DNA from: an archaeon
Lineage (GTDB): Archaea > EX4484-52 > WAPT01
DNA length: 59,826 bases
Direction of reading: 5' to 3'
Assembly (NCBI GenBank): GCA_029258795.1
Contig: JAPDKB010000016.1
Coordinates: 1 to 59,826 of the forward strand
Made by a program: the position numbers and the translations under genes. Below the pieces are notes generated by a model. That model saw nothing but the letters and a program-made list of their open reading frames with translations, had not been told where the DNA came from and did not search any database. Shown here in pieces: positions 1 through 59,826 of this stretch. The stretch's first letter is position 1. The number at the start of each line of letters is the position of its first letter.

Positions 1-393
1 ATGGCAGAGGTGCTCAAAATACTGAAGGAGTATGTTGGCCCTACAGGAGGGGGAATACTGTACAACATAGGAGTGGAAGCTGGAAAGGAATATTTCAAGG
101 CACATCATGTGGAAGGAGAAAGCATGGAGGACACGATAGGAAAGTTCTTCGGATTTCTTATGTATTCTGGCTATTCCAAAATAACGTTCGATGGTGAGAA
201 AATTATAGTTCCTTCATCACCAACAGCGGACATGTGGAGCAGGAACATAGGAGAGAAAACAAAGACATGTTATTACCTCTCTGGCCTTTTTGCAGGGTTC
301 CTTTCAGAGCTGTTCAAAAAGCAACTTGATGTCAGAGAGGTTAAATGCATGGCCGCAGGCCATGACAGGTGTGAGTTCGAGATATTTGGATGA
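1..393 (+). CDS. V4R (vinyl-4-reductase) domain protein, possibly 5'-truncated
   Basis: The 130 visible residues look like a V4R domain, a small-molecule or ligand-sensing fold found in archaeal regulators and next to signalling ATPases. Visible signs are the early GGGILYNIGVEAG segment and the C-terminal C-x7-C region (MAAGHDRCEFEIFG) that in this family binds metal or ligand. The frame is open from the first base, so the ATG at base 1 may be internal and the N-terminus may lie outside the window. It is followed after 67 bases by a KaiC-GTPase fusion and then a Roadblock protein, which suggests a sensory input for that cluster (inference). The ligand is unknown. Confidence 0.7.
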   Translation: MAEVLKILKEYVGPTGGGILYNIGVEAGKEYFKAHHVEGESMEDTIGKFFGFLMYSGYSKITFDGEKIIVPSSPTADMWSRNIGEKTKTCYYLSGLFAGFLSELFKKQLDVREVKCMAAGHDRCEFEIFG

Positions 394-397
394 AAAG

Positions 398-408
398 ATT
401 TATATAAA
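398..408 (+). promoter_or_regulatory. TATA-like box upstream of the KaiC-GTPase gene
   Basis: TTTATATAAAA lies just after the V4R stop codon and about 57 bases before the ATG at 461. That leaves room for a short leader carrying the GAGAGGGTGATG ribosome binding site (444-455). It suggests the downstream gene can be transcribed separately from the V4R gene. Confidence 0.6.
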
Positions 409-460
409 ACTGAATTCCCATAATATAAGAGTAGAAGATGCTCAGAGAGGGTGATGTGAG

Positions 461-1603
461 ATGAAAATAACCACGAGCATACCAAAACTGGACGAAATAC
501 TAGAGGGTGGGCTTCCAGTACATGCGAATGTTCTTCTGTTTGCTGACCCGCTTGCGGATGCTGCGACATTCGCTCAGCAGATCCTATCCCACAGAATAGA
601 TGAGGAAGATGTAGGTATATACCTCGTAACCAACAAGCTTCCGAAAGATGTTGAGAACAACATGTACAAACACGGATTCAACACCAATGGTATAGTGTTT
701 ATAGATGGTCTCTCCTACACTTTGAAAAGAAAGAGTGACTCAAAATACGTGATAGACGAAGTAATTACAAGCGGTAAGCCTGCATGGGAGAGAGCAAAGG
801 AACTGTGGATGAAAGCCATCCAGGAAGAGAAAGGGCAGAAATTAGCGGTGTGGGATTGTTTGGAGACGTTCATGGGTTTTGTGGACGAAATAATAGATTT
901 TGTAAATGAGGTTAAGAAGTTGAATGAAGAAAACAAAACAACCTCACTATTCATACTGACGAATTGGGGTTACGATCCCAAAGATATAGAAAGAATAAAG
1001 GAGGCTTTCGATTTGGTGATAGACCTTGCTACAGTCTCCAAGAAACTGATGTACCTTAACTATTACAAAGTCAATCATAAACCAGCAATACCATTCAAAA
1101 TAACTTTAACCGGAGTCACACTTTATATACCAAAGATTCTCATCACCGGTCCATACAACGCAGGAAAATCCACACTTGTTAAACAGCTGTCCGAAACTGC
1201 GGTCAGCATAGACAGGCTCGGTACAACAATAGCGTTGGACCACGGATATGTGGAGAAGAAGGGATTTGCATGTAACATATTCGGTACACCGGGTCAGGAG
1301 AGATTCGACTGGATAATGGAAGTGTTGTCAAAGGATGTGTGGGGTGTGATATTAATAGTGGATTCCACAAAACCGGAATCATTCCCGCGAGCGCTTGAAA
1401 TGCTTGAAAAAGTGAAATCTGAGAACATACCGTTCATAGTGTTTGCTAATAAACAGGACGTGGAGGGAGCGTTGCCTCCTGAAGAAGTGAAGGAAAGATT
1501 GGGTGTGCCGATTGTTGTTGGTGGATCAGCAAAAACAGGAGAGAATACTGAAAAAGCTTTGTTAACACTGTTTGAAGAAATACTGAAAAGAAGGGTGTTT
1601 TAA
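461..1603 (+). CDS. Degenerate KaiC/RecA-like domain fused to a small Ras-like GTPase
   Basis: Residues 1-200 follow the KaiC pattern (IPKLDEILEGGLP near the start, NNMYKHGF near 67-74) and align without difficulty to the intact KaiC protein encoded at 2061-2738. Where that paralogue has the P-loop GIPGAGKTT, this one has ADPLADAAT, so the ATPase site is lost. Residues 223-378 are a small GTPase: G1 is GPYNAGKS (230-237), G3 is GTPGQE (275-280), with Gly where Ras has Asp, a form known from the COG2229 group. G4 is NKQD (330-333) and G5 is SAK (356-358). The ATG at 461 has a strong GAGAGGGTGATG site. A Roadblock gene follows, and Roadblock proteins are known partners and regulators of MglA/Rag-type GTPases. 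The fusion is clear; its cellular role is not known. Confidence 0.85.
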   Translation: MKITTSIPKLDEILEGGLPVHANVLLFADPLADAATFAQQILSHRIDEEDVGIYLVTNKLPKDVENNMYKHGFNTNGIVFIDGLSYTLKRKSDSKYVIDEVITSGKPAWERAKELWMKAIQEEKGQKLAVWDCLETFMGFVDEIIDFVNEVKKLNEENKTTSLFILTNWGYDPKDIERIKEAFDLVIDLATVSKKLMYLNYYKVNHKPAIPFKITLTGVTLYIPKILITGPYNAGKSTLVKQLSETAVSIDRLGTTIALDHGYVEKKGFACNIFGTPGQERFDWIMEVLSKDVWGVILIVDSTKPESFPRALEMLEKVKSENIPFIVFANKQDVEGALPPEEVKERLGVPIVVGGSAKTGENTEKALLTLFEEILKRRVF

Positions 1604-1629
1604 ACACCCTTTCAACAGCATTCCATAAA

Positions 1630-1639
1630 CTTTATATAG
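1630..1639 (+). promoter_or_regulatory. TATA-like box upstream of the Roadblock gene
   Basis: CTTTATATAG in the 93-base gap between the GTPase and Roadblock genes. It is about 62 bases before the ATG at 1697, which is preceded by AGGAGGGTG. The Roadblock gene therefore probably has its own promoter, consistent with the partner being needed in different amounts from the GTPase. Confidence 0.6.
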
Positions 1640-1696
1640 TAAAAAACCCAAAATGAAATCCGGTTATGATAAAAAAGTTAAGGAGGGTGTGGAAAG

Positions 1697-2071
1697 ATGC
1701 CTAAAGAAGAGGAACTTAAGGAAGCTGTCGGAGATCTGAAAAATGTTTCCGGAGTAGTTGGAAATGCAGTGGTTACACCAGATGGTCTGCTGATATTCTC
1801 AGACTTGCCGGACACCGTGAACAAGAGAGCACTGGCTGCGATGGCAGCAGCTATAGTGGGTACAGGAATGCAGGTTACCAAGGAATTGAACATCGGGACA
1901 CTGAGCCAAGTGATGGTAGAAGCGCAGGAAGGTAAGTTCATATCCATTAGCGTTGGTACGGATGCCGACTCACCCATCCTGTCAACGCTGGTTGAACCAA
2001 AAGCAAACCTTGGTCTCGTGCTTCTGGAGATGGAAAAAGCAGCCAAAAAAATCCAGAAAATCATGGCGTGA
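1697..2071 (+). CDS. Roadblock/LC7 domain protein
   Basis: A 124-residue single-domain Roadblock/LC7 protein. Visible family features are the N-terminal helix, the GVVGNAVVTPDGLLIFSDLP hairpin (19-38), an alanine-rich central helix (about 45-57) and the Q-V-M-V-E-A-Q-E-G-K-F strand region near 70-81, followed by a C-terminal helix. These proteins dimerise and act as scaffolds or GAP-like regulators for small GTPases (MglB with MglA, LAMTOR with Rag). The position right after a GTPase fusion fits that role. The AGGAGGGTG site at 1681-1689 fixes the start. Its 3' end overlaps the convergent KaiC gene by 11 bases. Confidence 0.85.
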   Translation: MPKEEELKEAVGDLKNVSGVVGNAVVTPDGLLIFSDLPDTVNKRALAAMAAAIVGTGMQVTKELNIGTLSQVMVEAQEGKFISISVGTDADSPILSTLVEPKANLGLVLLEMEKAAKKIQKIMA

Positions 2072-2738
2072 TTTCTATCCCTTTTTCACTTATTTTGAAG
2101 TTGAGATTTACTGGTAGTGTTTTGGTTTCTTTCATTCTATTTATTTTGATTGTTCTCTTATCACCTTCCATAGAGAAGTAAATCGTACCGTCGGTAAGGC
2201 TGTTAAGAGCAGTTATTACATCAGGCGTGTGCATTCCCTCTTCCACAGTTATCAACTCTGTTATGCCCACACCTTTTAGACGAGCTGAGAGCATCGATAT
2301 AAACCTGAGACACAGGTCCTTGGGGACGAATAGAAACATGGTGGATATGGAATCTACAACAACTCTCCTAACATTCTGATTTTTCATCTCCGTAAGCGCT
2401 TTCGTTATGGCTATCGTGAAATTGGTAAGATTAGCAGGATTCACAACATCCTTCCCTTCTTCCTTACCCATCTGCCATGAGTAAGCATCTATAAAGCGTA
2501 ATGGCTTGCCTGAAACATCCCATCCAAAAGATTTCATGTTATTGATTACCTCATCAGGGGCTGCATTGAGAGTTATGTAAATCGCTCCTTCTCCATTTTT
2601 AAGACCTTCATATATGAACTGGTTACAGAATGTTGTTTTACCCGCACCAGGAATACCTATCAATAAAATGGATGCTCTCTCGGGTAATCCTCCTTCCAGA
2701 GCTTCATCGAATTTAGGGATGCCTGTTGGTACTCTCAT
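2061..2738 (-). CDS. KaiC-like RecA-superfamily ATPase, single domain
   Basis: A 225-residue one-domain KaiC protein. The Walker A motif GIPGAGKTT is at 28-36 and the Walker B strand RRVVVDSIST at 124-133, with Asp129. Archaeal single-domain KaiC proteins are putative signalling ATPases often found near taxis or regulatory genes. The gene is convergent with the Roadblock gene. The start has an AAGGTGGTG site and a minus-strand TATA box at 2771-2782. It is the intact paralogue of the degenerate domain encoded at 461-1603: both carry IPK-x-DE-x-LEGGLP and a matching NNM-x2-x-GF segment, so the two may pair as an active/inactive dimer (inference). Confidence 0.85.
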   Translation of the reverse strand: MRVPTGIPKFDEALEGGLPERASILLIGIPGAGKTTFCNQFIYEGLKNGEGAIYITLNAAPDEVINNMKSFGWDVSGKPLRFIDAYSWQMGKEEGKDVVNPANLTNFTIAITKALTEMKNQNVRRVVVDSISTMFLFVPKDLCLRFISMLSARLKGVGITELITVEEGMHTPDVITALNSLTDGTIYFSMEGDKRTIKINRMKETKTLPVNLNFKISEKGIEITP

Positions 2739-2770
2739 AACACCACCTTGCTGAGTTAATGTGTGCTTGG

Positions 2771-2782
2771 TTATTTTTATGC
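2771..2782 (-). promoter_or_regulatory. TATA-like box for the KaiC-like ATPase gene
   Basis: Read on the minus strand this is GCATAAAAATAA, about 38 bases before the ATG at 2738. That allows a leader of roughly 10 bases or more containing the AAGGTGGTG site. Confidence 0.5.
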
Positions 2783-2808
2783 AGTATTATGTTTATTAAT
2801 TTAGTGAG

Positions 2809-2818
2809 TTATATAAAA
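2809..2818 (+). promoter_or_regulatory. TATA-like box for the methylthiotransferase gene
   Basis: TTATATAAAA lies 18-27 bases before the ATG at 2836, so the transcript would have a very short leader or none. It is separate from the minus-strand box at 2771-2782 in the same divergent gap. Confidence 0.55.
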
Positions 2819-2835
2819 ATTGTGGGTGGTGTTTG

Positions 2836-4083
2836 ATGAGTAAGATTGCGGTGATTAGTTTTGTCTGCGAGTCCATGATTCCGCTCGTTGAAATGATGGC
2901 AACAAGAATTGTGGCAAGTGGTCATGAGATTGTGGACGAAAACAGAGCTGAAGTGGTTGTAATTGCTAGTTGTGCGCTGAGCGCATCCATAAAAAGAAAA
3001 TGCATTAAGAGGGCGCAACTAGCATCCAGTAGTGGAAAAAGGGTGTTAATGATTGGCTGTCTTCCGGAAATATATGAAAAGGAGTTGCTCTCTTCCGTTC
3101 CTAACGCGAGCGTGGCAGGCGTGACCTCTTATCTGAAGATTGGAGAAATCATTAAGAAGATGCTTGAAGGTTATAGGGTAAGGAGGTTTGATGACCCACC
3201 AAGAATTCCCGTTGGTGGTGGGTGGAACAGGATAAATCCGTTGGTGGCATACATCCCCATAAGTGAGGGTTGTTCATGGAACTGCTCTTTCTGCATGTGC
3301 AGGATAGCGAGAGGCTCACTCATATCTTATCCTCCCGAAAAGATTGTGTCTTCCATTATAAACGCTGTTGAGAACTCCGCAAAAGAAATCGTGCTGGTGG
3401 GTGATGATGTTGGTGCTTATGGGCGTGATGCAGGAATGACTTTACCTTCCCTTCTCAGAAAAGTGCTGACCATAAAAGGGGATTTTAAGGTAAAGCTAAG
3501 CTACATCAATCCAGCAAGCTTGCTGAATTGTTTCGATGACCTGCTTTCCTGCTTGACCCATCCGAAAATGTACAGGTTTTTGCATCTCAACATTCAGAGC
3601 GCATCTAACCGCGTGCTTTCTGCAATGAAAAGAAAGTATAGCGCTGAAAATGTTGCGGAAATGGTGGAGAAGTTGAGATCCTCTTTCAATGGATTCACCA
3701 TCCTCATGGACGTTATGGTCGGGCATCCTGCAGAGAAGGATGAAGATTTTGAGGAGACCGTGTCCTTTTTGAATGATGTCAAGCCCGACTCCATTAACGT
3801 TCATACGTATTCTCCAGTAAAACCTGATGAGGAAGTCATTCCTTCGTGGAAGGTAAAGCAGAGGTATGAAGAACTGCTCTCTCTCAAGAAAAAACTCGAG
3901 CAAGAAAGCTCCAAGAAATGGATCGGGTGGAGTGGAGAAGTTACGGTGGTGCAAGTTTCTAACGGCATGTCCCTCGGAAGAAACTATGCCTATCGTGATG
4001 TGCTTATTAAAAGAAAACTCGAGCCCGGAACGAAAACGAACGTGGAGGTGAGAGATTTCCGTGAGTTTTTACTGCTTACCTGA
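2836..4083 (+). CDS. tRNA (t6A37) methylthiotransferase, MiaB/e-MtaB family radical SAM enzyme
   Basis: Converts t6A to ms2t6A at position 37 of ANN-decoding tRNAs (family knowledge). The N-terminal UPF0004 domain keeps its three cluster cysteines (C11, C46, C75). The radical SAM motif is CSWNCSFC (C146, C150, C153). The last 60 or so residues match a TRAM RNA-binding domain in position and in the VTVVQVSNGMSLGRN stretch. The 415-residue length is normal. I chose the ATG at 2836; a TTG lies one codon earlier. The 3' end overlaps convergent gatE by 15 bases. The N-terminal CxxN-type signature is altered (C-E-S-M), but the cysteines remain. Confidence 0.85.
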   Translation: MSKIAVISFVCESMIPLVEMMATRIVASGHEIVDENRAEVVVIASCALSASIKRKCIKRAQLASSSGKRVLMIGCLPEIYEKELLSSVPNASVAGVTSYLKIGEIIKKMLEGYRVRRFDDPPRIPVGGGWNRINPLVAYIPISEGCSWNCSFCMCRIARGSLISYPPEKIVSSIINAVENSAKEIVLVGDDVGAYGRDAGMTLPSLLRKVLTIKGDFKVKLSYINPASLLNCFDDLLSCLTHPKMYRFLHLNIQSASNRVLSAMKRKYSAENVAEMVEKLRSSFNGFTILMDVMVGHPAEKDEDFEETVSFLNDVKPDSINVHTYSPVKPDEEVIPSWKVKQRYEELLSLKKKLEQESSKKWIGWSGEVTVVQVSNGMSLGRNYAYRDVLIKRKLEPGTKTNVEVRDFREFLLLT

Positions 4084-5937
4084 CAGTGCTTTTTTTATGA
4101 TCTCCACAGCATCCTTGCCGTCTATCCTGCCAGCGTAGACCTTCATCACCTCACCCATTATCATCTTGAAGCTTGCCTTTTCCCCATGCTTCTTTATCAG
4201 CTCTTTGACTAGATTCTCAACTTCGGATTTGTTAGCTTTCCGCAGATTCTTTTCCTTCACCACCAACTCTGGCTTTTTACCCTCTTCTACGCACGCCTTA
4301 AGAATTATCGGTATGGCATCTCGTGATATGACACCTTCATCTAAAAGGTGGAGCACGCTCAAGATGGTTCTGTCATCAAGCTTATCTATATCCACATTCT
4401 CCCTGCTTTTGAGATCAGGAATGGTGTTGACAAGCGTTACTGCTACCACTTTCGGAGGGACGTGCTTAAGCTTCACTACCGCCTCCTCGAAAATGAGATA
4501 ATAATCAGAGTTTATGAGCTGTGTTGCCAGCTCCTTTCCTATGCCAAGAGAAAGGTACTTCTCCATTTTTTCTTCAGGAGTTTCTGGAAGATTGGCTCTC
4601 GTTTCCTCTATCATATCCTCGATTATGAATATCGGTGGCACATCAGTTTCGGGGTACATTCTGGCCGAGCCGGGCAACGGACGCATATACTGTGTGTCAC
4701 CATTCTCAAGCGCTCTCCTTGTCTCTTCAGGAACTCCCTCTGCCAGCATCTCCACCCTTTCTCTCACAACCTCAAGCGCTTTCTCTGCTTCCTCCCTTTC
4801 GTCTTCCTTTTCAAACAACACCATCACCACCAAATCCTTTGGTGATGCTTTGCAATTTTTCCTGAGCGCTTCAACCTCTCCTTCACTGATTCCATAACGG
4901 CTGAGGTCTTCATCGGTGTGAATTATACCCTTCATTTTTGTTTTAGCTCTCACGTAGTCTGCTACCTCTCTCCCAAGAGTTCTGAAATCATTGAGCTTTC
5001 TGGAAAACATTCCTGAAAAGTTGTTTATGGTTATGGCAAGGGCTTTCTTGTTTTTAAGCAACCTGCTGCGCGTATCTTTAAACACCTCACCAACATCAAA
5101 AATTCTGGAGACCTTCGGCTTCTTACCCTTTAACTCGTTTTTTATCTCAACCAGCGATTTCTGCCTCTTCACTTCATTTTCCACAAGCTTCTCCATCACG
5201 CTTAAGTCCTGAGCTCCTTTTATCTCGACTCTCGCTCCCTCCTTTATCGAGATGTTTATGTCCTGTCTTATACTACCTATCCCTCTCATCACCTTACCCG
5301 TAAACCTCAAAAGCTCGCCCAGCTTTCTTGCGGCGTCCACAACTTTTTCGGGGGAATTAAGGACCGGTTCCGTCGCTATCTCCACAAGCGGAATGCCCAA
5401 CCTGTTCAGCCCGTAAGCAACATAATCATCTCCCCTCTCAATTATCTGCGCACTCTCTTCCTCCAAGCAAATGGTTGGTATGGGCACATCTCCAAACGAG
5501 CATTTGAGCTTGCCATCAAGCCCTATTATGGCTGTCCTCTGAAATCCCGTCGTGTTTGAACCATCTATAACTATCTTCCTCATAAAATGGACTTCATCAA
5601 CTATTTTTGCATTGAGAAGAAGCGCTATCTCAACCACTATTTTTAGTGCTTCCTCATTCACCTCGTGTGGGGGTTCTTCATCCATCTCCACAAGACATGT
5701 ACTCTTCTTATATGTTCTGTAAATGTATTTCCTCCCTTTCATGTGTTCATGCAGTGCTGCAGGGTCGATTTCTCCGAGCTCGCTCTTGCTCAGCCTCAAA
5801 TACCTGTGAAAAGTTGAGGTGTGTTCATCTTCAAGAAGAGAATCACAATTGCAAAAAAGCTTGTGCGTTTTCAACCTCCTGTGGATTTCTATACCGCACT
5901 TGAGCCCGAGTTTTTTGTAATCCAGCACTTCTCCCAT
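4069..5937 (-). CDS. gatE: Glutamyl-tRNA(Gln) amidotransferase subunit E
   Basis: A 622-residue GatE, the archaea-specific subunit that binds Glu-tRNA(Gln) and works with GatD to make Gln-tRNA(Gln). The N-terminal GatB-like kinase region opens with LKCGIEIHRRLKTHKLFC and has the conserved LNRLGIPLVEIATEP segment. A GAD-type insertion follows, with the PLPGSARMYPETDVPPI motif near 420-435. The C-terminal tail is YqeY-like. Length and domain order match characterised archaeal GatE. GatD is encoded nearby but divergently, with an HD-domain gene between them. Confidence 0.95.
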   Translation of the reverse strand: MGEVLDYKKLGLKCGIEIHRRLKTHKLFCNCDSLLEDEHTSTFHRYLRLSKSELGEIDPAALHEHMKGRKYIYRTYKKSTCLVEMDEEPPHEVNEEALKIVVEIALLLNAKIVDEVHFMRKIVIDGSNTTGFQRTAIIGLDGKLKCSFGDVPIPTICLEEESAQIIERGDDYVAYGLNRLGIPLVEIATEPVLNSPEKVVDAARKLGELLRFTGKVMRGIGSIRQDINISIKEGARVEIKGAQDLSVMEKLVENEVKRQKSLVEIKNELKGKKPKVSRIFDVGEVFKDTRSRLLKNKKALAITINNFSGMFSRKLNDFRTLGREVADYVRAKTKMKGIIHTDEDLSRYGISEGEVEALRKNCKASPKDLVVMVLFEKEDEREEAEKALEVVRERVEMLAEGVPEETRRALENGDTQYMRPLPGSARMYPETDVPPIFIIEDMIEETRANLPETPEEKMEKYLSLGIGKELATQLINSDYYLIFEEAVVKLKHVPPKVVAVTLVNTIPDLKSRENVDIDKLDDRTILSVLHLLDEGVISRDAIPIILKACVEEGKKPELVVKEKNLRKANKSEVENLVKELIKKHGEKASFKMIMGEVMKVYAGRIDGKDAVEIIKKALSGKQ

Positions 5938-5963
5938 GATATTTCACACCCTTGGTATGCTTT

Positions 5964-6536
5964 TCAACTTACGTTATGAACAAGCATCTCCAGAAATCCT
6001 TTAGAGGCTTCAAACGATTCTTTTGCCCTCTCCTTGCTCACCTCGAAGAAGAGGGAGGCGTAAGCTTTGTTGATGAATTTGGATGCTGCCCTTATTATAT
6101 CTCCACTATCTTTGTAAGTTGGCAGTTTAGAGGCAATTATTATGAATTTGACCAGCCCCTGAGGAGAACATCTCTCAATGTTTTCTGCATCACTCACCAC
6201 TTTTTCCTCATTCGTTTTTGGCTCTCCCTCTCTTTCCCACACCCGAAAATCATGCTTCCTTATCGTATTCATTATCGCGATTCTCTTGTCACTCGGAATT
6301 CCAAGCTCCTTAAGTATCTTATCAGCTGCAATTGCACTCTCCTCGGCGTGGCTGACAACGTTCTTTCCATCAAAGGCAATGTCGTGTAAAAGCGACGCTA
6401 TTCTCACTATATTTTTGTTGACCTCGACGCGCTCAGCTATGTGCTCAGCATTCTCCATAACTCGTAAAGCGTGCGGATACCCGAAAAGGATGTCATGTCC
6501 CAATCTCGCCTTAACGATGCGATGAAGCTCTTCCAT
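5964..6536 (-). CDS. HD-domain metal-dependent phosphohydrolase, uncharacterised
   Basis: A 190-residue HD-superfamily protein. His22 in the first helix, the H51-D52 pair in LLHDIAFDG, His63 and a distal Asp in VVSDAENIE give the typical H...HD...D metal site. Such proteins hydrolyse phosphomonoesters, cyclic nucleotides or (d)NTPs; the substrate here cannot be told. I chose ATG 6536 rather than the in-frame ATG at 6560 because the TTTAAA at 6561-6566 is centred 27.5 bases upstream of 6536, which fits a leaderless transcript. The gene lies 26 bases upstream of gatE in the same direction and may be co-transcribed with it. Confidence 0.8.
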   Translation of the reverse strand: MEELHRIVKARLGHDILFGYPHALRVMENAEHIAERVEVNKNIVRIASLLHDIAFDGKNVVSHAEESAIAADKILKELGIPSDKRIAIMNTIRKHDFRVWEREGEPKTNEEKVVSDAENIERCSPQGLVKFIIIASKLPTYKDSGDIIRAASKFINKAYASLFFEVSKERAKESFEASKGFLEMLVHNVS

Positions 6537-6560
6537 AATAGCTAATGCGAGAAGGAACAT

Positions 6561-6566
6561 TTTAAA
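6561..6566. promoter_or_regulatory. Palindromic TTTAAA box shared by gatD and the HD gene
   Basis: TTTAAA is centred at 6563.5, exactly 27.5 bases from the gatD ATG (6591, plus strand) and 27.5 bases from the HD-protein ATG (6536, minus strand). Being a palindrome, it could bind TBP in either orientation and fire leaderless transcripts both ways. Confidence 0.6.
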
Positions 6567-6590
6567 GATTTGTCACGACAAACTTAGAAC

Positions 6591-7937
6591 ATGTATGCTA
6601 AAGAAATAATCGAAGTTCTGAAAAAAGCGGGGGCATCTGAAGGAGATTTCATCAGAGTAATGCTCAGAGATGGCTGTGTTCGTGAAGGAATTCTCATGCC
6701 CCGTTCCGAGTTCGGAAACGAAAAATGTCTGGTCATCAAGTTAAAGAATGGTTATAACATAGGGATTTCTGCCAAAAAAATAAAGAGTGTGGAAGTTATC
6801 GAAAAAAGAAAAAAGAAAGATACCATACCACAAAGAAAACCATCAAAGACAAAAGGAGGGAAAAAGCCAAAAGTTGTTATCCTGCACACAGGAGGGACGA
6901 TAGCTTCGAGAGTGGATTACGAAACGGGTGGTGTTAAAGCCCTATTTTCTCCTGAAGAGCTGCTTGACCTATTTCCTGAGATGGAAAAGTATGCGTTGAT
7001 CGATTCAAAACTTATAGCCAACGCTCTCAGCGAGAACCTGCGTTTTGGACATTACAACAAGATGATAGATGCCATTGAGAAGGAAATAAAAAAAGGTGTG
7101 GATGGCATCATACTGACTCACGGGACTGATACTATGGCTTACACCGCTGCAGCCATTGCGTTTGCTTTTGAAAACCTACCCGTTCCCGTGATTTTGGTTG
7201 GGGCGCAGCGCAGCTCCGATAGACCGAGCAGCGATGCTGCCATGAACCTCATCTCGGCTTTGCAGTTCATAACCACCACTGATTTTTGCGATGTAGGTAT
7301 ATGCATGCACGCAACAACAAGCGATGACTACTGCCACATACTGCCAGCTTGCAAAACAAGAAAGATGCACACATCAGCAAGATACGCTTTTCAAGCAATA
7401 AACGCTAAGCCATATGCTAAAGTGTGGTGGAAGGAGGAGAGGGTGGAATTCTTACAGGACGATTATGTTAGGAAGAGTGATGTGAAGGGCAAGCTCGTGG
7501 TCAGAAAGTTCAGGGAAGATATTAAGGTGGGATTGCTGAAGGCACACCCCCACCTCATGCCGGAGGAGGTGCTTGCTTACCAGGGTTTTGATGGAATGGT
7601 GATAGAGGGTACAGGGCTGGGACATATTGGAATAGAGTCCTTTGATGAGTTAAGCAAGGAGAATGAGGAGGTCATGAAAGCTCTGAAAAAGGTGATCGAA
7701 AGCGGAACCATCGTTGTTATGACCTCTCAATGTCTTTATGGCAGGGTGAACATGAACGTGTACAGCACGGGAAGAAAGCTGCTGAAGATGGGCGTGCTTG
7801 GCAATCTCACGGACATGCTCCCGGAGGTTGCCTTTGTGAAGCTCGCCTGGCTCCTCAGCAACTTCAAAAAGGATGAAATTCCGAAGCTCTGGCACACGAA
7901 TCTTCGGGGAGAAATCTCTGACAGGACGTTAGAGTGA
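6591..7937 (+). CDS. gatD: Glutamyl-tRNA(Gln) amidotransferase subunit D
   Basis: A 448-residue GatD, the asparaginase-like subunit that releases ammonia from glutamine or asparagine for GatE. An N-terminal small beta domain (1-75) and a lysine-rich linker (about 71-93) lead into the asparaginase fold. There the catalytic Thr sits in GGTIAS (101-106) and the second motif is THGTDTMAY. The C-terminal MTSQCLYGRVNMNVYSTG segment is also typical. The start is probably leaderless from the TTTAAA at 6561-6566. Many archaea have gatD next to gatE; here they are split and divergent. Confidence 0.95.
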   Translation: MYAKEIIEVLKKAGASEGDFIRVMLRDGCVREGILMPRSEFGNEKCLVIKLKNGYNIGISAKKIKSVEVIEKRKKKDTIPQRKPSKTKGGKKPKVVILHTGGTIASRVDYETGGVKALFSPEELLDLFPEMEKYALIDSKLIANALSENLRFGHYNKMIDAIEKEIKKGVDGIILTHGTDTMAYTAAAIAFAFENLPVPVILVGAQRSSDRPSSDAAMNLISALQFITTTDFCDVGICMHATTSDDYCHILPACKTRKMHTSARYAFQAINAKPYAKVWWKEERVEFLQDDYVRKSDVKGKLVVRKFREDIKVGLLKAHPHLMPEEVLAYQGFDGMVIEGTGLGHIGIESFDELSKENEEVMKALKKVIESGTIVVMTSQCLYGRVNMNVYSTGRKLLKMGVLGNLTDMLPEVAFVKLAWLLSNFKKDEIPKLWHTNLRGEISDRTLE

Positions 7938-7942
7938 TGAAT

Positions 7943-9361
7943 TCAGGACAGCGCTTCATCAACATACTTTTTGTATGCTGTGTAAAGAGCTTGTTTTGAT
8001 ACGCCAGTGTCCACATTTTCAAAGCCAAATCTGTGGCTCAAATCCTTCTCCTCGAGATATGAGTCCAGCACGATTCCCTCTTTACTTGCCACCTTCTTCC
8101 AAGCTGAATAGTTCATACCGTATTTGTGGGCTTTCAATAAAAGTTCACCTATCTTTTCATCACCAATACTGAGAATTGCCTGCAAATGAGCCCGTTTGGG
8201 GTTTGTTAGGTGTACCATAACACCCATTTTTCTCAAACTTCTCGCTATCGTCATGTTCTTTCGAGAAAGAGATTCGATTTCATCGACGGGGGCAAATTGG
8301 AACGGTGTGTGTGGCTTGGGCACAAAAATGGAGAATGTGCATTTAATATAGATTCCTTTTATTGATGTGCAGTCCTTCACCAGCTTAACCACATCGCGTA
8401 TATCCTCCTCTCTTTCGTAAGGAATACCTACCATAAAATACAGCTTAACAGTTCTAACTCCATTTTTCTTTGCCATCTTTACAGCTTGTAACACATCATC
8501 ATCGCTAAAATTCTTTCCCACAAGGTTTCTCAACCGCTCGGTGGTTTCTGGCGCGATGGTCAGAATTCTCGGCTTCACTTCCTTCAAAAAATCGCGAAAC
8601 TCAAGCACATCCCTAACATGGAAGGATGGGGTTGCTACATCGAACTTGCGGGAGCGCAAATAACGATATATCTCTGGGAGTTCTGGGTGAGAGAAGATAT
8701 CTGAGCCCACAAGCATTATCTTTCTATACCTGTTTTTGGGCACTCTGCTCATTATTAACTTGACATTATCCAGAGTTCTGTAACGGCATGTACCTCTCGT
8801 CCAACCGATCAGGCAGAATTTACACTTGTTCCTGCATCCTCTCTGCACCTCCAGAAAGAACTCCTCATCACTTCCGCTTTCTGCAGGGTGTCTATCTCCC
8901 AACAACTTGCACAGCGCGACTTTTACTTTTTCTTTTCCCTTTTTCCACACATGCTCTGATCTCTCTATCACCTGCTCAACACCGTAATTTTTCATCTCAT
9001 CGAAAAAAATTTCGCCATCTCCAATGAAAAACGCGTCGATAATGGAGGAAAGTGGGGCAGGATTCACCACCACAGGCCCGCCCATGATGATAAAGGGCTG
9101 TTTTTCGTTGTTTTCAGTGCTCTTCCCCAACGAAAAACCTGCTTTCTCCAGAATTTCAATGAGGTGGAGGTAATCATTTTCATAGTGACAGCTTATCAGT
9201 ATCATATCGTGCTTTTTTAATTCGGAAAGCTCGGTTGAATCGAGAAAATAGAACCTGCTCCTTAATCCCATCCTCATGAGTTCATCTCTCAGAAAGTAGA
9301 TGGAAAGTGCTTTTTCTCCCACCTTTCTTCTGTTAGGATAAATTATGGCTACATTTTCCAT
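7943..9361 (-). CDS. Radical SAM protein with N-terminal B12-binding-like domain
   Basis: A 472-residue COG1032-type protein. Residues 1-125 resemble a cobalamin-binding Rossmann domain: it begins VAIIYPN and contains IIMGGPVVVNPAPL and FFIGDGE, without an obvious DxHxxG motif. The radical SAM core has CRNKCKFC (C176, C180, C183), and the later VKLYFMVGIPYEREEDI segment is typical of the core's last strands. The C-terminal region (about 380-472) is unassigned. The reaction is unknown; relatives include methylthiotransferase-like and methyltransferase enzymes. The gene follows the pilin-like run by 28 bases on the same strand and converges on gatD with a 5-base gap. Confidence 0.75.
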   Translation of the reverse strand: MENVAIIYPNRRKVGEKALSIYFLRDELMRMGLRSRFYFLDSTELSELKKHDMILISCHYENDYLHLIEILEKAGFSLGKSTENNEKQPFIIMGGPVVVNPAPLSSIIDAFFIGDGEIFFDEMKNYGVEQVIERSEHVWKKGKEKVKVALCKLLGDRHPAESGSDEEFFLEVQRGCRNKCKFCLIGWTRGTCRYRTLDNVKLIMSRVPKNRYRKIMLVGSDIFSHPELPEIYRYLRSRKFDVATPSFHVRDVLEFRDFLKEVKPRILTIAPETTERLRNLVGKNFSDDDVLQAVKMAKKNGVRTVKLYFMVGIPYEREEDIRDVVKLVKDCTSIKGIYIKCTFSIFVPKPHTPFQFAPVDEIESLSRKNMTIARSLRKMGVMVHLTNPKRAHLQAILSIGDEKIGELLLKAHKYGMNYSAWKKVASKEGIVLDSYLEEKDLSHRFGFENVDTGVSKQALYTAYKKYVDEALS

Positions 9362-9389
9362 TCCATACCATTTAGCTGCTAAATTTTAA

Positions 9390-10097
9390 TTACTCCACTT
9401 CCTTTGTTTCAACTATGAGAAAATCCGCGTAGCTCGGCAGCGTTATAACTAGCTCTAACTCCGTGCCATTAACAACCAGATGTGCCACAGCTCTTCCTCT
9501 CGGCAACCCCCTCCCATACATCTCAGCATAAACATAACCCGTGCCATTTTCATAAACATCGTTTATCCTCATTCTAACCGTGCCATCAAAAAACGTGTTC
9601 TCCTTTACCAGGTACACACCCTGAATAATCTGGCTGAGATTTATCTCCTGCCAGTTGGTTTTAGTGCCGACCTTCGAGATGTTTACTTCAAGATACGAGT
9701 TCCTCATCGTTATAACATTACCGTTATCAATAACATCAACATCATCACCCTCAGCTATTATTAAATCCCCTTCTCTTATCATGGTGCTTCTCGCGACTAT
9801 GGGTGCTTCCGTCTTCATTCTGAACTCTATCGTGTTGGACTCGTTGTCTACAATGAGAACTCCTCTCCTAACATTCACACTTACCAATCTTGTGGAGCCC
9901 CTACCTTCGGCAACAACTTCTTTTAGAGCGGAGTTTAAGTTGCTCATCATCTGCTTTGCATTTTCAAACGCTGCTTTGTCACGCAACTTTTGAAAGAATG
10001 GTGTTGCCATCGTGAGAACTAGCGCTATAACGAATACTGCGATAGCCACATAAAGCGTGCTTGCAAGCAAAGGAGATACCGCCTTTCTTTTGCCCAT
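9390..10097 (-). CDS. Archaeal type IV pilin-like protein
   Basis: A 235-residue protein starting GKRKAVSPLLAST, a class III (prepilin peptidase) signal: a basic patch, then a hydrophobic helix (about 10-31) that would form the pilin core. The rest is beta-rich and predicted extracellular, with several N-x-S/T sequons. This is the last and most canonical pilin of a five-gene run (13066 to 9390). No secretion ATPase or membrane platform gene is visible in the window, so any assembly machinery must be encoded elsewhere. Subunit type (pilin, minor pilin or adhesin) is not determined. Confidence 0.7.
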   Translation of the reverse strand: MGKRKAVSPLLASTLYVAIAVFVIALVLTMATPFFQKLRDKAAFENAKQMMSNLNSALKEVVAEGRGSTRLVSVNVRRGVLIVDNESNTIEFRMKTEAPIVARSTMIREGDLIIAEGDDVDVIDNGNVITMRNSYLEVNISKVGTKTNWQEINLSQIIQGVYLVKENTFFDGTVRMRINDVYENGTGYVYAEMYGRGLPRGRAVAHLVVNGTELELVITLPSYADFLIVETKEVE

Positions 10098-10131
10098 TAA
10101 TGTATTTTCTTGTGAGCAACTATATATATGT

Positions 10132-10716
10132 TCAGCAGGTTTCGAGGTTCGATGTTCTTATAATCATCACGTTCCCTTCCTCATCCTCCACCACTGCTAT
10201 CGCTGCCGAGCTGAAGCCGGAGGGGGCTGAAGTCCTGAAGCAAAAATCATTTTCACCAGCATAAATTCTCAGAGTGATTTGATCTAACTCCTGTGCGCTG
10301 CTGACTGTAATGTTGCGCATGCTGAGAGGAGCAACCAGCACGGGAGGATAGCTGTTCGTTTCAGTAATTAATTTGAAAGTTGCATAATTATTTGCACCGT
10401 TGAAAAAATGCGCCACCCCCTGAAAATCCTGCTTCTCAACAACGATGATGAATGTTGATTCTCTCATCCCCCGCTCAATGAAGTAGGAGTGGAGTTCAGC
10501 ATGCATCGAGATTGATTTTTTGAGCAGGTCACTCTTATTTTCACAAGTTAGGAGAGACGAAGCTGCTGCATCCATGTAAGCTCCCATCACCTCCTTGAAG
10601 GGCTTGCTCATCATTTTTTGATATGGTGCTGAACTTATCCTAGGAATGGAGAGAATCGATGCTACACTCAATATTATGAGCATAGCTCCAACCAACAGCC
10701 ATTGTCCTTTTCTCAT
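10132..10716 (-). CDS. Membrane-anchored pilin-like protein (run gene 4)
   Basis: 194 residues with a short basic start (MRKGQW), one hydrophobic N-terminal segment (about 6-24), then a soluble domain. A small Cys-containing region (CENKSD) lies near residue 58 and a terminal Cys follows NLET. The start overlaps the preceding gene's stop by 4 bases (10713-10716), which implies translational coupling. Sequence family not recognised; the call rests on architecture and context. Confidence 0.55.
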   Translation of the reverse strand: MRKGQWLLVGAMLIILSVASILSIPRISSAPYQKMMSKPFKEVMGAYMDAAASSLLTCENKSDLLKKSISMHAELHSYFIERGMRESTFIIVVEKQDFQGVAHFFNGANNYATFKLITETNSYPPVLVAPLSMRNITVSSAQELDQITLRIYAGENDFCFRTSAPSGFSSAAIAVVEDEEGNVMIIRTSNLETC

Positions 10717-11336
10717 GAAACCACCAATTCCATTTCACCCATAACATTAGGATTAACCTCGTACGGCACAAATATCCTTACCACATTTTCTTCTTTGGTG
10801 AGGACTTCGTGATACGCTTCGCTGGCATACTCTCTTTCTGTTCTGAGTATGGCCCATGTAGGATTGTCACACGTAACTTTAATGGATGCAAGCCCGCTTG
10901 TCTCGTTTGAAAGATCCACCACAGCAATATCGGAAAAAGTGAATGAAATGGTGGAACTTGCGCTCACCTCACATGTTGTACTGGAAGGGTTCAGGAGAAT
11001 CAAGATTATCTTGTCGTGGTTTTCCATTATGTCCAGTGTTGCCGTTGTGTTAGCAAGCTCCACACCCTCCTTCACATAAGTCACTCTTATGCCTGTTTTG
11101 AGGGGTGCCAGATTGTCGTTCATCCAGTTAGATACGGCATCGATATCTCCCTCCAAAAAATGGGCATCCATCACACCGGACCTAAACAGAGTTGTCAGGG
11201 CTGTGCTCGCCCTTTCGAATTTTATCATGTTCTCATCACTGGGAGCGATAGGTGTGGCTGTGAAAATCCATGTTATAAAACCCACCATCATAACAAAAGC
11301 AATTGCGCTTTCAACGATGTTGACATACGCTTTCAT
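10713..11336 (-). CDS. Membrane-anchored pilin-like protein (run gene 3)
   Basis: 207 residues. The N-terminus KAYVNIVESAIAFVMMVG has a Glu a few residues before the hydrophobic helix, as in type IV pilins. A beta-rich domain with a few N-x-S/T sites follows. It is six bases from the previous gene and overlaps the next by 4 bases. No family is recognised beyond the pilin-like N-terminus, so function is inferred from the cluster. Confidence 0.55.
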   Translation of the reverse strand: MKAYVNIVESAIAFVMMVGFITWIFTATPIAPSDENMIKFERASTALTTLFRSGVMDAHFLEGDIDAVSNWMNDNLAPLKTGIRVTYVKEGVELANTTATLDIMENHDKIILILLNPSSTTCEVSASSTISFTFSDIAVVDLSNETSGLASIKVTCDNPTWAILRTEREYASEAYHEVLTKEENVVRIFVPYEVNPNVMGEMELVVS

Positions 11337-11342
11337 GACGAA

Positions 11343-12551
11343 TCACTTCCACAAGCTCAGTGTGCATGTTGTAACTTTCATACTTCCGTTCTTGTAAAGT
11401 AAAGTAATTGGAAATCTTCTTACCCACACGTTGGTGTGGCGTGGAATGCTCCTCCCAAATGAGTAGTTCGCTACAGTAATGTTGAAATGATACCCTGTAA
11501 TGCCCAAATTCTGGGTTAATTGTTCGTAGCTCATCTCGCTCAACATCTCGAGTTCTTCTACCGGCACAACAGTTAGGTGAATCGGTGCGTTCATTTTCAG
11601 TTCGTTGAGAGTGAAAAGTTCTTTCTCGCAGATAGCGCATGTGTAATCAGTAGGACATAGGAAAATCTCTAATTTTTTGATGTCTTGGAACGATACTTTA
11701 ATCTGAGTTGGAGAAACACGCATCGACACCTTCATGTTTTTTCCTATGAATGATACAGCCACACCACCGCCGTACAGCGATAGAATATCCGTGGTAAGTT
11801 CTGCATTCAGTCCGTTTGAAAGAGTATGGGTGGTGGTGCCATCAAAATATTCTGTAAATATATTCCTGAGTGTGAAAGTATAGTTGTTGGGGGTTGTGGA
11901 TTTGATCCATAATCTGGGTGAGTATGCATCCAATTCAATGCTCACGTTTCCAAAATCCACGTAACCATAACCACACCTATCTTCTTCTTTTTCTATCGAT
12001 GTTGTGGGTAAGGATGTGGGAACTGCTAGCAGTTCCTCACCATTGTAAACAATGGAGTTTATGGATGTTGGTGTGTACTGCACGACCACTTTGCTGTTTT
12101 CCAGCGTGCCGGAATGAACATCAATATCTGAGACGCATGTGTAATTGGAAATGCGGTTGGAAATTATGCACACAAGCGGAATTGTTGTGTTCATGGAAAC
12201 TTCCAGCCGGGAAATTGAAGAACGATAATAAGCTGGGACAAGTTGAGCGTTCTGGAAGCATACAATCGTGCTATCATTTTTGACATCAAAATACGTTCGA
12301 TAATAGGAGGCATTACACAAACTTCCACGAAATTGGAATGACGACACATCATTTCCAAGACCAGAAATGGTGTTCATCATCATCAATGAAACCTTATCTG
12401 GGCTAATCGTGGTGGAATAAGTTTCCAAGAAGTGTGTTTCGCTCAGCTTTATAGTTAGAATCACGCTGCTCATGAATATTATAAAAGCGACAGCCCATTC
12501 CAAGTGTGTGGATGCCGTTCTATATTTTTTACTCTTTCCAAATGACCTCAC
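11343..12551 (-). CDS. Large pilin-like or secreted surface protein (run gene 2)
   Basis: 402 residues. The start RTASTHLEWAVAFIIFMSS resembles a class III signal with a following hydrophobic helix and a Glu near its start. The long ectodomain is rich in Thr, Ser and N-x-S/T sequons and has several cysteines, including a C-x2-C pair (CAICEKELF) near residue 311. It could be a tip adhesin or major surface subunit of the structure encoded by this run (inference). The start overlaps the preceding gene by 4 bases. Confidence 0.55.
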   Translation of the reverse strand: MRSFGKSKKYRTASTHLEWAVAFIIFMSSVILTIKLSETHFLETYSTTISPDKVSLMMMNTISGLGNDVSSFQFRGSLCNASYYRTYFDVKNDSTIVCFQNAQLVPAYYRSSISRLEVSMNTTIPLVCIISNRISNYTCVSDIDVHSGTLENSKVVVQYTPTSINSIVYNGEELLAVPTSLPTTSIEKEEDRCGYGYVDFGNVSIELDAYSPRLWIKSTTPNNYTFTLRNIFTEYFDGTTTHTLSNGLNAELTTDILSLYGGGVAVSFIGKNMKVSMRVSPTQIKVSFQDIKKLEIFLCPTDYTCAICEKELFTLNELKMNAPIHLTVVPVEELEMLSEMSYEQLTQNLGITGYHFNITVANYSFGRSIPRHTNVWVRRFPITLLYKNGSMKVTTCTLSLWK

Positions 12552-13066
12552 AGAAGATCTACCTCCACCTTACTAACTCCATCAACAACTCCTTCGTTTC
12601 TGAAAAGTATCGTGCTTGTGCCATAAGCCACATACCATTTTTTGGTGAAAGAACAGTCATCACACCCCACCAATATTCGGATTATTTTCTCTTCCTCAAC
12701 TGAATACCCCACAGTTACTCGTCCGTAATCTTCATAAGTCCCAGAAAAAATCAAACCCGCACGCTCGATTATTTCAGCGTCCCTTTTCGTGAAAAACACG
12801 TATGTTTTTGATGGAATGGTGGCTGCTGTGGTTATCATATCGCTTTTATTGAGCCATACCGTTCCATAATTGTTAAAGCTGAGCATCCCCACAGTATAGC
12901 TATTCGTTCTTCCGAAAACCAGGGGAATGTGCTGGTCCGCATAACTTTCCGTGTATGCATCACCAATTTCGATGGTAAGAGTCATGGCAAAAACACTATG
13001 CTGTATTAAGATAAGTGTGATTAGTACCCATACCATTAATATAAAAAAATTCAATGATTTGGCCAT
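12548..13066 (-). CDS. Secreted or anchored small protein, first gene of the pilin-like run
   Basis: 172 residues from the ATG at 13066, where a basic start (MAKS) and hydrophobic stretch form a signal peptide ending near SVFA. The frame stays open upstream, but only the 13066 start gives a signal peptide. A T-rich minus-strand box (13089-13098) lies about 27 bases upstream, which fits a leaderless start. The mature part contains a CDDCSF pair (about residues 145-150). No family recognised. It is the promoter-proximal member of the run and is coupled to the next gene by a 4-base overlap. Confidence 0.55.
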   Translation of the reverse strand: MAKSLNFFILMVWVLITLILIQHSVFAMTLTIEIGDAYTESYADQHIPLVFGRTNSYTVGMLSFNNYGTVWLNKSDMITTAATIPSKTYVFFTKRDAEIIERAGLIFSGTYEDYGRVTVGYSVEEEKIIRILVGCDDCSFTKKWYVAYGTSTILFRNEGVVDGVSKVEVDLL

Positions 13067-13127
13067 GAATTTAAAACGGTTATTGAACAATAAAAAAATG
13101 TCTTTTTGGATGGAAAGGGTGAGTGTT

Positions 13128-14465
13128 ATGAGTGAGAGCGATTCATCCAACACAATTCTGCTCAAGGATTGTTCGTTTGTGGTTACCCAGAATCCGAATA
13201 GAGATGTTCTGAAAGATGTCTCCATTTTGATTGAGGGTGGGAAAATAACAAAGATCTTCAGAACATCCACACCCACCCAGAACGTGGAAAGAGTGGTGGA
13301 TTGCAGAGGCAAAATAGTGATGCCCGCGCTTATAAACGCTCACACCCATGCTGCCATGACACTGCTGCGCGGATATAATGATGATGCGGAGCTTCATTCC
13401 TGGCTGCAGTCGGTGTGGAAGGTTGAAGCGAAGCTAACAGGAAAGGATGTCGAAATAGGTACTCTTCTCGCATGTCTTGAGATGTTAAAGACCGGCACAT
13501 GCTGCTTTGTGGACATGTATTTCTTTATGGATTGTGCTGCAAGGGCTGTTGAAAAATCCGGCATGAAAGCTTTGCTCGGTCATGGAATGCTGGATTTCGG
13601 TGATGAGAGTAAGAGAGAGGAGGAGCTTAAGGAGACGAAGAGGTTCATTAAGTTTGTGGAGGAGCTCGGAAATCCAAGGATACGGGCTGTGGTTGCGCCT
13701 CATGCCATTTACACCTGCTCTCCAGAACTGCTGGTTGAAGCTAAAAAGGTCAGCGAAAAACGCGGTTTGCTTTACACAATCCATCTTTCCGAAACGAGAA
13801 AAGAAGTGCATGATTGTTACAGAGAACGTGGAAAGTATCCTGTGGAATATCTGGATGAGCTGGGAGTGATTGATGATAGGTTTGTCGGATTTCATGCCGC
13901 GTGGATGACGAGGAAGGAGATAAGCTTGCTGGCATCAAGAAAAGCCACGGTGGTGAACTGCCCTGCCTCAAACATGAAGCTCGCTACGGGTGGAGCTTTT
14001 CCCTTCAGGGAATATACTGACGCTGGAGTTAACTGCTGCTTAGGTACGGATGGCGCCTGTTCAAACAACTCCCTCAACATGCTTGAGGAAATTAAGTTCG
14101 CTGCTCTCCTTCAAAAATGGTTCAGGTGGAACGCTCAGGAGATGGTGGCTCAGCAAGCTCTGGACATGGCCACCATCAACGCTGCTGAAGCGTTCAAGCT
14201 GAACAACGGAAGCGTAGAGGTTGGCAAAGTTGCTGATGTTGTTGTTCTTGATGCCTCGTCCTGCTTCCTTCTGCCTCATCACAGCATAGTTTCCAATATT
14301 GTTTATGCGTCATCACATCTTGCGGTGGAGCATGTGATTATTGATGGTGTGGTTGTGATTGAAAACGGCAGACATGCGTGGTTGGATGAGGAAAAAATCA
14401 AGGATGATTTTCTTAAAACCGCTGAGCGTCTCGTCAGTGAGGTGAAAGAAGAGGGTGAGGAATGA
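13128..14465 (+). CDS. Amidohydrolase: S-adenosylhomocysteine / 5'-methylthioadenosine deaminase family
   Basis: 445 residues from the ATG at 13128, which has a GAAAGGGTGAG site; the frame stays open upstream but without a ribosome site. Metal and catalytic motifs of the cytosine-deaminase-like amidohydrolases are present: HTH in NAHTHAAM, HLSET, and the GTDGACSNN segment with the catalytic Asp. The sequence best fits the MtaD/DadD group that deaminates SAH, MTA or 5'-deoxyadenosine, products made by SAM and radical SAM enzymes, two of which are encoded nearby. Substrate preference cannot be read from the sequence. The stop is immediately followed by the DPH6 start. Confidence 0.8.
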   Translation: MSESDSSNTILLKDCSFVVTQNPNRDVLKDVSILIEGGKITKIFRTSTPTQNVERVVDCRGKIVMPALINAHTHAAMTLLRGYNDDAELHSWLQSVWKVEAKLTGKDVEIGTLLACLEMLKTGTCCFVDMYFFMDCAARAVEKSGMKALLGHGMLDFGDESKREEELKETKRFIKFVEELGNPRIRAVVAPHAIYTCSPELLVEAKKVSEKRGLLYTIHLSETRKEVHDCYRERGKYPVEYLDELGVIDDRFVGFHAAWMTRKEISLLASRKATVVNCPASNMKLATGGAFPFREYTDAGVNCCLGTDGACSNNSLNMLEEIKFAALLQKWFRWNAQEMVAQQALDMATINAAEAFKLNNGSVEVGKVADVVVLDASSCFLLPHHSIVSNIVYASSHLAVEHVIIDGVVVIENGRHAWLDEEKIKDDFLKTAERLVSEVKEEGEE

Positions 14466-15137
14466 ATGAGGTGTATTGCCCTTCTCTCTGGCGGGAAGGA
14501 TAGCTGGTATGCGCTTTATCTCGCACACCTTAACTCCTTCGAAATCATGAGAGCTGTGAGCTTTATTCCGGGAAGGGATGATAGCTACATGCTCCACCAT
14601 CCTGCTGTCGAATGGATTGGAAAGCAATGTGAACTTGCAGAAATACCTCATTCCGCGTTCCATGTAAGCGGAGAGAAAGAGGTGGAAGTGGAGGAGATGA
14701 AAAACAAGCTGAAGGATGTTGTGAACACTACTAATGCGGAATGTCTGGTGTGCGGGGCGGTGTGGAGCGATTATCAGAAGAGCAGAATTGATTTTATAGC
14801 GGAGGAGCTGGGGGTGATGAGCTATGCTCCTCTCTGGAGAAAGGATGAGGAGATGTTGCTGAGAGAGATGGTTGAAGAGGCGGGATTCTCCTTTATAGTA
14901 ACACAGGTTGCTGCTTACGGACTTGACGAGTGGGCAGGTAAGATTATTACCGCAGAAAATCTGGAGAGTTTCATTGAAGATCTGCAAAAAGCTAGAAGCA
15001 ATGTGATGGGAGAGGGTGGAGAATACGAGAGCTTTGTGACATACATGCCTCTCTTCAAAAGAGAAATTAGGGTTGAATCTTTCGATTTGATGAAGCAGAA
15101 GGGTACAGCGGAAATCGTCATTCACTCTCTTCACTAA
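14466..15137 (+). CDS. Diphthine--ammonia ligase (ATP-binding PP-loop protein)
   Basis: 223 residues of the DPH6 / ATP_bind_4 family, which catalyses the last, amide-forming step of diphthamide on elongation factor 2. The PP-loop LLSGGKDSW is at 6-14 and the family-typical C-terminal GEGGEYESF motif near 179-187. The ATG directly abuts the stop of the deaminase gene, so the two are likely co-translated. The 3' end overlaps a convergent orphan by 20 bases. Confidence 0.85.
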   Translation: MRCIALLSGGKDSWYALYLAHLNSFEIMRAVSFIPGRDDSYMLHHPAVEWIGKQCELAEIPHSAFHVSGEKEVEVEEMKNKLKDVVNTTNAECLVCGAVWSDYQKSRIDFIAEELGVMSYAPLWRKDEEMLLREMVEEAGFSFIVTQVAAYGLDEWAGKIITAENLESFIEDLQKARSNVMGEGGEYESFVTYMPLFKREIRVESFDLMKQKGTAEIVIHSLH

Positions 15138-15585
15138 GAGTTAGCATGGCATCGTAGATTGCCTGTTTTATGTGGTAAGCTCCCAGCATCTTCTGCTGAT
15201 CGTCTCCTTCCTCGATCAAGCTTCTCCCACCTCTCAGCTCCGCGAGCATGTGAGCATAGCGGGTAGGAATGACACCCTTGAGGCTCATTTTCATCATCAT
15301 GTTTCTGTAGCGCTCACGGCCCTCACTCTCATTCATATAACTCTCCATAATATGTCGCAGGTTTTCATACCCTTTAGAACAAACAAGTGCAGCGTGAATT
15401 ACGCATGCTTCAGCTTTTTGAGCAAGTTCCTCTAGCTTCTCGTAATCTGTTTCTGGTTCGGATACCAAACTTACAGTTGATGTGTAAATCTCTCTCAACG
15501 TACGATAACATGGCTTCAAAGATCGCAATTTAATCTTCCAAAAGATGTCGTTGATGTTATTCCCTTCCATATCCGTCACCATCAT
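15118..15585 (-). CDS. Helical orphan protein
   Basis: 155 residues, mostly predicted alpha-helical, with no family that I recognise. Cysteines are scattered (C27, C56 and C64 or so) without a zinc pattern. A possible TATA element (AATTTATC on the minus strand, about 15608-15616) lies about 27 bases upstream of the first ATG (15585), which suits a leaderless start; a second Met follows at once and another five codons in. It is divergent from tbp. Conservation is untested, but codon use looks like its neighbours. Confidence 0.6.
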   Translation of the reverse strand: MMVTDMEGNNINDIFWKIKLRSLKPCYRTLREIYTSTVSLVSEPETDYEKLEELAQKAEACVIHAALVCSKGYENLRHIMESYMNESEGRERYRNMMMKMSLKGVIPTRYAHMLAELRGGRSLIEEGDDQQKMLGAYHIKQAIYDAMLTLSEESE

Positions 15586-15655
15586 GCCATGTTTTTACTC
15601 CTAAAGATTGATAAATTTTTGTTGAAACCTCGCTCCCTTGCGTTTCAGGCACCTT

Positions 15656-15667
15656 CATTTAAAAATA
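15656..15667 (+). promoter_or_regulatory. TATA-like box upstream of tbp
   Basis: CATTTAAAAATA about 60 bases before the tbp ATG. The likely leader of about 30 bases ends in a GAGGTGTTG ribosome binding site. Confidence 0.5.
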
Positions 15668-15721
15668 AAAATCTTTCCTTCGCATAATACTCCAAAGATA
15701 TCAAGATAAAGAGGTGTTGAT

Positions 15722-16267
15722 ATGACTAACGGCTCTGTCTCCATACACAATGTTGTTGCGTCCTGCCACACTGATTCTAAAATCCCGCTCGCTAAGATAG
15801 CTATGGAGGTTGAAGGGATAGAGTACGAACCAGAACAGTTTCCAGGGCTTGTTTTGAGATTGAATGAGCCGAGGGCTGCAGCACTCATCTTCAGCTCTGG
15901 TAAGATAGTATGTACAGGCACGAAATCTCCCGATGAAGCAAAAAGGGCTGTCAATAACCTCATCGAACTGATGAGGAGTATAGGGATACAGATAAACGAG
16001 GTTAAATCGATCGATATTCAGAACATCGTGGCATCAGCATATCTCGGAAGAGAGGTTAACCTAAACAAGATAGCTTACGAGCTTGATGACTGCGAGTATG
16101 AGCCGGAGCAGTTTCCGGGTCTGGTGCACAGAATGGAGGAGGAAGACGTTGTCTTCCTGATATTCACGTCTGGAAAAATCATATGCACTGGTGGAAAGAG
16201 CGTTGAGCAGATAGAGAGAAGCATCGAGAAACTGAAGCAAAAGCTCAAGGCCATAGGCGCGCTTTAA
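15722..16267 (+). CDS. tbp: TATA-box binding protein
   Basis: 181 residues made of two direct repeats of the TBP saddle: IHNVVASCHTDSKIPL... and IQNIVASAYLGREVNL..., each followed by EYEPEQFPGLV and an FSSGKIVCTG / FTSGKIICTG strand. It recruits TFB and RNA polymerase to the TATA-like boxes noted in this window. Length is normal for archaeal TBP. The start is fixed by GAGGTGTTG. It is a single gene, followed by a T-rich stretch and then mcm with its own promoter. Confidence 0.97.
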   Translation: MTNGSVSIHNVVASCHTDSKIPLAKIAMEVEGIEYEPEQFPGLVLRLNEPRAAALIFSSGKIVCTGTKSPDEAKRAVNNLIELMRSIGIQINEVKSIDIQNIVASAYLGREVNLNKIAYELDDCEYEPEQFPGLVHRMEEEDVVFLIFTSGKIICTGGKSVEQIERSIEKLKQKLKAIGAL

Positions 16268-16278
16268 TTATTTTTTTA
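16268..16278 (+). terminator. Oligo-T terminator after tbp
   Basis: A run of T residues (TTATTTTTTTA) starts right after the tbp stop codon, the usual form of intrinsic archaeal termination. mcm begins 73 bases further on with its own box. Confidence 0.45.
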
Positions 16279-16318
16279 CAGAAGGAAGTGGCGACATTTA
16301 CCTTGGTCTCACTCCAAA

Positions 16319-16328
16319 CAAATTAAAA
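16319..16328 (+). promoter_or_regulatory. TATA-like box upstream of mcm
   Basis: AAATTAAAAT is centred about 27 bases before the mcm ATG (16351). There is no ribosome binding site before that ATG, so the mcm transcript is probably leaderless. Confidence 0.5.
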
Positions 16329-16350
16329 TGTTGGAGACATACCACTCCAT

Positions 16351-18360
16351 ATGGAATATGACGAATTAGTTCAGCGGCTGGAGCTCTTTTTTTCAGAAGT
16401 TGCCTATAAGGAAGTGCTGGAGGCAGTACAGAAAAAGACAAGCATAGTTGTTGATTTTCAGAAGTTGGAGCTTTTTGACCCTGAAATGGCCGATTTTTTG
16501 GTTGAAAATCCTGATGATTTCTTTAAGGCTGCTGAAGAAGCCCTGCTCTCCATAGATGTGGGTGAAGAATGGGAAGGTAAGGTGAATGTAAGGTTCTCCA
16601 ATCTGCCTGAGGATTACATAATTCCTATCAAACACATAAGGAGCAAGCACATAGACAAATTTATTGGAATAGAAGGGGTTATAAAACTCGCTTCCGAAGT
16701 CCGTCCGGAAATAACGGCTGCAACCTTTGAGTGTGGATATTGTGGACAACGCATAACCATTTTGCAGGAGAAGCCATCCTTGAGAAAGCCATCAATGTGT
16801 GAATGTGGCAACAAGAAACATTTTGAGCTGGTGGATAGAAGGCTCGTGGATATACAGCATGTGGTGGTGGAGGAAATTCCGGAAAAGATTGAAGGAGCTC
16901 AACCTTCCAAGATTTCCGTGTTTCTTAGGGATGATCTCGTCGATCCGAAGTTTCAGAAGAGGGTGATGCCCGGAACGAAGGTCAGAATCTACGGAATACT
17001 GCGGGACAGGCCGCTGGGTATTGCTTCTGAAAAGGAAACGAAAAGGAGGGAGCTTTACATAGAGGTGAATTACATAGAGCCCATAGAGCTTGAGTTTGAG
17101 GAGATAGAAATAACGGAGGATGATGAGAAGGAGATAAAGAAGCTCGCCAAACGCCCGGATATTTATGATCTACTGATAAAGTCGATAGCTCCCTCCATTT
17201 ACGGTTATGAGGACATAAAAGAAGCTGTGGCACTTCAGCTCTTTGGAGGAGTGAGGAAGGAGAGACAGGATGGTACTGTTACAAGGGGAGACATCCACAT
17301 TCTGTTGGTTGGAGACCCCGGAGCGGGTAAGTCAGCTCTGCTTAAATATGTTGCTAAGCTCGCTCCAAAAGCCAGATATGTGGTGGGTAGGGGTGCCACC
17401 GCCTCCGGCTTAACCGCCACAGTGGTTAGAGATGAATTTTTGAAGGGATGGGCTCTAGAGGCTGGAGCGCTCGTGCTTGCGAACAAGGGTATAGCGGTTG
17501 TGGATGAGATTGACAAGATGTCCCCTGAAGACAGAGTGGCTATGCACGAAATCATGGAGCAGCAGACATGTACTGTTGCCAAAGCCAACGTGCAAGCCAC
17601 ATTGCAGGCACAAACAACCATACTGGCTGCTGCAAATCCTAAATTTGGAAGATTTGATGCTTATTCCTCCCTTCCCGAGCAGATAAACCTGCCAGAAACC
17701 CTGCTGTCCAGATTTGACCTCATCTTTGCAATAAGGGATGTCCCTGACCCAGATAGAGATAAGCAGCTGGTGAAGCATATATTAAGATTGCATGAAAATC
17801 CGGAAAGTGAGAAACCACCAATTGACCCGCTGCTCCTTCGTAAATACGTAGCTTATGCGAGAAACAACGTGTTTCCTAAGCTAACCAAAGCTGCTGAAAA
17901 ATACATAGAAGATTTCTATGTCGGGCTCAGAAGCAGGTACAGTGGGGAAAATAGCCCGGGAGTGCCCATCACCACAAGGCAGCTTGAAGCGATAATAAGG
18001 CTGGCTGAAGCTTCAGCACGAGTGAGGTTATCAGGTAGAGTGACGAAAAAGGATGCTGAAAGGGCTGTTAGAGTGATGAAAAATTATTTGATGAAGCTGG
18101 GTCTTGATCCGGAGACGGGACTGCTCGACATAGATAGGATAGAGTCGGGAATTTCGGCAAGTCAGCGCAACAAGATAAAACTCATGCTCGCTCTTATAGA
18201 AAGGTTACAGGATGAGAGTGATGAGAGGATGGTGAATGTCAATGATCTCATCGTTGCGGCAAAATCGAGCGGTATTGAGGATGCTGAAGAAATCATAGAT
18301 AAACTTAAGAGTAGTGGAGAAATCTTCGAACCACGTCCGGGATTTGTTAAGAGGGTGTGA
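16351..18360 (+). CDS. mcm: Minichromosome maintenance (MCM) replicative helicase
   Basis: 669 residues, a standard archaeal MCM homohexamer subunit. The N-terminal domain includes a zinc motif, CGYCG near 127 and CECG near 150. The AAA+ core has Walker A GDPGAGKSA near 320, Walker B VVDEIDKM, the sensor-1 AAANP and the arginine finger in LLSRFDLIFA. A C-terminal winged helix ends EIFEPRPGFVKRV. Transcription is probably leaderless. It is directly followed by the RPA-like gene, whose C-terminal tail resembles this one. Confidence 0.97.
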   Translation: MEYDELVQRLELFFSEVAYKEVLEAVQKKTSIVVDFQKLELFDPEMADFLVENPDDFFKAAEEALLSIDVGEEWEGKVNVRFSNLPEDYIIPIKHIRSKHIDKFIGIEGVIKLASEVRPEITAATFECGYCGQRITILQEKPSLRKPSMCECGNKKHFELVDRRLVDIQHVVVEEIPEKIEGAQPSKISVFLRDDLVDPKFQKRVMPGTKVRIYGILRDRPLGIASEKETKRRELYIEVNYIEPIELEFEEIEITEDDEKEIKKLAKRPDIYDLLIKSIAPSIYGYEDIKEAVALQLFGGVRKERQDGTVTRGDIHILLVGDPGAGKSALLKYVAKLAPKARYVVGRGATASGLTATVVRDEFLKGWALEAGALVLANKGIAVVDEIDKMSPEDRVAMHEIMEQQTCTVAKANVQATLQAQTTILAAANPKFGRFDAYSSLPEQINLPETLLSRFDLIFAIRDVPDPDRDKQLVKHILRLHENPESEKPPIDPLLLRKYVAYARNNVFPKLTKAAEKYIEDFYVGLRSRYSGENSPGVPITTRQLEAIIRLAEASARVRLSGRVTKKDAERAVRVMKNYLMKLGLDPETGLLDIDRIESGISASQRNKIKLMLALIERLQDESDERMVNVNDLIVAAKSSGIEDAEEIIDKLKSSGEIFEPRPGFVKRV

Positions 18361-18365
18361 TGCTC

Positions 18366-19115
18366 ATGAAGAAGAGATGGCCAGCAGTAAGATGCAGGAT
18401 AAGGGATATTATCGCGGGACACTATGTGTCCTCAGGAGACCTCTCACCTTCATATGTGCTATTGCCTTACGGTATGAAAGCGTACAAAACCATGGTTTAT
18501 GGTGTGGTCACGCAAACCTATGTTAATGATGAGAAAACATATGGGTTTGTGGTTATTGAAGATGGTACCGGAAGGATAAGGGCGAAGTTCTTCCAGAAAA
18601 CCAAATTGGTGGATGAGATAAATAAAGGAGATTGTGTTGCGGTCATCGGCAGGGTTAGAGAGTATGCTGACGAGAGGTATATTGTGGTGGACGGTATCAG
18701 AAAAATGAGAAAAGTTGATGAGGAGCTTGTGTTTCGGATGGATGTAATGAAGAGCATACTAAACATCATTAAGAAAGTTCGAGAGATAGCTGATAAAATT
18801 AAAGGTAGCGAAACTCTTGAGGAGGTTATGAAGTTATGCTCTTCCTATCCAAAGGAGCTTGTTGAAGGCACCTATGAATTAAGAAGTCATCTTGAATCCA
18901 GTAAGATTGAAGAGGTGGAGGTGGAAGACAGGAGAGATGCTAGAGAAATCATATTAAATGTGATTAAAAATAATGATGAGGGAGATGGTGTTGACTACAC
19001 AACCATAGTTCAGCTTGCCGGCTTGCCCGAGAGTGTGGTGGAGAAAACTCTTGATGAGCTGCTTGAAGAAGGCACTTGCTACGAGCCAAAGCCGGGTAAG
19101 ATAAAGCTTGTGTGA
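18366..19115 (+). CDS. RPA-like single-stranded DNA-binding OB-fold protein with C-terminal winged helix
   Basis: 249 residues from the ATG at 18366; an ATG at 18360 is also in frame. An OB-fold (about 45-125) has the FVVIEDGTGRIRAKFF and VIGRVREY strands typical of the archaeal RPA32-like family. A helical middle and a C-terminal winged helix (about 195-249) ending CYEPKPGKIKLV follow. It coats single-stranded DNA in replication and repair and may touch MCM, whose gene ends just before this one. The GGTGTGATGCTC upstream of 18366 resembles the anti-Shine-Dalgarno complement. Confidence 0.8.
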   Translation: MKKRWPAVRCRIRDIIAGHYVSSGDLSPSYVLLPYGMKAYKTMVYGVVTQTYVNDEKTYGFVVIEDGTGRIRAKFFQKTKLVDEINKGDCVAVIGRVREYADERYIVVDGIRKMRKVDEELVFRMDVMKSILNIIKKVREIADKIKGSETLEEVMKLCSSYPKELVEGTYELRSHLESSKIEEVEVEDRRDAREIILNVIKNNDEGDGVDYTTIVQLAGLPESVVEKTLDELLEEGTCYEPKPGKIKLV

Positions 19116-19125
19116 GGTGAAGAAA

Positions 19126-19536
19126 ATGAAGATGAGTTATGAAGAGCTATTGAAAAGAGCGAGGAAACAGCTCCCAGAAAGTGTGCTAGTACGGGAGAGG
19201 TGGGAGATGCCCAAAATCACATCCTTCATAATAGGTAACAGAACGATAATCAAGAGATTTCTGGAGGTGTGCGATTATATAAGGCGGGATCCCAAACACC
19301 TTTTAAAGTACCTCGCAAAGGAACTGGGAACGCAGGGTGAGATAGAAGGGAGCGATGTTGTTTTCCAGGGTAAATTCAACAACGCGACTATAACCAAAAA
19401 GTTCGAAAGGTATGTAAAGGAGTATGTGCTCTGCAATGAATGTGGTAAGCCTGACACAAAGCTGATAAAAGAAGGTAGAATACTCCTACTCAAATGTGAG
19501 GCGTGCGGAGCCATTAGATCTGTGGAAAAAATATGA
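19126..19536 (+). CDS. Translation initiation factor aIF2 beta subunit
   Basis: 136 residues from the ATG at 19126, placed 5 bases after a GAGGTGA site; a TTG further upstream is less likely. The eIF2-beta/eIF5 domain (about 25-100) contains RTIIKRFLEVCDYIRRDP and FLxxELGTQG-like residues. The zinc ribbon C-N-E-C ... C-E-A-C closes the protein. It forms the aIF2 heterotrimer that brings Met-tRNAi to the ribosome. It is part of the mcm to aIF1A gene string. Confidence 0.93.
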   Translation: MKMSYEELLKRARKQLPESVLVRERWEMPKITSFIIGNRTIIKRFLEVCDYIRRDPKHLLKYLAKELGTQGEIEGSDVVFQGKFNNATITKKFERYVKEYVLCNECGKPDTKLIKEGRILLLKCEACGAIRSVEKI

Positions 19537-19547
19537 AATGATGTGGT

Positions 19548-19862
19548 ATGTGTGCATTCTACCTAACCGTAAGGAACAGTGTAAATGGTAATGTTGTCGC
19601 GGTTTGCGATAAAGAGCTTGTGGGTAAGAGGTATGAAGAGGGCGAGCTTGTGCTCGACCTCACCAGCAACTTTTTCTTTGAGGAAGGAAAAACTGAGGAA
19701 GTGGAGGATTTGGGTGTGATTGTGGATGCGATCAAAGATGCATTCACATCAAACATAGTCGGAAATAGGGTGGTGGGTGCTTTAATTGAGCGCGGTGTTC
19801 TTAAGGAGAGCGGAGTGAAGGTCATAGCTGGAATCAAATACGCTATGACGTTCAAAATATAA
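19548..19862 (+). CDS. DUF424 family protein
   Basis: 104 residues of the archaeal DUF424 family, recognised from the strand LVLDLTSNFFFEEGKTEE and the NIVGNRVVGALIERG helix region. The function is not established, but the gene lies between aIF2-beta and nmd3 here, a context that suggests a role in translation or ribosome biogenesis (inference). The start is the ATG at 19548, 11 bases after the aIF2-beta stop. Confidence 0.75.
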   Translation: MCAFYLTVRNSVNGNVVAVCDKELVGKRYEEGELVLDLTSNFFFEEGKTEEVEDLGVIVDAIKDAFTSNIVGNRVVGALIERGVLKESGVKVIAGIKYAMTFKI

Positions 19863-19886
19863 ACATCAGGTTGTATTTCTAATTTA

Positions 19887-20618
19887 ATGGCGAGAAGAAA
19901 AAAGCTGATCAGGGTCTGTGCAAAATGCGGAAAGGAGAGTAAGGATTTGGTTGATAATTTGTGTGAAAGTTGTAGAGCTGAAAGCCCAAAAAAGAATGCG
20001 TTGGAAAGAGTTCTCAAAGTCGGATGGTGTGAGTGTGGAAGTGTCAGTGTTGATGATAAGGAGGTGGGCGAGGTTTTCGATGTTGATGATCTGATAGCTC
20101 TTGTGGTGGGGAGTACCATAGAAAAAGAGCTGAAACCATCCGGAAAAATTGAGGCAGAGGTGGAAGAAATAAAGGAAAGGGAAAAAGGTACGTATCATGT
20201 TAAAGTGAGGGTCGGGCAGGAAATAATGGATCTTGTTCTTAAAATCAGAAGGGTTAAATGCGAGCGCTGCAGGTATTTGCTTGGTGGATATTACGAGGCA
20301 ACAATACAATTAAGAGGGGACGCATCCTTCGTGGATGAAATGGTCGATCTCTGCAAAAAAATTGTTGAGAAGGAAAGGAGAATGGATAAGAAATCTTTCA
20401 TAACGGATGTTGAGAACGTTAAAGGCGGGACTGACGTGAAAATAGGGTCAAAACGCGTAGCCAAGAAAATCGTGAGACACGCTAAAAAATATAAACCTGT
20501 CATCACAAAATATTCAAAAAAGCTTAAAACAGTGAAGGATGGAAAAAAAATTTACAGGTACACATTTTTGATAAGGGCTGATGAAAATGGGGAAAAAGGA
20601 GATAAAAAAAGAAAATGA
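19887..20618 (+). CDS. nmd3: NMD3 family ribosome biogenesis protein
   Basis: 243 residues. The N-terminal zinc motifs CAKCG ... CESC and WCECGSV, then KCERCRYLLGGYYEA-IQLRG, are the hallmark of archaeal NMD3. In eukaryotes the family is the 60S export adaptor; in archaea it is thought to act in large-subunit maturation. The C-terminal 40 residues are lysine-rich. The 3' end overlaps the aIF1A start by 38 bases. Confidence 0.9.
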   Translation: MARRKKLIRVCAKCGKESKDLVDNLCESCRAESPKKNALERVLKVGWCECGSVSVDDKEVGEVFDVDDLIALVVGSTIEKELKPSGKIEAEVEEIKEREKGTYHVKVRVGQEIMDLVLKIRRVKCERCRYLLGGYYEATIQLRGDASFVDEMVDLCKKIVEKERRMDKKSFITDVENVKGGTDVKIGSKRVAKKIVRHAKKYKPVITKYSKKLKTVKDGKKIYRYTFLIRADENGEKGDKKRK

Positions 20619-20931
20619 AGTGTTGACAGACGAGGAAATTGAAAAGAAAGTTGTTTTGCCTAAAGGCAATCAGGTTTTGGGTGTGGTGGAGTCACGTCTG
20701 GGTTTCGGAAGGATGAATGTCATATGCTCAGACAAGAAGATACGGGTTTGCAGAGTGCCTGGAAGGTACAAAAGAAAGATATGGATCAGGGAGGGAGATG
20801 TGGTTATAGTTGAGCCGTGGCCGTATCAGGGTGAAAAGAAGGGAGACATAATTCACAAGTTCAGGCCGATAGAGGTTGATTGGTTGAGGAGGAAGGGCTA
20901 TTTGAAAGAACTGGAGGAGTTCATGGTTTGA
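20581..20931 (+). CDS. Translation initiation factor aIF1A
   Basis: 116 residues. The S1-like OB-fold is seen in QVLGVVESRLGFGRMNVIC, IRVCRVPGRYKRKIWIREG and DVVIVEPWPYQGEKKGDI. It binds the ribosomal A site during initiation. Two in-frame ATGs (20581, 20587) lie inside the nmd3 3' end; I use the first. Translation is probably coupled to nmd3. Confidence 0.93.
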   Translation: MKMGKKEIKKENEVLTDEEIEKKVVLPKGNQVLGVVESRLGFGRMNVICSDKKIRVCRVPGRYKRKIWIREGDVVIVEPWPYQGEKKGDIIHKFRPIEVDWLRRKGYLKELEEFMV

Positions 20932-20973
20932 GAAAAGTTTTCAGTTCGCTGTTTGTTTCTCTTTAAGAAGTCA

Positions 20974-20983
20974 AAATATATAA
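20974..20983 (+). promoter_or_regulatory. TATA-like box for the surface-protein pair
   Basis: AAATATATAA lies 24-33 bases before the ATG at 21007, giving a leaderless or nearly leaderless transcript. The surface pair therefore seems to have its own promoter, separate from the upstream translation operon. Confidence 0.6.
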
Positions 20984-21006
20984 GGTGGTTCTGCGATGAA
21001 TAGAGT

Positions 21007-22620
21007 ATGGAACGCAAACATTTCCAAGGGTTGTTAGGGTGTGTGATTTTAATCATGTTAGTAGAACCTGTTGTTTACTCAGCAGCAAACACCACCCTCA
21101 TGTTCTGGAAAGGCGATCTCAATCTTCAGATCGATAAATCCGTGTATTCTTCCGGAGAGGTGTTAAACGCAAGAATTCACATTTCGAATGGTGAAAATTA
21201 CTCGATAACCGACGGCAAATTGGTTATAGAGATCGTAAAGGGATGTAATGAGCCTGCCTATCCAGCTCAGTTGTCTGATTGCGATAATGTGATCTATGAG
21301 GAGGTTTTAGAACACATCACATTACTACCTCTATCAAGCAGGGAAATATCGTGGAATTTCACCATTCCATCTTATTTTTCAGCGGGGGATTACAGATTGG
21401 ATGCTTTTTTCATCGCTAATCGCGCCCCTCTGAAAGGCATTCATTTCATATTTTTACCTGGAGAATGGACACGATTCAAAGTATCAAGTAGTGGAAATTA
21501 TCCTCTTCTCAAAATTTTGAGAACTAAAACTGAATTCGGGAGAGAGCTTGGCCAGGTGGCCGCACCAGTTAACAGCGGGGCGATGTTCAATGGTTCAGTG
21601 TGGATACAGGCGGAAAGTGCTGAAGCAATTGGCAAGAAATTTATATTGAAAATTGGTATCTGTAGCTGGGACGATACTGAATGTGAAGATTATGCCAAAA
21701 TATTACCATTCACCATGGATTCTCAATTGAAAGTTTTGAATGTGATGCTTCAAGCCCCCTCAAAGCCAGATGCGTACGCGATAAGAATAGAGGTTGTGGA
21801 TGAGAATGGGGTGTTACATTCTCTTTACAGGAGTAGAATAATTGTGACCGGTGTGACTGCAAAGATAAGAAAAGTGGGGATACTCTACCCGTTCCTAAAA
21901 CATGACGAAGTTAATGAAGTTTATGTGTTGGTGGGTACATCGCCAGACCATTACACAAATCCTGTGGTGCAGAATGTTGAATGCTCTGTAAAAATCACAA
22001 CAATAGATGGCGAGAAAATATATGAAGACAAAAGATTGATTCCAGAACTTTCCCCTACAAAGATATTTGAGCCACTTAAATTTAGAGTGAGTAGCGATAC
22101 CAAACTGGACGAATTTACCCTGTGTGTATATTTAAAATCCTCTTCTGAAGTGTATGACACTTATTGTTTTGATGTCAGAAAACAGGACTTCGAATATGTG
22201 AAAGACGTTAAGTACAGCGTTCAGAACGTTAAATATTATGAGAATGAATCGCTTTTGGAAGTTAAACTATGCGCCTTCAACGACATATTCGATGAACCTG
22301 TCCAGACAACAGCTATGGTGCAACTTTATTTATCCAACGGGTCGAAGATAGGTGGAATCGAGAAATCTGTAAATGGCTGTGCTACCCTTTCCTTTTCAAA
22401 TGTCGATGCAAAAAACGAGTGTGATTTGGTTGTTTATGATAAGATTTTCAAAAAACAGTATGTATTTAAGCTCATTCCAGAAAAGTATTCATCAAAAGAT
22501 GTAGAGAGTTTAGAAAAAATAAAAGAAAAAGAAAGCTCTAACAAAAGTGGTGTGACTAAAATAATCATTGTATTGTCCTGTGTGAGTGTTATTTTAATCC
22601 TAATACTTTCAAGAAGGTGA
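21007..22620 (+). CDS. Secreted, C-terminally membrane-anchored surface protein
   Basis: 537 residues. A signal peptide (about 6-26, ending near VVYSAA) and a C-terminal transmembrane helix (about 518-535) with a short SRR tail place nearly all of it outside the cell. The ectodomain looks like several beta-sandwich (Ig-like or CARDB-like) domains, for example DKSVYSSGEVLNARIHISN near 37-55, with several Cys. No precise family is recognised. It overlaps the next gene's ribosome site (AAGGTGAG), so the two are co-translated. Confidence 0.65.
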   Translation: MERKHFQGLLGCVILIMLVEPVVYSAANTTLMFWKGDLNLQIDKSVYSSGEVLNARIHISNGENYSITDGKLVIEIVKGCNEPAYPAQLSDCDNVIYEEVLEHITLLPLSSREISWNFTIPSYFSAGDYRLDAFFIANRAPLKGIHFIFLPGEWTRFKVSSSGNYPLLKILRTKTEFGRELGQVAAPVNSGAMFNGSVWIQAESAEAIGKKFILKIGICSWDDTECEDYAKILPFTMDSQLKVLNVMLQAPSKPDAYAIRIEVVDENGVLHSLYRSRIIVTGVTAKIRKVGILYPFLKHDEVNEVYVLVGTSPDHYTNPVVQNVECSVKITTIDGEKIYEDKRLIPELSPTKIFEPLKFRVSSDTKLDEFTLCVYLKSSSEVYDTYCFDVRKQDFEYVKDVKYSVQNVKYYENESLLEVKLCAFNDIFDEPVQTTAMVQLYLSNGSKIGGIEKSVNGCATLSFSNVDAKNECDLVVYDKIFKKQYVFKLIPEKYSSKDVESLEKIKEKESSNKSGVTKIIIVLSCVSVILILILSRR

Positions 22621-22625
22621 GAATT

Positions 22626-25600
22626 ATGAAAATACACAAAATAGGAAAGATTGTGTTTGTAATATTTACAGTTTTGTTAATTCTGAATGTAAAATCTCCC
22701 AGCACATTTGGCTGGTACAATACTGAGTGGAAGTTTAGGGTACCCATACAGGTGAATTATGCTGGAACTTCGATGGTGGAAAATTACCAACTAAAATTAA
22801 CGGTGGACTATTTGGACGGGATGAAATGCGATTTCTCGGACCTCATGTTTACGCAGGTTGTTAATGGGGTGGAAACCGAACTGCCGTACTTTGTTGAGTC
22901 CTATAACGAGTGTGAGAATGCCATAATATGGATCAAAATGTCGAAACTTAATGTGGGTAACAATATTGTTTACATGTATTTCGGAAATGAAAACGCTGCA
23001 TCAAAGAGCAATCCAGATTCCGTTTTCATTCTTTATGATGACTTCGAGGGTTCGAGTTTGGATACTGAGAAATGGGGAGTTTTTGACGTCACGGATGGGG
23101 ACATAATTTCTGTCTCGGAAGGATATTTAAGAATGATATATTCGGGGGGTGAGCTAATAGATGGTGCTGAAGCTCGAATATTCTCTAAAAAGAAATTAGA
23201 TATGAGCAAGGAATACATCATAGAATGGGAAGGTACATTCTACCATACTCCGGGATATAAGGGAATTGTGGTAGCATTCACCAACACAACCGGTTATCTC
23301 GGATTCGTATACTATGACACAGGTACGGGAAATTACAGGCACGATCTAAGGTTGGAAGTGAAGGGTAAACAATACAATGAAATTCTGTACGGGATTGCAG
23401 AGCCCATAAGCGGTGAATTTCAATTAATAAAAGGTAAGGACTTCTCCGAATGTGTGCTGCCAACAGGAGATAAAATACATAGCAACCATGTACTTACTGG
23501 AGAAGGAAAGGTTAGTTTATGGGTGGATTCGTGGGGCGACTATGGAGATAACATCGTAAACGCGAGCTGGGATTGGGTTCGTGTGAGAATGTATGCATAT
23601 CCAGAACCCACCTACTCGTTTGGAAATGTAGAGAAAAAATCAACAGGCGTGCCATGTACAAGCGATGATGAGTGCGAAAGCGGACATTGTGCTGTTGATT
23701 ACGATGAAGATGGGGCTTGGTGTATGCCTCCAACATCATGTGCGCATGATGGAACAGAATATAAAGATGGTGCGTATGCACCAGAATGTTATTCTTGGAA
23801 CAAAGCAATTAGATGTGTAGATGGTGAATGGAAGGTTACGTCTTGTGGGTTATTCCGGCTCTGTAAGAATGGCAAATGTGTCTGGAAGGATTCTGACGGG
23901 GATGGTGTGAGGGATAAGAATGATCAGTGCCCGAACACACCAAAGGGTTGTGAAGTCTATGATAATGGTTGTCCCAAAGCCCCATTCACATACTATATCA
24001 AAAATGATGTTTCCGCCTCTTGTCCTGGTTCGTCCATACCTGTGGATCCTGAGCATAAATGCCTGAGCACTGCACAAAACCCTACAATAAAATTCTACCT
24101 GAGGGATGGAAGCGGTAATCTCTATCCCGGAAATTCCGACCCTTACTGTGATCCGCTTCATGGAACTGAGGGGTGGCACGATGCGGAAGATGGTAGATAT
24201 TATTGTGAGTTCTCCATTCCTTCCACACTTCCTCCCGGCACTTACACGCTGATAGCAAAGTACGATCTTGGTGGTAGAACGTACCAAGATACCATAAAAA
24301 CAGGTTTTGTGGTAGAAAGCCAGTGCTCGCTGAATGTAAGATGCGGGCATGGAGGTCGTATGACAAGCACGCCCGCAGTGAGTGTTTCTCTTTCAGGCTG
24401 TAAGAATATTGGAGGAACGTACTACTGTAAAAGCGGGAGCTCCATCGATATTACCCAGATAAATACTGTGGTACCTCACTGCAGTAATGGTGCATGGGGC
24501 GGTTCAGTCACCCCGGGCATTCTTGCATGGGTTTATTCTGGTAATGTTATGGTAGCAGAAAAGGATAACAAATATGCTGGTTGTTCATTACCAAGTCCAT
24601 TTTCAAATCACCGAAAATACCTTTACAGTTTGACTGTAGGTTTCAGATGGCCGTGCAACATTGGGTGGGGTTCTGGTGCACAATCAAAAAGCATATACGG
24701 CGTGTACACTTTTCAGAACCCTGGACACTACACTCTCTACATTGACATGATAAATGCTGTGTGCGACTCTCCTGATTATATATGCCCCACTAAATCTACA
24801 TTGTGTGCTATTGGAAGCATGAGTAATGATTGGTGGGGGTTTGAAGAAATTGCCAGATATAACATCTATGTTATTGATCCTAAGGTCACATTCGTGTCTG
24901 TACCCAGCACGCCTCAAATCTTTGATGGAAAGGAAAAGCTTGAAATTACTTGGAAATTGAAGAATACAGGTGTTGGTAAAATCAATCTCGTTGTTACACC
25001 CCTATGCCCATCAGGATGGACGTGTGAGGTCTCACCACAGGAAATTAAAGGAATGACCGTGGGTCAAGAAGCGTATGTAACACTAAAACTGTATAACAAA
25101 AAACCAGCACAGCAAGTGAGCACAAAAGAGATGGAAGTGGGTATCAAAGTAAGGTATAGTGACGCTTACGGCCTTTCGATAACAAAAGAAGACTCAAGCA
25201 AAACAAGGATCGTTTTGGATAATAAGGCGCCAGAGGTAAGTTTGAGCGCTCCCGACGGATACGGATGGAGCGCATCGAGCTTACGCTTCAAGATAACTTG
25301 TGATGATAACCCTTACGATAGTGGATACGGCACTTATGGCGGATGTTCCAAAATATACTATCTTGTTGTGAATGAGAATGACGCATGTCCGCAAGATTTG
25401 AGCAGTTACAACACTCACACTTCAACTCCTCAAGAAGTTTTGAATTTTGAAGGTGAGGTTAGTTGTCCGTCAGGAAACGCTTGCAAAAAGAAAGTGTGCT
25501 TTGCAGGAGAAGATCGCTTCTCTCAGAGGTCTGAAATTCACGAAAGTGGTGTTTTCAAAATAGATAGGGAGCCTCCCGAACTAAGTAGCGAGTTTGTTCC

Positions 25601-26504
25601 AAATCCAGTGTTATCTTCAGTTCATTCAACCATAAAGACCTCCGAAGAACATTTCTATATCAAGGTTAAGTGTGATGATAAGGAAGGAAGCGGGTGCTCG
25701 CAAATCAGAGTTACATCTCCTTACTTACAGTGCGCACAGACTTCATGCAGTGATAGTTGTAGTGTAACCACGACATGCGAATCTCAACTTGAGTTCATAG
25801 CTCCTTATTGTGAAGTAGGAAAACATGAATACGAATACACAGCAATAGTAAAGGATGCTGTAGGTAATGAAAATTCTCGCACTTATTCATTACAAGTTAA
25901 ATGGAATGAAGGTTGTACGTGCTCTTCATCAGACGAGTGTTATCCGGGCTCATCCTGTCGCAGAGGTGTGTGTGGAGGTGGAGAAGACGACTCTGAAGAA
26001 ACTGGGGGAGACACAGGAACCTTCACCGGACATACCCACGTGGAAATAATATCTCCTCGAGTTAGTACTACCAGTGACGCATTCCTAATTCCCGTTGGAT
26101 CCACCTATCGCATCATTCTTTCTGTTAAAAATGAAGATATACTGCCAGAGACGTATGTAATTGAAATTAATTCCAATCCCAAGTATCCTTGGAGTACCTG
26201 GGTGTGTTTTGAAGGTAAGTGTGGTACTAATCAACCAAGGAAATATATTGTCACGTTGGAGAGGGGTGAAGAGGTCAGAATCCCATTTTTAATACATGCG
26301 TATCAACTCACCATAAACCCCGTTAACATTAACATCAGTTTAAATGGCATTGTGCTGGGCAGCGAAAACAACCTCAATCTTAAATTTAAAGTGGTTCCCG
26401 CTGAAACAGAGAGTGCGGAAGGTGGTGAGATGCCGGGCATCGGTGTTGTAAACCTCTTGGCAATATCCATTCTCGCTACTCTGTTCGTGGCTTTCCTTAT
26501 TTAA
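22626..26504 (+). CDS. Giant cysteine-rich surface protein with DUF2341, thrombospondin type 3-like and sorting-like C-terminus
   Basis: 1292 residues from the ATG at 22626; a GTG nine bases earlier is less likely. It has a signal peptide (about 5-30), then a DUF2341 domain (WYNTEWKFRVPIQVNY start, IVYMYFGNENA), a lectin-like segment (YDDFEGSSLDTEKWG), and Cys-rich modules (CTSDDECESGHC). A calcium-binding DSDGDGVRDKNDQCPNTPKGC-like repeat lies near 420, followed by Ig-like repeats. The end is MPGIGVVNLLAISILATLFV, a P-G motif followed by a hydrophobic helix resembling archaeosortase (PGF-CTERM) signals but without the usual basic tail. Likely S-layer or adhesin; partner of the 537-residue protein (inference). 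Confidence 0.75.
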   Translation: MKIHKIGKIVFVIFTVLLILNVKSPSTFGWYNTEWKFRVPIQVNYAGTSMVENYQLKLTVDYLDGMKCDFSDLMFTQVVNGVETELPYFVESYNECENAIIWIKMSKLNVGNNIVYMYFGNENAASKSNPDSVFILYDDFEGSSLDTEKWGVFDVTDGDIISVSEGYLRMIYSGGELIDGAEARIFSKKKLDMSKEYIIEWEGTFYHTPGYKGIVVAFTNTTGYLGFVYYDTGTGNYRHDLRLEVKGKQYNEILYGIAEPISGEFQLIKGKDFSECVLPTGDKIHSNHVLTGEGKVSLWVDSWGDYGDNIVNASWDWVRVRMYAYPEPTYSFGNVEKKSTGVPCTSDDECESGHCAVDYDEDGAWCMPPTSCAHDGTEYKDGAYAPECYSWNKAIRCVDGEWKVTSCGLFRLCKNGKCVWKDSDGDGVRDKNDQCPNTPKGCEVYDNGCPKAPFTYYIKNDVSASCPGSSIPVDPEHKCLSTAQNPTIKFYLRDGSGNLYPGNSDPYCDPLHGTEGWHDAEDGRYYCEFSIPSTLPPGTYTLIAKYDLGGRTYQDTIKTGFVVESQCSLNVRCGHGGRMTSTPAVSVSLSGCKNIGGTYYCKSGSSIDITQINTVVPHCSNGAWGGSVTPGILAWVYSGNVMVAEKDNKYAGCSLPSPFSNHRKYLYSLTVGFRWPCNIGWGSGAQSKSIYGVYTFQNPGHYTLYIDMINAVCDSPDYICPTKSTLCAIGSMSNDWWGFEEIARYNIYVIDPKVTFVSVPSTPQIFDGKEKLEITWKLKNTGVGKINLVVTPLCPSGWTCEVSPQEIKGMTVGQEAYVTLKLYNKKPAQQVSTKEMEVGIKVRYSDAYGLSITKEDSSKTRIVLDNKAPEVSLSAPDGYGWSASSLRFKITCDDNPYDSGYGTYGGCSKIYYLVVNENDACPQDLSSYNTHTSTPQEVLNFEGEVSCPSGNACKKKVCFAGEDRFSQRSEIHESGVFKIDREPPELSSEFVPNPVLSSVHSTIKTSEEHFYIKVKCDDKEGSGCSQIRVTSPYLQCAQTSCSDSCSVTTTCESQLEFIAPYCEVGKHEYEYTAIVKDAVGNENSRTYSLQVKWNEGCTCSSSDECYPGSSCRRGVCGGGEDDSEETGGDTGTFTGHTHVEIISPRVSTTSDAFLIPVGSTYRIILSVKNEDILPETYVIEINSNPKYPWSTWVCFEGKCGTNQPRKYIVTLERGEEVRIPFLIHAYQLTINPVNINISLNGIVLGSENNLNLKFKVVPAETESAEGGEMPGIGVVNLLAISILATLFVAFLI

Positions 26505-26526
26505 ATTTCCACTCCAATAATCCTTC

Positions 26527-27267
26527 ATGCCTGAGTTCCGGGAAGAGAAGATATTTGATGAGAATGATTACAAGTACTTTTCAAAGGTCTTCGATTTCTT
26601 CACGCTTGACGCGATAAGAACTCTGGAAATCAGGCGGGTGATAAAGCGAGCTCTCGGAGTGATAAAGGAAGGAAAGGAGTCCGTCATAGTGCTGTGTGAA
26701 GGTCCGGAAGGGGACTATAGGATTTTGAAAATTTACAAGATAGAGACATCTGATTTCAAAAGGATGGAGGACTACATAGTTGGAGATGCACGCTTCAAGT
26801 CCGTAAGAAAGAAGAAGCGCGATCTTGTTTACCTGTGGTGCAGAAAGGAATTCTCAAACCTCAAGAAAGCGCAAAAAGCCAACGTCTCTGCTCCGGCTCC
26901 GCATGCCTTCATGAAGAACCTGCTTGTGATGGACTGTGTGATGGATGGAGATGAAATAGCAAGACCGCTGGATGAAATTGATAGGGAAGAGCTTGAGAAT
27001 CCGGAGGAGTTCTTCTGGATGGTGGTGGATGAGATGAAGAAGCTCTATAAGAAGGCAAAGCTGGTTCATGCAGACATAAGCGAGTTCAACATTCTGAAAA
27101 GCAATAACAAGCCTGTGCTGATCGATTTTGCTCAGGCCGTCATGCTGACACATCCCATGGCCGAGAGGTTTCTGAAGAGGGATGTAAGGAATCTCATAAG
27201 GTTCTTCAAGAAAGAGTACAGGATCAGTGTGGAAGAGCAGGAGGTGCTTCAATACATAAAAAATTGA
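26527..27267 (+). CDS. RIO1-type atypical serine/threonine kinase
   Basis: 246 residues. The RIO signature is visible: the ATP loop region (VIVLCEGPEGDYRILKIYK), the catalytic loop LVHADISEFNIL and the metal-binding LIDFAQAV. Rio1 acts in late small-subunit ribosome maturation. The DxxQ motif is IDFAQ rather than the common IDVSQ, closer to Rio2 at that site, but overall spacing is Rio1-like. Next genes are a Pno1-type KH protein, which also acts in 40S/30S maturation, and topoisomerase VI. Confidence 0.85.
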   Translation: MPEFREEKIFDENDYKYFSKVFDFFTLDAIRTLEIRRVIKRALGVIKEGKESVIVLCEGPEGDYRILKIYKIETSDFKRMEDYIVGDARFKSVRKKKRDLVYLWCRKEFSNLKKAQKANVSAPAPHAFMKNLLVMDCVMDGDEIARPLDEIDREELENPEEFFWMVVDEMKKLYKKAKLVHADISEFNILKSNNKPVLIDFAQAVMLTHPMAERFLKRDVRNLIRFFKKEYRISVEEQEVLQYIKN

Positions 27268-27286
27268 AGCATAATAAAGTTGTTGC

Positions 27287-27850
27287 ATGGTGGAAGAAGA
27301 ACGAGGTGATTCTCTCCAGCTGTTTGAGGAATTTCTGCGCATCCCTGAAGAGAGAGTGGCCGTACTCATAGGCAGGGGCGGGAAGGATAAAAAGGAGATA
27401 GAGAGGAAGTTGGAGTGTAAAATTGAGGTCAGTTCGGACGGAGAAGTCACAATTAGAGGAGCTGATCCATTAAACGTCATGAAAGCGAGAGAGATCGTGC
27501 TCGCCATTGCCAGAGGTTTCTCCCCGGAGAATGCTATGAAGCTTCTGGATTTGAGATTGATGCTTGAAATAATAAACCTTCAGGAACTGCTCGGCAGAAA
27601 CCCGAACAGGATAACCAGACAGAAAGCGAGGATAATAGGCACACACGGCAGCGTTAAGAAACAGATAGAGCACATGACCAACACGCTGATTTCGGTTTAT
27701 GGTAAAACTGTAGCGATAATAGGCCCACCTTCAAACGTTAGAGTGGCAAGGGAAGCGATCATCATGCTTGCGGAAGGAGCTAAGCACACCACCGTTTACA
27801 GCTTCATAAAAAGGAACGCCTATGCCATAGATGATTATCCCTTCAAGTAG
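27287..27850 (+). CDS. KH-domain RNA-binding protein, Pno1/Dim2-like
   Basis: 187 residues with two KH folds. The first has GRGG (LIGRGGKDKKEIERKL near 26-41). The second has ARIIGTHGSVKKQIEHMT near 113-130, with the GxxG-type loop replaced by GTHGS. Archaeal members of the family bind 16S rRNA and pair with Rio1. It begins 19 bases after the RIO1 stop. Identification from motifs, length and context. Confidence 0.85.
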   Translation: MVEEERGDSLQLFEEFLRIPEERVAVLIGRGGKDKKEIERKLECKIEVSSDGEVTIRGADPLNVMKAREIVLAIARGFSPENAMKLLDLRLMLEIINLQELLGRNPNRITRQKARIIGTHGSVKKQIEHMTNTLISVYGKTVAIIGPPSNVRVAREAIIMLAEGAKHTTVYSFIKRNAYAIDDYPFK

Positions 27851-27913
27851 CGAATTTTTTATTAATGGGTTAGGACTAAACATTTAGTGTCCCCTTCTCT
27901 AAGGTGAGCTGAA

Positions 27914-29719
27914 ATGAGCGGCAGGGATTTTGCCAGGAAGCTTGCGGAAATGCAGAAAGAGATAAGCGTAGCTGAATTTTTCGAGAAGAACAGACATCTC
28001 CTTGGCTTCGAGAATCCGACCAAGGCCATGCTGACCTGCGTTAGAGAAGCGGTTGACAATGCTCTGGATGCGTGTGAGGAAGCCAAGATACTTCCGGAGA
28101 TTTATGTTGAGATTAAAGAACTGGATGATTCCAAGGAATACTATAAAATCGTGGTTGAGGACAACGGTCCGGGTATAATGAAGGACAAGGTGCCGCTCGT
28201 CTTTGGTAAGCTTCTCTTTGGCTCGAAGTTTCATCGGTTGAGACAGAGCAGAGGGCAGCAGGGTATAGGGATAAGCGGAGCCGTGCTCTATGCTCAGCTG
28301 ACAACGGGCAAGCCAGCCAAAATATACTCAAGGGTTGGGGACGGAAAGGTTCATGTTTTCGACATAATGATAGACACAAAGAAAAACGAGCCCAACGTGG
28401 TCAACTACATGGAGTTTGAGGGAGATGGTCATGGCGTGAGAATAGAGCTTGAAATAAAGGGTCGCTACACCAAGGGAAGGCAGTCCGTGCTCGAATATCT
28501 CAGGGCCGTTTCCATGATGAATCCGTTCGCAAGGATAGTTTTCCTTGGTCCGGATGGAAGGGAGATCGTGTTTGATAGAAAGGTGGAGGAGCTGCCTCCC
28601 GAAGCAAAGGAAATAAAGCCACACCCCCACGGCATAGAATTTGGGATGTTCCTCAGAATGCTGCAGGCAACGAAAGCAAAGAGTCTGGTTAACTTCTTCA
28701 TGAACGAGTTCTCAAGGATAGGGAAGGATACAGCCACGGATATCTGCACTCTTGCTGATATCGATCCATCAAGAAAACCTGTAAGCTTAACCATGGAGGA
28801 AGCGGAAAAAATATGGAATGTTATGCAGAACATGAAATTCTATGCACCACCGACAAACTGCCTCTCTCCGGTTGGTGCCGAAGCCATAGAGAAAAGCTTG
28901 AGAGTTGAGCTCAACCCGGAGTTTGTGGTGGCGGTAAGCAGAAAACCTGCTGTTTACAGAGGTAATCCCTTTCTGGTTGAGGTCGGCATAGCTTATGGTG
29001 GCGATTTAGATGCTGAAGGTCCTGTAACCATCTATCGCTATGCCAACAAGATGCCGCTGTTGTATGAGCAGTCAGCATGCGCCATAACCAAAGCCATAGC
29101 AGAGGTGGACTGGAGAAGATATGGGTTGAGCCAGCCGAACGGCAGCTTGCCTTACGGCCCATTGGCAATAGCGGTGCATTTCGCCTCCGTTTGGGTGCCG
29201 TACACCTCTGAAGGTAAGGAGGCCATAGCAGCTTATCCGGAAATCATGAAGGAGATAAAGCTCGGCCTGCAGGAAGCCGGCAGAAAGCTCGGCGCTTATC
29301 TTTCAGCAAAGAGAAAGGAGAGAATGAGGCAGAAGAGGATAAGCATATTCATGCGCTACTCTCCAGAGATAATCACAGCCGTAAAGCGTCTGTCCAATGT
29401 TGATGAAAAGGTTGTGGAAGAAGCGCTGATGAACCTGCTCAAATCAAGGGGGCTTTACCAGCAGGAGGATGCGGAAGTGGTAGCGGAGGATGTTGTGTAT
29501 GAAGCAGAGCAGGTTGAGGAAAAGGTAGAGAGAGTGGAGCATGCTCATGAAGAAACTAGCGCTTCGGGCGGCGATGCTGATGTGGAGATGATGAAATCCG
29601 AGGGCGCTGAAGAAAAGAAAATGGAGACTTTCGATGAGGGTGGAAGCGAGGAGAGAAGCGCGGATGAGAGCACGGATGAAAGCAACGCTTCCCTCAAAAG
29701 ATGGATGGTGATCGAATGA
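27914..29719 (+). CDS. top6B: DNA topoisomerase VI subunit B
   Basis: 601 residues, the GHKL ATPase subunit of topoisomerase [20 protein letters not shown] and QGIGISGA are the N, G1 and G2 boxes. A transducer domain follows, and the last 100 or so residues are an acidic, low-complexity tail. The GGTGAG site sets the start at 27914. It overlaps top6A by 4 bases (ATGA). Confidence 0.97.
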
Positions 29720-30816
29720 GGGACGATGTTAGCGATGAGGAGATAATTGAAGCTTTGAGCGAGATAGGAAGGAAAGTGCTCATGCAGATGATGGAGGGCG
29801 AGAATCCCTACATAGAGATGAAGGTCAGAACGCTGTCAAACGTTTACTTCGATGAGAAGGAGAGGATAATCAAGCTTGGAGACATGACGCAGAAGCGCTA
29901 TTTTCTCAACGTTGGTCAGGCAAAGAAGTTCATGCAGACATTGCTTGTGGCCGAGAGGATAAAGTGGCTGCTGGAGCAGAACAGAAGCCTGAGTAAGAGG
30001 CAGCTTTTCTACACGCTGAAGCACACCATTCCGGGCACGAAAGAAAATACTTTTGATGAACAGGATGAGAGTGATGATGTGCTTGAGGATCTGGAAGTCA
30101 CGATTGACGTGCTTGTGGAGCGCTTTAACATCATAGCCGATTCCAAGGGTGTGATGGCTGGTCCGCTCGTGGTGGAGGATAAGGGCGATATAATAGATCT
30201 GACGAAGATGGGTAGCGCGGGTTATGCTGTGCCAGGTATAGTTGAACCGGATGTTGTCAAGTTCAAGGAGTGTTCAGCCGAGTATGTTCTTGTTGTTGAA
30301 AAAGCAGCTGTGTGGAATTTGCTTAATGAGGACAGGTACTGGGAGAAGGAGAACTGCATACTGCTTACAGGTAAGGGTCAGCCCTCCAGAGCTGAGCGCA
30401 GGATGGTGCATCGCTTGCACAAAGAGCTCGGCCTGCCCGTCTATGTTTTTACCGACATGGATCCGTGGGGATACTATATCTACTCCGTTTACAAGCAGGG
30501 CTCAATAAATCTGGCACATTTCTCCATGAAGTGTGGTGTGCCTGAAGCAAAGTTCATAGGGTTCTGCACATCTGATGTGAAAGAATTTGACATGCCGAGT
30601 GATGCCTTCATCAAGATGAAGGACATAGATTTCAAGAGAATCAAGGAACTGAAGAACTACGAGTGGTTCAAGAACAGGGAATGGCAGAAGGAGCTTGAAA
30701 ATTTAAGAAAGTTCGGCTACAAGATAGAGCAGGACGCTCTGGTTATGAAGGGACTGGAGTTCACGGCAAAGGAATACCTGCCAACCAAGATTGAGAACAG
30801 GATGTTTCTGCCGTGA
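29716..30816 (+). CDS. top6A: DNA topoisomerase VI subunit A (Spo11-like)
   Basis: 366 residues from the ATG at 29716, inside the top6B stop and preceded by GGTGATC, a near-perfect anti-Shine-Dalgarno match. The catalytic Tyr sits in [11 protein letters not shown], and the Toprim metal site is [11 protein letters not shown]. It cleaves double-stranded DNA and with Top6B relaxes and decatenates DNA. An in-frame ATG at 29701 is less likely because it falls within top6B and lacks a site. Confidence 0.96.
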
Positions 30817-30827
30817 GGTGAAAAAGT

Positions 30828-31643
30828 GTGCTGAGGAATCTCCTTTATCTGTTCAGAAACATGCGGCTGTGGGACGGTAAGGGATATATCGGAATGCTGT
30901 TCTTGGGTTTGCTGCTGAACAAAACATTAATTCCTGTAAGAGAGCTGATGGCATTTGCCGCAGCATCCATGCTATTTGTTGGTTACGCTTTCAGCATAAA
31001 CAACTGCTTCGATGTTGACACGGACAGCGTGAACAAACGGAAGAAATCCAAGAATCCGGTTGCAAGCGGTGAGATCAGCAGGAGCGGTGCGATGCTCTTT
31101 TCTTTTATTCTTATCGCATCCGGAACCCTTATCGTTGCTCGTTTCTTCAGCAGAACCATGCTTTTGATTTATGTGATGATGGGTTTTCTTGCCACAATCT
31201 ACTCCGCACCGCCCAGACTTAAAGCCATACCGATACTGGATGTCGTGTCCCACGGCTTTTTCTTCGGAATGCTGCCCGTTTACTTCGGTGCTTATTATGA
31301 TGGAGCTCTCACAGCGAAAGAACTGTGGGTTGGAGTTGCCTTTTTCCTCTATTCCTGCTTCCTTCAGCTCAGGAATCTGCTTGAGGATTACAGGAGTGAC
31401 GCTGTCGCAGGCCTGCGCACAACTCCCGTGGTTGTCGGTCCCACCAGCTCCATCATTCTATCTGTGTTGAGCGGGGCACTGAGCAACATGCTTGCTGCAT
31501 GGATAATTGCAAGCTCTTATCCCATTCTTCTGGTTTTTTCTTTTTTGATTTTTGTTTTATTCGTGTTTTTGGGCAGAGAGAAACTCAACAGAATTTTGGA
31601 TTGCACCATGGTGATGCTATGCATCCTGCTGATCTTGGATTGA
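30828..31643 (+). CDS. UbiA-family prenyltransferase
   Basis: 271 residues, about seven or eight membrane helices. The first Asp-rich motif is NNCFDVDTD with KNPVASGEIS, and the second is LEDYRSDAVAGLRTTP; both are diagnostic. In archaea such enzymes make digeranylgeranylglyceryl phosphate or prenylate quinones. The substrate is not readable. It starts with GTG, 7 bases after a GAGGTGA site that overlaps the top6A stop. It heads a three-gene membrane/lipid string. Confidence 0.8.
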   Translation: MLRNLLYLFRNMRLWDGKGYIGMLFLGLLLNKTLIPVRELMAFAAASMLFVGYAFSINNCFDVDTDSVNKRKKSKNPVASGEISRSGAMLFSFILIASGTLIVARFFSRTMLLIYVMMGFLATIYSAPPRLKAIPILDVVSHGFFFGMLPVYFGAYYDGALTAKELWVGVAFFLYSCFLQLRNLLEDYRSDAVAGLRTTPVVVGPTSSIILSVLSGALSNMLAAWIIASSYPILLVFSFLIFVLFVFLGREKLNRILDCTMVMLCILLILD

Positions 31644-32518
31644 AGAAAAGATTCAGGTTGTTGAAGGAGTGCAGGTATGTAAGAATCCTGCAAACGCTGG
31701 CGGGAGTTCTCGCAATAATATATCTTTTAACGATGGTGAATGGTGAAGAGCTCCTGATCGCCACCAAAAAATTGACGCTGTCCAACATCATTTTATGCGG
31801 TTCCCTGTCGTTGATTCATCTCCTCGCTTCATCCATGAGATGGTACATCTTCATCCCGAAGGGACGGAAGAAAGAAGCTTCTTATTTCGATGTGGTCAGA
31901 GCAAACCTTCAGGCCCATTCTTTTTTGACATCTCTGCCTATGGGTGTGGGGCACCTGATCAAACCGAAGCTGCTTCCGGGAAAATATACGGGCAACCTTC
32001 TGTCGCTCATGTTAAGCCAGGCCATGGAGATGAACGCGCTGCTCTTCATTTTCATATTCATGAAGACCGGCGCTAAAGCGTGCGTAACCGCCATGATCGT
32101 CTGGATGCTGGCTGTTTTGGTCGGGAAGCGGGTAAGAGGGAGTCACAGGCTTTTGAAAAAAATCAGGAAGGCAACCTATGGCAGGCGGTGGTCGTGGCAC
32201 GAAGCACACGTATTTGCGGGTGTGATTTTGGGTGCGGTAACGCTGATGGCGCAGGCAACAGGGCTCGTTCTTTCCTTCAAATCGTTTGGAGTGGAGATAT
32301 CGATGAAGACGGCCATTCTTGCCGTGCTCTTCAGCCATGGTATGGGAGTCATCTCGCCATTTCCCGGAGGACTGGGAGGTAGCGAGCTCGGAATTGCTCT
32401 GGTAACGGGACAGACCACCACATCGGTTCTTGCTGCTTTTACCTACAAACTCATCTTTCAGTATGCTTACTCCGTTGCGGGGTCGTTGCTTCTCATTCGA
32501 AAGGGTGTTGAGAGGTAG
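31619..32518 (+). CDS. UPF0104 / lysylphosphatidylglycerol synthase TM-like membrane protein
   Basis: About 299 residues with seven or eight hydrophobic helices. The conserved HGMGVISPFPGGLGGSELGI stretch near the C-terminus matches the UPF0104 family. The start is uncertain: ATG 31619 overlaps the UbiA end by 25 bases and follows GGTGATGCT; the frame stays open further upstream without a site. Family members are flippase- or synthase-like, with unknown substrates. A second copy lies at 50776-51693. Confidence 0.7.
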   Translation: MHPADLGLKKRFRLLKECRYVRILQTLAGVLAIIYLLTMVNGEELLIATKKLTLSNIILCGSLSLIHLLASSMRWYIFIPKGRKKEASYFDVVRANLQAHSFLTSLPMGVGHLIKPKLLPGKYTGNLLSLMLSQAMEMNALLFIFIFMKTGAKACVTAMIVWMLAVLVGKRVRGSHRLLKKIRKATYGRRWSWHEAHVFAGVILGAVTLMAQATGLVLSFKSFGVEISMKTAILAVLFSHGMGVISPFPGGLGGSELGIALVTGQTTTSVLAAFTYKLIFQYAYSVAGSLLLIRKGVER

Positions 32519-32525
32519 TGAGGTC

Positions 32526-33713
32526 ATGAGGGTTGCACTGGTGAGTGACTGGTACTATCCGGTCATAGGAGGTGTGGCAAGCCACATGCATTCTCTTGCG
32601 CTCAAACTCAGGGATAAGGGGCATGATGTCGCGATAGTAACCAATAACTGGGAGACGGGTAAGGAGGTTGAGCTTGAAGAAAAAGGTGTGGAGCTCATAA
32701 AGGTTGAGGGGAAGATCAGCCCGGTTGTGAGGGTGAATCTATCCGTGATGATGGGATCGATTCACACGCTAACAGAAACGATAAGTGACTTTGACGTTGT
32801 GCACGCGCACCACGCATTTGTACCGCTTTCCTTCCGGGCCCTAAGCGCCGCTGAGGAGCTTGGCATACCATCGGTGCTGACCACTCACACTATATCCTTT
32901 ATGCACGAGTTCAAGCTGTGGAAGGTGGTTGGAAAGCAGCTCTCCCTCGTTGGGGCGGGGATAGGTGATGCGAGGAAGATAATTGCCGTCAGCAATGCAG
33001 CAGCGAAATTCATAGAACACTTCCTGAAACCGGAGGAGAGGGAAAAGGTATGCGTGGTGCCAAATGGTGTGGATATCAACAGGTTCGTTTCACCAAAGCC
33101 GGAGGAAAAAGAGAGGATTAAGGAGGAGCTTGGCATAAACGCGGAGTGTGTTGTGCTCTACCTGAGCAGGATGAGCCTGAGAAAGGGTCCGAACATCCTT
33201 CTTAAAGCTTTTGGCAATCTTCTGAAGGAACTCGATGAGGAAAGGAGAAAGAACGTCAAGCTGATAATGGCCGGTGGGGGTGAGATGCTTCCGGCTCTCA
33301 AAGCGCAGGCAAAAATCCTTGGAATCGGGGAAAGTGTCGTATTTACGGGCAGGGTTGATGATGATATCGTGCCAAAGCTGTTCAGAATAGCTGACGTCTT
33401 TGTGCTTCCATCCATCACGGCCGAGGCGTTCGGTATGGTTATTCTTGAAGCCATGGCCTCCGGCATACCTGTCGTGGCAACAGAGGTGGGCGGCATACCG
33501 GAAATAGTGAAAAAATCGAAATGCGGGATTTTGGTTGAGCCGCTGAACGATGCTGAGCTGTCGAAAGCGGTCCTGAAACTGCTTGAGGATGAGGAGCTCC
33601 GCAGAAAGATGGGAAGAAAGGGAAGGTATGCCGCTGAGAAGCACTACAGCTGGGATGTTGTGACGGAGAACGTGTTGAAAATCTACAGGGAAGTCATGGA
33701 AGCTCGCTCGTAG
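32526..33713 (+). CDS. GT4-family glycosyltransferase
   Basis: 395 residues from ATG 32526. The N-terminal Rossmann domain opens VALVSDWYYPVIGGVASHMH. The GT4 donor-binding region has PSITAEAFGMVILEAMASG with the E-x7-E motif, then ATEVGGIPEIV. The sequence resembles PIG-A-like archaeal members that transfer sugars to lipids. With the UbiA and UPF0104 genes upstream, glycolipid or lipid-linked sugar synthesis is a reasonable inference. Confidence 0.85.
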   Translation: MRVALVSDWYYPVIGGVASHMHSLALKLRDKGHDVAIVTNNWETGKEVELEEKGVELIKVEGKISPVVRVNLSVMMGSIHTLTETISDFDVVHAHHAFVPLSFRALSAAEELGIPSVLTTHTISFMHEFKLWKVVGKQLSLVGAGIGDARKIIAVSNAAAKFIEHFLKPEEREKVCVVPNGVDINRFVSPKPEEKERIKEELGINAECVVLYLSRMSLRKGPNILLKAFGNLLKELDEERRKNVKLIMAGGGEMLPALKAQAKILGIGESVVFTGRVDDDIVPKLFRIADVFVLPSITAEAFGMVILEAMASGIPVVATEVGGIPEIVKKSKCGILVEPLNDAELSKAVLKLLEDEELRRKMGRKGRYAAEKHYSWDVVTENVLKIYREVMEARS

Positions 33714-33766
33714 CACTTTAAAACTTTTTAAACATTTTCTAGAAATAGATAATTTAGATTTCTGCT

Positions 33767-33842
33767 GCCCCCGTAGCTCAGCAGGTAGAGCGCGCGGCTG
33801 TTAACCGCGTTGTCCCAGGTTCGAGTCCTGGCGGGGGCGCCA
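33767..33842 (+). tRNA. tRNA-Asn (GTT), 3' CCA encoded
   Basis: A full cloverleaf. Acceptor GCCCCCG pairs with CGGGGGC. The D-arm is GCTC...GAGC. The anticodon stem is CGCGG/CCGCG around loop CTGTTAA, giving anticodon GTT. The T-arm is CCAGG-TTCGAGT-CCTGG, the discriminator is G, and CCA is encoded. No intron. The nearest gene on the far side is a convergent membrane protein 13 bases away. Confidence 0.97.
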
Positions 33843-33855
33843 TTTTGCTATTTCT

Positions 33856-34278
33856 TCACGGTACACCAAACCACACAAGCAATACGAAAAAGCACTGTCT
33901 CATCGCGAGCAGCAGTGGGAATTCCGTTTTTGTTTTGAGCTTGTAAACTGAGAGCCAGATGTTGAGCGAGAGCATCCAGAAAACCTGTGGATACGGCATG
34001 AAGATCAGCATCTCTGAAACCCTGTCACACGCTATATCCACCACATCATCGCCTTCTTTTCTTTCCATTCTCGCAGCCACACCATCCAGATAATCCAGGA
34101 ACCACACGCATCCGAGTATCATCACCGCCAGCGTTTTATTCAACACCCCGTAAAAATACAGCACGGGATAAAGAGCACTCACAACCACAGAGATCCGGCT
34201 GATGATATTCGCTTTCGGTAACGGTATTCCTTCCCACAACACATCTAGAACTTTATAGTGGCGAGTCCAGAAGCCCAT
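33856..34278 (-). CDS. CDP-alcohol phosphatidyltransferase-like membrane protein
   Basis: 140 residues, shorter than the usual 180-200. The family motif is present as DYLDGVAAR followed by DIACDR. The spacing from the AR arginine to the third Asp is 11 positions rather than the typical 13, with G before DDVV. Several hydrophobic helices flank it. Family enzymes join CDP-activated alcohols to alcohols in lipid synthesis. Activity is uncertain because of the shorter loop and length. It overlaps the next gene by 34 bases. Confidence 0.6.
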   Translation of the reverse strand: MGFWTRHYKVLDVLWEGIPLPKANIISRISVVVSALYPVLYFYGVLNKTLAVMILGCVWFLDYLDGVAARMERKEGDDVVDIACDRVSEMLIFMPYPQVFWMLSLNIWLSVYKLKTKTEFPLLLAMRQCFFVLLVWFGVP

Positions 34279-34628
34279 ACCATCACGCTCATCACCGCTT
34301 TTATCTTCAGGGAAAGGTTGTAGTCCACCTTTTTCTCAATGAAAGGGTAGAAAGGTCTCGTTTCCCCAGTAACAAAATCAAGGAAGATGTGGGTGATCAC
34401 GCCGCAGGCAAAAAGGTGGTGGTGCGTGAGGGATGCTATCAAAACCACCAGCGAAAGAAATGGCAGCTCGTGAAACCACGTTCTCGATTCCGCCCTCCTG
34501 AACTTTCGCTTGGCATACACATACACCTTGTCCAGATCAGGGAACAGGCTTCCAAAAGTGAGTTCCTTTGAGAAAATGAGCGTTCCCGTCATGAAATGCG
34601 CAAGTATGACATGACTGACAAAATCCAT
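34245..34628 (-). CDS. DUF457/YdjM-like membrane-bound hydrolase
   Basis: 127 residues, three or four hydrophobic segments. Conserved-looking polar residues are FVSHVILAHF near the start, LFPDLDKVY, and HIFLDFVTGETRPFYPF, which fit the DUF457 metal-dependent membrane hydrolase family. The substrate is unknown. It is the upstream gene of a two-gene minus-strand unit with the CDP-alcohol transferase-like gene. Confidence 0.65.
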   Translation of the reverse strand: MDFVSHVILAHFMTGTLIFSKELTFGSLFPDLDKVYVYAKRKFRRAESRTWFHELPFLSLVVLIASLTHHHLFACGVITHIFLDFVTGETRPFYPFIEKKVDYNLSLKIKAVMSVMVWASGLATIKF

Positions 34629-34682
34629 GGATGTAACGCGGATGGCAATCTACTTATCTTTTATGGTGATAGGTAAAATATT

Positions 34683-35101
34683 ATGGATGAAGATTCGTCC
34701 TATGATGTAAAACAGCACGAGAGGATAGCGGAGATTCTTTATGATGTGGCGCGGGTAACCGATCTACCGCAGGACTCATCACAGATTTATTCCCGCCTCA
34801 GGCAGACAATCAGGGACATGCGAACCGTGCTGAGAGCTGTGGCAAACTGCGAGTACAGGATGGGGGTCATCCTTCCTGGGAACTGTGGTACGGGCACATA
34901 AAGGAGTGCGATGATGGAAAGATGTTCTATCCTGAATTCGTGGTGATGCTACGCAAGTGTGAAGAGTGTGGGTATGTGGAAAGAAGGGAGGATGGATCAT
35001 TTCATATCACGGAGAAGGGTATGGAAATTCTGAAGTACGTGGATGAAGAAGCTCTCAAAGAACACGTTGATTTCGTGGTGAGGTGGACGATGCGGAGGTG
35101 A
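34683..35101 (+). pseudogene. Small zinc/winged-helix-like protein, frameshifted at a G run
   Basis: The first frame ends at 34901 after 72 residues, but the next frame carries on sensibly (GHPSWELWYGHIKE, then CEECGYVERREDGSFHITEKG, ending ...VRWTMRR at 35101). Inserting one G in GGGGG at 34862-34866 joins them into about 139 residues. The second half has a CxxC pair and a wHTH-like end. Either a sequencing or assembly error or a true frameshift; I cannot tell from the sequence. Function unknown. Confidence 0.65.
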
Positions 35102-35181
35102 TCCAAGCTGTTCTTTTCTATCCTCCATTTAAAATTTAAAAAATGAATCCACCAAAAATTACGGTTGTTATTGCTGAGAAT

Positions 35182-35258
35182 GGGGCGGTAGCTCAGCCTG
35201 GGAGAGCGCGCGGCTGAAGACCGCGGTGTCCGGGGTTCGAATCCCCGCCGCCCCACCA
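35182..35258 (+). tRNA. tRNA-Phe (GAA), 3' CCA encoded
   Basis: Acceptor GGGGCGG pairs with CCGCCCC. The anticodon stem is CGCGG/CCGCG with loop CTGAAGA, giving anticodon GAA. The T-arm is CGGGG-TTCGAAT-CCCCG, the discriminator is A, and CCA is encoded. No intron. A TTTAAAATTTAAA element at 35128-35140 lies about 45 bases upstream. Confidence 0.97.
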
Positions 35259-35294
35259 TGACTTTAAAAAATTTCCCGGCATTTTCTATTTCTT

Positions 35295-35888
35295 ATGGCA
35301 GGAAAGGAAGAGGGCGAAAAAAAGCAGAAAAGCAAGATAATAGCTCATGCTGAGCTCCTGCAGAACAGGGTTATAGTTTGGGATGAGGAGGAAGGTAACA
35401 GAATCTACAGCGAGAAGTACTTCGGAAAGTGGATTGAGGAAGAGAAGGTTAAGTTCTTGCAGCTGATGCTGGAAGAAGCTATGCTTCTCCTTGAGAGGGG
35501 TTTTATCGAGATAAAGGAGGGCAGGAAAAAGCTGGATGTGAAGGAGTTCTACAGGAGATGCTGCGAGATCGATCCTGAATTTCCGTTCAAGTACATAGTT
35601 TACAGGGATCTGAGAAATCGCGGCTTCATAGTTAAATCCGGCTTCAAGTTCGGCACGCACTTCAGGGTTTATGAGAGGGGTGTCAACCCTTACAAGAAGG
35701 GGGAGAAGAGTCCAAGAGAGCACACCAAGTACAACGTGCATGCTGTACCTGAGAACGTTGACTGGAGTCTTGCTGATCTTTCAAGATTCGTGAGGCTCAG
35801 CCAGAACATAAGAGCAAAGCCATTGCTCGCTGTTGTGGATGAGGAAGGTAGTGTTACGTACTACATCATAAAGCATGTCAGTCCGTAA
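35295..35888 (+). CDS. endA: tRNA-splicing endonuclease EndA
   Basis: 197 residues. The catalytic triad is visible as Tyr126 (HFRVYERG), His143 (REHTKY) and Lys175 (NIRAKPLLAVV). It cleaves bulge-helix-bulge introns in tRNA precursors. This length suits the homotetrameric alpha-4 class. A TTTAAA at 35263-35268 is about 29 bases before the ATG, so the transcript is probably leaderless. Confidence 0.93.
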   Translation: MAGKEEGEKKQKSKIIAHAELLQNRVIVWDEEEGNRIYSEKYFGKWIEEEKVKFLQLMLEEAMLLLERGFIEIKEGRKKLDVKEFYRRCCEIDPEFPFKYIVYRDLRNRGFIVKSGFKFGTHFRVYERGVNPYKKGEKSPREHTKYNVHAVPENVDWSLADLSRFVRLSQNIRAKPLLAVVDEEGSVTYYIIKHVSP

Positions 35889-35919
35889 AAAAATTAATCC
35901 CCTTACTGAAAAAACACAA

Positions 35920-37464
35920 TCAGGGTTTCTTTAATTCCCCAAACCTCATTTCTCCTTCTATCAGCTTTTCCAGAATACTTGGAAGCTCGTCAATCTTGAC
36001 TCTCACCTGCTCCCTGCTATCCCTATCCCTTATCGTCACCGTACCATCCTCAAGCGTGTCATAATCTATGGTTACACAATAGGGTGTGCCTATCTCATCC
36101 TGCCTTGCATACCTCCGCCCTATGCTTCCCTTCTCATCGTAAAATGCAGCGAATTTTTTCTTCAGCATCTCATAAACATCTCTGGCTTTTTCTGACAGCC
36201 CATCCTTGCTCACGAGCGGGAACACCGCAACCTTGTATGGCGCGAGTTTCGGATGGAGTTTCAAAACAACCCTTCCATCCTCCTCATGATAGGCATCGAT
36301 TATGAAGACGAGGAATGCTCTGTCCACACCCTGCGATGGCTCAGCAACAACATAAGGCACCACTTTCTTTTTTGTCTCCTCATCAAAATAGGTCAGGTCT
36401 TTCCCGCTGAACTTCATGTGCTGCTGCAGATCATAAGTTGTTCTGTTGGCTATGCCGTGTATTTCCTTCCAGCCGAATGGAAACTTGTACTCTATGTCCC
36501 ACGTGTCAAGGGCATAGTGGCTCCTCTCCTCTGGCAGATGTTGTCTTATCCTGAGCTTTTCCGGGTTGACGCCAAGGTCCACAAACCACTTATACATCTC
36601 ATATAGCCAGTAGGCATGCCACCTCGTCTTGATTATGTTCTTATCCAGCGCTTCACAGATTGTCATTTTTTTGTGGCTCTCGCCCTTCTCCTGCATTTCA
36701 GCAGAAAGCACATTCATCTCGAAGTCCAGAATCTCATCAGTTAAATATGGGCAGTCGTTCACCTTATCAGGATGTATAAAATACTCAATCTCCATCTGTT
36801 CGAACTCCCTCATGCGAAACAGAAAGTTGCGCGGGCTTATCTCGTTTCTGTATGCCCTGCCCATCTGCGCTATACCGAACGGAAGCTTGACGCGCGTTGT
36901 TTCCATAATGAGCTTGAAATTGGTGAACATCAGCTGGGCTGTCTCCGGCCTCAAATATGCTATGCTGCTCTCATCTTCAGTTGGCCCAACGAAGGTCTTG
37001 AACATCAGGTTGAATGTTCTTGCAGGAGTGAGCTCACCACCACATTTAGGGCATTTTATGTTATGCTTCTTTATCATCTCATTTATCTGCTCGATTGTTA
37101 TGCCATCAACCGCTATTCCAACAGCATCCTCAATTAAATGATCTGCTCTATGCCTCGTGTGGCATTTCTTGCACTCAACAAGCGGGTCAACGAAGCTGTC
37201 AACATGTCCAGAAGCTTTCCAAACCATGGGATGGTTGATGGTACATGCATCTATACCCACAACATCGTCACGCTGCCTTACAAACCTGTTCCACCACTCA
37301 TCCTTGATGTTCTTTTTGAGCTCCACTCCCAAAGGTCCGTAATCGTAAAAGCCCGCAAAACCACCATATATCTCGCAGGAAGGATAGACAAAGCCCTTCC
37401 TCTTGCAGAATGTGGCTATTTTTTGGATGAAAGTTTTCATTTCCTTTTCGTCAACTTCAGCCAT
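35920..37464 (-). CDS. glyS: Glycyl-tRNA synthetase, class II (homodimeric type)
   Basis: 514 residues. Opening region FVYPSCEIYGGFAGFYDYGPLG, the class II motif 2 region (FGIAQMGRAYRNEISPRNFLFRMREFEQME) and motif 3 near GVDRAFLVFIIDAYHEE are all clear, with an anticodon-binding C-terminal domain. It charges tRNA-Gly. The start is ATG 37464 behind a GAGGGGGAAAG site. Divergent from the AIM24-like gene, sharing the palindromic box at 37504-37515. Confidence 0.96.
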   Translation of the reverse strand: MAEVDEKEMKTFIQKIATFCKRKGFVYPSCEIYGGFAGFYDYGPLGVELKKNIKDEWWNRFVRQRDDVVGIDACTINHPMVWKASGHVDSFVDPLVECKKCHTRHRADHLIEDAVGIAVDGITIEQINEMIKKHNIKCPKCGGELTPARTFNLMFKTFVGPTEDESSIAYLRPETAQLMFTNFKLIMETTRVKLPFGIAQMGRAYRNEISPRNFLFRMREFEQMEIEYFIHPDKVNDCPYLTDEILDFEMNVLSAEMQEKGESHKKMTICEALDKNIIKTRWHAYWLYEMYKWFVDLGVNPEKLRIRQHLPEERSHYALDTWDIEYKFPFGWKEIHGIANRTTYDLQQHMKFSGKDLTYFDEETKKKVVPYVVAEPSQGVDRAFLVFIIDAYHEEDGRVVLKLHPKLAPYKVAVFPLVSKDGLSEKARDVYEMLKKKFAAFYDEKGSIGRRYARQDEIGTPYCVTIDYDTLEDGTVTIRDRDSREQVRVKIDELPSILEKLIEGEMRFGELKKP

Positions 37465-37503
37465 GCTTTCCCCCTCACTACCGGATTTTGATTATTGGTA
37501 ACG

Positions 37504-37515
37504 TTTAAATTTAAA
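37504..37515. promoter_or_regulatory. Palindromic TTTAAATTTAAA box between glyS and the AIM24-like gene
   Basis: A 12-base perfect palindrome about 40-51 bases from each divergent ATG (37464 minus, 37561 plus). That leaves room for a roughly 20-base leader with a ribosome site on each side. Candidate shared TBP site. Confidence 0.5.
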
Positions 37516-37560
37516 AAACTACATAAATCAGGCAAAGCCAAATCAAGAGGTGTTAGGAGC

Positions 37561-38280
37561 ATGCGCTACAGAATAATAGGCAAGCCATCCTACAGTCTGG
37601 TTGAGGCTTATCTTGATGCCGGGGAGGAGATAGTGGCTGAGGCAGGAGCCATGGCTTACATGAAGAATGTGGAGATGGTGACAGAAACTGGAGGAGTTGG
37701 TGGAGCTATAAAGAGAAGCTTGCTCGGTGGAGAGAGCTTCTTCCTGAACAGGTATAGATGTATGGCTGGAAAGGGTGTTGTTGGACTCGCCCCAAACTAT
37801 CCCGGAGATGTTGAGCTTGTGGAAGTGAGCGGCACGCTTTACGTGCAGAGCGGGTCATTTCTCGCTGGAGCGCCAACACTCAACATAGACATAAAGTGGG
37901 GCGGAGCAAAAGCGTTTTTCAGTGGAGAAGGGCTTTTCCTGCTCAAGATAAGCGGAACGGGATGGCTTTTCATTTCCTCCTTCGGCGGGCTGGAAAGAAT
38001 TGACTTGCAGAACGATGAAATAACGGTTGATACCGGGCACATAGTTGCATTTACCGAAGGGCTTGAGTGGAGCGTTGGTAAGGCAGGAAACCTCAAATCG
38101 CTCTTTTTCAGCGGGGAGGGGCTCGTTGCGAGGTTTAGGGGCACCGGCTCCATCTGGGTGCAGACGAGAACAACAGACGGCTTCCTGTACTGGGTTGCGT
38201 CGCACCTCCAGCACAGCGGAAAGAGCAAGGCAGCTATTGCAGGAGGTTTGCTTGGAGCCCTGATGGCCGGCAAAAAATGA
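37561..38280 (+). CDS. AIM24 / TIGR00266 family protein
   Basis: 239 residues from the ATG at 37561, preceded by AGAGGTGTTAGGAGC. The beta-rich fold has the family's Gly-rich strands: AEAGAMAYMK, VYQSGSFLAGAP-type and GTGWLFISSFG. The C-terminal GGLLGALMAGKK may be a membrane or surface patch. AIM24 proteins are widespread and poorly characterised. It is followed by the aaRS genes but its function need not be related. Confidence 0.75.
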   Translation: MRYRIIGKPSYSLVEAYLDAGEEIVAEAGAMAYMKNVEMVTETGGVGGAIKRSLLGGESFFLNRYRCMAGKGVVGLAPNYPGDVELVEVSGTLYVQSGSFLAGAPTLNIDIKWGGAKAFFSGEGLFLLKISGTGWLFISSFGGLERIDLQNDEITVDTGHIVAFTEGLEWSVGKAGNLKSLFFSGEGLVARFRGTGSIWVQTRTTDGFLYWVASHLQHSGKSKAAIAGGLLGALMAGKK

Positions 38281-38347
38281 AGGATTTAAAAAGCATTTTC
38301 TGCTTATTTTTACCTATCGTTTTTCATGCTGAAAGGGTGATTGCTGA

Positions 38348-39442
38348 ATGGTAAAGCTCGATCCCTGGGGTTCAGCGCAGGTAAAGAGCTATAAAAAGCT
38401 GATGAAGGAATTCGGCATCCAGCCGTTCAGTGAGATACTTAACAAGCTTGATGACCCACACCCTTACATGAAAAGAGGTATAATATACGGGCACAGAGAT
38501 TTTGGGAGGGTTGCAGAAGCGATGAAAAAACATGAGAAGTTTGCAATGATGACCGGCTTCATGCCATCTGGTAAAGCACACCTTGGCCACAGAATGCTGA
38601 TGGATCAGATAGTGTGGTACCAGAAAAAGCGCGCTTTGGTTTACGTTTGCATAGCAGATGTTGAGGCGTACACCGTCAGGAGGATAAGCAGGAAGGACTG
38701 TCTGAAGTTTGGAATGGATTATCTTGCTTATCTTGCAGCAATGGGTCTCGATGCCACCAAAGCTGTGCTGTACTTCCAGAGCGGGAAAGATGGCAAGTAT
38801 CATGCTTTCAGCAAGCTCGCAGCAAGGAAGGTCACGTTCAACGAGCTTGAGGCTATCTATGGGAGCCTGACCCCCGGCAAGATAGTATCAGCCCTGACGC
38901 AGGTGGCTGACATTTTGCTCCCGCAGCTGGAGCATGGTGCCATGCCAACGGTTGTGCCCGTTGGCTCGGATCAGGATCCGCACATGAGGTTAACGAGAGA
39001 TATAGCCGCGAGGACGAAAGCTGAGTATGGCTTCATACTTCCAAGCTCAACGTACCACAAGTTCCAGACCGGGCTTGATGGTGGAAAGATGAGCTCCTCA
39101 AAGCCCTCTTCCTTCATAGCGCTTGATGAGGACGAAAAAAGCATAAAAAAGAAGGTGATGAATGCTGTTACCGGTGGAAGGATAACGCTGGAGGAGCAGA
39201 AAAAGCTGGGGGGAAATCCGGATGTATGCACGGTTTTTGAACTATTCGCTTACCATGTTGAAAAGAATGATAAAGAACTGAACAGGATTTATGATGAGTG
39301 TAAAGCTGGCAAAAGGTTGTGCGGGCCATGTAAGAAAGAATGTGCCGAAAAACTGGCTGCGATGTTAAAGGATTTAAATGAGAAAAAGGAAGTGGAGAAG
39401 GAAAGGATAAAAGAATTCGTGGTGCTGCCGGATGGAGCTTGA
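38348..39442 (+). CDS. trpS: Tryptophanyl-tRNA synthetase
   Basis: 364 residues, class I. The HIGH-like PSGKAHLGH is near 77-85, and KMSSSKPSSF near 249-258. The DPHMRLTRDIA stretch fits archaeal/eukaryotic TrpRS. The C-terminal part has a CxxC-type region (CGPCKKEC). The start is the ATG 38348 behind GAAAGGGTGATTGCTGA. It overlaps pheS by 11 bases. Confidence 0.95.
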   Translation: MVKLDPWGSAQVKSYKKLMKEFGIQPFSEILNKLDDPHPYMKRGIIYGHRDFGRVAEAMKKHEKFAMMTGFMPSGKAHLGHRMLMDQIVWYQKKRALVYVCIADVEAYTVRRISRKDCLKFGMDYLAYLAAMGLDATKAVLYFQSGKDGKYHAFSKLAARKVTFNELEAIYGSLTPGKIVSALTQVADILLPQLEHGAMPTVVPVGSDQDPHMRLTRDIAARTKAEYGFILPSSTYHKFQTGLDGGKMSSSKPSSFIALDEDEKSIKKKVMNAVTGGRITLEEQKKLGGNPDVCTVFELFAYHVEKNDKELNRIYDECKAGKRLCGPCKKECAEKLAAMLKDLNEKKEVEKERIKEFVVLPDGA

Positions 39443-40919
39443 GAGGAATGAGGCGCTTGTGTTAAAAGCAATGATAGATGGGAACGAGTACAGCGTGAAT
39501 GAGCTTGTTGAAAAAACGAAGCTGAACATAGCAGCAGTTGTCAAGGCGCTGGAAGGGCTGAAAGTGAGGAAGTTGGTGGAGGTCAGAGAAGAGGAAAAGG
39601 ATGTTCTTGAGCTAAGTGAGGAGGGAGAGAAAGCTTTAGAAGAAGGGGTTGTGGAGAGAAAGCTTGTCAAGGAACTTGTGGAAGCTGGTGGAAACAAGCC
39701 AGTTGATGATATAGAAACTCAGCCGAAGGATGTTGCCATAGGATGGGCGATAAAGAAGGGCTGGGTCAAGCTGGAAAAGAAGGACAACAAGAGATTTGTT
39801 GTGGTTACAGCGAGAGGAAAGGAGCATGCTGATAAGGAGGACGAGCTGGAGAAAGCTCTCAGGGACATAGCTGAGGGCAGGAAGGTTGAGGACAAGCTGA
39901 TCAAAATCCTGCGCTCCAGAGGGCTGGTGGAAGCTGAGAAGAAATCGGAAAGGTACGCAAGAATAACGAAGGAAGGTGAGAAGGTTGCTGGAACCATAAA
40001 GGAAATAAAGGAGGAGGTGACGCTTCTCACGCCGGATCTCATAAAGACGGGCAAGTGGAAGGAAGTGGAGATCAAGCGCTACGATGTGAAGGACCCTGTT
40101 AGAGAGATTTATCCTGCAAAGAAACAGCCATACAGAGCTTTTCTCGATGAGGTGAAGAGGAAGCTCATCTCCATGGGCTTCAAGGAGATGGAAGGCCCGC
40201 TGATCGAGCTGGAGTTCTGGAACTTCGATGCTCTATTCCAGCCGCAGAACCATCCCGCAAGAACTTGGACGGACACCTACAAGCTGAAGCATCCAAGCCA
40301 CGGAAAGCTTCCAGCAAAGAAAATCGTTGAGAGGGTCAAGAAAACCCATGAAAATGGGTGGAAAACTGGCTCGAAGGGCTGGCGGTACAAGTGGAGTGAG
40401 GAAATAGCCAGCCAGTTGATGCCCCGTGCTCAGGGTACAGCATTATCTGCAAGAACTCTTGCCTCTCTTCCTGAAATTCCGGGTAAGTATTTTGCGATAG
40501 CAAGATGCTACAGACCGGATAAGCTTGACGCCACGCATCTCATCGAGTTCAATCAGGTTGAAGGTATAGTGCTGGGTGAAGAGCTGAACTTCAGGCATTT
40601 GCTTGGAATACTCAAAACCTTCGCCAAGGAGGTTGCAAGAGCAGAAAAGGTGAAGTTCTATCCTGATTATTATCCCTTCACCGAACCCTCCGTGCAGCTG
40701 TCCGCAAAACATCCCGAGCTCGGATGGGTTGAGTTGGGTGGAGCGGGAATATTCAGAGAGGAGGTAACAAAGCCGCTGGGCATAGACGTGCCCGTCATAG
40801 CATGGGGGCTTGGAATTGACAGGCTTGCGATGTTCAAGCTCGGCATAAAGGATATAAGGTACCTGTTCAGCTACGATCTTGAGTGGATAAGGAAGCACAA
40901 AGCCATCATCACGCTTTGA
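39432..40919 (+). CDS. pheS: Phenylalanyl-tRNA synthetase alpha subunit
   Basis: 495 residues, archaeal form: an N-terminal set of winged-helix repeats (1-190), then the class II core with motif 2 (FAIARCYRPDKLDATHLIEF) and motif 3 (VIAWGLGIDRLAMFKLGI). The start ATG at 39432 lies inside trpS, so translation is coupled. pheT follows after 15 bases, giving a standard alpha-2 beta-2 enzyme. Confidence 0.95.
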   Translation: MELERNEALVLKAMIDGNEYSVNELVEKTKLNIAAVVKALEGLKVRKLVEVREEEKDVLELSEEGEKALEEGVVERKLVKELVEAGGNKPVDDIETQPKDVAIGWAIKKGWVKLEKKDNKRFVVVTARGKEHADKEDELEKALRDIAEGRKVEDKLIKILRSRGLVEAEKKSERYARITKEGEKVAGTIKEIKEEVTLLTPDLIKTGKWKEVEIKRYDVKDPVREIYPAKKQPYRAFLDEVKRKLISMGFKEMEGPLIELEFWNFDALFQPQNHPARTWTDTYKLKHPSHGKLPAKKIVERVKKTHENGWKTGSKGWRYKWSEEIASQLMPRAQGTALSARTLASLPEIPGKYFAIARCYRPDKLDATHLIEFNQVEGIVLGEELNFRHLLGILKTFAKEVARAEKVKFYPDYYPFTEPSVQLSAKHPELGWVELGGAGIFREEVTKPLGIDVPVIAWGLGIDRLAMFKLGIKDIRYLFSYDLEWIRKHKAIITL

Positions 40920-40934
40920 AGAGGGTGGGATTTC

Positions 40935-42608
40935 ATGCCAACGGTTGAAATTTCAAGGAAAGACCTTGAAAAGCTGGTCGGAAGGAAAGCTTCGAGCATG
41001 GAAGGGCTTGAGGAATGGCTGATGTGGGTTAAGGGCGAGATAGATGATGTTGATGGAGACACCATAAAAGTTGATGTTAAGGACACCAACAGGCCTGACC
41101 TGTGGAGCGTTGAGGGCATGGCAAGGGAAATTAGAGGGCATCTCAAGATAGAAGGGGGTCTGCCACACTACACTGTTGGAGAAGCTTTAACTGAGGTTTT
41201 CGTTGATAAAAAGCTGAAAGATATAAGGCCTGTGATTGGCTGTGCCATCGTCAAAAACGTGAAGTTTGATGATGAGTCGATAAGGCAGCTGATGCAGCTG
41301 CAGGAAAAGATACACCACACCTTCGGAAGGAAGAGGGAGTATGTTGCGATAGGCGTTTCCAATTTCGACAAGATAAAGCCACCCATCTTTTACAAGGCTG
41401 TGAAACCGGACGAGCTGAAATTCCCCCCGCTCGGATTTGAGGAGGAGATGACACCAGCTGAGATTCTTGAGAAGCATCCGAAGGGACAGGAGTACGGGCA
41501 TCTTGTGGAGATGTTCAAGCGCTATCCCATAATAGTTGATTCTAAGAAGGAGGTCATTTCAATGCCGCCCATCATCAACTCCAACACCATAGGCAGGATA
41601 GATGAGAACACCAGGAACGTTTTCATCGATGTTACTGGATTGAGGGAGGAGGATGTCTTCACAGCCCTCAACGTCATGGTTACGGTCCTTGCTGATAGGG
41701 GTGGAGAAATATATGGAGTTGTGGTTCATGATGTTAATGGTAAGAAGCTTGTGCTTCCAGATCTGACCCCAAAAAGCGTTGAGGTGGAGAGCGAGAAGAT
41801 AAGGAGAATTCTTGGTATAGAGATCTCCGACCACGAAATAGTTGAGCTGCTGAAGGATGCAAGATATGATGCTGAAGTGGTGAAGGATGGTGTTATTGTT
41901 GCAAAATACCTCCCTACAAGAAACGACATCCTCCACTGGAGGGATGTGGCGGAGGACGTTGCTATAAGTTTTGGTTATAACGACATTCTGCCCGCTGAAC
42001 TTGCTGTCTCAACTCATGGCGAGCTTAGCAGGAGGGAGCTACTCTCCGATAAAATAAGAGAGCTCATGTTGGGTTATGAATTGCAGGAAGTGATGACATT
42101 CACTCTGACAAACAAGGAAGTGCTCTTCACCAAGATGAACAGAAAGGAAGAAGATGTGGTGGAGATAGCCAACCCCGTCTCCTCAAGCTGGACAACGATA
42201 AGAAACACAATCCTCCCATGCCTCATGGAGTTCTTGGCCAGAAACAAGCATGTGGAATATCCGCAGCGCATCTTTGAGGTGGGGGATGTCGTCGAGATAG
42301 ACGAAAAAGCAGAAACTGCAACCAGAACGAAAAGGCATCTCGCCATAGCCATCGCTTCCAGCACCGCCTCTTTTACGGAGATCAAGGAGATTGTGGAATC
42401 TTTTGCAAAGCAGCTTGGATTGAAGTTCGAGTATGAGGAAGAGAAGGATGGAGCGTTCATAGAGGGAAGGTGTGCTAGAATCATGCTCGGGAATAAAAAG
42501 ATTGGAGTGATGGGAGAGATAAATCCTGCTGTTCTCAACAACTGGGAGTTAGAGATGCCGGTAGCTGCTGCGGAGATAGAGCTTGAGGAGATTATGAAGC
42601 ATTTGTAA
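40935..42608 (+). CDS. pheT: Phenylalanyl-tRNA synthetase beta subunit
   Basis: 557 residues, the shorter archaeal PheT, with the B3/B4 editing domain (IGCAIVKNVKF region) and B5. The KPDELKFPPLGFEEEMTP segment and the class II-like C-terminal fold are visible. It edits misacylated tRNA and supports PheS. It is the last housekeeping gene before the A+T-rich island. Confidence 0.94.
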   Translation: MPTVEISRKDLEKLVGRKASSMEGLEEWLMWVKGEIDDVDGDTIKVDVKDTNRPDLWSVEGMAREIRGHLKIEGGLPHYTVGEALTEVFVDKKLKDIRPVIGCAIVKNVKFDDESIRQLMQLQEKIHHTFGRKREYVAIGVSNFDKIKPPIFYKAVKPDELKFPPLGFEEEMTPAEILEKHPKGQEYGHLVEMFKRYPIIVDSKKEVISMPPIINSNTIGRIDENTRNVFIDVTGLREEDVFTALNVMVTVLADRGGEIYGVVVHDVNGKKLVLPDLTPKSVEVESEKIRRILGIEISDHEIVELLKDARYDAEVVKDGVIVAKYLPTRNDILHWRDVAEDVAISFGYNDILPAELAVSTHGELSRRELLSDKIRELMLGYELQEVMTFTLTNKEVLFTKMNRKEEDVVEIANPVSSSWTTIRNTILPCLMEFLARNKHVEYPQRIFEVGDVVEIDEKAETATRTKRHLAIAIASSTASFTEIKEIVESFAKQLGLKFEYEEEKDGAFIEGRCARIMLGNKKIGVMGEINPAVLNNWELEMPVAAAEIELEEIMKHL

Positions 42609-42636
42609 TGCACACTAGAAGCTGGGTGTAGGTATC

Positions 42637-43008
42637 GTGTTGAAACCAGTCTTGAAAAATGGCAAGTTGGAAGTTAAAATAAAAAGGAAGAAGGATTCAC
42701 AAAACCAAAAATATAGAGGAGTGTTGTTGAGTGAAATAGCTAAACGATTTAAAGAAGAGACTGAGAACACGGGCAAGTTATACTGTGGTGGGGGAGCCGG
42801 ATATAGTCGCCACGACAAAGCATTCAGATTATATAGTAAAGTTCTCAGCGAGTTTAGAAGGAAATATCCTGAAAAGTACGAGGAAGGCTTTGATGCGTTT
42901 AAAGCAAATGAGGAGAAGAAGCTTCAGGAAGTGCTCGAATTTCTCAGAAGTAAAGTAAAAATAAAACTGGTTGATAGCAAAGAACATTTTGAGGTCCAGA
43001 TAAAATAA
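42637..43008 (+). CDS. Small basic orphan protein
   Basis: 123 residues starting at GTG 42637. It is rich in Lys and Arg with one GGGAGYSR glycine loop. No family recognised. It sits at the left edge of the A+T-rich island and ends one base before the convergent zinc protein, so it may be an island gene. RNA or DNA binding is possible from charge alone. Confidence 0.5.
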   Translation: MLKPVLKNGKLEVKIKRKKDSQNQKYRGVLLSEIAKRFKEETENTGKLYCGGGAGYSRHDKAFRLYSKVLSEFRRKYPEKYEEGFDAFKANEEKKLQEVLEFLRSKVKIKLVDSKEHFEVQIK

Positions 43009-43009
43009 T

Positions 43010-43687
43010 TCAAAGGAACTCCACGTTCCTCACGTCAAATACAATTTCTTTACCATCCACAATATGTAAGCAACCCTCACATCTTATGGTCTTGTTTTTA
43101 GCAAGCCCTAATCTTTCAATTTCATCCTTGCTTTTGAACTTTAGGTATTTAACCCTACTTCTATTTCTTCTCGGTTTAGGGTCCAACGTCACTGTAAAAA
43201 GATCAGTAAAAGGCGGACAATTAGCTTTTGTCGGGTCATATATTGCTTTGATCTCTCCCTGCAAAATGACTCTTCTGCCCTGCTTTTCGATAACAGAGAA
43301 GTCGTTGGAAGGGATTGCGCCAGAACAAATAGGACAAGCTGCTATGTATTTTCTAAGCACAATTGTGTGTTTATCTTTCCCCTCAATTATTTCAGCGTCT
43401 TTTATCCCACACACATTACCCTTCAATACCTTTTCTACAAATCTCAAAGCACATTTGTAAGATATCGCCTGTATTTCAATTTCATCCACAGATTCTTTCA
43501 CGAGTTTTTCCAAGTCTTTAATGGCGCTATCAAAATCGACCCATCCACATTGCGCGAGATAAGCGCATAAGCGTGAGCAGTATTTACCTCTTGAGGCATA
43601 CACTCCTATCTTTATTGCTTTATCTTCAGGTATTGGTTTTCCGCAGTTGGAGCAAATCGATAAGTATCTCGTATGATTCACCCTCAC
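43010..43687 (-). CDS. Multi-zinc-binding orphan protein
   Basis: 225 residues from a GTG at 43687. Three cysteine clusters are visible: CSNCGKPI ... KYCSRLC (about 12-40), CPICSGAI near 118, and RCEGC near 203. The first resembles a zinc finger of the CxxC ... YCSxxC kind. The rest has no family that I recognise. It follows the winged-helix gene by 38 bases on the same strand, so the pair is probably one operon. Nucleic acid or protein binding is likely (inference). Confidence 0.6.
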   Translation of the reverse strand: MRVNHTRYLSICSNCGKPIPEDKAIKIGVYASRGKYCSRLCAYLAQCGWVDFDSAIKDLEKLVKESVDEIEIQAISYKCALRFVEKVLKGNVCGIKDAEIIEGKDKHTIVLRKYIAACPICSGAIPSNDFSVIEKQGRRVILQGEIKAIYDPTKANCPPFTDLFTVTLDPKPRRNRSRVKYLKFKSKDEIERLGLAKNKTIRCEGCLHIVDGKEIVFDVRNVEFL

Positions 43688-43725
43688 ATAAATAATTTTT
43701 AAAAAGCATAACCACTTGATTTTTA

Positions 43726-44070
43726 TCAGTGAATTTCATATACATACTTCTTACCCTCTTTTGTAATCTGTCCATGACCTTTTGCAACCATACATAAAAG
43801 GATTGCTTGAACCTCATATTTTTGTTTCCATCCAGTTGTTTCTAAATATTGATCATAACCTTTAGAGTTGATAATGTTTATTGCCTCACTAATTGATATT
43901 TTCCTGCCTTTAAAAATATCAAGAAACATGTTTACAATCTCTTTACTTATGGTTCGTCTAGAAATCTCTCCGCTTTTACCTATTGGCCCCTCTACGATAT
44001 AAGAATCGTTTTCTTCATATATGCAGTATTCATTTCTCAATTTTATTGTAGTTAGATGTTTCAACATCAT
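43726..44070 (-). CDS. Winged-helix DNA-binding orphan, possible island regulator
   Basis: 114 residues. The C-terminal half (about 50-114) has an alpha-alpha-beta pattern ending GHGQITKEGKKYVYEIH, which resembles a wing. An A+T element on the minus strand (44085-44097) lies about 20 bases upstream, so the start may be leaderless (two Mets, 44070 and 44067). First gene of a two-gene minus-strand unit and divergent, across a 373-base gap, from the 1327-residue gene. Regulator role is inferred. Confidence 0.5.
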   Translation of the reverse strand: MMLKHLTTIKLRNEYCIYEENDSYIVEGPIGKSGEISRRTISKEIVNMFLDIFKGRKISISEAINIINSKGYDQYLETTGWKQKYEVQAILLCMVAKGHGQITKEGKKYVYEIH

Positions 44071-44443
44071 GTGATATACAATTGAAAAAATTTTAATTCA
44101 TTAGTGCTTATTCAGGATCTAGCATTTTTATTTTGATACTTAAGCTTGTTTTTTCTTATGACTCTTTCCATCTCCCCTTCCGCCAGCTGTCTAAATGAGA
44201 AAATATTAACCACTCCCTTTTTTAAGGATTATTTATATTTTTCCTAACTTTTATCCTTGTAGTGATCTTTCATCAGAACTATTTTCATATCCGGGTTCCG
44301 CTCTAACATGACACCTCCAGCTAATCTTTGGATATACACAAGTGCCAAAAGGTTATTTACAAGAACTATGAAGGAAATTAGAAATATAAGATTAAATTTG
44401 TAGGTATTGAAAAAGATGTTTTTCGAAAAGGAGATGATGTGAG
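44071..44443. other. 373-base gap with promoters for the island's two transcription units
   Basis: A very A+T-rich stretch between the winged-helix gene and the large nuclease-like gene. It holds a possible TATA element for the minus unit near its left edge and a GGAGATGAT ribosome site for the plus gene near its right edge. A minus-strand reading frame covering about 44255-44440 would encode a hydrophobic helix, but it has no credible start. I see no tRNA or repeat. Confidence 0.45.
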
Positions 44444-47400
44444 ATGGATATGAATAAAAAATTATTGAAAAAGAAAGAAGAGGAGAAAATGGATGAAATC
44501 GAAATTAAGAAAGAAAAACTAGCCAAAAAGGAAAAGCCGATTGGTGTTGAAGAGGCACGAAAATTAGAAGAATTGAAAAAAGAAGTATCAAAGCCATCTA
44601 TTATAATCAGAGAAGAAGAGGAAGAACTCACAGAAGAAGAAAAGAAAGTGTTAGTGATTCTCGAAATGGTTAGTAAGAATAAGAACGGGTTAAGAGTTAC
44701 AGGATTTCAAATAAAAGATTTTTTGGAATTAATATTTCCAGAAATCGATATAGATAAAGTCTATTCCCAATTGAAAGAAAAAAATTTAGTTTCTCAGCGA
44801 AAAGATTCAGAGGAGTTTTGGTTAACTTATAAAGGGGAAGAAATAGCTAAAAAATGTGAAGAACTTAAACGACCAATTTTGGAAAAAGTAAGCCATCTTT
44901 TAGAAAGTGTTCTAGAGAAAAATGAGTTGCTAAAAAGAATGTTGTATCTTTCCTATTTAGATGAATGGAAATTTAAGGCATACTATCTTCCGAAGATTAA
45001 AGACAATCTCACAGAAAAACATCAAGTTCTTTGTACATTTATCTGCGACGAAGAGTTTTTACAATTACCTTCCGTGGAGAAATTGGTTAGAAAAGTAAGA
45101 AAAGAAGAACCACCATTACTTGAAAAAGAACTAGAAAACCTTTGTGAGGATAGCGACTTTCTAAGAGCTCTCCTTATCTTGAAACTTAATGAGTTAAAAG
45201 ATAAACTTGGTTTGGGTATAGACTCTTCTTTATATTATGGAAATTATGTAGAGGGTCTTACTAAATTTATGGAAAAATCAAAAGTAAACGAGATCATTAG
45301 TAGGTTTTTAATGTTAGGTATAATCGATTCTGAAAATTTGTTTAATCTGAACGTAGAAAAGGTTCTTCTTCGTAATGATAATCTTCAAAAAATTAAAGAA
45401 ATGTTAAGTTTTGACGAGAATGAGTTAGAAAAAGAAATAAAATGCAACTGGTACCTGTTCGTAGATTTAAAAAGGATGTTAGATGGTTATACTCCTTCTA
45501 ACCTTGAAAAATTCATAAAAATGAATGCTGTTCTTCTTTCTAAGGATAGAATATTAGTGAGATCTGAATTAAGAAAGATTTATGATAAAATTGTCAATTA
45601 TATTGAAACTAAACTCAAAGAAAAAATTGGTGATATTTCTAATGTTGTAATTCTTCTGTTTTACGATAGGGACAGAATTAAGAAATTAGAAGGAAAAATA
45701 GTAATCATTTTAGAAGGAGATATTGATGATGAACATATCTTGGAAAAAAACGTTATTTTGAAAGTATCTCCTAAAGAAATTGGTATGGAAACTACTAGAA
45801 AGATAAATGAAGAATACAATGCTATCGGAAAAATAGAAAATTTGGACAATGTGAAGGATAGATTTAATTTATGTGAATGGGTTAAGGTTGAGGATAATTA
45901 TTACGTAAAGAAAGCTAAAGAGATTATCGAAGATAAGAAGACTCCTAAAATTTCCTTTAATGAGTTCATGGAGGAGATAAAAAAAGATCCCAAACTTTCT
46001 TTTATGTTGTTTATCGCTTCTACAAAGTACACTTCTCGAAGTGGCATGAGATACTATTCCGAAGATATTCTCTGGTCTGATGTTTGGATAAATATGAAAA
46101 GGATCTTCCCAAATATTACGGAAAAAGAATTTTCAGAATTAAAAAATAAACTGTTAGAACTCGCTAAAAGGGCTAGGGTGAATATTGTATTGTTTGATGA
46201 AAAAGAAAAAGTATATGAGAAGTGTAAGAAAATTCTAACAGAGGAGATTCTAAAAAGAGTTGTGGATCTAGATGAAAATTCTAAAAAAATGTTATTCACA
46301 TTCTTAAAATTAATTTCATTAGAAGAAGATGATTACCCTTACAATTTTTTCTGGTATGTTGAGTGGGGCAGTTGGAAGAATAAATTTCCTATTCTTTATG
46401 AGTTTTTCTTTAAGGAAAAATACGAAGGTGATTTGGAAAGGTTATGGAGACTCATTAATAGTGTTGGACTTGGAATAGAAGCTACTTGGATTCATTCTCA
46501 TGGCCCGTGGAAAGGTAAGGAATTGCATAGGCGCGTTATTTATTTTTTCAAAGAAATTAAAGAAGAAATAGAAAAAATTTTACAAGACGAAATAAAAACC
46601 ATAAAAATTGATATCTCATTATTCTCAGAGAGTATAAAAGAAAATATTATAGAGCTTATTGGATTAGATTTTATTCTTTCTAAAAATGGTTTCTGTAATA
46701 AGGAAGAATTAAGAGATTTTCTTTGGAATATATCTTTGAAAGCTTGGAAAGAGTTTGAGTCCTTTGAAGGAATAATCTCACCTAAAGATGAAGAAATAAT
46801 TGTGATCAACCCCTTAATAATAGAAGAAATCCAAAAGTTTGTAAAATTAAGGAAGAGAGAAATTATTGAAAAAACAAGTAAAGAACTTATAGAAATACTA
46901 AGGTCTTCCGAGGATTTTGGAATTGATATTACATTTGACAAAGAATTATCAATCTATAGAGGAATTATCAGAACAAAAGAAGGGGAGGAAATAACCTTAA
47001 TCATAGCTCCTTGGTATCTTCCACGATACGAAAACTTATTCGGAAGAAAAACACTATTGATAGTTACCTCTCAACCAGATTATGAACAATTAAAGAGAAT
47101 CATTAAAGAAAAAAATGATGAGATCGCCATTCTTTTCCTTCATAGGAAGGATGTTTACATCTATTCGTCTTTCGAAGACAATTCAATTATAAATCTAATT
47201 ATAAAAAACACGTCTCAATACGAGTATGAAATTAAAGAAAAAGAATTAGAATTTGAGGAAATAGAAAAGAAAGAAGAAACAATAGAAAAGGTTTTAATTT
47301 CGAAAACTAGAGAACTTAAAGCAGAAAGGGAAATTTTAGATGAGATTTTTCCTTCATTAGGTACAAAATGTTTCTCTTCTTTGTTTGATAGTAGCGGAAA

Positions 47401-48427
47401 ACCTAAATGTGTTATACTTATAGGGAAAGGTGATGGAAAAGATGTAATAGAGAGTCTTATGAAAAAAGAACTTGAATATTGGGGATATTCTACATTCCAT
47501 ACTAAGCAAATAGAATGTATTAAAAAGGATGAAAAAGAGGAAATAAAGACTTACGTAAACACAGAATTTATCGAAGATCCTGTAAAAGTGATTGAGTATA
47601 TAAGCAATCCTAAATACAGGATAGTAACAATAACCCTTTACCCAGAACTTTTGGAATTAATAGAGAAAATAGTCGAGAGGTTAAAAGAAGTTGAAACACA
47701 GGGGCTTAAATATATACTCTTCCATATACCTGTTGAAGGATTACCTAATGAAATAAAGGATAAAATTGAAAAAAGATCCTCAATCCCCATTTATATCATC
47801 AAACTCTTAGAAGGCGAATCTATTTGGGATGCCAAAAATAGGTTATTAAAGTTTTTTGGAGAAGGTATAACTACTAGAACCTTGTTAGAATTTGAAAGCT
47901 TAGATTCATGGTGGAATAAATTCCAGCAGGATCTACCAGACATCAGAGACAAACTCAGGGAAGAAATATCAAGAGATCCTGAGATAGACTTTCCACAATT
48001 GGATGAGGAAGATGATCTCCATTATTTGATGAAGGCAATAGTTTATAAATATCTAAAATTACGAGGTTATGAAGTGAGAATAGAAGAGCCTCAAACTATA
48101 GAGGAGAGAAAAATAAGGCCAGACCTTATCGCTTACAAGAAGGGAAAAGAAATTTATGTGGAAATAGAAACGGGATATCCAACTAAAGACGAGAAAGAAG
48201 AGTTTGGTGAGGTTATAAATCCTGAAAAGCGTCTTAAAAGTAGTAAAAAATTAGGAAAATATAAAAACAAAGATGTTATGTTGGTCGTTCCTAATGAATT
48301 TGGAATAATCCATAAAAGGAGATTTAAAAGTTGGAAAAATTACTTTAGGACCAAACATAATGTGAACCTTTCTATTTATGTTATTGACTGGTCCTCATAC
48401 CCGTGTAAGTTAATCAGGTTGGCTTAA
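44444..48427 (+). CDS. 1327-residue protein with N-terminal winged helix and C-terminal PD-(D/E)XK-like nuclease domain
   Basis: Residues 1-60 are a charged, Lys/Glu-rich coiled-coil-like region. Residues 66-138 look like a winged helix (LTYKGEEIAKK wing). About 140-1150 is Lys/Glu/Ile-rich with no recognised domain; CVILIGKGDGKDV (989-1001) is only P-loop-like. The C-terminus (about 1195-1327) has helix HYLMKAIVYKYLKLRG, then P-D1227 in RPDLIAY and E1240-x-E1242 in VEIET, a PD-(D/E)XK arrangement with Glu in place of Lys. BamHI also has E-x-E. The start is ATG 44444 after GGAGATGAT. Likely nuclease or sensor-nuclease; defence role is inferred from island context. Confidence 0.65.
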   Translation: MDMNKKLLKKKEEEKMDEIEIKKEKLAKKEKPIGVEEARKLEELKKEVSKPSIIIREEEEELTEEEKKVLVILEMVSKNKNGLRVTGFQIKDFLELIFPEIDIDKVYSQLKEKNLVSQRKDSEEFWLTYKGEEIAKKCEELKRPILEKVSHLLESVLEKNELLKRMLYLSYLDEWKFKAYYLPKIKDNLTEKHQVLCTFICDEEFLQLPSVEKLVRKVRKEEPPLLEKELENLCEDSDFLRALLILKLNELKDKLGLGIDSSLYYGNYVEGLTKFMEKSKVNEIISRFLMLGIIDSENLFNLNVEKVLLRNDNLQKIKEMLSFDENELEKEIKCNWYLFVDLKRMLDGYTPSNLEKFIKMNAVLLSKDRILVRSELRKIYDKIVNYIETKLKEKIGDISNVVILLFYDRDRIKKLEGKIVIILEGDIDDEHILEKNVILKVSPKEIGMETTRKINEEYNAIGKIENLDNVKDRFNLCEWVKVEDNYYVKKAKEIIEDKKTPKISFNEFMEEIKKDPKLSFMLFIASTKYTSRSGMRYYSEDILWSDVWINMKRIFPNITEKEFSELKNKLLELAKRARVNIVLFDEKEKVYEKCKKILTEEILKRVVDLDENSKKMLFTFLKLISLEEDDYPYNFFWYVEWGSWKNKFPILYEFFFKEKYEGDLERLWRLINSVGLGIEATWIHSHGPWKGKELHRRVIYFFKEIKEEIEKILQDEIKTIKIDISLFSESIKENIIELIGLDFILSKNGFCNKEELRDFLWNISLKAWKEFESFEGIISPKDEEIIVINPLIIEEIQKFVKLRKREIIEKTSKELIEILRSSEDFGIDITFDKELSIYRGIIRTKEGEEITLIIAPWYLPRYENLFGRKTLLIVTSQPDYEQLKRIIKEKNDEIAILFLHRKDVYIYSSFEDNSIINLIIKNTSQYEYEIKEKELEFEEIEKKEETIEKVLISKTRELKAEREILDEIFPSLGTKCFSSLFDSSGKPKCVILIGKGDGKDVIESLMKKELEYWGYSTFHTKQIECIKKDEKEEIKTYVNTEFIEDPVKVIEYISNPKYRIVTITLYPELLELIEKIVERLKEVETQGLKYILFHIPVEGLPNEIKDKIEKRSSIPIYIIKLLEGESIWDAKNRLLKFFGEGITTRTLLEFESLDSWWNKFQQDLPDIRDKLREEISRDPEIDFPQLDEEDDLHYLMKAIVYKYLKLRGYEVRIEEPQTIEERKIRPDLIAYKKGKEIYVEIETGYPTKDEKEEFGEVINPEKRLKSSKKLGKYKNKDVMLVVPNEFGIIHKRRFKSWKNYFRTKHNVNLSIYVIDWSSYPCKLIRLA

Positions 48428-48475
48428 GCTCCTTTTTAATTCTTCCTATAATATCCATTTTGGGAGTGAAATCCT

Positions 48476-48670
48476 TCACTCCTTCTTCCCGTTCGGCAGA
48501 ACCTTGTCAAGCGTTTTTCTGAGCTCCTCAAGCTGATGCACGTTCAGAAAGATTTTGCACGAATCTCCAAATTTCAGTATAAAGTCGTATCTCATTCCGT
48601 TGTGTTCTTTCACGTCAACCTTATCTTCATTATCCAGATGTATGGTCCCCTTGAACATCGGGCAATGCAC
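48476..48670 (-). CDS. Small orphan protein
   Basis: 64 residues from a GTG at 48670, or 60 from the ATG at 48658. A TATA-like element (TTTTATAG on the minus strand, about 48700-48708) is about 35 bases upstream of the GTG. Acidic and basic mix, a C-terminal leucine helix (QLEELRKTL). No family recognised. It converges on the island and is upstream of the MinD gene's 3' end, with 145 bases between. Confidence 0.5.
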   Translation of the reverse strand: MHCPMFKGTIHLDNEDKVDVKEHNGMRYDFILKFGDSCKIFLNVHQLEELRKTLDKVLPNGKKE

Positions 48671-48815
48671 CCAATGGTAATCAAATTCCTCCGTAAACTA
48701 TAAAAGCTTTCACAATGTTGAGAGGTCGAGACACTCGCAGTACAATTATATTTGAAGCTCAGAGGTATTAATGACTTTCTCTTCTCCAAAAAAGAAATGA
48801 ATAAAAAGCTCGTCA

Positions 48816-49589
48816 CTACTTCCTCAAGAATCCGAACAACCTTGCAAGCAATCCAGCTTCTTTCGGTTTGGGTGGTGTCCATTCTATGCCTGCAAGCTTT
48901 GCCGCAAGCACCTTCATCTCTATTGCGGCTTTTGTTTCTGGAGCCAGCATCACTAAAGGTGTTTTGGATGCTATAGATTCGTGTATCTTTGGTTCTTCAG
49001 GGATGGTGGAGATGACAGGATATCCGAGCAATGATTCAACATCATCAACCGTGAGTTCATGCAGTTTTCCTGTGACTCGGTTCAGCACCACCCCCAGAAT
49101 GTGGGAGCCAAACTCCTCTGAGAGCTTTATCACTTTTAGCGCATCCGTCACAGAGGGCAGATCAGGATTCGTGACGACGAGCACTTCATCCGTTGCCTCA
49201 AGCCCGCTCAGCGGCTCCCTTCCCAAGCCAGCAGCCCCGTCCAGAATCACGAAATCGTGAGTTCCGAGCAACTCGAGAAATATTTCAGCAAGTTTGTCTG
49301 GCTTTGTTGATTTCAGGTCTGAGATGGATATACCTCCCGGAATAACCTTAAGTCCTGATGGATGCACGTATATCGCTTCATCAATGGTCGCATCTCCCCT
49401 GAGCACATCATGTAATGTTTTTGGATAAAGAGGCACCCCCAAGTGGAATCCGAGGTGGGGTGTGGTTAGGTTTCCATCAACCAGAAGCGTGCTCACTCCG
49501 AACTCGTTGAGCGCTGCACCCAAGTTGGAGGCTACAGTTGTCTTACCGACACCTCCTTTTCCAGAAGCAACACAGATGAGTCGTGTCAT
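48816..49589 (-). CDS. minD: MinD/ParA-family ATPase
   Basis: 257 residues. A deviant Walker A GKGGVGKTT lies near 10-18 with Lys11, the sign of this family, plus VILDGAAGLGREP for Walker B and switch region. The C-terminal GLLARLFGFLRK is an amphipathic, membrane-targeting-like helix. Likely positions other proteins or septum-related machinery; ftsZ is 7 kb away. Exact cargo unknown. Confidence 0.85.
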   Translation of the reverse strand: MTRLICVASGKGGVGKTTVASNLGAALNEFGVSTLLVDGNLTTPHLGFHLGVPLYPKTLHDVLRGDATIDEAIYVHPSGLKVIPGGISISDLKSTKPDKLAEIFLELLGTHDFVILDGAAGLGREPLSGLEATDEVLVVTNPDLPSVTDALKVIKLSEEFGSHILGVVLNRVTGKLHELTVDDVESLLGYPVISTIPEEPKIHESIASKTPLVMLAPETKAAIEMKVLAAKLAGIEWTPPKPKEAGLLARLFGFLRK

Positions 49590-49648
49590 CCATCATCACC
49601 GTTTTTAATCTTGTCTTAAAATATCGATAGAAAGTAATTTATAAGTTT

Positions 49649-50779
49649 CTAATAGGGATCCCAGTCCCTCACCTCATCGTAAGACGGGTAAGAGCCGTAC
49701 GGATACTGCTGAAACAGCTTGCCCCATTCCGTTTTCAGGAATTCCTTTATCCTTCTCTTGCCGATAATCGGATACCATATCCTGTCATGGTAAACCTCAG
49801 AAGCCATTATGAAGAGCTTGAAGATGGGTGAGTGAAACAGCAGGTTGTGCAACCATTTTATTCTGTAAGTTCCCTTCCTCAACCTCTGATCCCATGCTAT
49901 AACCGGGCTTTTCTTAACTTCAAAGCCAAAGTTGAGCTTGAGCACATCCCTCTTATCCATTCCCACTATATCTATCTGCTCCACATCCGCATTGCCCAAT
50001 CCAAGCTCGTGAGCCATCTTGATGTAGGGTATCTTGAAAGGGTCAAATCCTATTATATGTGCAGCAAGCGCATCTATTGCAACCTGATCCTCGCTGGCAA
50101 GGACGAGATTGCCGTAGTACGGCTCCATTGTTCTCGGACCAGCCCCATTTCCACACACGCAGCCGTCCATCACCGCAAAGACGGATTTGTGGATTTCCTT
50201 CTGTATGATGAGAAGATCAACGAGCACCTCATGAATTTTGAGATGCGCATGATGCCTGTACTTCGGGATGAGCCCGCCGAAAGCGTTCTTCATGGCTCCA
50301 GTGGTTATGGTATGGCCGTGGGTTTTCATGGTTGGCAGATGTACCATATTGGTGTTCATGAACATCTTTGGCACAAGTATCCTATCGCCAAAAATCTCAT
50401 GCATCGCCAGCAGCTCATGCTTTGGCTTGTAGGGAACCCATTCGACATTGGTTAAGGGCACGTATTCCACGCTGTGCTTCTCAAGAACCGGCAACCACTT
50501 GTTGAGATACGCTCCCTTCCAGGGGTGAGTAACCACGGTTTGATTTTCCACAGCCACCACATCTTTGTATCCCTTCTTCCTCATGAAGCCGAGCACGGCA
50601 TCCAGCTGCCATGGTGGAGTGGAGCACGCGGGAAAGAACAGACTCCAAGAAAGGTTTATTTTGATGACGCATCTATGCCTTTTATCAACCACCTTCTCAA
50701 ATGAGGCAAGCTCCATGCATTTTGCATAGCTTTCCACAACTTCTTCCGGGCTTGTTTTCACAACCGCTACCAAGCTCAT
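49649..50779 (-). CDS. DUF362 family protein
   Basis: 376 residues. The DUF362 pattern is seen in IKINLSW, TMKTHGHTITTGAMKN (about 153-168) and the VMDGCVCGNGAGPRTMEP region. The family is uncharacterised, with some members near iron-sulfur or metal genes. No ferredoxin domain is visible here. The start overlaps the UPF0104 stop by 4 bases (ATGA), so the two are translationally coupled. Confidence 0.8.
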   Translation of the reverse strand: MSLVAVVKTSPEEVVESYAKCMELASFEKVVDKRHRCVIKINLSWSLFFPACSTPPWQLDAVLGFMRKKGYKDVVAVENQTVVTHPWKGAYLNKWLPVLEKHSVEYVPLTNVEWVPYKPKHELLAMHEIFGDRILVPKMFMNTNMVHLPTMKTHGHTITTGAMKNAFGGLIPKYRHHAHLKIHEVLVDLLIIQKEIHKSVFAVMDGCVCGNGAGPRTMEPYYGNLVLASEDQVAIDALAAHIIGFDPFKIPYIKMAHELGLGNADVEQIDIVGMDKRDVLKLNFGFEVKKSPVIAWDQRLRKGTYRIKWLHNLLFHSPIFKLFIMASEVYHDRIWYPIIGKRRIKEFLKTEWGKLFQQYPYGSYPSYDEVRDWDPY

Positions 50780-51693
50780 GCTTCTCTCCTCCCGTAAGTG
50801 TAAAGTGCAATCACCCCTATCATCACTCCCAGCCAGAGTGTCACAGCCCTTGTAACCAGAGTTATCGCTGACGCCTCAAGTTGAGGTATGCCAAATCTTG
50901 TAAGGAGGTACATCATAGAGAGTTCTGTAGCCCCTATACCTGCAGGAAGCATGGTGATCACACCAGCAAGCGTGCTGACGCTGAACACAAATATTGCATG
51001 AAACACTGAAATGTTTAACCCAAAGGCACCTACTGTTATATATAAAGCCAAACACTCCATCATCCAGGACAGTATGCTAAGGATCGTCATTTCAATGGTT
51101 AAGCGAGTGCATAGTACTTCCTTCATAACCTTATCAAACTTCCTGCTTATCCCAAACCTCCTTACCAAAAAATTTGTAAAGCTCTTGGAGCGCATAAAAA
51201 CAATTCCCATAACCACAAGAGATAGGAGAATTATCAAAGAAATAACCATGCTCTTCAAGTTCATTTCAAAACTTCCACGCAGAAAAAAGTACACTGATCC
51301 CAAAGCTGCAAGAGAGATCATGGCAAGCAGATCCGTCGTTCTTTCTGCCACAACAACAATAGCCCCTCTGCTGAACTCTACTCCTTGAGCTTTTTTGAGG
51401 AGGTATGCCTTCACAAGCTCTCCAGCCTTGCCGGGCGTTATCGTCATGCTCATCCCGCCGAGAAATATGAGCAGGCTGGACTTCATGCTGATGTTTATTC
51501 CTGCTTTTTTGCAGTACACCTCCCACTTCACGAATCTCAAAAAATAGTTGGTTAGCGTAAAAATCAGTGCAATTGCTACAAACTGAATTTTCATCCTTGC
51601 AAACGCTTCAACCAGCTTTTCCGCGTTGGAATACAGAGCAATGAGAAGGTAGAAGAGCGCTGCTCCAACGACCACAGCTATACCTTTTTTCAT
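50776..51693 (-). CDS. UPF0104 / lysylphosphatidylglycerol synthase TM-like membrane protein, second copy
   Basis: 305 residues from the ATG at 51693. A TTG at 51714 is in frame, but the TTTAAA at 51717-51722 is centred 26.5 bases before 51693, so the ATG start is preferred and leaderless. Seven or eight hydrophobic helices. The TPGKAGELVKAYLL stretch and the late MLPAGIGATELSMMY are family features. It forms a unit with the DUF362 gene. Its relation to the 31619-32518 copy is paralogous. Confidence 0.75.
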   Translation of the reverse strand: MKKGIAVVVGAALFYLLIALYSNAEKLVEAFARMKIQFVAIALIFTLTNYFLRFVKWEVYCKKAGINISMKSSLLIFLGGMSMTITPGKAGELVKAYLLKKAQGVEFSRGAIVVVAERTTDLLAMISLAALGSVYFFLRGSFEMNLKSMVISLIILLSLVVMGIVFMRSKSFTNFLVRRFGISRKFDKVMKEVLCTRLTIEMTILSILSWMMECLALYITVGAFGLNISVFHAIFVFSVSTLAGVITMLPAGIGATELSMMYLLTRFGIPQLEASAITLVTRAVTLWLGVMIGVIALYTYGRREA

Positions 51694-51716
51694 CAAAGCT
51701 ATGCTGCTTCGCAAAC

Positions 51717-51722
51717 TTTAAA
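51717..51722. promoter_or_regulatory. Palindromic TTTAAA box, divergent
   Basis: TTTAAA centred at 51719.5 is 26.5 bases from the minus-strand ATG at 51693. On the plus side a short open frame begins at 51751, 31.5 bases away, with another ATG at 51743. It is clearest for the minus-strand gene. Confidence 0.5.
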
Positions 51723-51750
51723 TAGGTGTTACTCTTAATTTTATGGCATC

Positions 51751-51843
51751 ATGCGTGTCAGCTTTCTTAATAGAAACAGGAAGGACCGAGCTGAGAAAGA
51801 GCTCGAAAGGCTACTTCTAAGGCTAGTAGTACTTCTGCAGTAA
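51751..51843 (+). CDS. Possible 30-residue microprotein
   Basis: A short frame, MRVSFLNRNRKDRAEKEL then a leucine-rich end. Basic start and amphipathic helix. The only support is its position about 30 bases after the TTTAAA box. A second frame of 25 codons starts at 51743, so the choice is not settled. Could be spurious. Confidence 0.25.
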   Translation: MRVSFLNRNRKDRAEKELERLLLRLVVLLQ

Positions 51844-51901
51844 ATTACTCTCACAGGTTTTTCCTCCGTCCTTTCCTGCATTTTCCGTTTGTTTTTCTTC
51901 C

Positions 51902-52282
51902 ATGTTCAAAAAAATTACGGGGGTGGTGTGTGTGCGTTGCGCGTGGGAATCCGGGGAGAAGACAGGGAAAATAGACATAAATGAAATTTACAAAGAGATG
52001 GCAAAACTCAACAAGTATGAGAGTGAGGAAGATATGAGAAGAAGGTTTCCCGAAGATCATGTGCGGGAGATAGTGGGATTTTTCAGCAACCCCAATAAAA
52101 GCGTGAGAGAGCTGGCAGAAATCGCCTATAAAATTTACGATGAAGCAGACAGAATAGCGGCAAGCTACGGATATGATGAGAGGCCTATAGAAAGGATAGC
52201 AACCAACGGAAACAAGATGATAGTTTACGTTGCCGGAGGCAGACCTCTCGTTTACTGGAGAAAAAACGGCAGCATAATTTAA
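51902..52282 (+). CDS. Small orphan protein
   Basis: 126 residues. The CVRCAW start is a CxxC; the central part is acidic/basic helical, and the end is VYVAGGRPLVYWRKNGSII. No family recognised. Start ATG 51902 has no clear ribosome site. It lies upstream of leuS by 61 bases on the same strand. Confidence 0.5.
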   Translation: MFKKITGVVCVRCAWESGEKTGKIDINEIYKEMAKLNKYESEEDMRRRFPEDHVREIVGFFSNPNKSVRELAEIAYKIYDEADRIAASYGYDERPIERIATNGNKMIVYVAGGRPLVYWRKNGSII

Positions 52283-52343
52283 ATTAATTCATCGAGAGGT
52301 AATTGTTGTCAGCGGGACATCATTAATTATGAAAGGGTGAAGC

Positions 52344-55190
52344 ATGATGAACTTCAGAGAGATTGAAAAAAAATGGCAGGAAGTATGGGAAAGGGAAAAG
52401 GTGTTTGAAGCGAATGTGGATGAGAGCAGGCCAAAGTTCTTCATAACCTTTCCATACCCTTATGTTAACGGCGCACCCCACATAGGGCACGGCTACTCTT
52501 TCCTCAGAACTGACGCGTATGCCAGATTCAAGAGAATGCAGGGCTACAACGTTCTCTTTCCTCAGGGTTTTCATGCTACTGGAGAGCCAATAGTGGGTGT
52601 GTGGGAGCGCTTGAGAAAGGGTGATAAAAAACAGGTGGAAATTCTGAAGAAAAGCGGGGCAAGCGATGAGGATATAGAGAGGTTCAAAGAAAAGCCCGAG
52701 AACATAGTTCTTTTCTGGATGAAAAGATGGATTGAAGACCTAAAAATGGTGGGTGCTTCCATCGACTGGAGGAGAAAGTTTGTAACAACAACAATAACTC
52801 CTGCTTACTCCCGCTTCATAGAGTGGCAGTACAACACATTAAAAAAGAGGGGATACATAAAGAAGGGCACGCATCCCGTCATCTGGTGTCCGCACTGCCA
52901 GAGTCCAACAGGAGACCACGACAGGTTGGAGGGTGAAGGGGAAACTCCAGTTGAATACGTTCTGCTGAAGTTCAAAATGAAGGATGAAAATGCTTATCTT
53001 GTAGCTGCAACTTTAAGGCCGGAGACGATTTTTGGTGTGACCAACATGTGGATCAACCCCGCTGGAACGTATGTTAAAGCGAGGGTGAATAATGAGTTGT
53101 GGATTGTGAGTAAGGATGCTGTGGAAAAGCTCAAGGATCAGCTTAAGGATGTGGAGGTTGTTGAGGAGTTCAAAGGAAGTGAAATTCTTGGCAAGAGGTG
53201 TATTAATCCTGTTGATGGGAGGGAAATTGCTGTGCTTCCCGCAAGCTTTGTCGATACCTCCAACGCCAGTGGAGTGGTGATGAGCGTTCCCGCTCACGCG
53301 CCGTTTGATTATGCTGCTGTGATGGACCTCCTGAAGGATGAGAGTACCCTCCAGAAATATGGTGTTAGCAAGAAAGAGCTGCAGCCCATAAGTTTGATAG
53401 AGGTTGAGGGTTTTGGGGATGTGCCAGCAAAGGAAATCGTAGAGAAGATGGGGATAGAATCGCAAGCTGAAAGAGAGAAGCTGGAGGAGGCAACCAGAAA
53501 AATCTACAAGAAAGAGTTCCACCTCGGAAAGCTCAAGGACATCTGCAAGCAGTTTGCCGGGATGAAGGTTTCCGAGGTGAAGGAGAAGATAATTGAGTGG
53601 CTGAAGGGGGAGGGCATAGCAGACAGCATGTGGGAATGCTCCGGCCTAGTTGTTTGTAGGTGTGGCACGAGATGTCACGTCAAAATTTTGAAGGATCAGT
53701 GGTTCCTCGCCTATTCCGATGAAGAATGGAAGAAGAGAGCCCTTCAGCACATTCAAAAAATGAAGTTCTACCCTGAAGAGGTAAGGCAGCAGTTCATAAA
53801 CACGGTGGAATGGCTTAAGGACAAGGCATGCGCAAGAAAAACCGGACTCGGCACACCTCTGCCCTGGGACAAGGAATGGATTGTGGAAACGCTCTCCGAC
53901 TCCACAATCTACATGGCTTATTACACCATAGCGAGGGTTATAAACGAGAAGGGTGTGGATGCTTCAAAGCTGACGGATGAGGTTTTCGATTACATTTTCC
54001 TTGGAAAGGGGGAGCTTGATGAGGTTGCAAGAAAGAGCGGGCTTGATAAAGAGCTGATAGAAGAGATGAAAAGAGAGTTTGAATACTTCTACCCCGTTGA
54101 CCTGAGAAACAGCGGAAAGGACCTGGTGCAGAACCACCTGACCTTCTTCATCATGCACCACGTTGCGATATGGGAGGACATGCCCGAAAAATGGCCTGTA
54201 GCCATTGGAGTTAACGGCAGGGTGATGGTGGAAGGAGAAAAGATGAGCAAAAGCAAGGGTAACATAATCCCGTTGAGAGAGCTTGTGGAGAATTATGGTG
54301 CTGATCTCATAAGGCTCAACCTCGTGTGTTCAGCTGAAGGGATGGAGGAAGCGGATTGGAGGGAGGAGAATATAAAGGGCTACTCCGCTAGGCTCAACTA
54401 TCTGGATGAGGTTGTAGGGCAGCTTGAAAAGATGAAGGGCAAACAAAAAGGAAATGCTGAGCGCTACCTGATGAGCAAGCTACAGAAGATCATAAAGGAA
54501 AGCACGGAAGCGTGTGAGGAAATGAAGTTCAGGACAGCAATAAACCATGCCCTTTTTTACGCGACAAACCACCTCAAATGGTATTTCAGGCGTGTGGGTG
54601 GCGTTGAAAACGCAAATTCAGATGTAATACGGGCTTTCCTGGAAGGAATTATAAAGCTCATTGCTCCTGTAGCTCCGCATTTTGCTGAAGAGATGTGGCA
54701 CAGAATGGGTAATGAGAGCTTGATAGTGGTGGAGGGCTGGCCTAATTGGGATGAGAGCTTGATTGACGAGAAAGCGGAAGCCGGAGAGAGCATGCTGATG
54801 AACCTTGAGGAGGACATAAGGAACATAATGAATCTTGTGGGGAAGAAGCCAGAACTCGTTAAGATTTACGTTGCATCGGAATGGAAGAGAAGGGTGCACG
54901 ATCTCGTGCTGAAGGAAAAGGAGAAAGCGATGAAATTGATAGGAAGTGACTCTTACTTCCATGAAGTCAGGAAAGACGCCATAACTCTGGTGAAGACCCT
55001 CATCAGAAAATATTATGAACTTGAAAAGACAGTATTAAATCAGGATGAAGAACTCGAGCTGCTGAAGGAAGCCACACCGTTCCTGGAGAAAGAGCTTGGA
55101 TGCAGGATTGAAGTGACGCGCGAGGAAAACAGTAGCTCTGAGAAAGCAAAGAAATCTCTGCCTTTAAAGCCGGGTGTGGAGGTGTTGTGA
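52344..55190 (+). CDS. leuS: Leucyl-tRNA synthetase
   Basis: 948 residues, class I, archaeal form. HIGH is PHIGHGYSF near 49, KMSKS is GEKMSKSKGN near 631, and a CP1 editing domain lies between. The start is ATG 52344 behind GAAAGGGTGAAGC (a second ATG follows). pgi begins within its stop, so the two are co-translated. Confidence 0.96.
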   Translation: MMNFREIEKKWQEVWEREKVFEANVDESRPKFFITFPYPYVNGAPHIGHGYSFLRTDAYARFKRMQGYNVLFPQGFHATGEPIVGVWERLRKGDKKQVEILKKSGASDEDIERFKEKPENIVLFWMKRWIEDLKMVGASIDWRRKFVTTTITPAYSRFIEWQYNTLKKRGYIKKGTHPVIWCPHCQSPTGDHDRLEGEGETPVEYVLLKFKMKDENAYLVAATLRPETIFGVTNMWINPAGTYVKARVNNELWIVSKDAVEKLKDQLKDVEVVEEFKGSEILGKRCINPVDGREIAVLPASFVDTSNASGVVMSVPAHAPFDYAAVMDLLKDESTLQKYGVSKKELQPISLIEVEGFGDVPAKEIVEKMGIESQAEREKLEEATRKIYKKEFHLGKLKDICKQFAGMKVSEVKEKIIEWLKGEGIADSMWECSGLVVCRCGTRCHVKILKDQWFLAYSDEEWKKRALQHIQKMKFYPEEVRQQFINTVEWLKDKACARKTGLGTPLPWDKEWIVETLSDSTIYMAYYTIARVINEKGVDASKLTDEVFDYIFLGKGELDEVARKSGLDKELIEEMKREFEYFYPVDLRNSGKDLVQNHLTFFIMHHVAIWEDMPEKWPVAIGVNGRVMVEGEKMSKSKGNIIPLRELVENYGADLIRLNLVCSAEGMEEADWREENIKGYSARLNYLDEVVGQLEKMKGKQKGNAERYLMSKLQKIIKESTEACEEMKFRTAINHALFYATNHLKWYFRRVGGVENANSDVIRAFLEGIIKLIAPVAPHFAEEMWHRMGNESLIVVEGWPNWDESLIDEKAEAGESMLMNLEEDIRNIMNLVGKKPELVKIYVASEWKRRVHDLVLKEKEKAMKLIGSDSYFHEVRKDAITLVKTLIRKYYELEKTVLNQDEELELLKEATPFLEKELGCRIEVTREENSSSEKAKKSLPLKPGVEVL

Positions 55191-56020
55191 TGGTGAAGAT
55201 TGAAATGCCAGAACATCTTGAATTTGTGGAGATAGATAAGGATGATCCTTCCCGCATAGTTGTGGAAGGAAACGAGGTTGTTGGGGATGTGAGGTTGTTT
55301 AAGGAGATGGCGATGCTTTACTATGATAACATGGGCTCTTGGGTTGATGCCATGGACTTCAACACACCTCTCTACTACATGTTCAGAAACGTTTGCAGAA
55401 ATGATGACTGTGCCGCGATATCGCAAAGCAAGCTTAGATACGACATAACCATAATGCTTCCGATGAAACTCGGAAATGAATATAATAAGACGGCCGGTCA
55501 CTACCACCCTCTCGTGCCCGGAGCCAGAATAAGCTATCCTGAACTCTATGAAGTTCTGCATGGTACGGGGTATTTCATCATTCAAAGGGTGACGAACAAG
55601 GTTAAAGTGGAAGACGCCATGATAATCAAAATAGAAAAGGGTGATAAGGTCATAATCCCTCCGGATTACGGTCATGTGATGGTGAACAGCGGGAGGGACT
55701 TGCTCATTACAGCGAATTGGGTCTCCTCAGCCTTCTCAAGCATTTACGAGCCATATAGAGAGATGAAGGGTGCATGCTATTACATCCTTGAAGAGTATCT
55801 CCAGCCAAGAATAATAAAGAATGAGGCATACGATGATGTACCTGATCCAAAGATTGTAAGGAGTAGAGCTCACAAGTTCCTGGGTTTGAGCAAAGAAGAA
55901 TCCATGTACAAGTTTGCGAAAGAGCTGGAGAAACTGCAGTTCTTGAACACTCCCCAAAACTTCCCAGCTCACTTCAACACATCAGTAATTTTTGAGGTCC
56001 TCGACAACGCTTCCGGCTGA
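55190..56020 (+). CDS. pgi: Glucose-6-phosphate isomerase, archaeal cupin type
   Basis: 276 residues from ATG 55190, sharing one base with the leuS stop. Cupin metal ligands are seen in GHYHPLVPGARISYPELYEVLHG near 103-125. It interconverts glucose-6-phosphate and fructose-6-phosphate and is the non-homologous archaeal enzyme. The 3' end overlaps a convergent coiled-coil gene by 39 bases. The C-terminal 80 or so residues are longer than the core cupin. Confidence 0.85.
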   Translation: MVKIEMPEHLEFVEIDKDDPSRIVVEGNEVVGDVRLFKEMAMLYYDNMGSWVDAMDFNTPLYYMFRNVCRNDDCAAISQSKLRYDITIMLPMKLGNEYNKTAGHYHPLVPGARISYPELYEVLHGTGYFIIQRVTNKVKVEDAMIIKIEKGDKVIIPPDYGHVMVNSGRDLLITANWVSSAFSSIYEPYREMKGACYYILEEYLQPRIIKNEAYDDVPDPKIVRSRAHKFLGLSKEESMYKFAKELEKLQFLNTPQNFPAHFNTSVIFEVLDNASG

Positions 56021-56227
56021 AAACATCGCAAGCTTCATTTCCATCTTTCTAATTTTCCTTTCCAGTCTTTCCATCCTCTCTGCAAGCTCAAGTATTGCAA
56101 CCCAGAGCTGAGCTATTGCCGGCTCTTCAGATTTCTCGTAAGCTTCCTCATGCTTAGCTATGCTCGCCAGCAAGTTTAACAGCACTCTCTGCTTGCTCTC
56201 CCCAAGCTCACCTACCCACTCGGACAT
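55982..56227 (-). CDS. Coiled-coil orphan protein
   Basis: 81 residues, strongly helical: RMERLERKIRKMEMKLAMFS forms a leucine/methionine heptad-like helix. No family recognised. The start is leaderless from TTTAAA (56252-56257), which is centred 27.5 bases upstream. It overlaps the pgi 3' end. May be a small oligomerising or anchoring protein; unproven. Confidence 0.5.
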   Translation of the reverse strand: MSEWVGELGESKQRVLLNLLASIAKHEEAYEKSEEPAIAQLWVAILELAERMERLERKIRKMEMKLAMFSAGSVVEDLKNY

Positions 56228-56251
56228 GGTTATTTAAATTTTGCGCCATCT

Positions 56252-56257
56252 TTTAAA
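56252..56257. promoter_or_regulatory. Palindromic TTTAAA box between the coiled-coil and FKBP genes
   Basis: Centred at 56254.5: 27.5 bases from the minus-strand ATG (56227) and about 45 from the plus-strand ATG (56300), which has a ribosome site. One element could serve both. Confidence 0.55.
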
Positions 56258-56299
56258 TATTCACTCTCGTGTTGTGAAAGGAATTTTGGTGTGATGCTC

Positions 56300-57010
56300 A
56301 TGAAAGAGGGAGAGTTTGTGGAGATAGAATATACTGGAAGAATTAAGGAAAGCGGGGAGGTTTTTGATACCACAAGTGAGGAGATTGCAAAGCAGGCAGG
56401 CATATACTCAAGGCACATGATGTACGGCCCAATAGTGGTGGTTGTTGGAGCGGGCCATGTCATAGATGGGCTTGATGAAGCGCTGAAGGAGATGAAGGAA
56501 GGTGAGGAAAAGACCATAACACTACCTCCTGAAAAAGCGTTTGGAAAGAGGGAGCAGAAGCTTGTGAGGATATTTCCAACCAGCTATTTCAAAAAGCAGG
56601 GAATAACTCCAAGAGCTGGACAGATCATGTATTTTGGTAATGTGGAGGGCCGAATAGTGAGTGTTTCTTCTGGTAGAGTCATAGTTGATTTCAACCATCC
56701 TCTTGCTGGAAAAACCGTGGAATATGAAGTGAAAATTTTGAGAAAGGTAAAGGATGTGGAGGAACAAGTGAAGTCAATATTTAAGTATCACACCTTCATG
56801 CCGGATGAGGGTTTCAGCGTGAAGATTGATGGCAAGAAAGCAATCATATCCATCAAGATGGTTGTGGCAGACCACCTAAAGAAGAAGGTGGAAGAGGAAA
56901 TCAAGGAGTATGTTGATGGGGTGGATACTGTTGAGTTTGTGGAGGAAAAGGACGAAAAGCACTCTGAAAGCGAAAAACCGAAAGAAGAAAAAGCAAGTCC
57001 TAAAGCTTAA
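56300..57010 (+). CDS. FKBP-type peptidyl-prolyl isomerase, long archaeal (SlyD-like) form
   Basis: 236 residues from ATG 56300, after GGTGTGATGCTC; an ATG at 56294 is in frame. The FKBP core has VEIEYTGRIKESGEVFDTT and the VIDGLDEALKEMKEGEEKTI helix region, with an insert-in-flap segment (TLPPEKAFGKREQK). The long C-terminal domain ends in a Lys/Glu-rich tail. A chaperone and prolyl isomerase. The upstream string is identical to that of the RPA-like gene over 17 bases. Confidence 0.88.
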   Translation: MKEGEFVEIEYTGRIKESGEVFDTTSEEIAKQAGIYSRHMMYGPIVVVVGAGHVIDGLDEALKEMKEGEEKTITLPPEKAFGKREQKLVRIFPTSYFKKQGITPRAGQIMYFGNVEGRIVSVSSGRVIVDFNHPLAGKTVEYEVKILRKVKDVEEQVKSIFKYHTFMPDEGFSVKIDGKKAIISIKMVVADHLKKKVEEEIKEYVDGVDTVEFVEEKDEKHSESEKPKEEKASPKA

Positions 57011-57061
57011 AAATTTAAGGGCACTATTAAGTCATAAATTTTCACTGTGAAGTGATGTTGT

Positions 57062-58180
57062 ATGATTGAAAGAGAAGGAAGAGGGGTGGAAAACGTGGTT
57101 TCTGGAGATGCTGAAATAAAGGCTCATGCTCGTAAAAGTGAAGCAGACAAGGAGCTGGAGGAACTGTTGAAATCAAGGAAAGCTGAGATAGTTGTTGTTG
57201 GATCAGGTGGTGCGGGAAACAACACAATTTCAAGGTTAATGCAGGTTGGTGTTGAAGGAGTTAAGACCATAGCGATAAACACGGATGCTCAGGACTTGCT
57301 CTACACTGATGCTGATGTGAAGATCCTCATAGGTAAGGAGATAACGAGGGGTCTTGGTGCTGGCGCGAACCCGAAGATTGGTGAAGCAGCAGCCAAAGAA
57401 TCCAAGGAAACCATAAAAAAAGCTCTTGAAGGAGCGGACATGGTTTTCATCACGTGCGGATTGGGTGGGGGAACCGGGACTGGCTCTGCCCCGATAATAG
57501 CTGAAATAGCGAAAAAGCTTGGAGCTCTAACGGTTGCGATAGTAACGCTTCCCTTCTCAATGGAAGGAGCGCACAGAGCAGCCAATGCCAAGATGGGGCT
57601 GGAGCAGCTCGAAAGCGTGGTTGATACGCTGATAGTCATACCCAACGATAAACTGTTGGAGATTGTGCCTGATGTATCCATAAACACAGCTTTCAAAGTT
57701 GCCGATGAGATTCTGGTTAATGCAGTAAAAGGTATTGCAGAGCTCGTAACCAAGCCGGGACTCATCAATCTGGATTTCGCGGACATAAAAGCTGTCATGG
57801 ATAGTGGAGGTCTTGCCTTGATAGGTATGGGTCAGAGCGACACAGAGAATAGAGCTTATGAAGCTGTGCAGAAGGCACTGAACAATCCGCTTCTTGATGT
57901 GGACGTTGAAGGGGCAAGAGGTGCATTGATAAATGTAACGGGTGGACAAGACCTCACGCTGAAGGAAGCAAAGGAGGTTGTCAATGCCGTGACATCTCGG
58001 CTTTCTCCAGACGCCAAGGTCATCTGGGGTGCTCAGATTGATAGAAGCTTAGGCGAGTCGCTGAGAGTTATGATCATCGTTACAGGAGTGCAGAGCCCGC
58101 AGATATATGGGCCTGAGAGAACATTCAGCGATGAGAAGAAGAAGGACATAGAAAGGAAGCTTGGAATTGACTTCATCTGA
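57062..58180 (+). CDS. ftsZ: Cell division GTPase FtsZ
   Basis: 372 residues. A 40-residue acidic/basic N-terminal extension precedes VVVGSGGAGNNTISRL. The tubulin signature is GGGTGTGSAP near 140, and the T7 loop has NLDFADIKAVM. It forms the division ring. The start has a GTGAAGTGATG site. Ends 22 bases before the convergent FAD gene. Confidence 0.96.
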   Translation: MIEREGRGVENVVSGDAEIKAHARKSEADKELEELLKSRKAEIVVVGSGGAGNNTISRLMQVGVEGVKTIAINTDAQDLLYTDADVKILIGKEITRGLGAGANPKIGEAAAKESKETIKKALEGADMVFITCGLGGGTGTGSAPIIAEIAKKLGALTVAIVTLPFSMEGAHRAANAKMGLEQLESVVDTLIVIPNDKLLEIVPDVSINTAFKVADEILVNAVKGIAELVTKPGLINLDFADIKAVMDSGGLALIGMGQSDTENRAYEAVQKALNNPLLDVDVEGARGALINVTGGQDLTLKEAKEVVNAVTSRLSPDAKVIWGAQIDRSLGESLRVMIIVTGVQSPQIYGPERTFSDEKKKDIERKLGIDFI

Positions 58181-58202
58181 CCTTCTTAACATTCTTTCAT
58201 TT

Positions 58203-59633
58203 TCATCCTTTTCTTATAGAATCAGCAGCAATTATACCGGAAATCATTGCATCGGCATTACCCTTGCATATCCCATTCATATCTCCCAGAACGTACATCT
58301 CCCCTTCCAGCTTTTTTTCCGTTTCAAGTTTCATCGTAAAGGGGTCAACGTTTATTTCTGAGGGTTTCAGGACTATTAAAGGAGCGTACATTAATAGGGA
58401 TTCCTCTGAAATCCCTTCAATAACACGATTAAGCTTATTTATTCCATCGTAGAGGTTGGAAATTATCCTTCCGGGATATGCCATACTTATATCTCCAGGA
58501 ATTGCCTCTTCAAAGGAGAGTGTTGGTTTCACCAGCTTGGCTTTTTTAATTCTCTCTTCTGTGCTTCTCCTGCCCATTTCGTAGTCCCTGAGTCTCTGCA
58601 CCAGAGGTTTTTTCCCTCCCAACTTCAGTGTGAGATTGAAGATGTCTCTTCCATAAGAAGGTGCATCTTCGAAGGGCTCTGTAAATCTAACCTCCATTAC
58701 CAAACCCATAACAGTGTTGTTGCTTTTTCTTCTTTCGTCAATTATTCCGCTCACCGATTTAATGCCATTGCCATAATCCACAACTGCAACCCTTCCGTTA
58801 GGGTAATAACCGAAAGTGCGAACAATATCGTCCTTCTTGGTCCCCATTGTGAGTTTTGGCTCACCCATGTAGTTCATAGCAGGAGGAAATATGGTGGAAG
58901 GGGCTTCAAGAGCCACTCCTACTAGCAGGTTTTTCTTCCCCTCCTTCTCCCATATATAACCTCTTGCCTTGAGATCATCGTAAATCCCGTTTGCCACACC
59001 TTCCCGCCCACATGCCAGCAGCACAGCCTCTCTATATTTAATTCTATCGCCGGAGTTCAAAACAACATAATTCTTATCTGGAACAACCCTCTTCACCTCC
59101 CCATTAACCACATCAACGTTGGAGCATTCTTTGTTCAACCGCTGATAAATGTGATTTAAGAGGGCATAGGTATTGCGTACCCCTCCCAAAGACAGAATGT
59201 CAGATACCGTGACTTCAATTCCTTTCGGGTTACACTTCTTGATAAACTCCTTTATCTCTTCCATTTTTTCTGGAGGCGGGTACTCCTCATAATTCAACTC
59301 CGCATCTTCCACCCAGTTGCGTAGGAGGCCTTGTGCTCTTTCTTCTAGTGCTAAAAACTCTTCAGCCTTACCACTTTCATAAAAATAATTCTGTAATTCC
59401 CCACCCGGCCTCCTGTAGTGCGGCTTAGTTTCCAGTTCATTTTTTGAAGAAAAGATGAACTTTCCATTGTTCGGTTTTGTGCAAAGATAGCGTTCCCCAA
59501 CCCCATCAGATGAATAGTTTTTAGGGTCTATGACACACACAGAACAATCATCCTTGTTGTCTAACTCTATGGCTGCGGTTGAGCCAGAAATCCCGTTTCC
59601 AACGATCACAACATCATAAGCTGACCTTTCCAT
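58203..59633 (-). CDS. COG2509-like FAD-dependent dehydrogenase
   Basis: 476 residues. N-terminal dinucleotide-binding VVIVGNGISGSTAAIEL and C-terminal YVLGDMNGICKGNADAMISG match the FAD-binding fold of COG2509-type uncharacterised dehydrogenases. A middle region has FGYYPNGRVAVVDYGNG. The substrate and partner are unknown. Isolated convergent neighbour of ftsZ. Confidence 0.65.
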   Translation of the reverse strand: MERSAYDVVIVGNGISGSTAAIELDNKDDCSVCVIDPKNYSSDGVGERYLCTKPNNGKFIFSSKNELETKPHYRRPGGELQNYFYESGKAEEFLALEERAQGLLRNWVEDAELNYEEYPPPEKMEEIKEFIKKCNPKGIEVTVSDILSLGGVRNTYALLNHIYQRLNKECSNVDVVNGEVKRVVPDKNYVVLNSGDRIKYREAVLLACGREGVANGIYDDLKARGYIWEKEGKKNLLVGVALEAPSTIFPPAMNYMGEPKLTMGTKKDDIVRTFGYYPNGRVAVVDYGNGIKSVSGIIDERRKSNNTVMGLVMEVRFTEPFEDAPSYGRDIFNLTLKLGGKKPLVQRLRDYEMGRRSTEERIKKAKLVKPTLSFEEAIPGDISMAYPGRIISNLYDGINKLNRVIEGISEESLLMYAPLIVLKPSEINVDPFTMKLETEKKLEGEMYVLGDMNGICKGNADAMISGIIAADSIRKG

Positions 59634-59722
59634 GCCATTGAGTTAATATTAGCGGGAAAATTTTTAAATGAAGCTCTGGAGATGTTTTGTGTTCCCCCAA
59701 TTTTTAAATTAGCTGATGGTTT

Positions 59723-59809
59723 TTAGAGAAGCCCCACTATCAGAAGAACCACCGCTAATATTGTTAAAACCAAAAGGGATTTTGTAAGGCCTTTTTTCTT
59801 CTCCTCCAT
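59723..59809 (-). CDS. Tiny membrane protein, near window edge
   Basis: 28 residues: MEEKKKG, then a single hydrophobic helix (about 9-28). The frame continues upstream past base 59826, so it could be the tail of a longer protein, with a GTG at 59819-59821 also in frame. A GCAGGAAGGA site lies before the ATG. No family recognised; the sequence is too short to place it. Confidence 0.4.
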   Translation of the reverse strand: MEEKKKGLTKSLLVLTILAVVLLIVGLL

Positions 59810-59826
59810 TCCTTCCTGCACACCGG

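Follow-up and report, generated by a model that had tools for sequence, protein, structure and literature searches.

A degenerate KaiC protein fused to a putative MglA-type GTPase: a probable Roadblock-coupled signalling module in at least six archaeal phyla

The window analysed here is the whole 59,826-nucleotide stretch of contig JAPDKB010000016.1 from an archaeal genome assembly (GCA_029258795.1). Near its start, the plus-strand gene at 461-1603 encodes a 380-residue protein in which a pseudo-KaiC domain (residues 1 to about 219) is joined without a linker to a putative MglA-type small GTPase (about 220-380), as delimited by Pfam and NCBIfam matches and an AlphaFold model. It is followed by a plus-strand Roadblock/LC7 gene (1697-2071; 124 residues), the product of which is a probable MglB-type GTPase partner, and by a minus-strand gene (2061-2738; 225 residues) for a separate KaiC-family protein. 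The KaiC half of the fusion matches PF06745 over residues 4-193 (38.6 bits against a cut-off of 26.6). The GTPase half matches over residues 223-375, with both Arf (E = 3e-14) and Ras (E = 3e-13) in Pfam and small_GTP in NCBIfam (73.1 against 42.5). The second product matches Robl_LC7 (PF03259; E = 8e-12, 45.2 bits against 23) and the third a KaiC domain (E = 7e-42), in agreement with the three reading frames and domains given in the earlier note. The Roadblock gene and the separate KaiC gene are convergent and overlap by 11 bp; the latter lies on the strand opposite the fusion in the window genus and shares no operon with it. TATA-like elements precede both the fusion gene (TTTATATAAAA, 399-409, plus strand) and the Roadblock gene (TTTATATAGT, 1631-1640, plus strand). 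Their putative function, read from the sequence, suggests that these two genes may be transcribed separately in this genus. Upstream, a plus-strand reading frame at 1-393 carries a genuine V4R domain (E = 3.7e-17). It begins at base 1 of the contig, is possibly truncated and was judged, from comparison with sister species, to lie outside the module.

The central observation of the earlier note, a KaiC domain with a replaced P-loop joined to a complete GTPase, was confirmed. The Walker A position of the fusion reads ADPLADAAT (residues 28-36; 542-568, plus strand) where the neighbouring KaiC has GIPGAGKTT, and none of 39 aligned fusions keeps an intact KaiC P-loop. These homologues are 380-415 residues long, with the GTPase as the C-terminal half. 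The Lys-x-Arg finger has also been lost. On the grounds of sequence or model, the KaiC half is unable to form a normal ATP site. Its divergence across the 39 fusions is more than double that of the GTPase half, as would be expected if catalysis had been dropped. In the single-chain model of the fusion (pLDDT 90.3, pTM 0.85), for which KaiC-fold matches lead a structure search of the PDB, one continuous strand (residues 218-229) runs from the KaiC domain into beta-1 of the GTPase and contains an invariant Pro224-Lys225 pair. Since the halves share this strand, the model predicts that movement in one should pass to the other. The pseudo-KaiC halves form a single clade (100/100), which also includes two lone pseudo-KaiCs (L089:1105-1839 and L096:1492-2190). 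Neither of these has a GTPase, or a Roadblock gene within about 1.5 kb, and both have probably lost their GTPase.

The GTPase half is complete. Its G1 P-loop (GPYNAGKS, residues 230-237; 1148-1171, plus strand) is present in all 39 aligned fusions, as is a GTPGQ G3 motif in which Gly takes the place of the usual Asp (residues 275-279; 1283-1297, plus strand). Beside the G2 Thr, a second Thr replaces the Arg of MglA group 1 in 35 of the 39, the window included (TT), and the remaining four read GT. The G4 motif is more variable: it is ANKQD in the window, NKxN or NFQN in 10 of the 39 rows, and ANFQN (fusion residues 329-333 in window numbering) in the G091 phylum (L035, L100-L104). In the ANFQN lineages, GTP specificity is unsure and nucleotide specificity may be altered. 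MglA groups 2-5 have been defined by GTPGQ together with a Thr replacing the Arg finger; their partners are Roadblock/MglB proteins, and the coupled MglB carries an Asp-Gly pair (Wuichet and Sogaard-Andersen, PMC4316618). The window carries all three features. MglA groups 2-5 and the MglA/MglB systems of Myxococcus and Thermus are among its closest known counterparts, sharing with it a Roadblock gene next to the GTPase gene and a Roadblock protein with a model close to MglB. The window differs in that the GTPase is fused to a pseudo-KaiC, whereas groups 2-5 consist of single-domain small GTPases. Among the matches listed, the closest plasmid-borne ones are GTPases of Streptomyces, Deinococcus and Thermus, at 33-36% identity. 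The GTPase is classed here as MglA-type by its motifs, partner gene and best matches.

The Roadblock protein fits this assignment. The residue pair predicted to contact the GTPase is Asp-Gly in 21, Glu-Gly in 10 and Asn-Gly in one of 32 Roadblock proteins, with Asp-Gly in the window. The pairing of a GTPase with Roadblock in the earlier note is supported, the GTPase having the GTPGQ motif and the Roadblock protein the matching Asp/Glu-Gly pair. A single-chain model of the Roadblock protein (pLDDT 92.7) was shown by Foldseek to match MglB (TM about 0.85), including MglB in MglA-MglB complexes, and also archaeal Roadblock proteins, including Asgard Roadblock homodimers. Correlation of evolutionary distances singled out no interface, the values for Roadblock being equal against the GTPase half and the KaiC half. 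At one locus, in genome G137 (L043:7888-8646, minus strand), a pilin-like reading frame that lacks its stop runs in frame into the Roadblock reading frame to give 252 residues; this may be a true fusion, a lost stop or a sequence error.

The separate KaiC had been taken in the earlier note for an active enzyme, and this is not supported by its motifs. It keeps Walker A (GIPGAGKTT, residues 28-36; 2631-2657, minus strand) and Walker B (RVVVDS), but where canonical KaiCs of the same genome keep Glu (for example TLEE or SLEE), at the tip of strand WB+1, it reads TLNAAP. The lost pair is Asn-Ala at residues 58-59 (2562-2567, minus strand). In ATPases of the RecA/F1 class, this Glu is the catalytic residue (PMC9599734). 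As the catalytic glutamates of canonical KaiCs are absent, an active ATPase was rejected, and the protein probably binds ATP without turnover. In this it would resemble the KaiC-like ArlH, which stimulates ArlI and binds ATP but does not hydrolyse it (PMC8978795), although the window protein scores 57.8 bits against an ArlH equivalog cut-off of 215 (NCBIfam). The finger position is R-x-K in the window KaiC, R-x-R in the sister species and K-x-R in the canonical KaiCs of the same genome. Among the adjacent partner KaiCs compared, all but one have lost the catalytic Glu, with Asp or Asn as the usual replacement; several of them, in some other phyla, lack the Walker A P-loop too. In a tree, adjacent KaiCs fall mostly outside the clade of canonical KaiCs.

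The fusion is not confined to the window. Profile searches of six phyla, together with a sample of 198 genomes around the window genome, recovered 48 loci with a full-length fusion, spread over at least six phyla of archaea; within that sample, 19 of the 198 genomes hold a full-length relative. The fusion occurs in three of the 34 genomes of the window's phylum, all in the window genus. It was found in 18 of 152 genomes (19 loci) of a methanogen-like phylum, inferred from gene content to be Methanobacteriota, in which genome G337 has two complete copies of the cluster (L124 and L125). The remaining phyla contributed 12 full-length fusions among 29 (G067 phylum), 5 among 147 sampled (the phylum of G110 and G182), three in 10 (G132 phylum) and six in 28 (G091 phylum). 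The fusion tree mostly tracks phylum, and in it the window genus branches next to the G091 group (100/97). Members of the G132 phylum are dispersed over the tree, and its deep branching order is uncertain owing to long branches. Spread by virus or plasmid was considered and rejected: viral contigs held no relative, and no plasmid record covered the fusion.

The flanks of these loci were scanned with profiles built from the fusion loci themselves, counting a KaiC gene as adjacent if it neighboured either the fusion or the Roadblock gene. A Roadblock gene directly adjoins the fusion in 47 of the 48 loci. Another KaiC gene adjoins in 32, recurring in all six phyla, and is missing in 16. In all 19 methanogen-like loci, both are present in tight operons of overlapping or gapless genes, as in L042 (Roadblock 6613-6993, fusion 6990-8171, KaiC 8172-8867). 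Most loci of the G067 and G091 phyla have no adjacent KaiC. The exception for Roadblock is G110, where its place beside the fusion is taken by a HAMP protein, which lies with a KaiC across the contig origin. A single KaiC neighbour might have arisen by chance in a genome with about 14 KaiC genes, but recurrence in six phyla excludes this for the cluster. The near-constant core is thus two genes, the putative MglA-type GTPase on a pseudo-KaiC and its probable MglB-type Roadblock, with the separate KaiC as an optional member, and not the four-part switch of the earlier note. That interpretation is partly supported; the reach of the arrangement is wider than had been thought. Other associations were also seen in these searches. 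GTPase-only matches from other archaea (35-44% identity) had no Roadblock or KaiC gene within 1.5 kb and were left out. Elsewhere in the archaea, standalone relatives of the GTPase (L023-L026; 39-44% identity) have a TPR or TPR-like protein next to them, reminiscent of the TPR gene in the methanogen-like operons. In the G067 phylum, a DUF2226-type protein adjoins Roadblock (L037:1-463), as does a similar reading frame at another locus (L128:8118-8642).

Taken together, the cluster is probably a widespread and uncharacterised archaeal signalling module, and its best explanation is a KaiC-scaffolded switch of MglA/MglB type, with a platform of ATP-holding KaiC and a membrane machine as output. 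The chances that this explanation is right or wrong are about equal. A Roadblock homodimer would bind the switches of the GTPase and act as its GAP or as a co-effector, in the manner of MglB with MglA. Like ArlH, the separate KaiC would hold ATP without turnover and form a ring or platform. On this platform, or on another KaiC where none is adjacent, the pseudo-KaiC would dock the GTPase, which energy or phosphorylation state would thereby gate. The output would probably be a membrane machine, for which type IV pili or adhesion filaments are the best candidates where the operon has pilin-like genes. A fuller version is possible but rather doubtful: an ancient module in which an ATP-loaded, non-hydrolysing KaiC platform docks the pseudo-KaiC, sets the state of the rigidly fused GTPase with Roadblock as its GAP, and controls pili or another envelope machine. 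The absence of an adjacent KaiC in 16 of the 48 loci and of a P-loop in several partners indicates that such an ATP platform is not universal.

The nature of the output has its own candidate reading, compatible with the KaiC-scaffolded switch, in which the GTPase cycle would govern the assembly or position of type IV pili like MglA/MglB of Myxococcus. In every methanogen-like locus with enough flank, two short reading frames directly upstream encode a pilin-like leader and a hydrophobic stretch (for example the class-III-type KAQISIEYMFLMGF, and KAQISIEYMFLMGFTLITTILVF), and a TPR protein gene lies downstream. Several pilin-like reading frames also lie beside the fusion in G110, and in family f78 a similar small protein is encoded there. 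From elsewhere, Roadblock proteins of arCOG02603 and KaiC families have been found in archaeal type IV pilus loci (PMC4858521), and MglA is reported to act on type IV pili in Myxococcus (PMC7668184). Against this, the pilin-like reading frames have no Pfam match and are identified by the shape of their leader, and in four of the six phyla, the window genus included, the fusion had no pilin-like neighbour. Co-occurrence with type IV pilus ATPases was discarded as uninformative, these being near-universal (present in 79 of 80 tested genomes, fusion carriers and others alike). The link in two of six phyla supports a pilus function without proving it, and the reading falls somewhat short of an even chance. 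In the window genome (G000), two other KaiC genes adjoin T2SSE/PilB-type ATPase genes (C5:6368-8280 and C2:30989-33858), a separate association of KaiC with pili.

The KaiC-scaffolded switch has a simpler rival, in which the pseudo-KaiC is a targeting or dimerisation domain that never enters a KaiC ring, the unit is the fusion with Roadblock, and the KaiC genes nearby stem from the family's general expansion in archaea. Adjacency is indeed far less regular for KaiC than for Roadblock (32 against 47 of the 48 loci), the window genome holds about 14 KaiC genes, and the pseudo-KaiC, devoid of both P-loop and finger residues, may not sit in a ring at all. A dedicated partner is nevertheless suggested by adjacent KaiCs in all six phyla that mostly lie outside the canonical clade and share the loss of Glu, and the simpler account is on balance improbable.

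The V4R gene upstream of the fusion could instead mark a four-part pathway from sensor to switch, possibly TRAPP-like. The V4R domain resembles TRAPPC3. The gene lies beside the fusion in the window; in G344 (L090) it adjoins Roadblock, and in G091 it is found at a distance of about 4 kb. Neither sister species (G001 and G002) has it next to the fusion, the single V4R match of each genome lying elsewhere, and it is absent from nearly all other loci, so that the arrangement is not kept even among species of one genus. With 16 V4R matches in the window genome, which represent either a lineage-specific expansion or an assembly difference, chance adjacency is likely; V4R was rejected as a module member and the pathway is very improbable. 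In G344, the gene follows a second, contig-cut copy of the fusion and a Roadblock gene (L090:404-2145), the only distant recurrence of a directly adjacent V4R. A circadian-type clock, in which KaiC autophosphorylation would drive rhythmic switching of the GTPase, has KaiC homology in its favour and can be dismissed as scarcely credible, both KaiCs being catalytically degenerate and single-domain, with a score of 83.5 bits against a TIGR02655 cut-off of 546 for the two-domain circadian protein.

KaiC proteins have been proposed as archaeal signalling hubs, the outputs of which are mostly unknown. A covalent link from KaiC to a putative MglA-type GTPase with its own Roadblock would provide a concrete and testable output and, if the docking reading is true, would connect this hub directly to Ras-like switches. 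Carriers of the cluster probably include culturable methanogen genera. The archaeal GTPGQ-type GTPases gain a partner and a candidate function, whereas in a 2014 survey of MglA the archaeal Group 4 had no conserved neighbours (PMC4316618). That survey began with short single-domain GTPases, which would explain why a fusion of 380 residues is missing from its discussion.

The fusion architecture was not found described in the literature, although a prior mention in Makarova 2017 (mBio) is possible. Inactivated KaiC fusions are known as a class, and a pseudo-KaiC-GTPase with a Roadblock partner appears to be undescribed. The examples of inactivated KaiC (iKaiC) compared here (Galperin 2018, PMC5847659) likewise join an inactivated KaiC to a signalling domain, but have REC or HalOD1 partners and a narrow range, in contrast to the GTPase and six phyla found here. 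ArlH with ArlI offers the same logic of KaiC-like ATP binding without hydrolysis that regulates another NTPase, predicted in the present case, where the target would be a GTPase and not ArlI. The Streptomyces conservon likewise has a Roadblock gene and an MglA-family (Group 2) GTPase gene as its signalling core (CvnB/CvnD), and Streptomyces GTPases are among the plasmid-borne matches listed for the window GTPase; in place of the KaiC-like partner present here, a histidine kinase and CvnC belong to the conservon. Coupling of Roadblock to a GTPase in archaea is also known from Asgard Rag-like proteins, in which the Roadblock domain is fused to the GTPase, operons are rare and there is no KaiC (PMC10933270). 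The present cluster thus bears on the age of the Roadblock-GTPase partnership. Asgard Roadblock proteins (9jue and 7f8m) are the closest solved structures to the Roadblock protein of the window.
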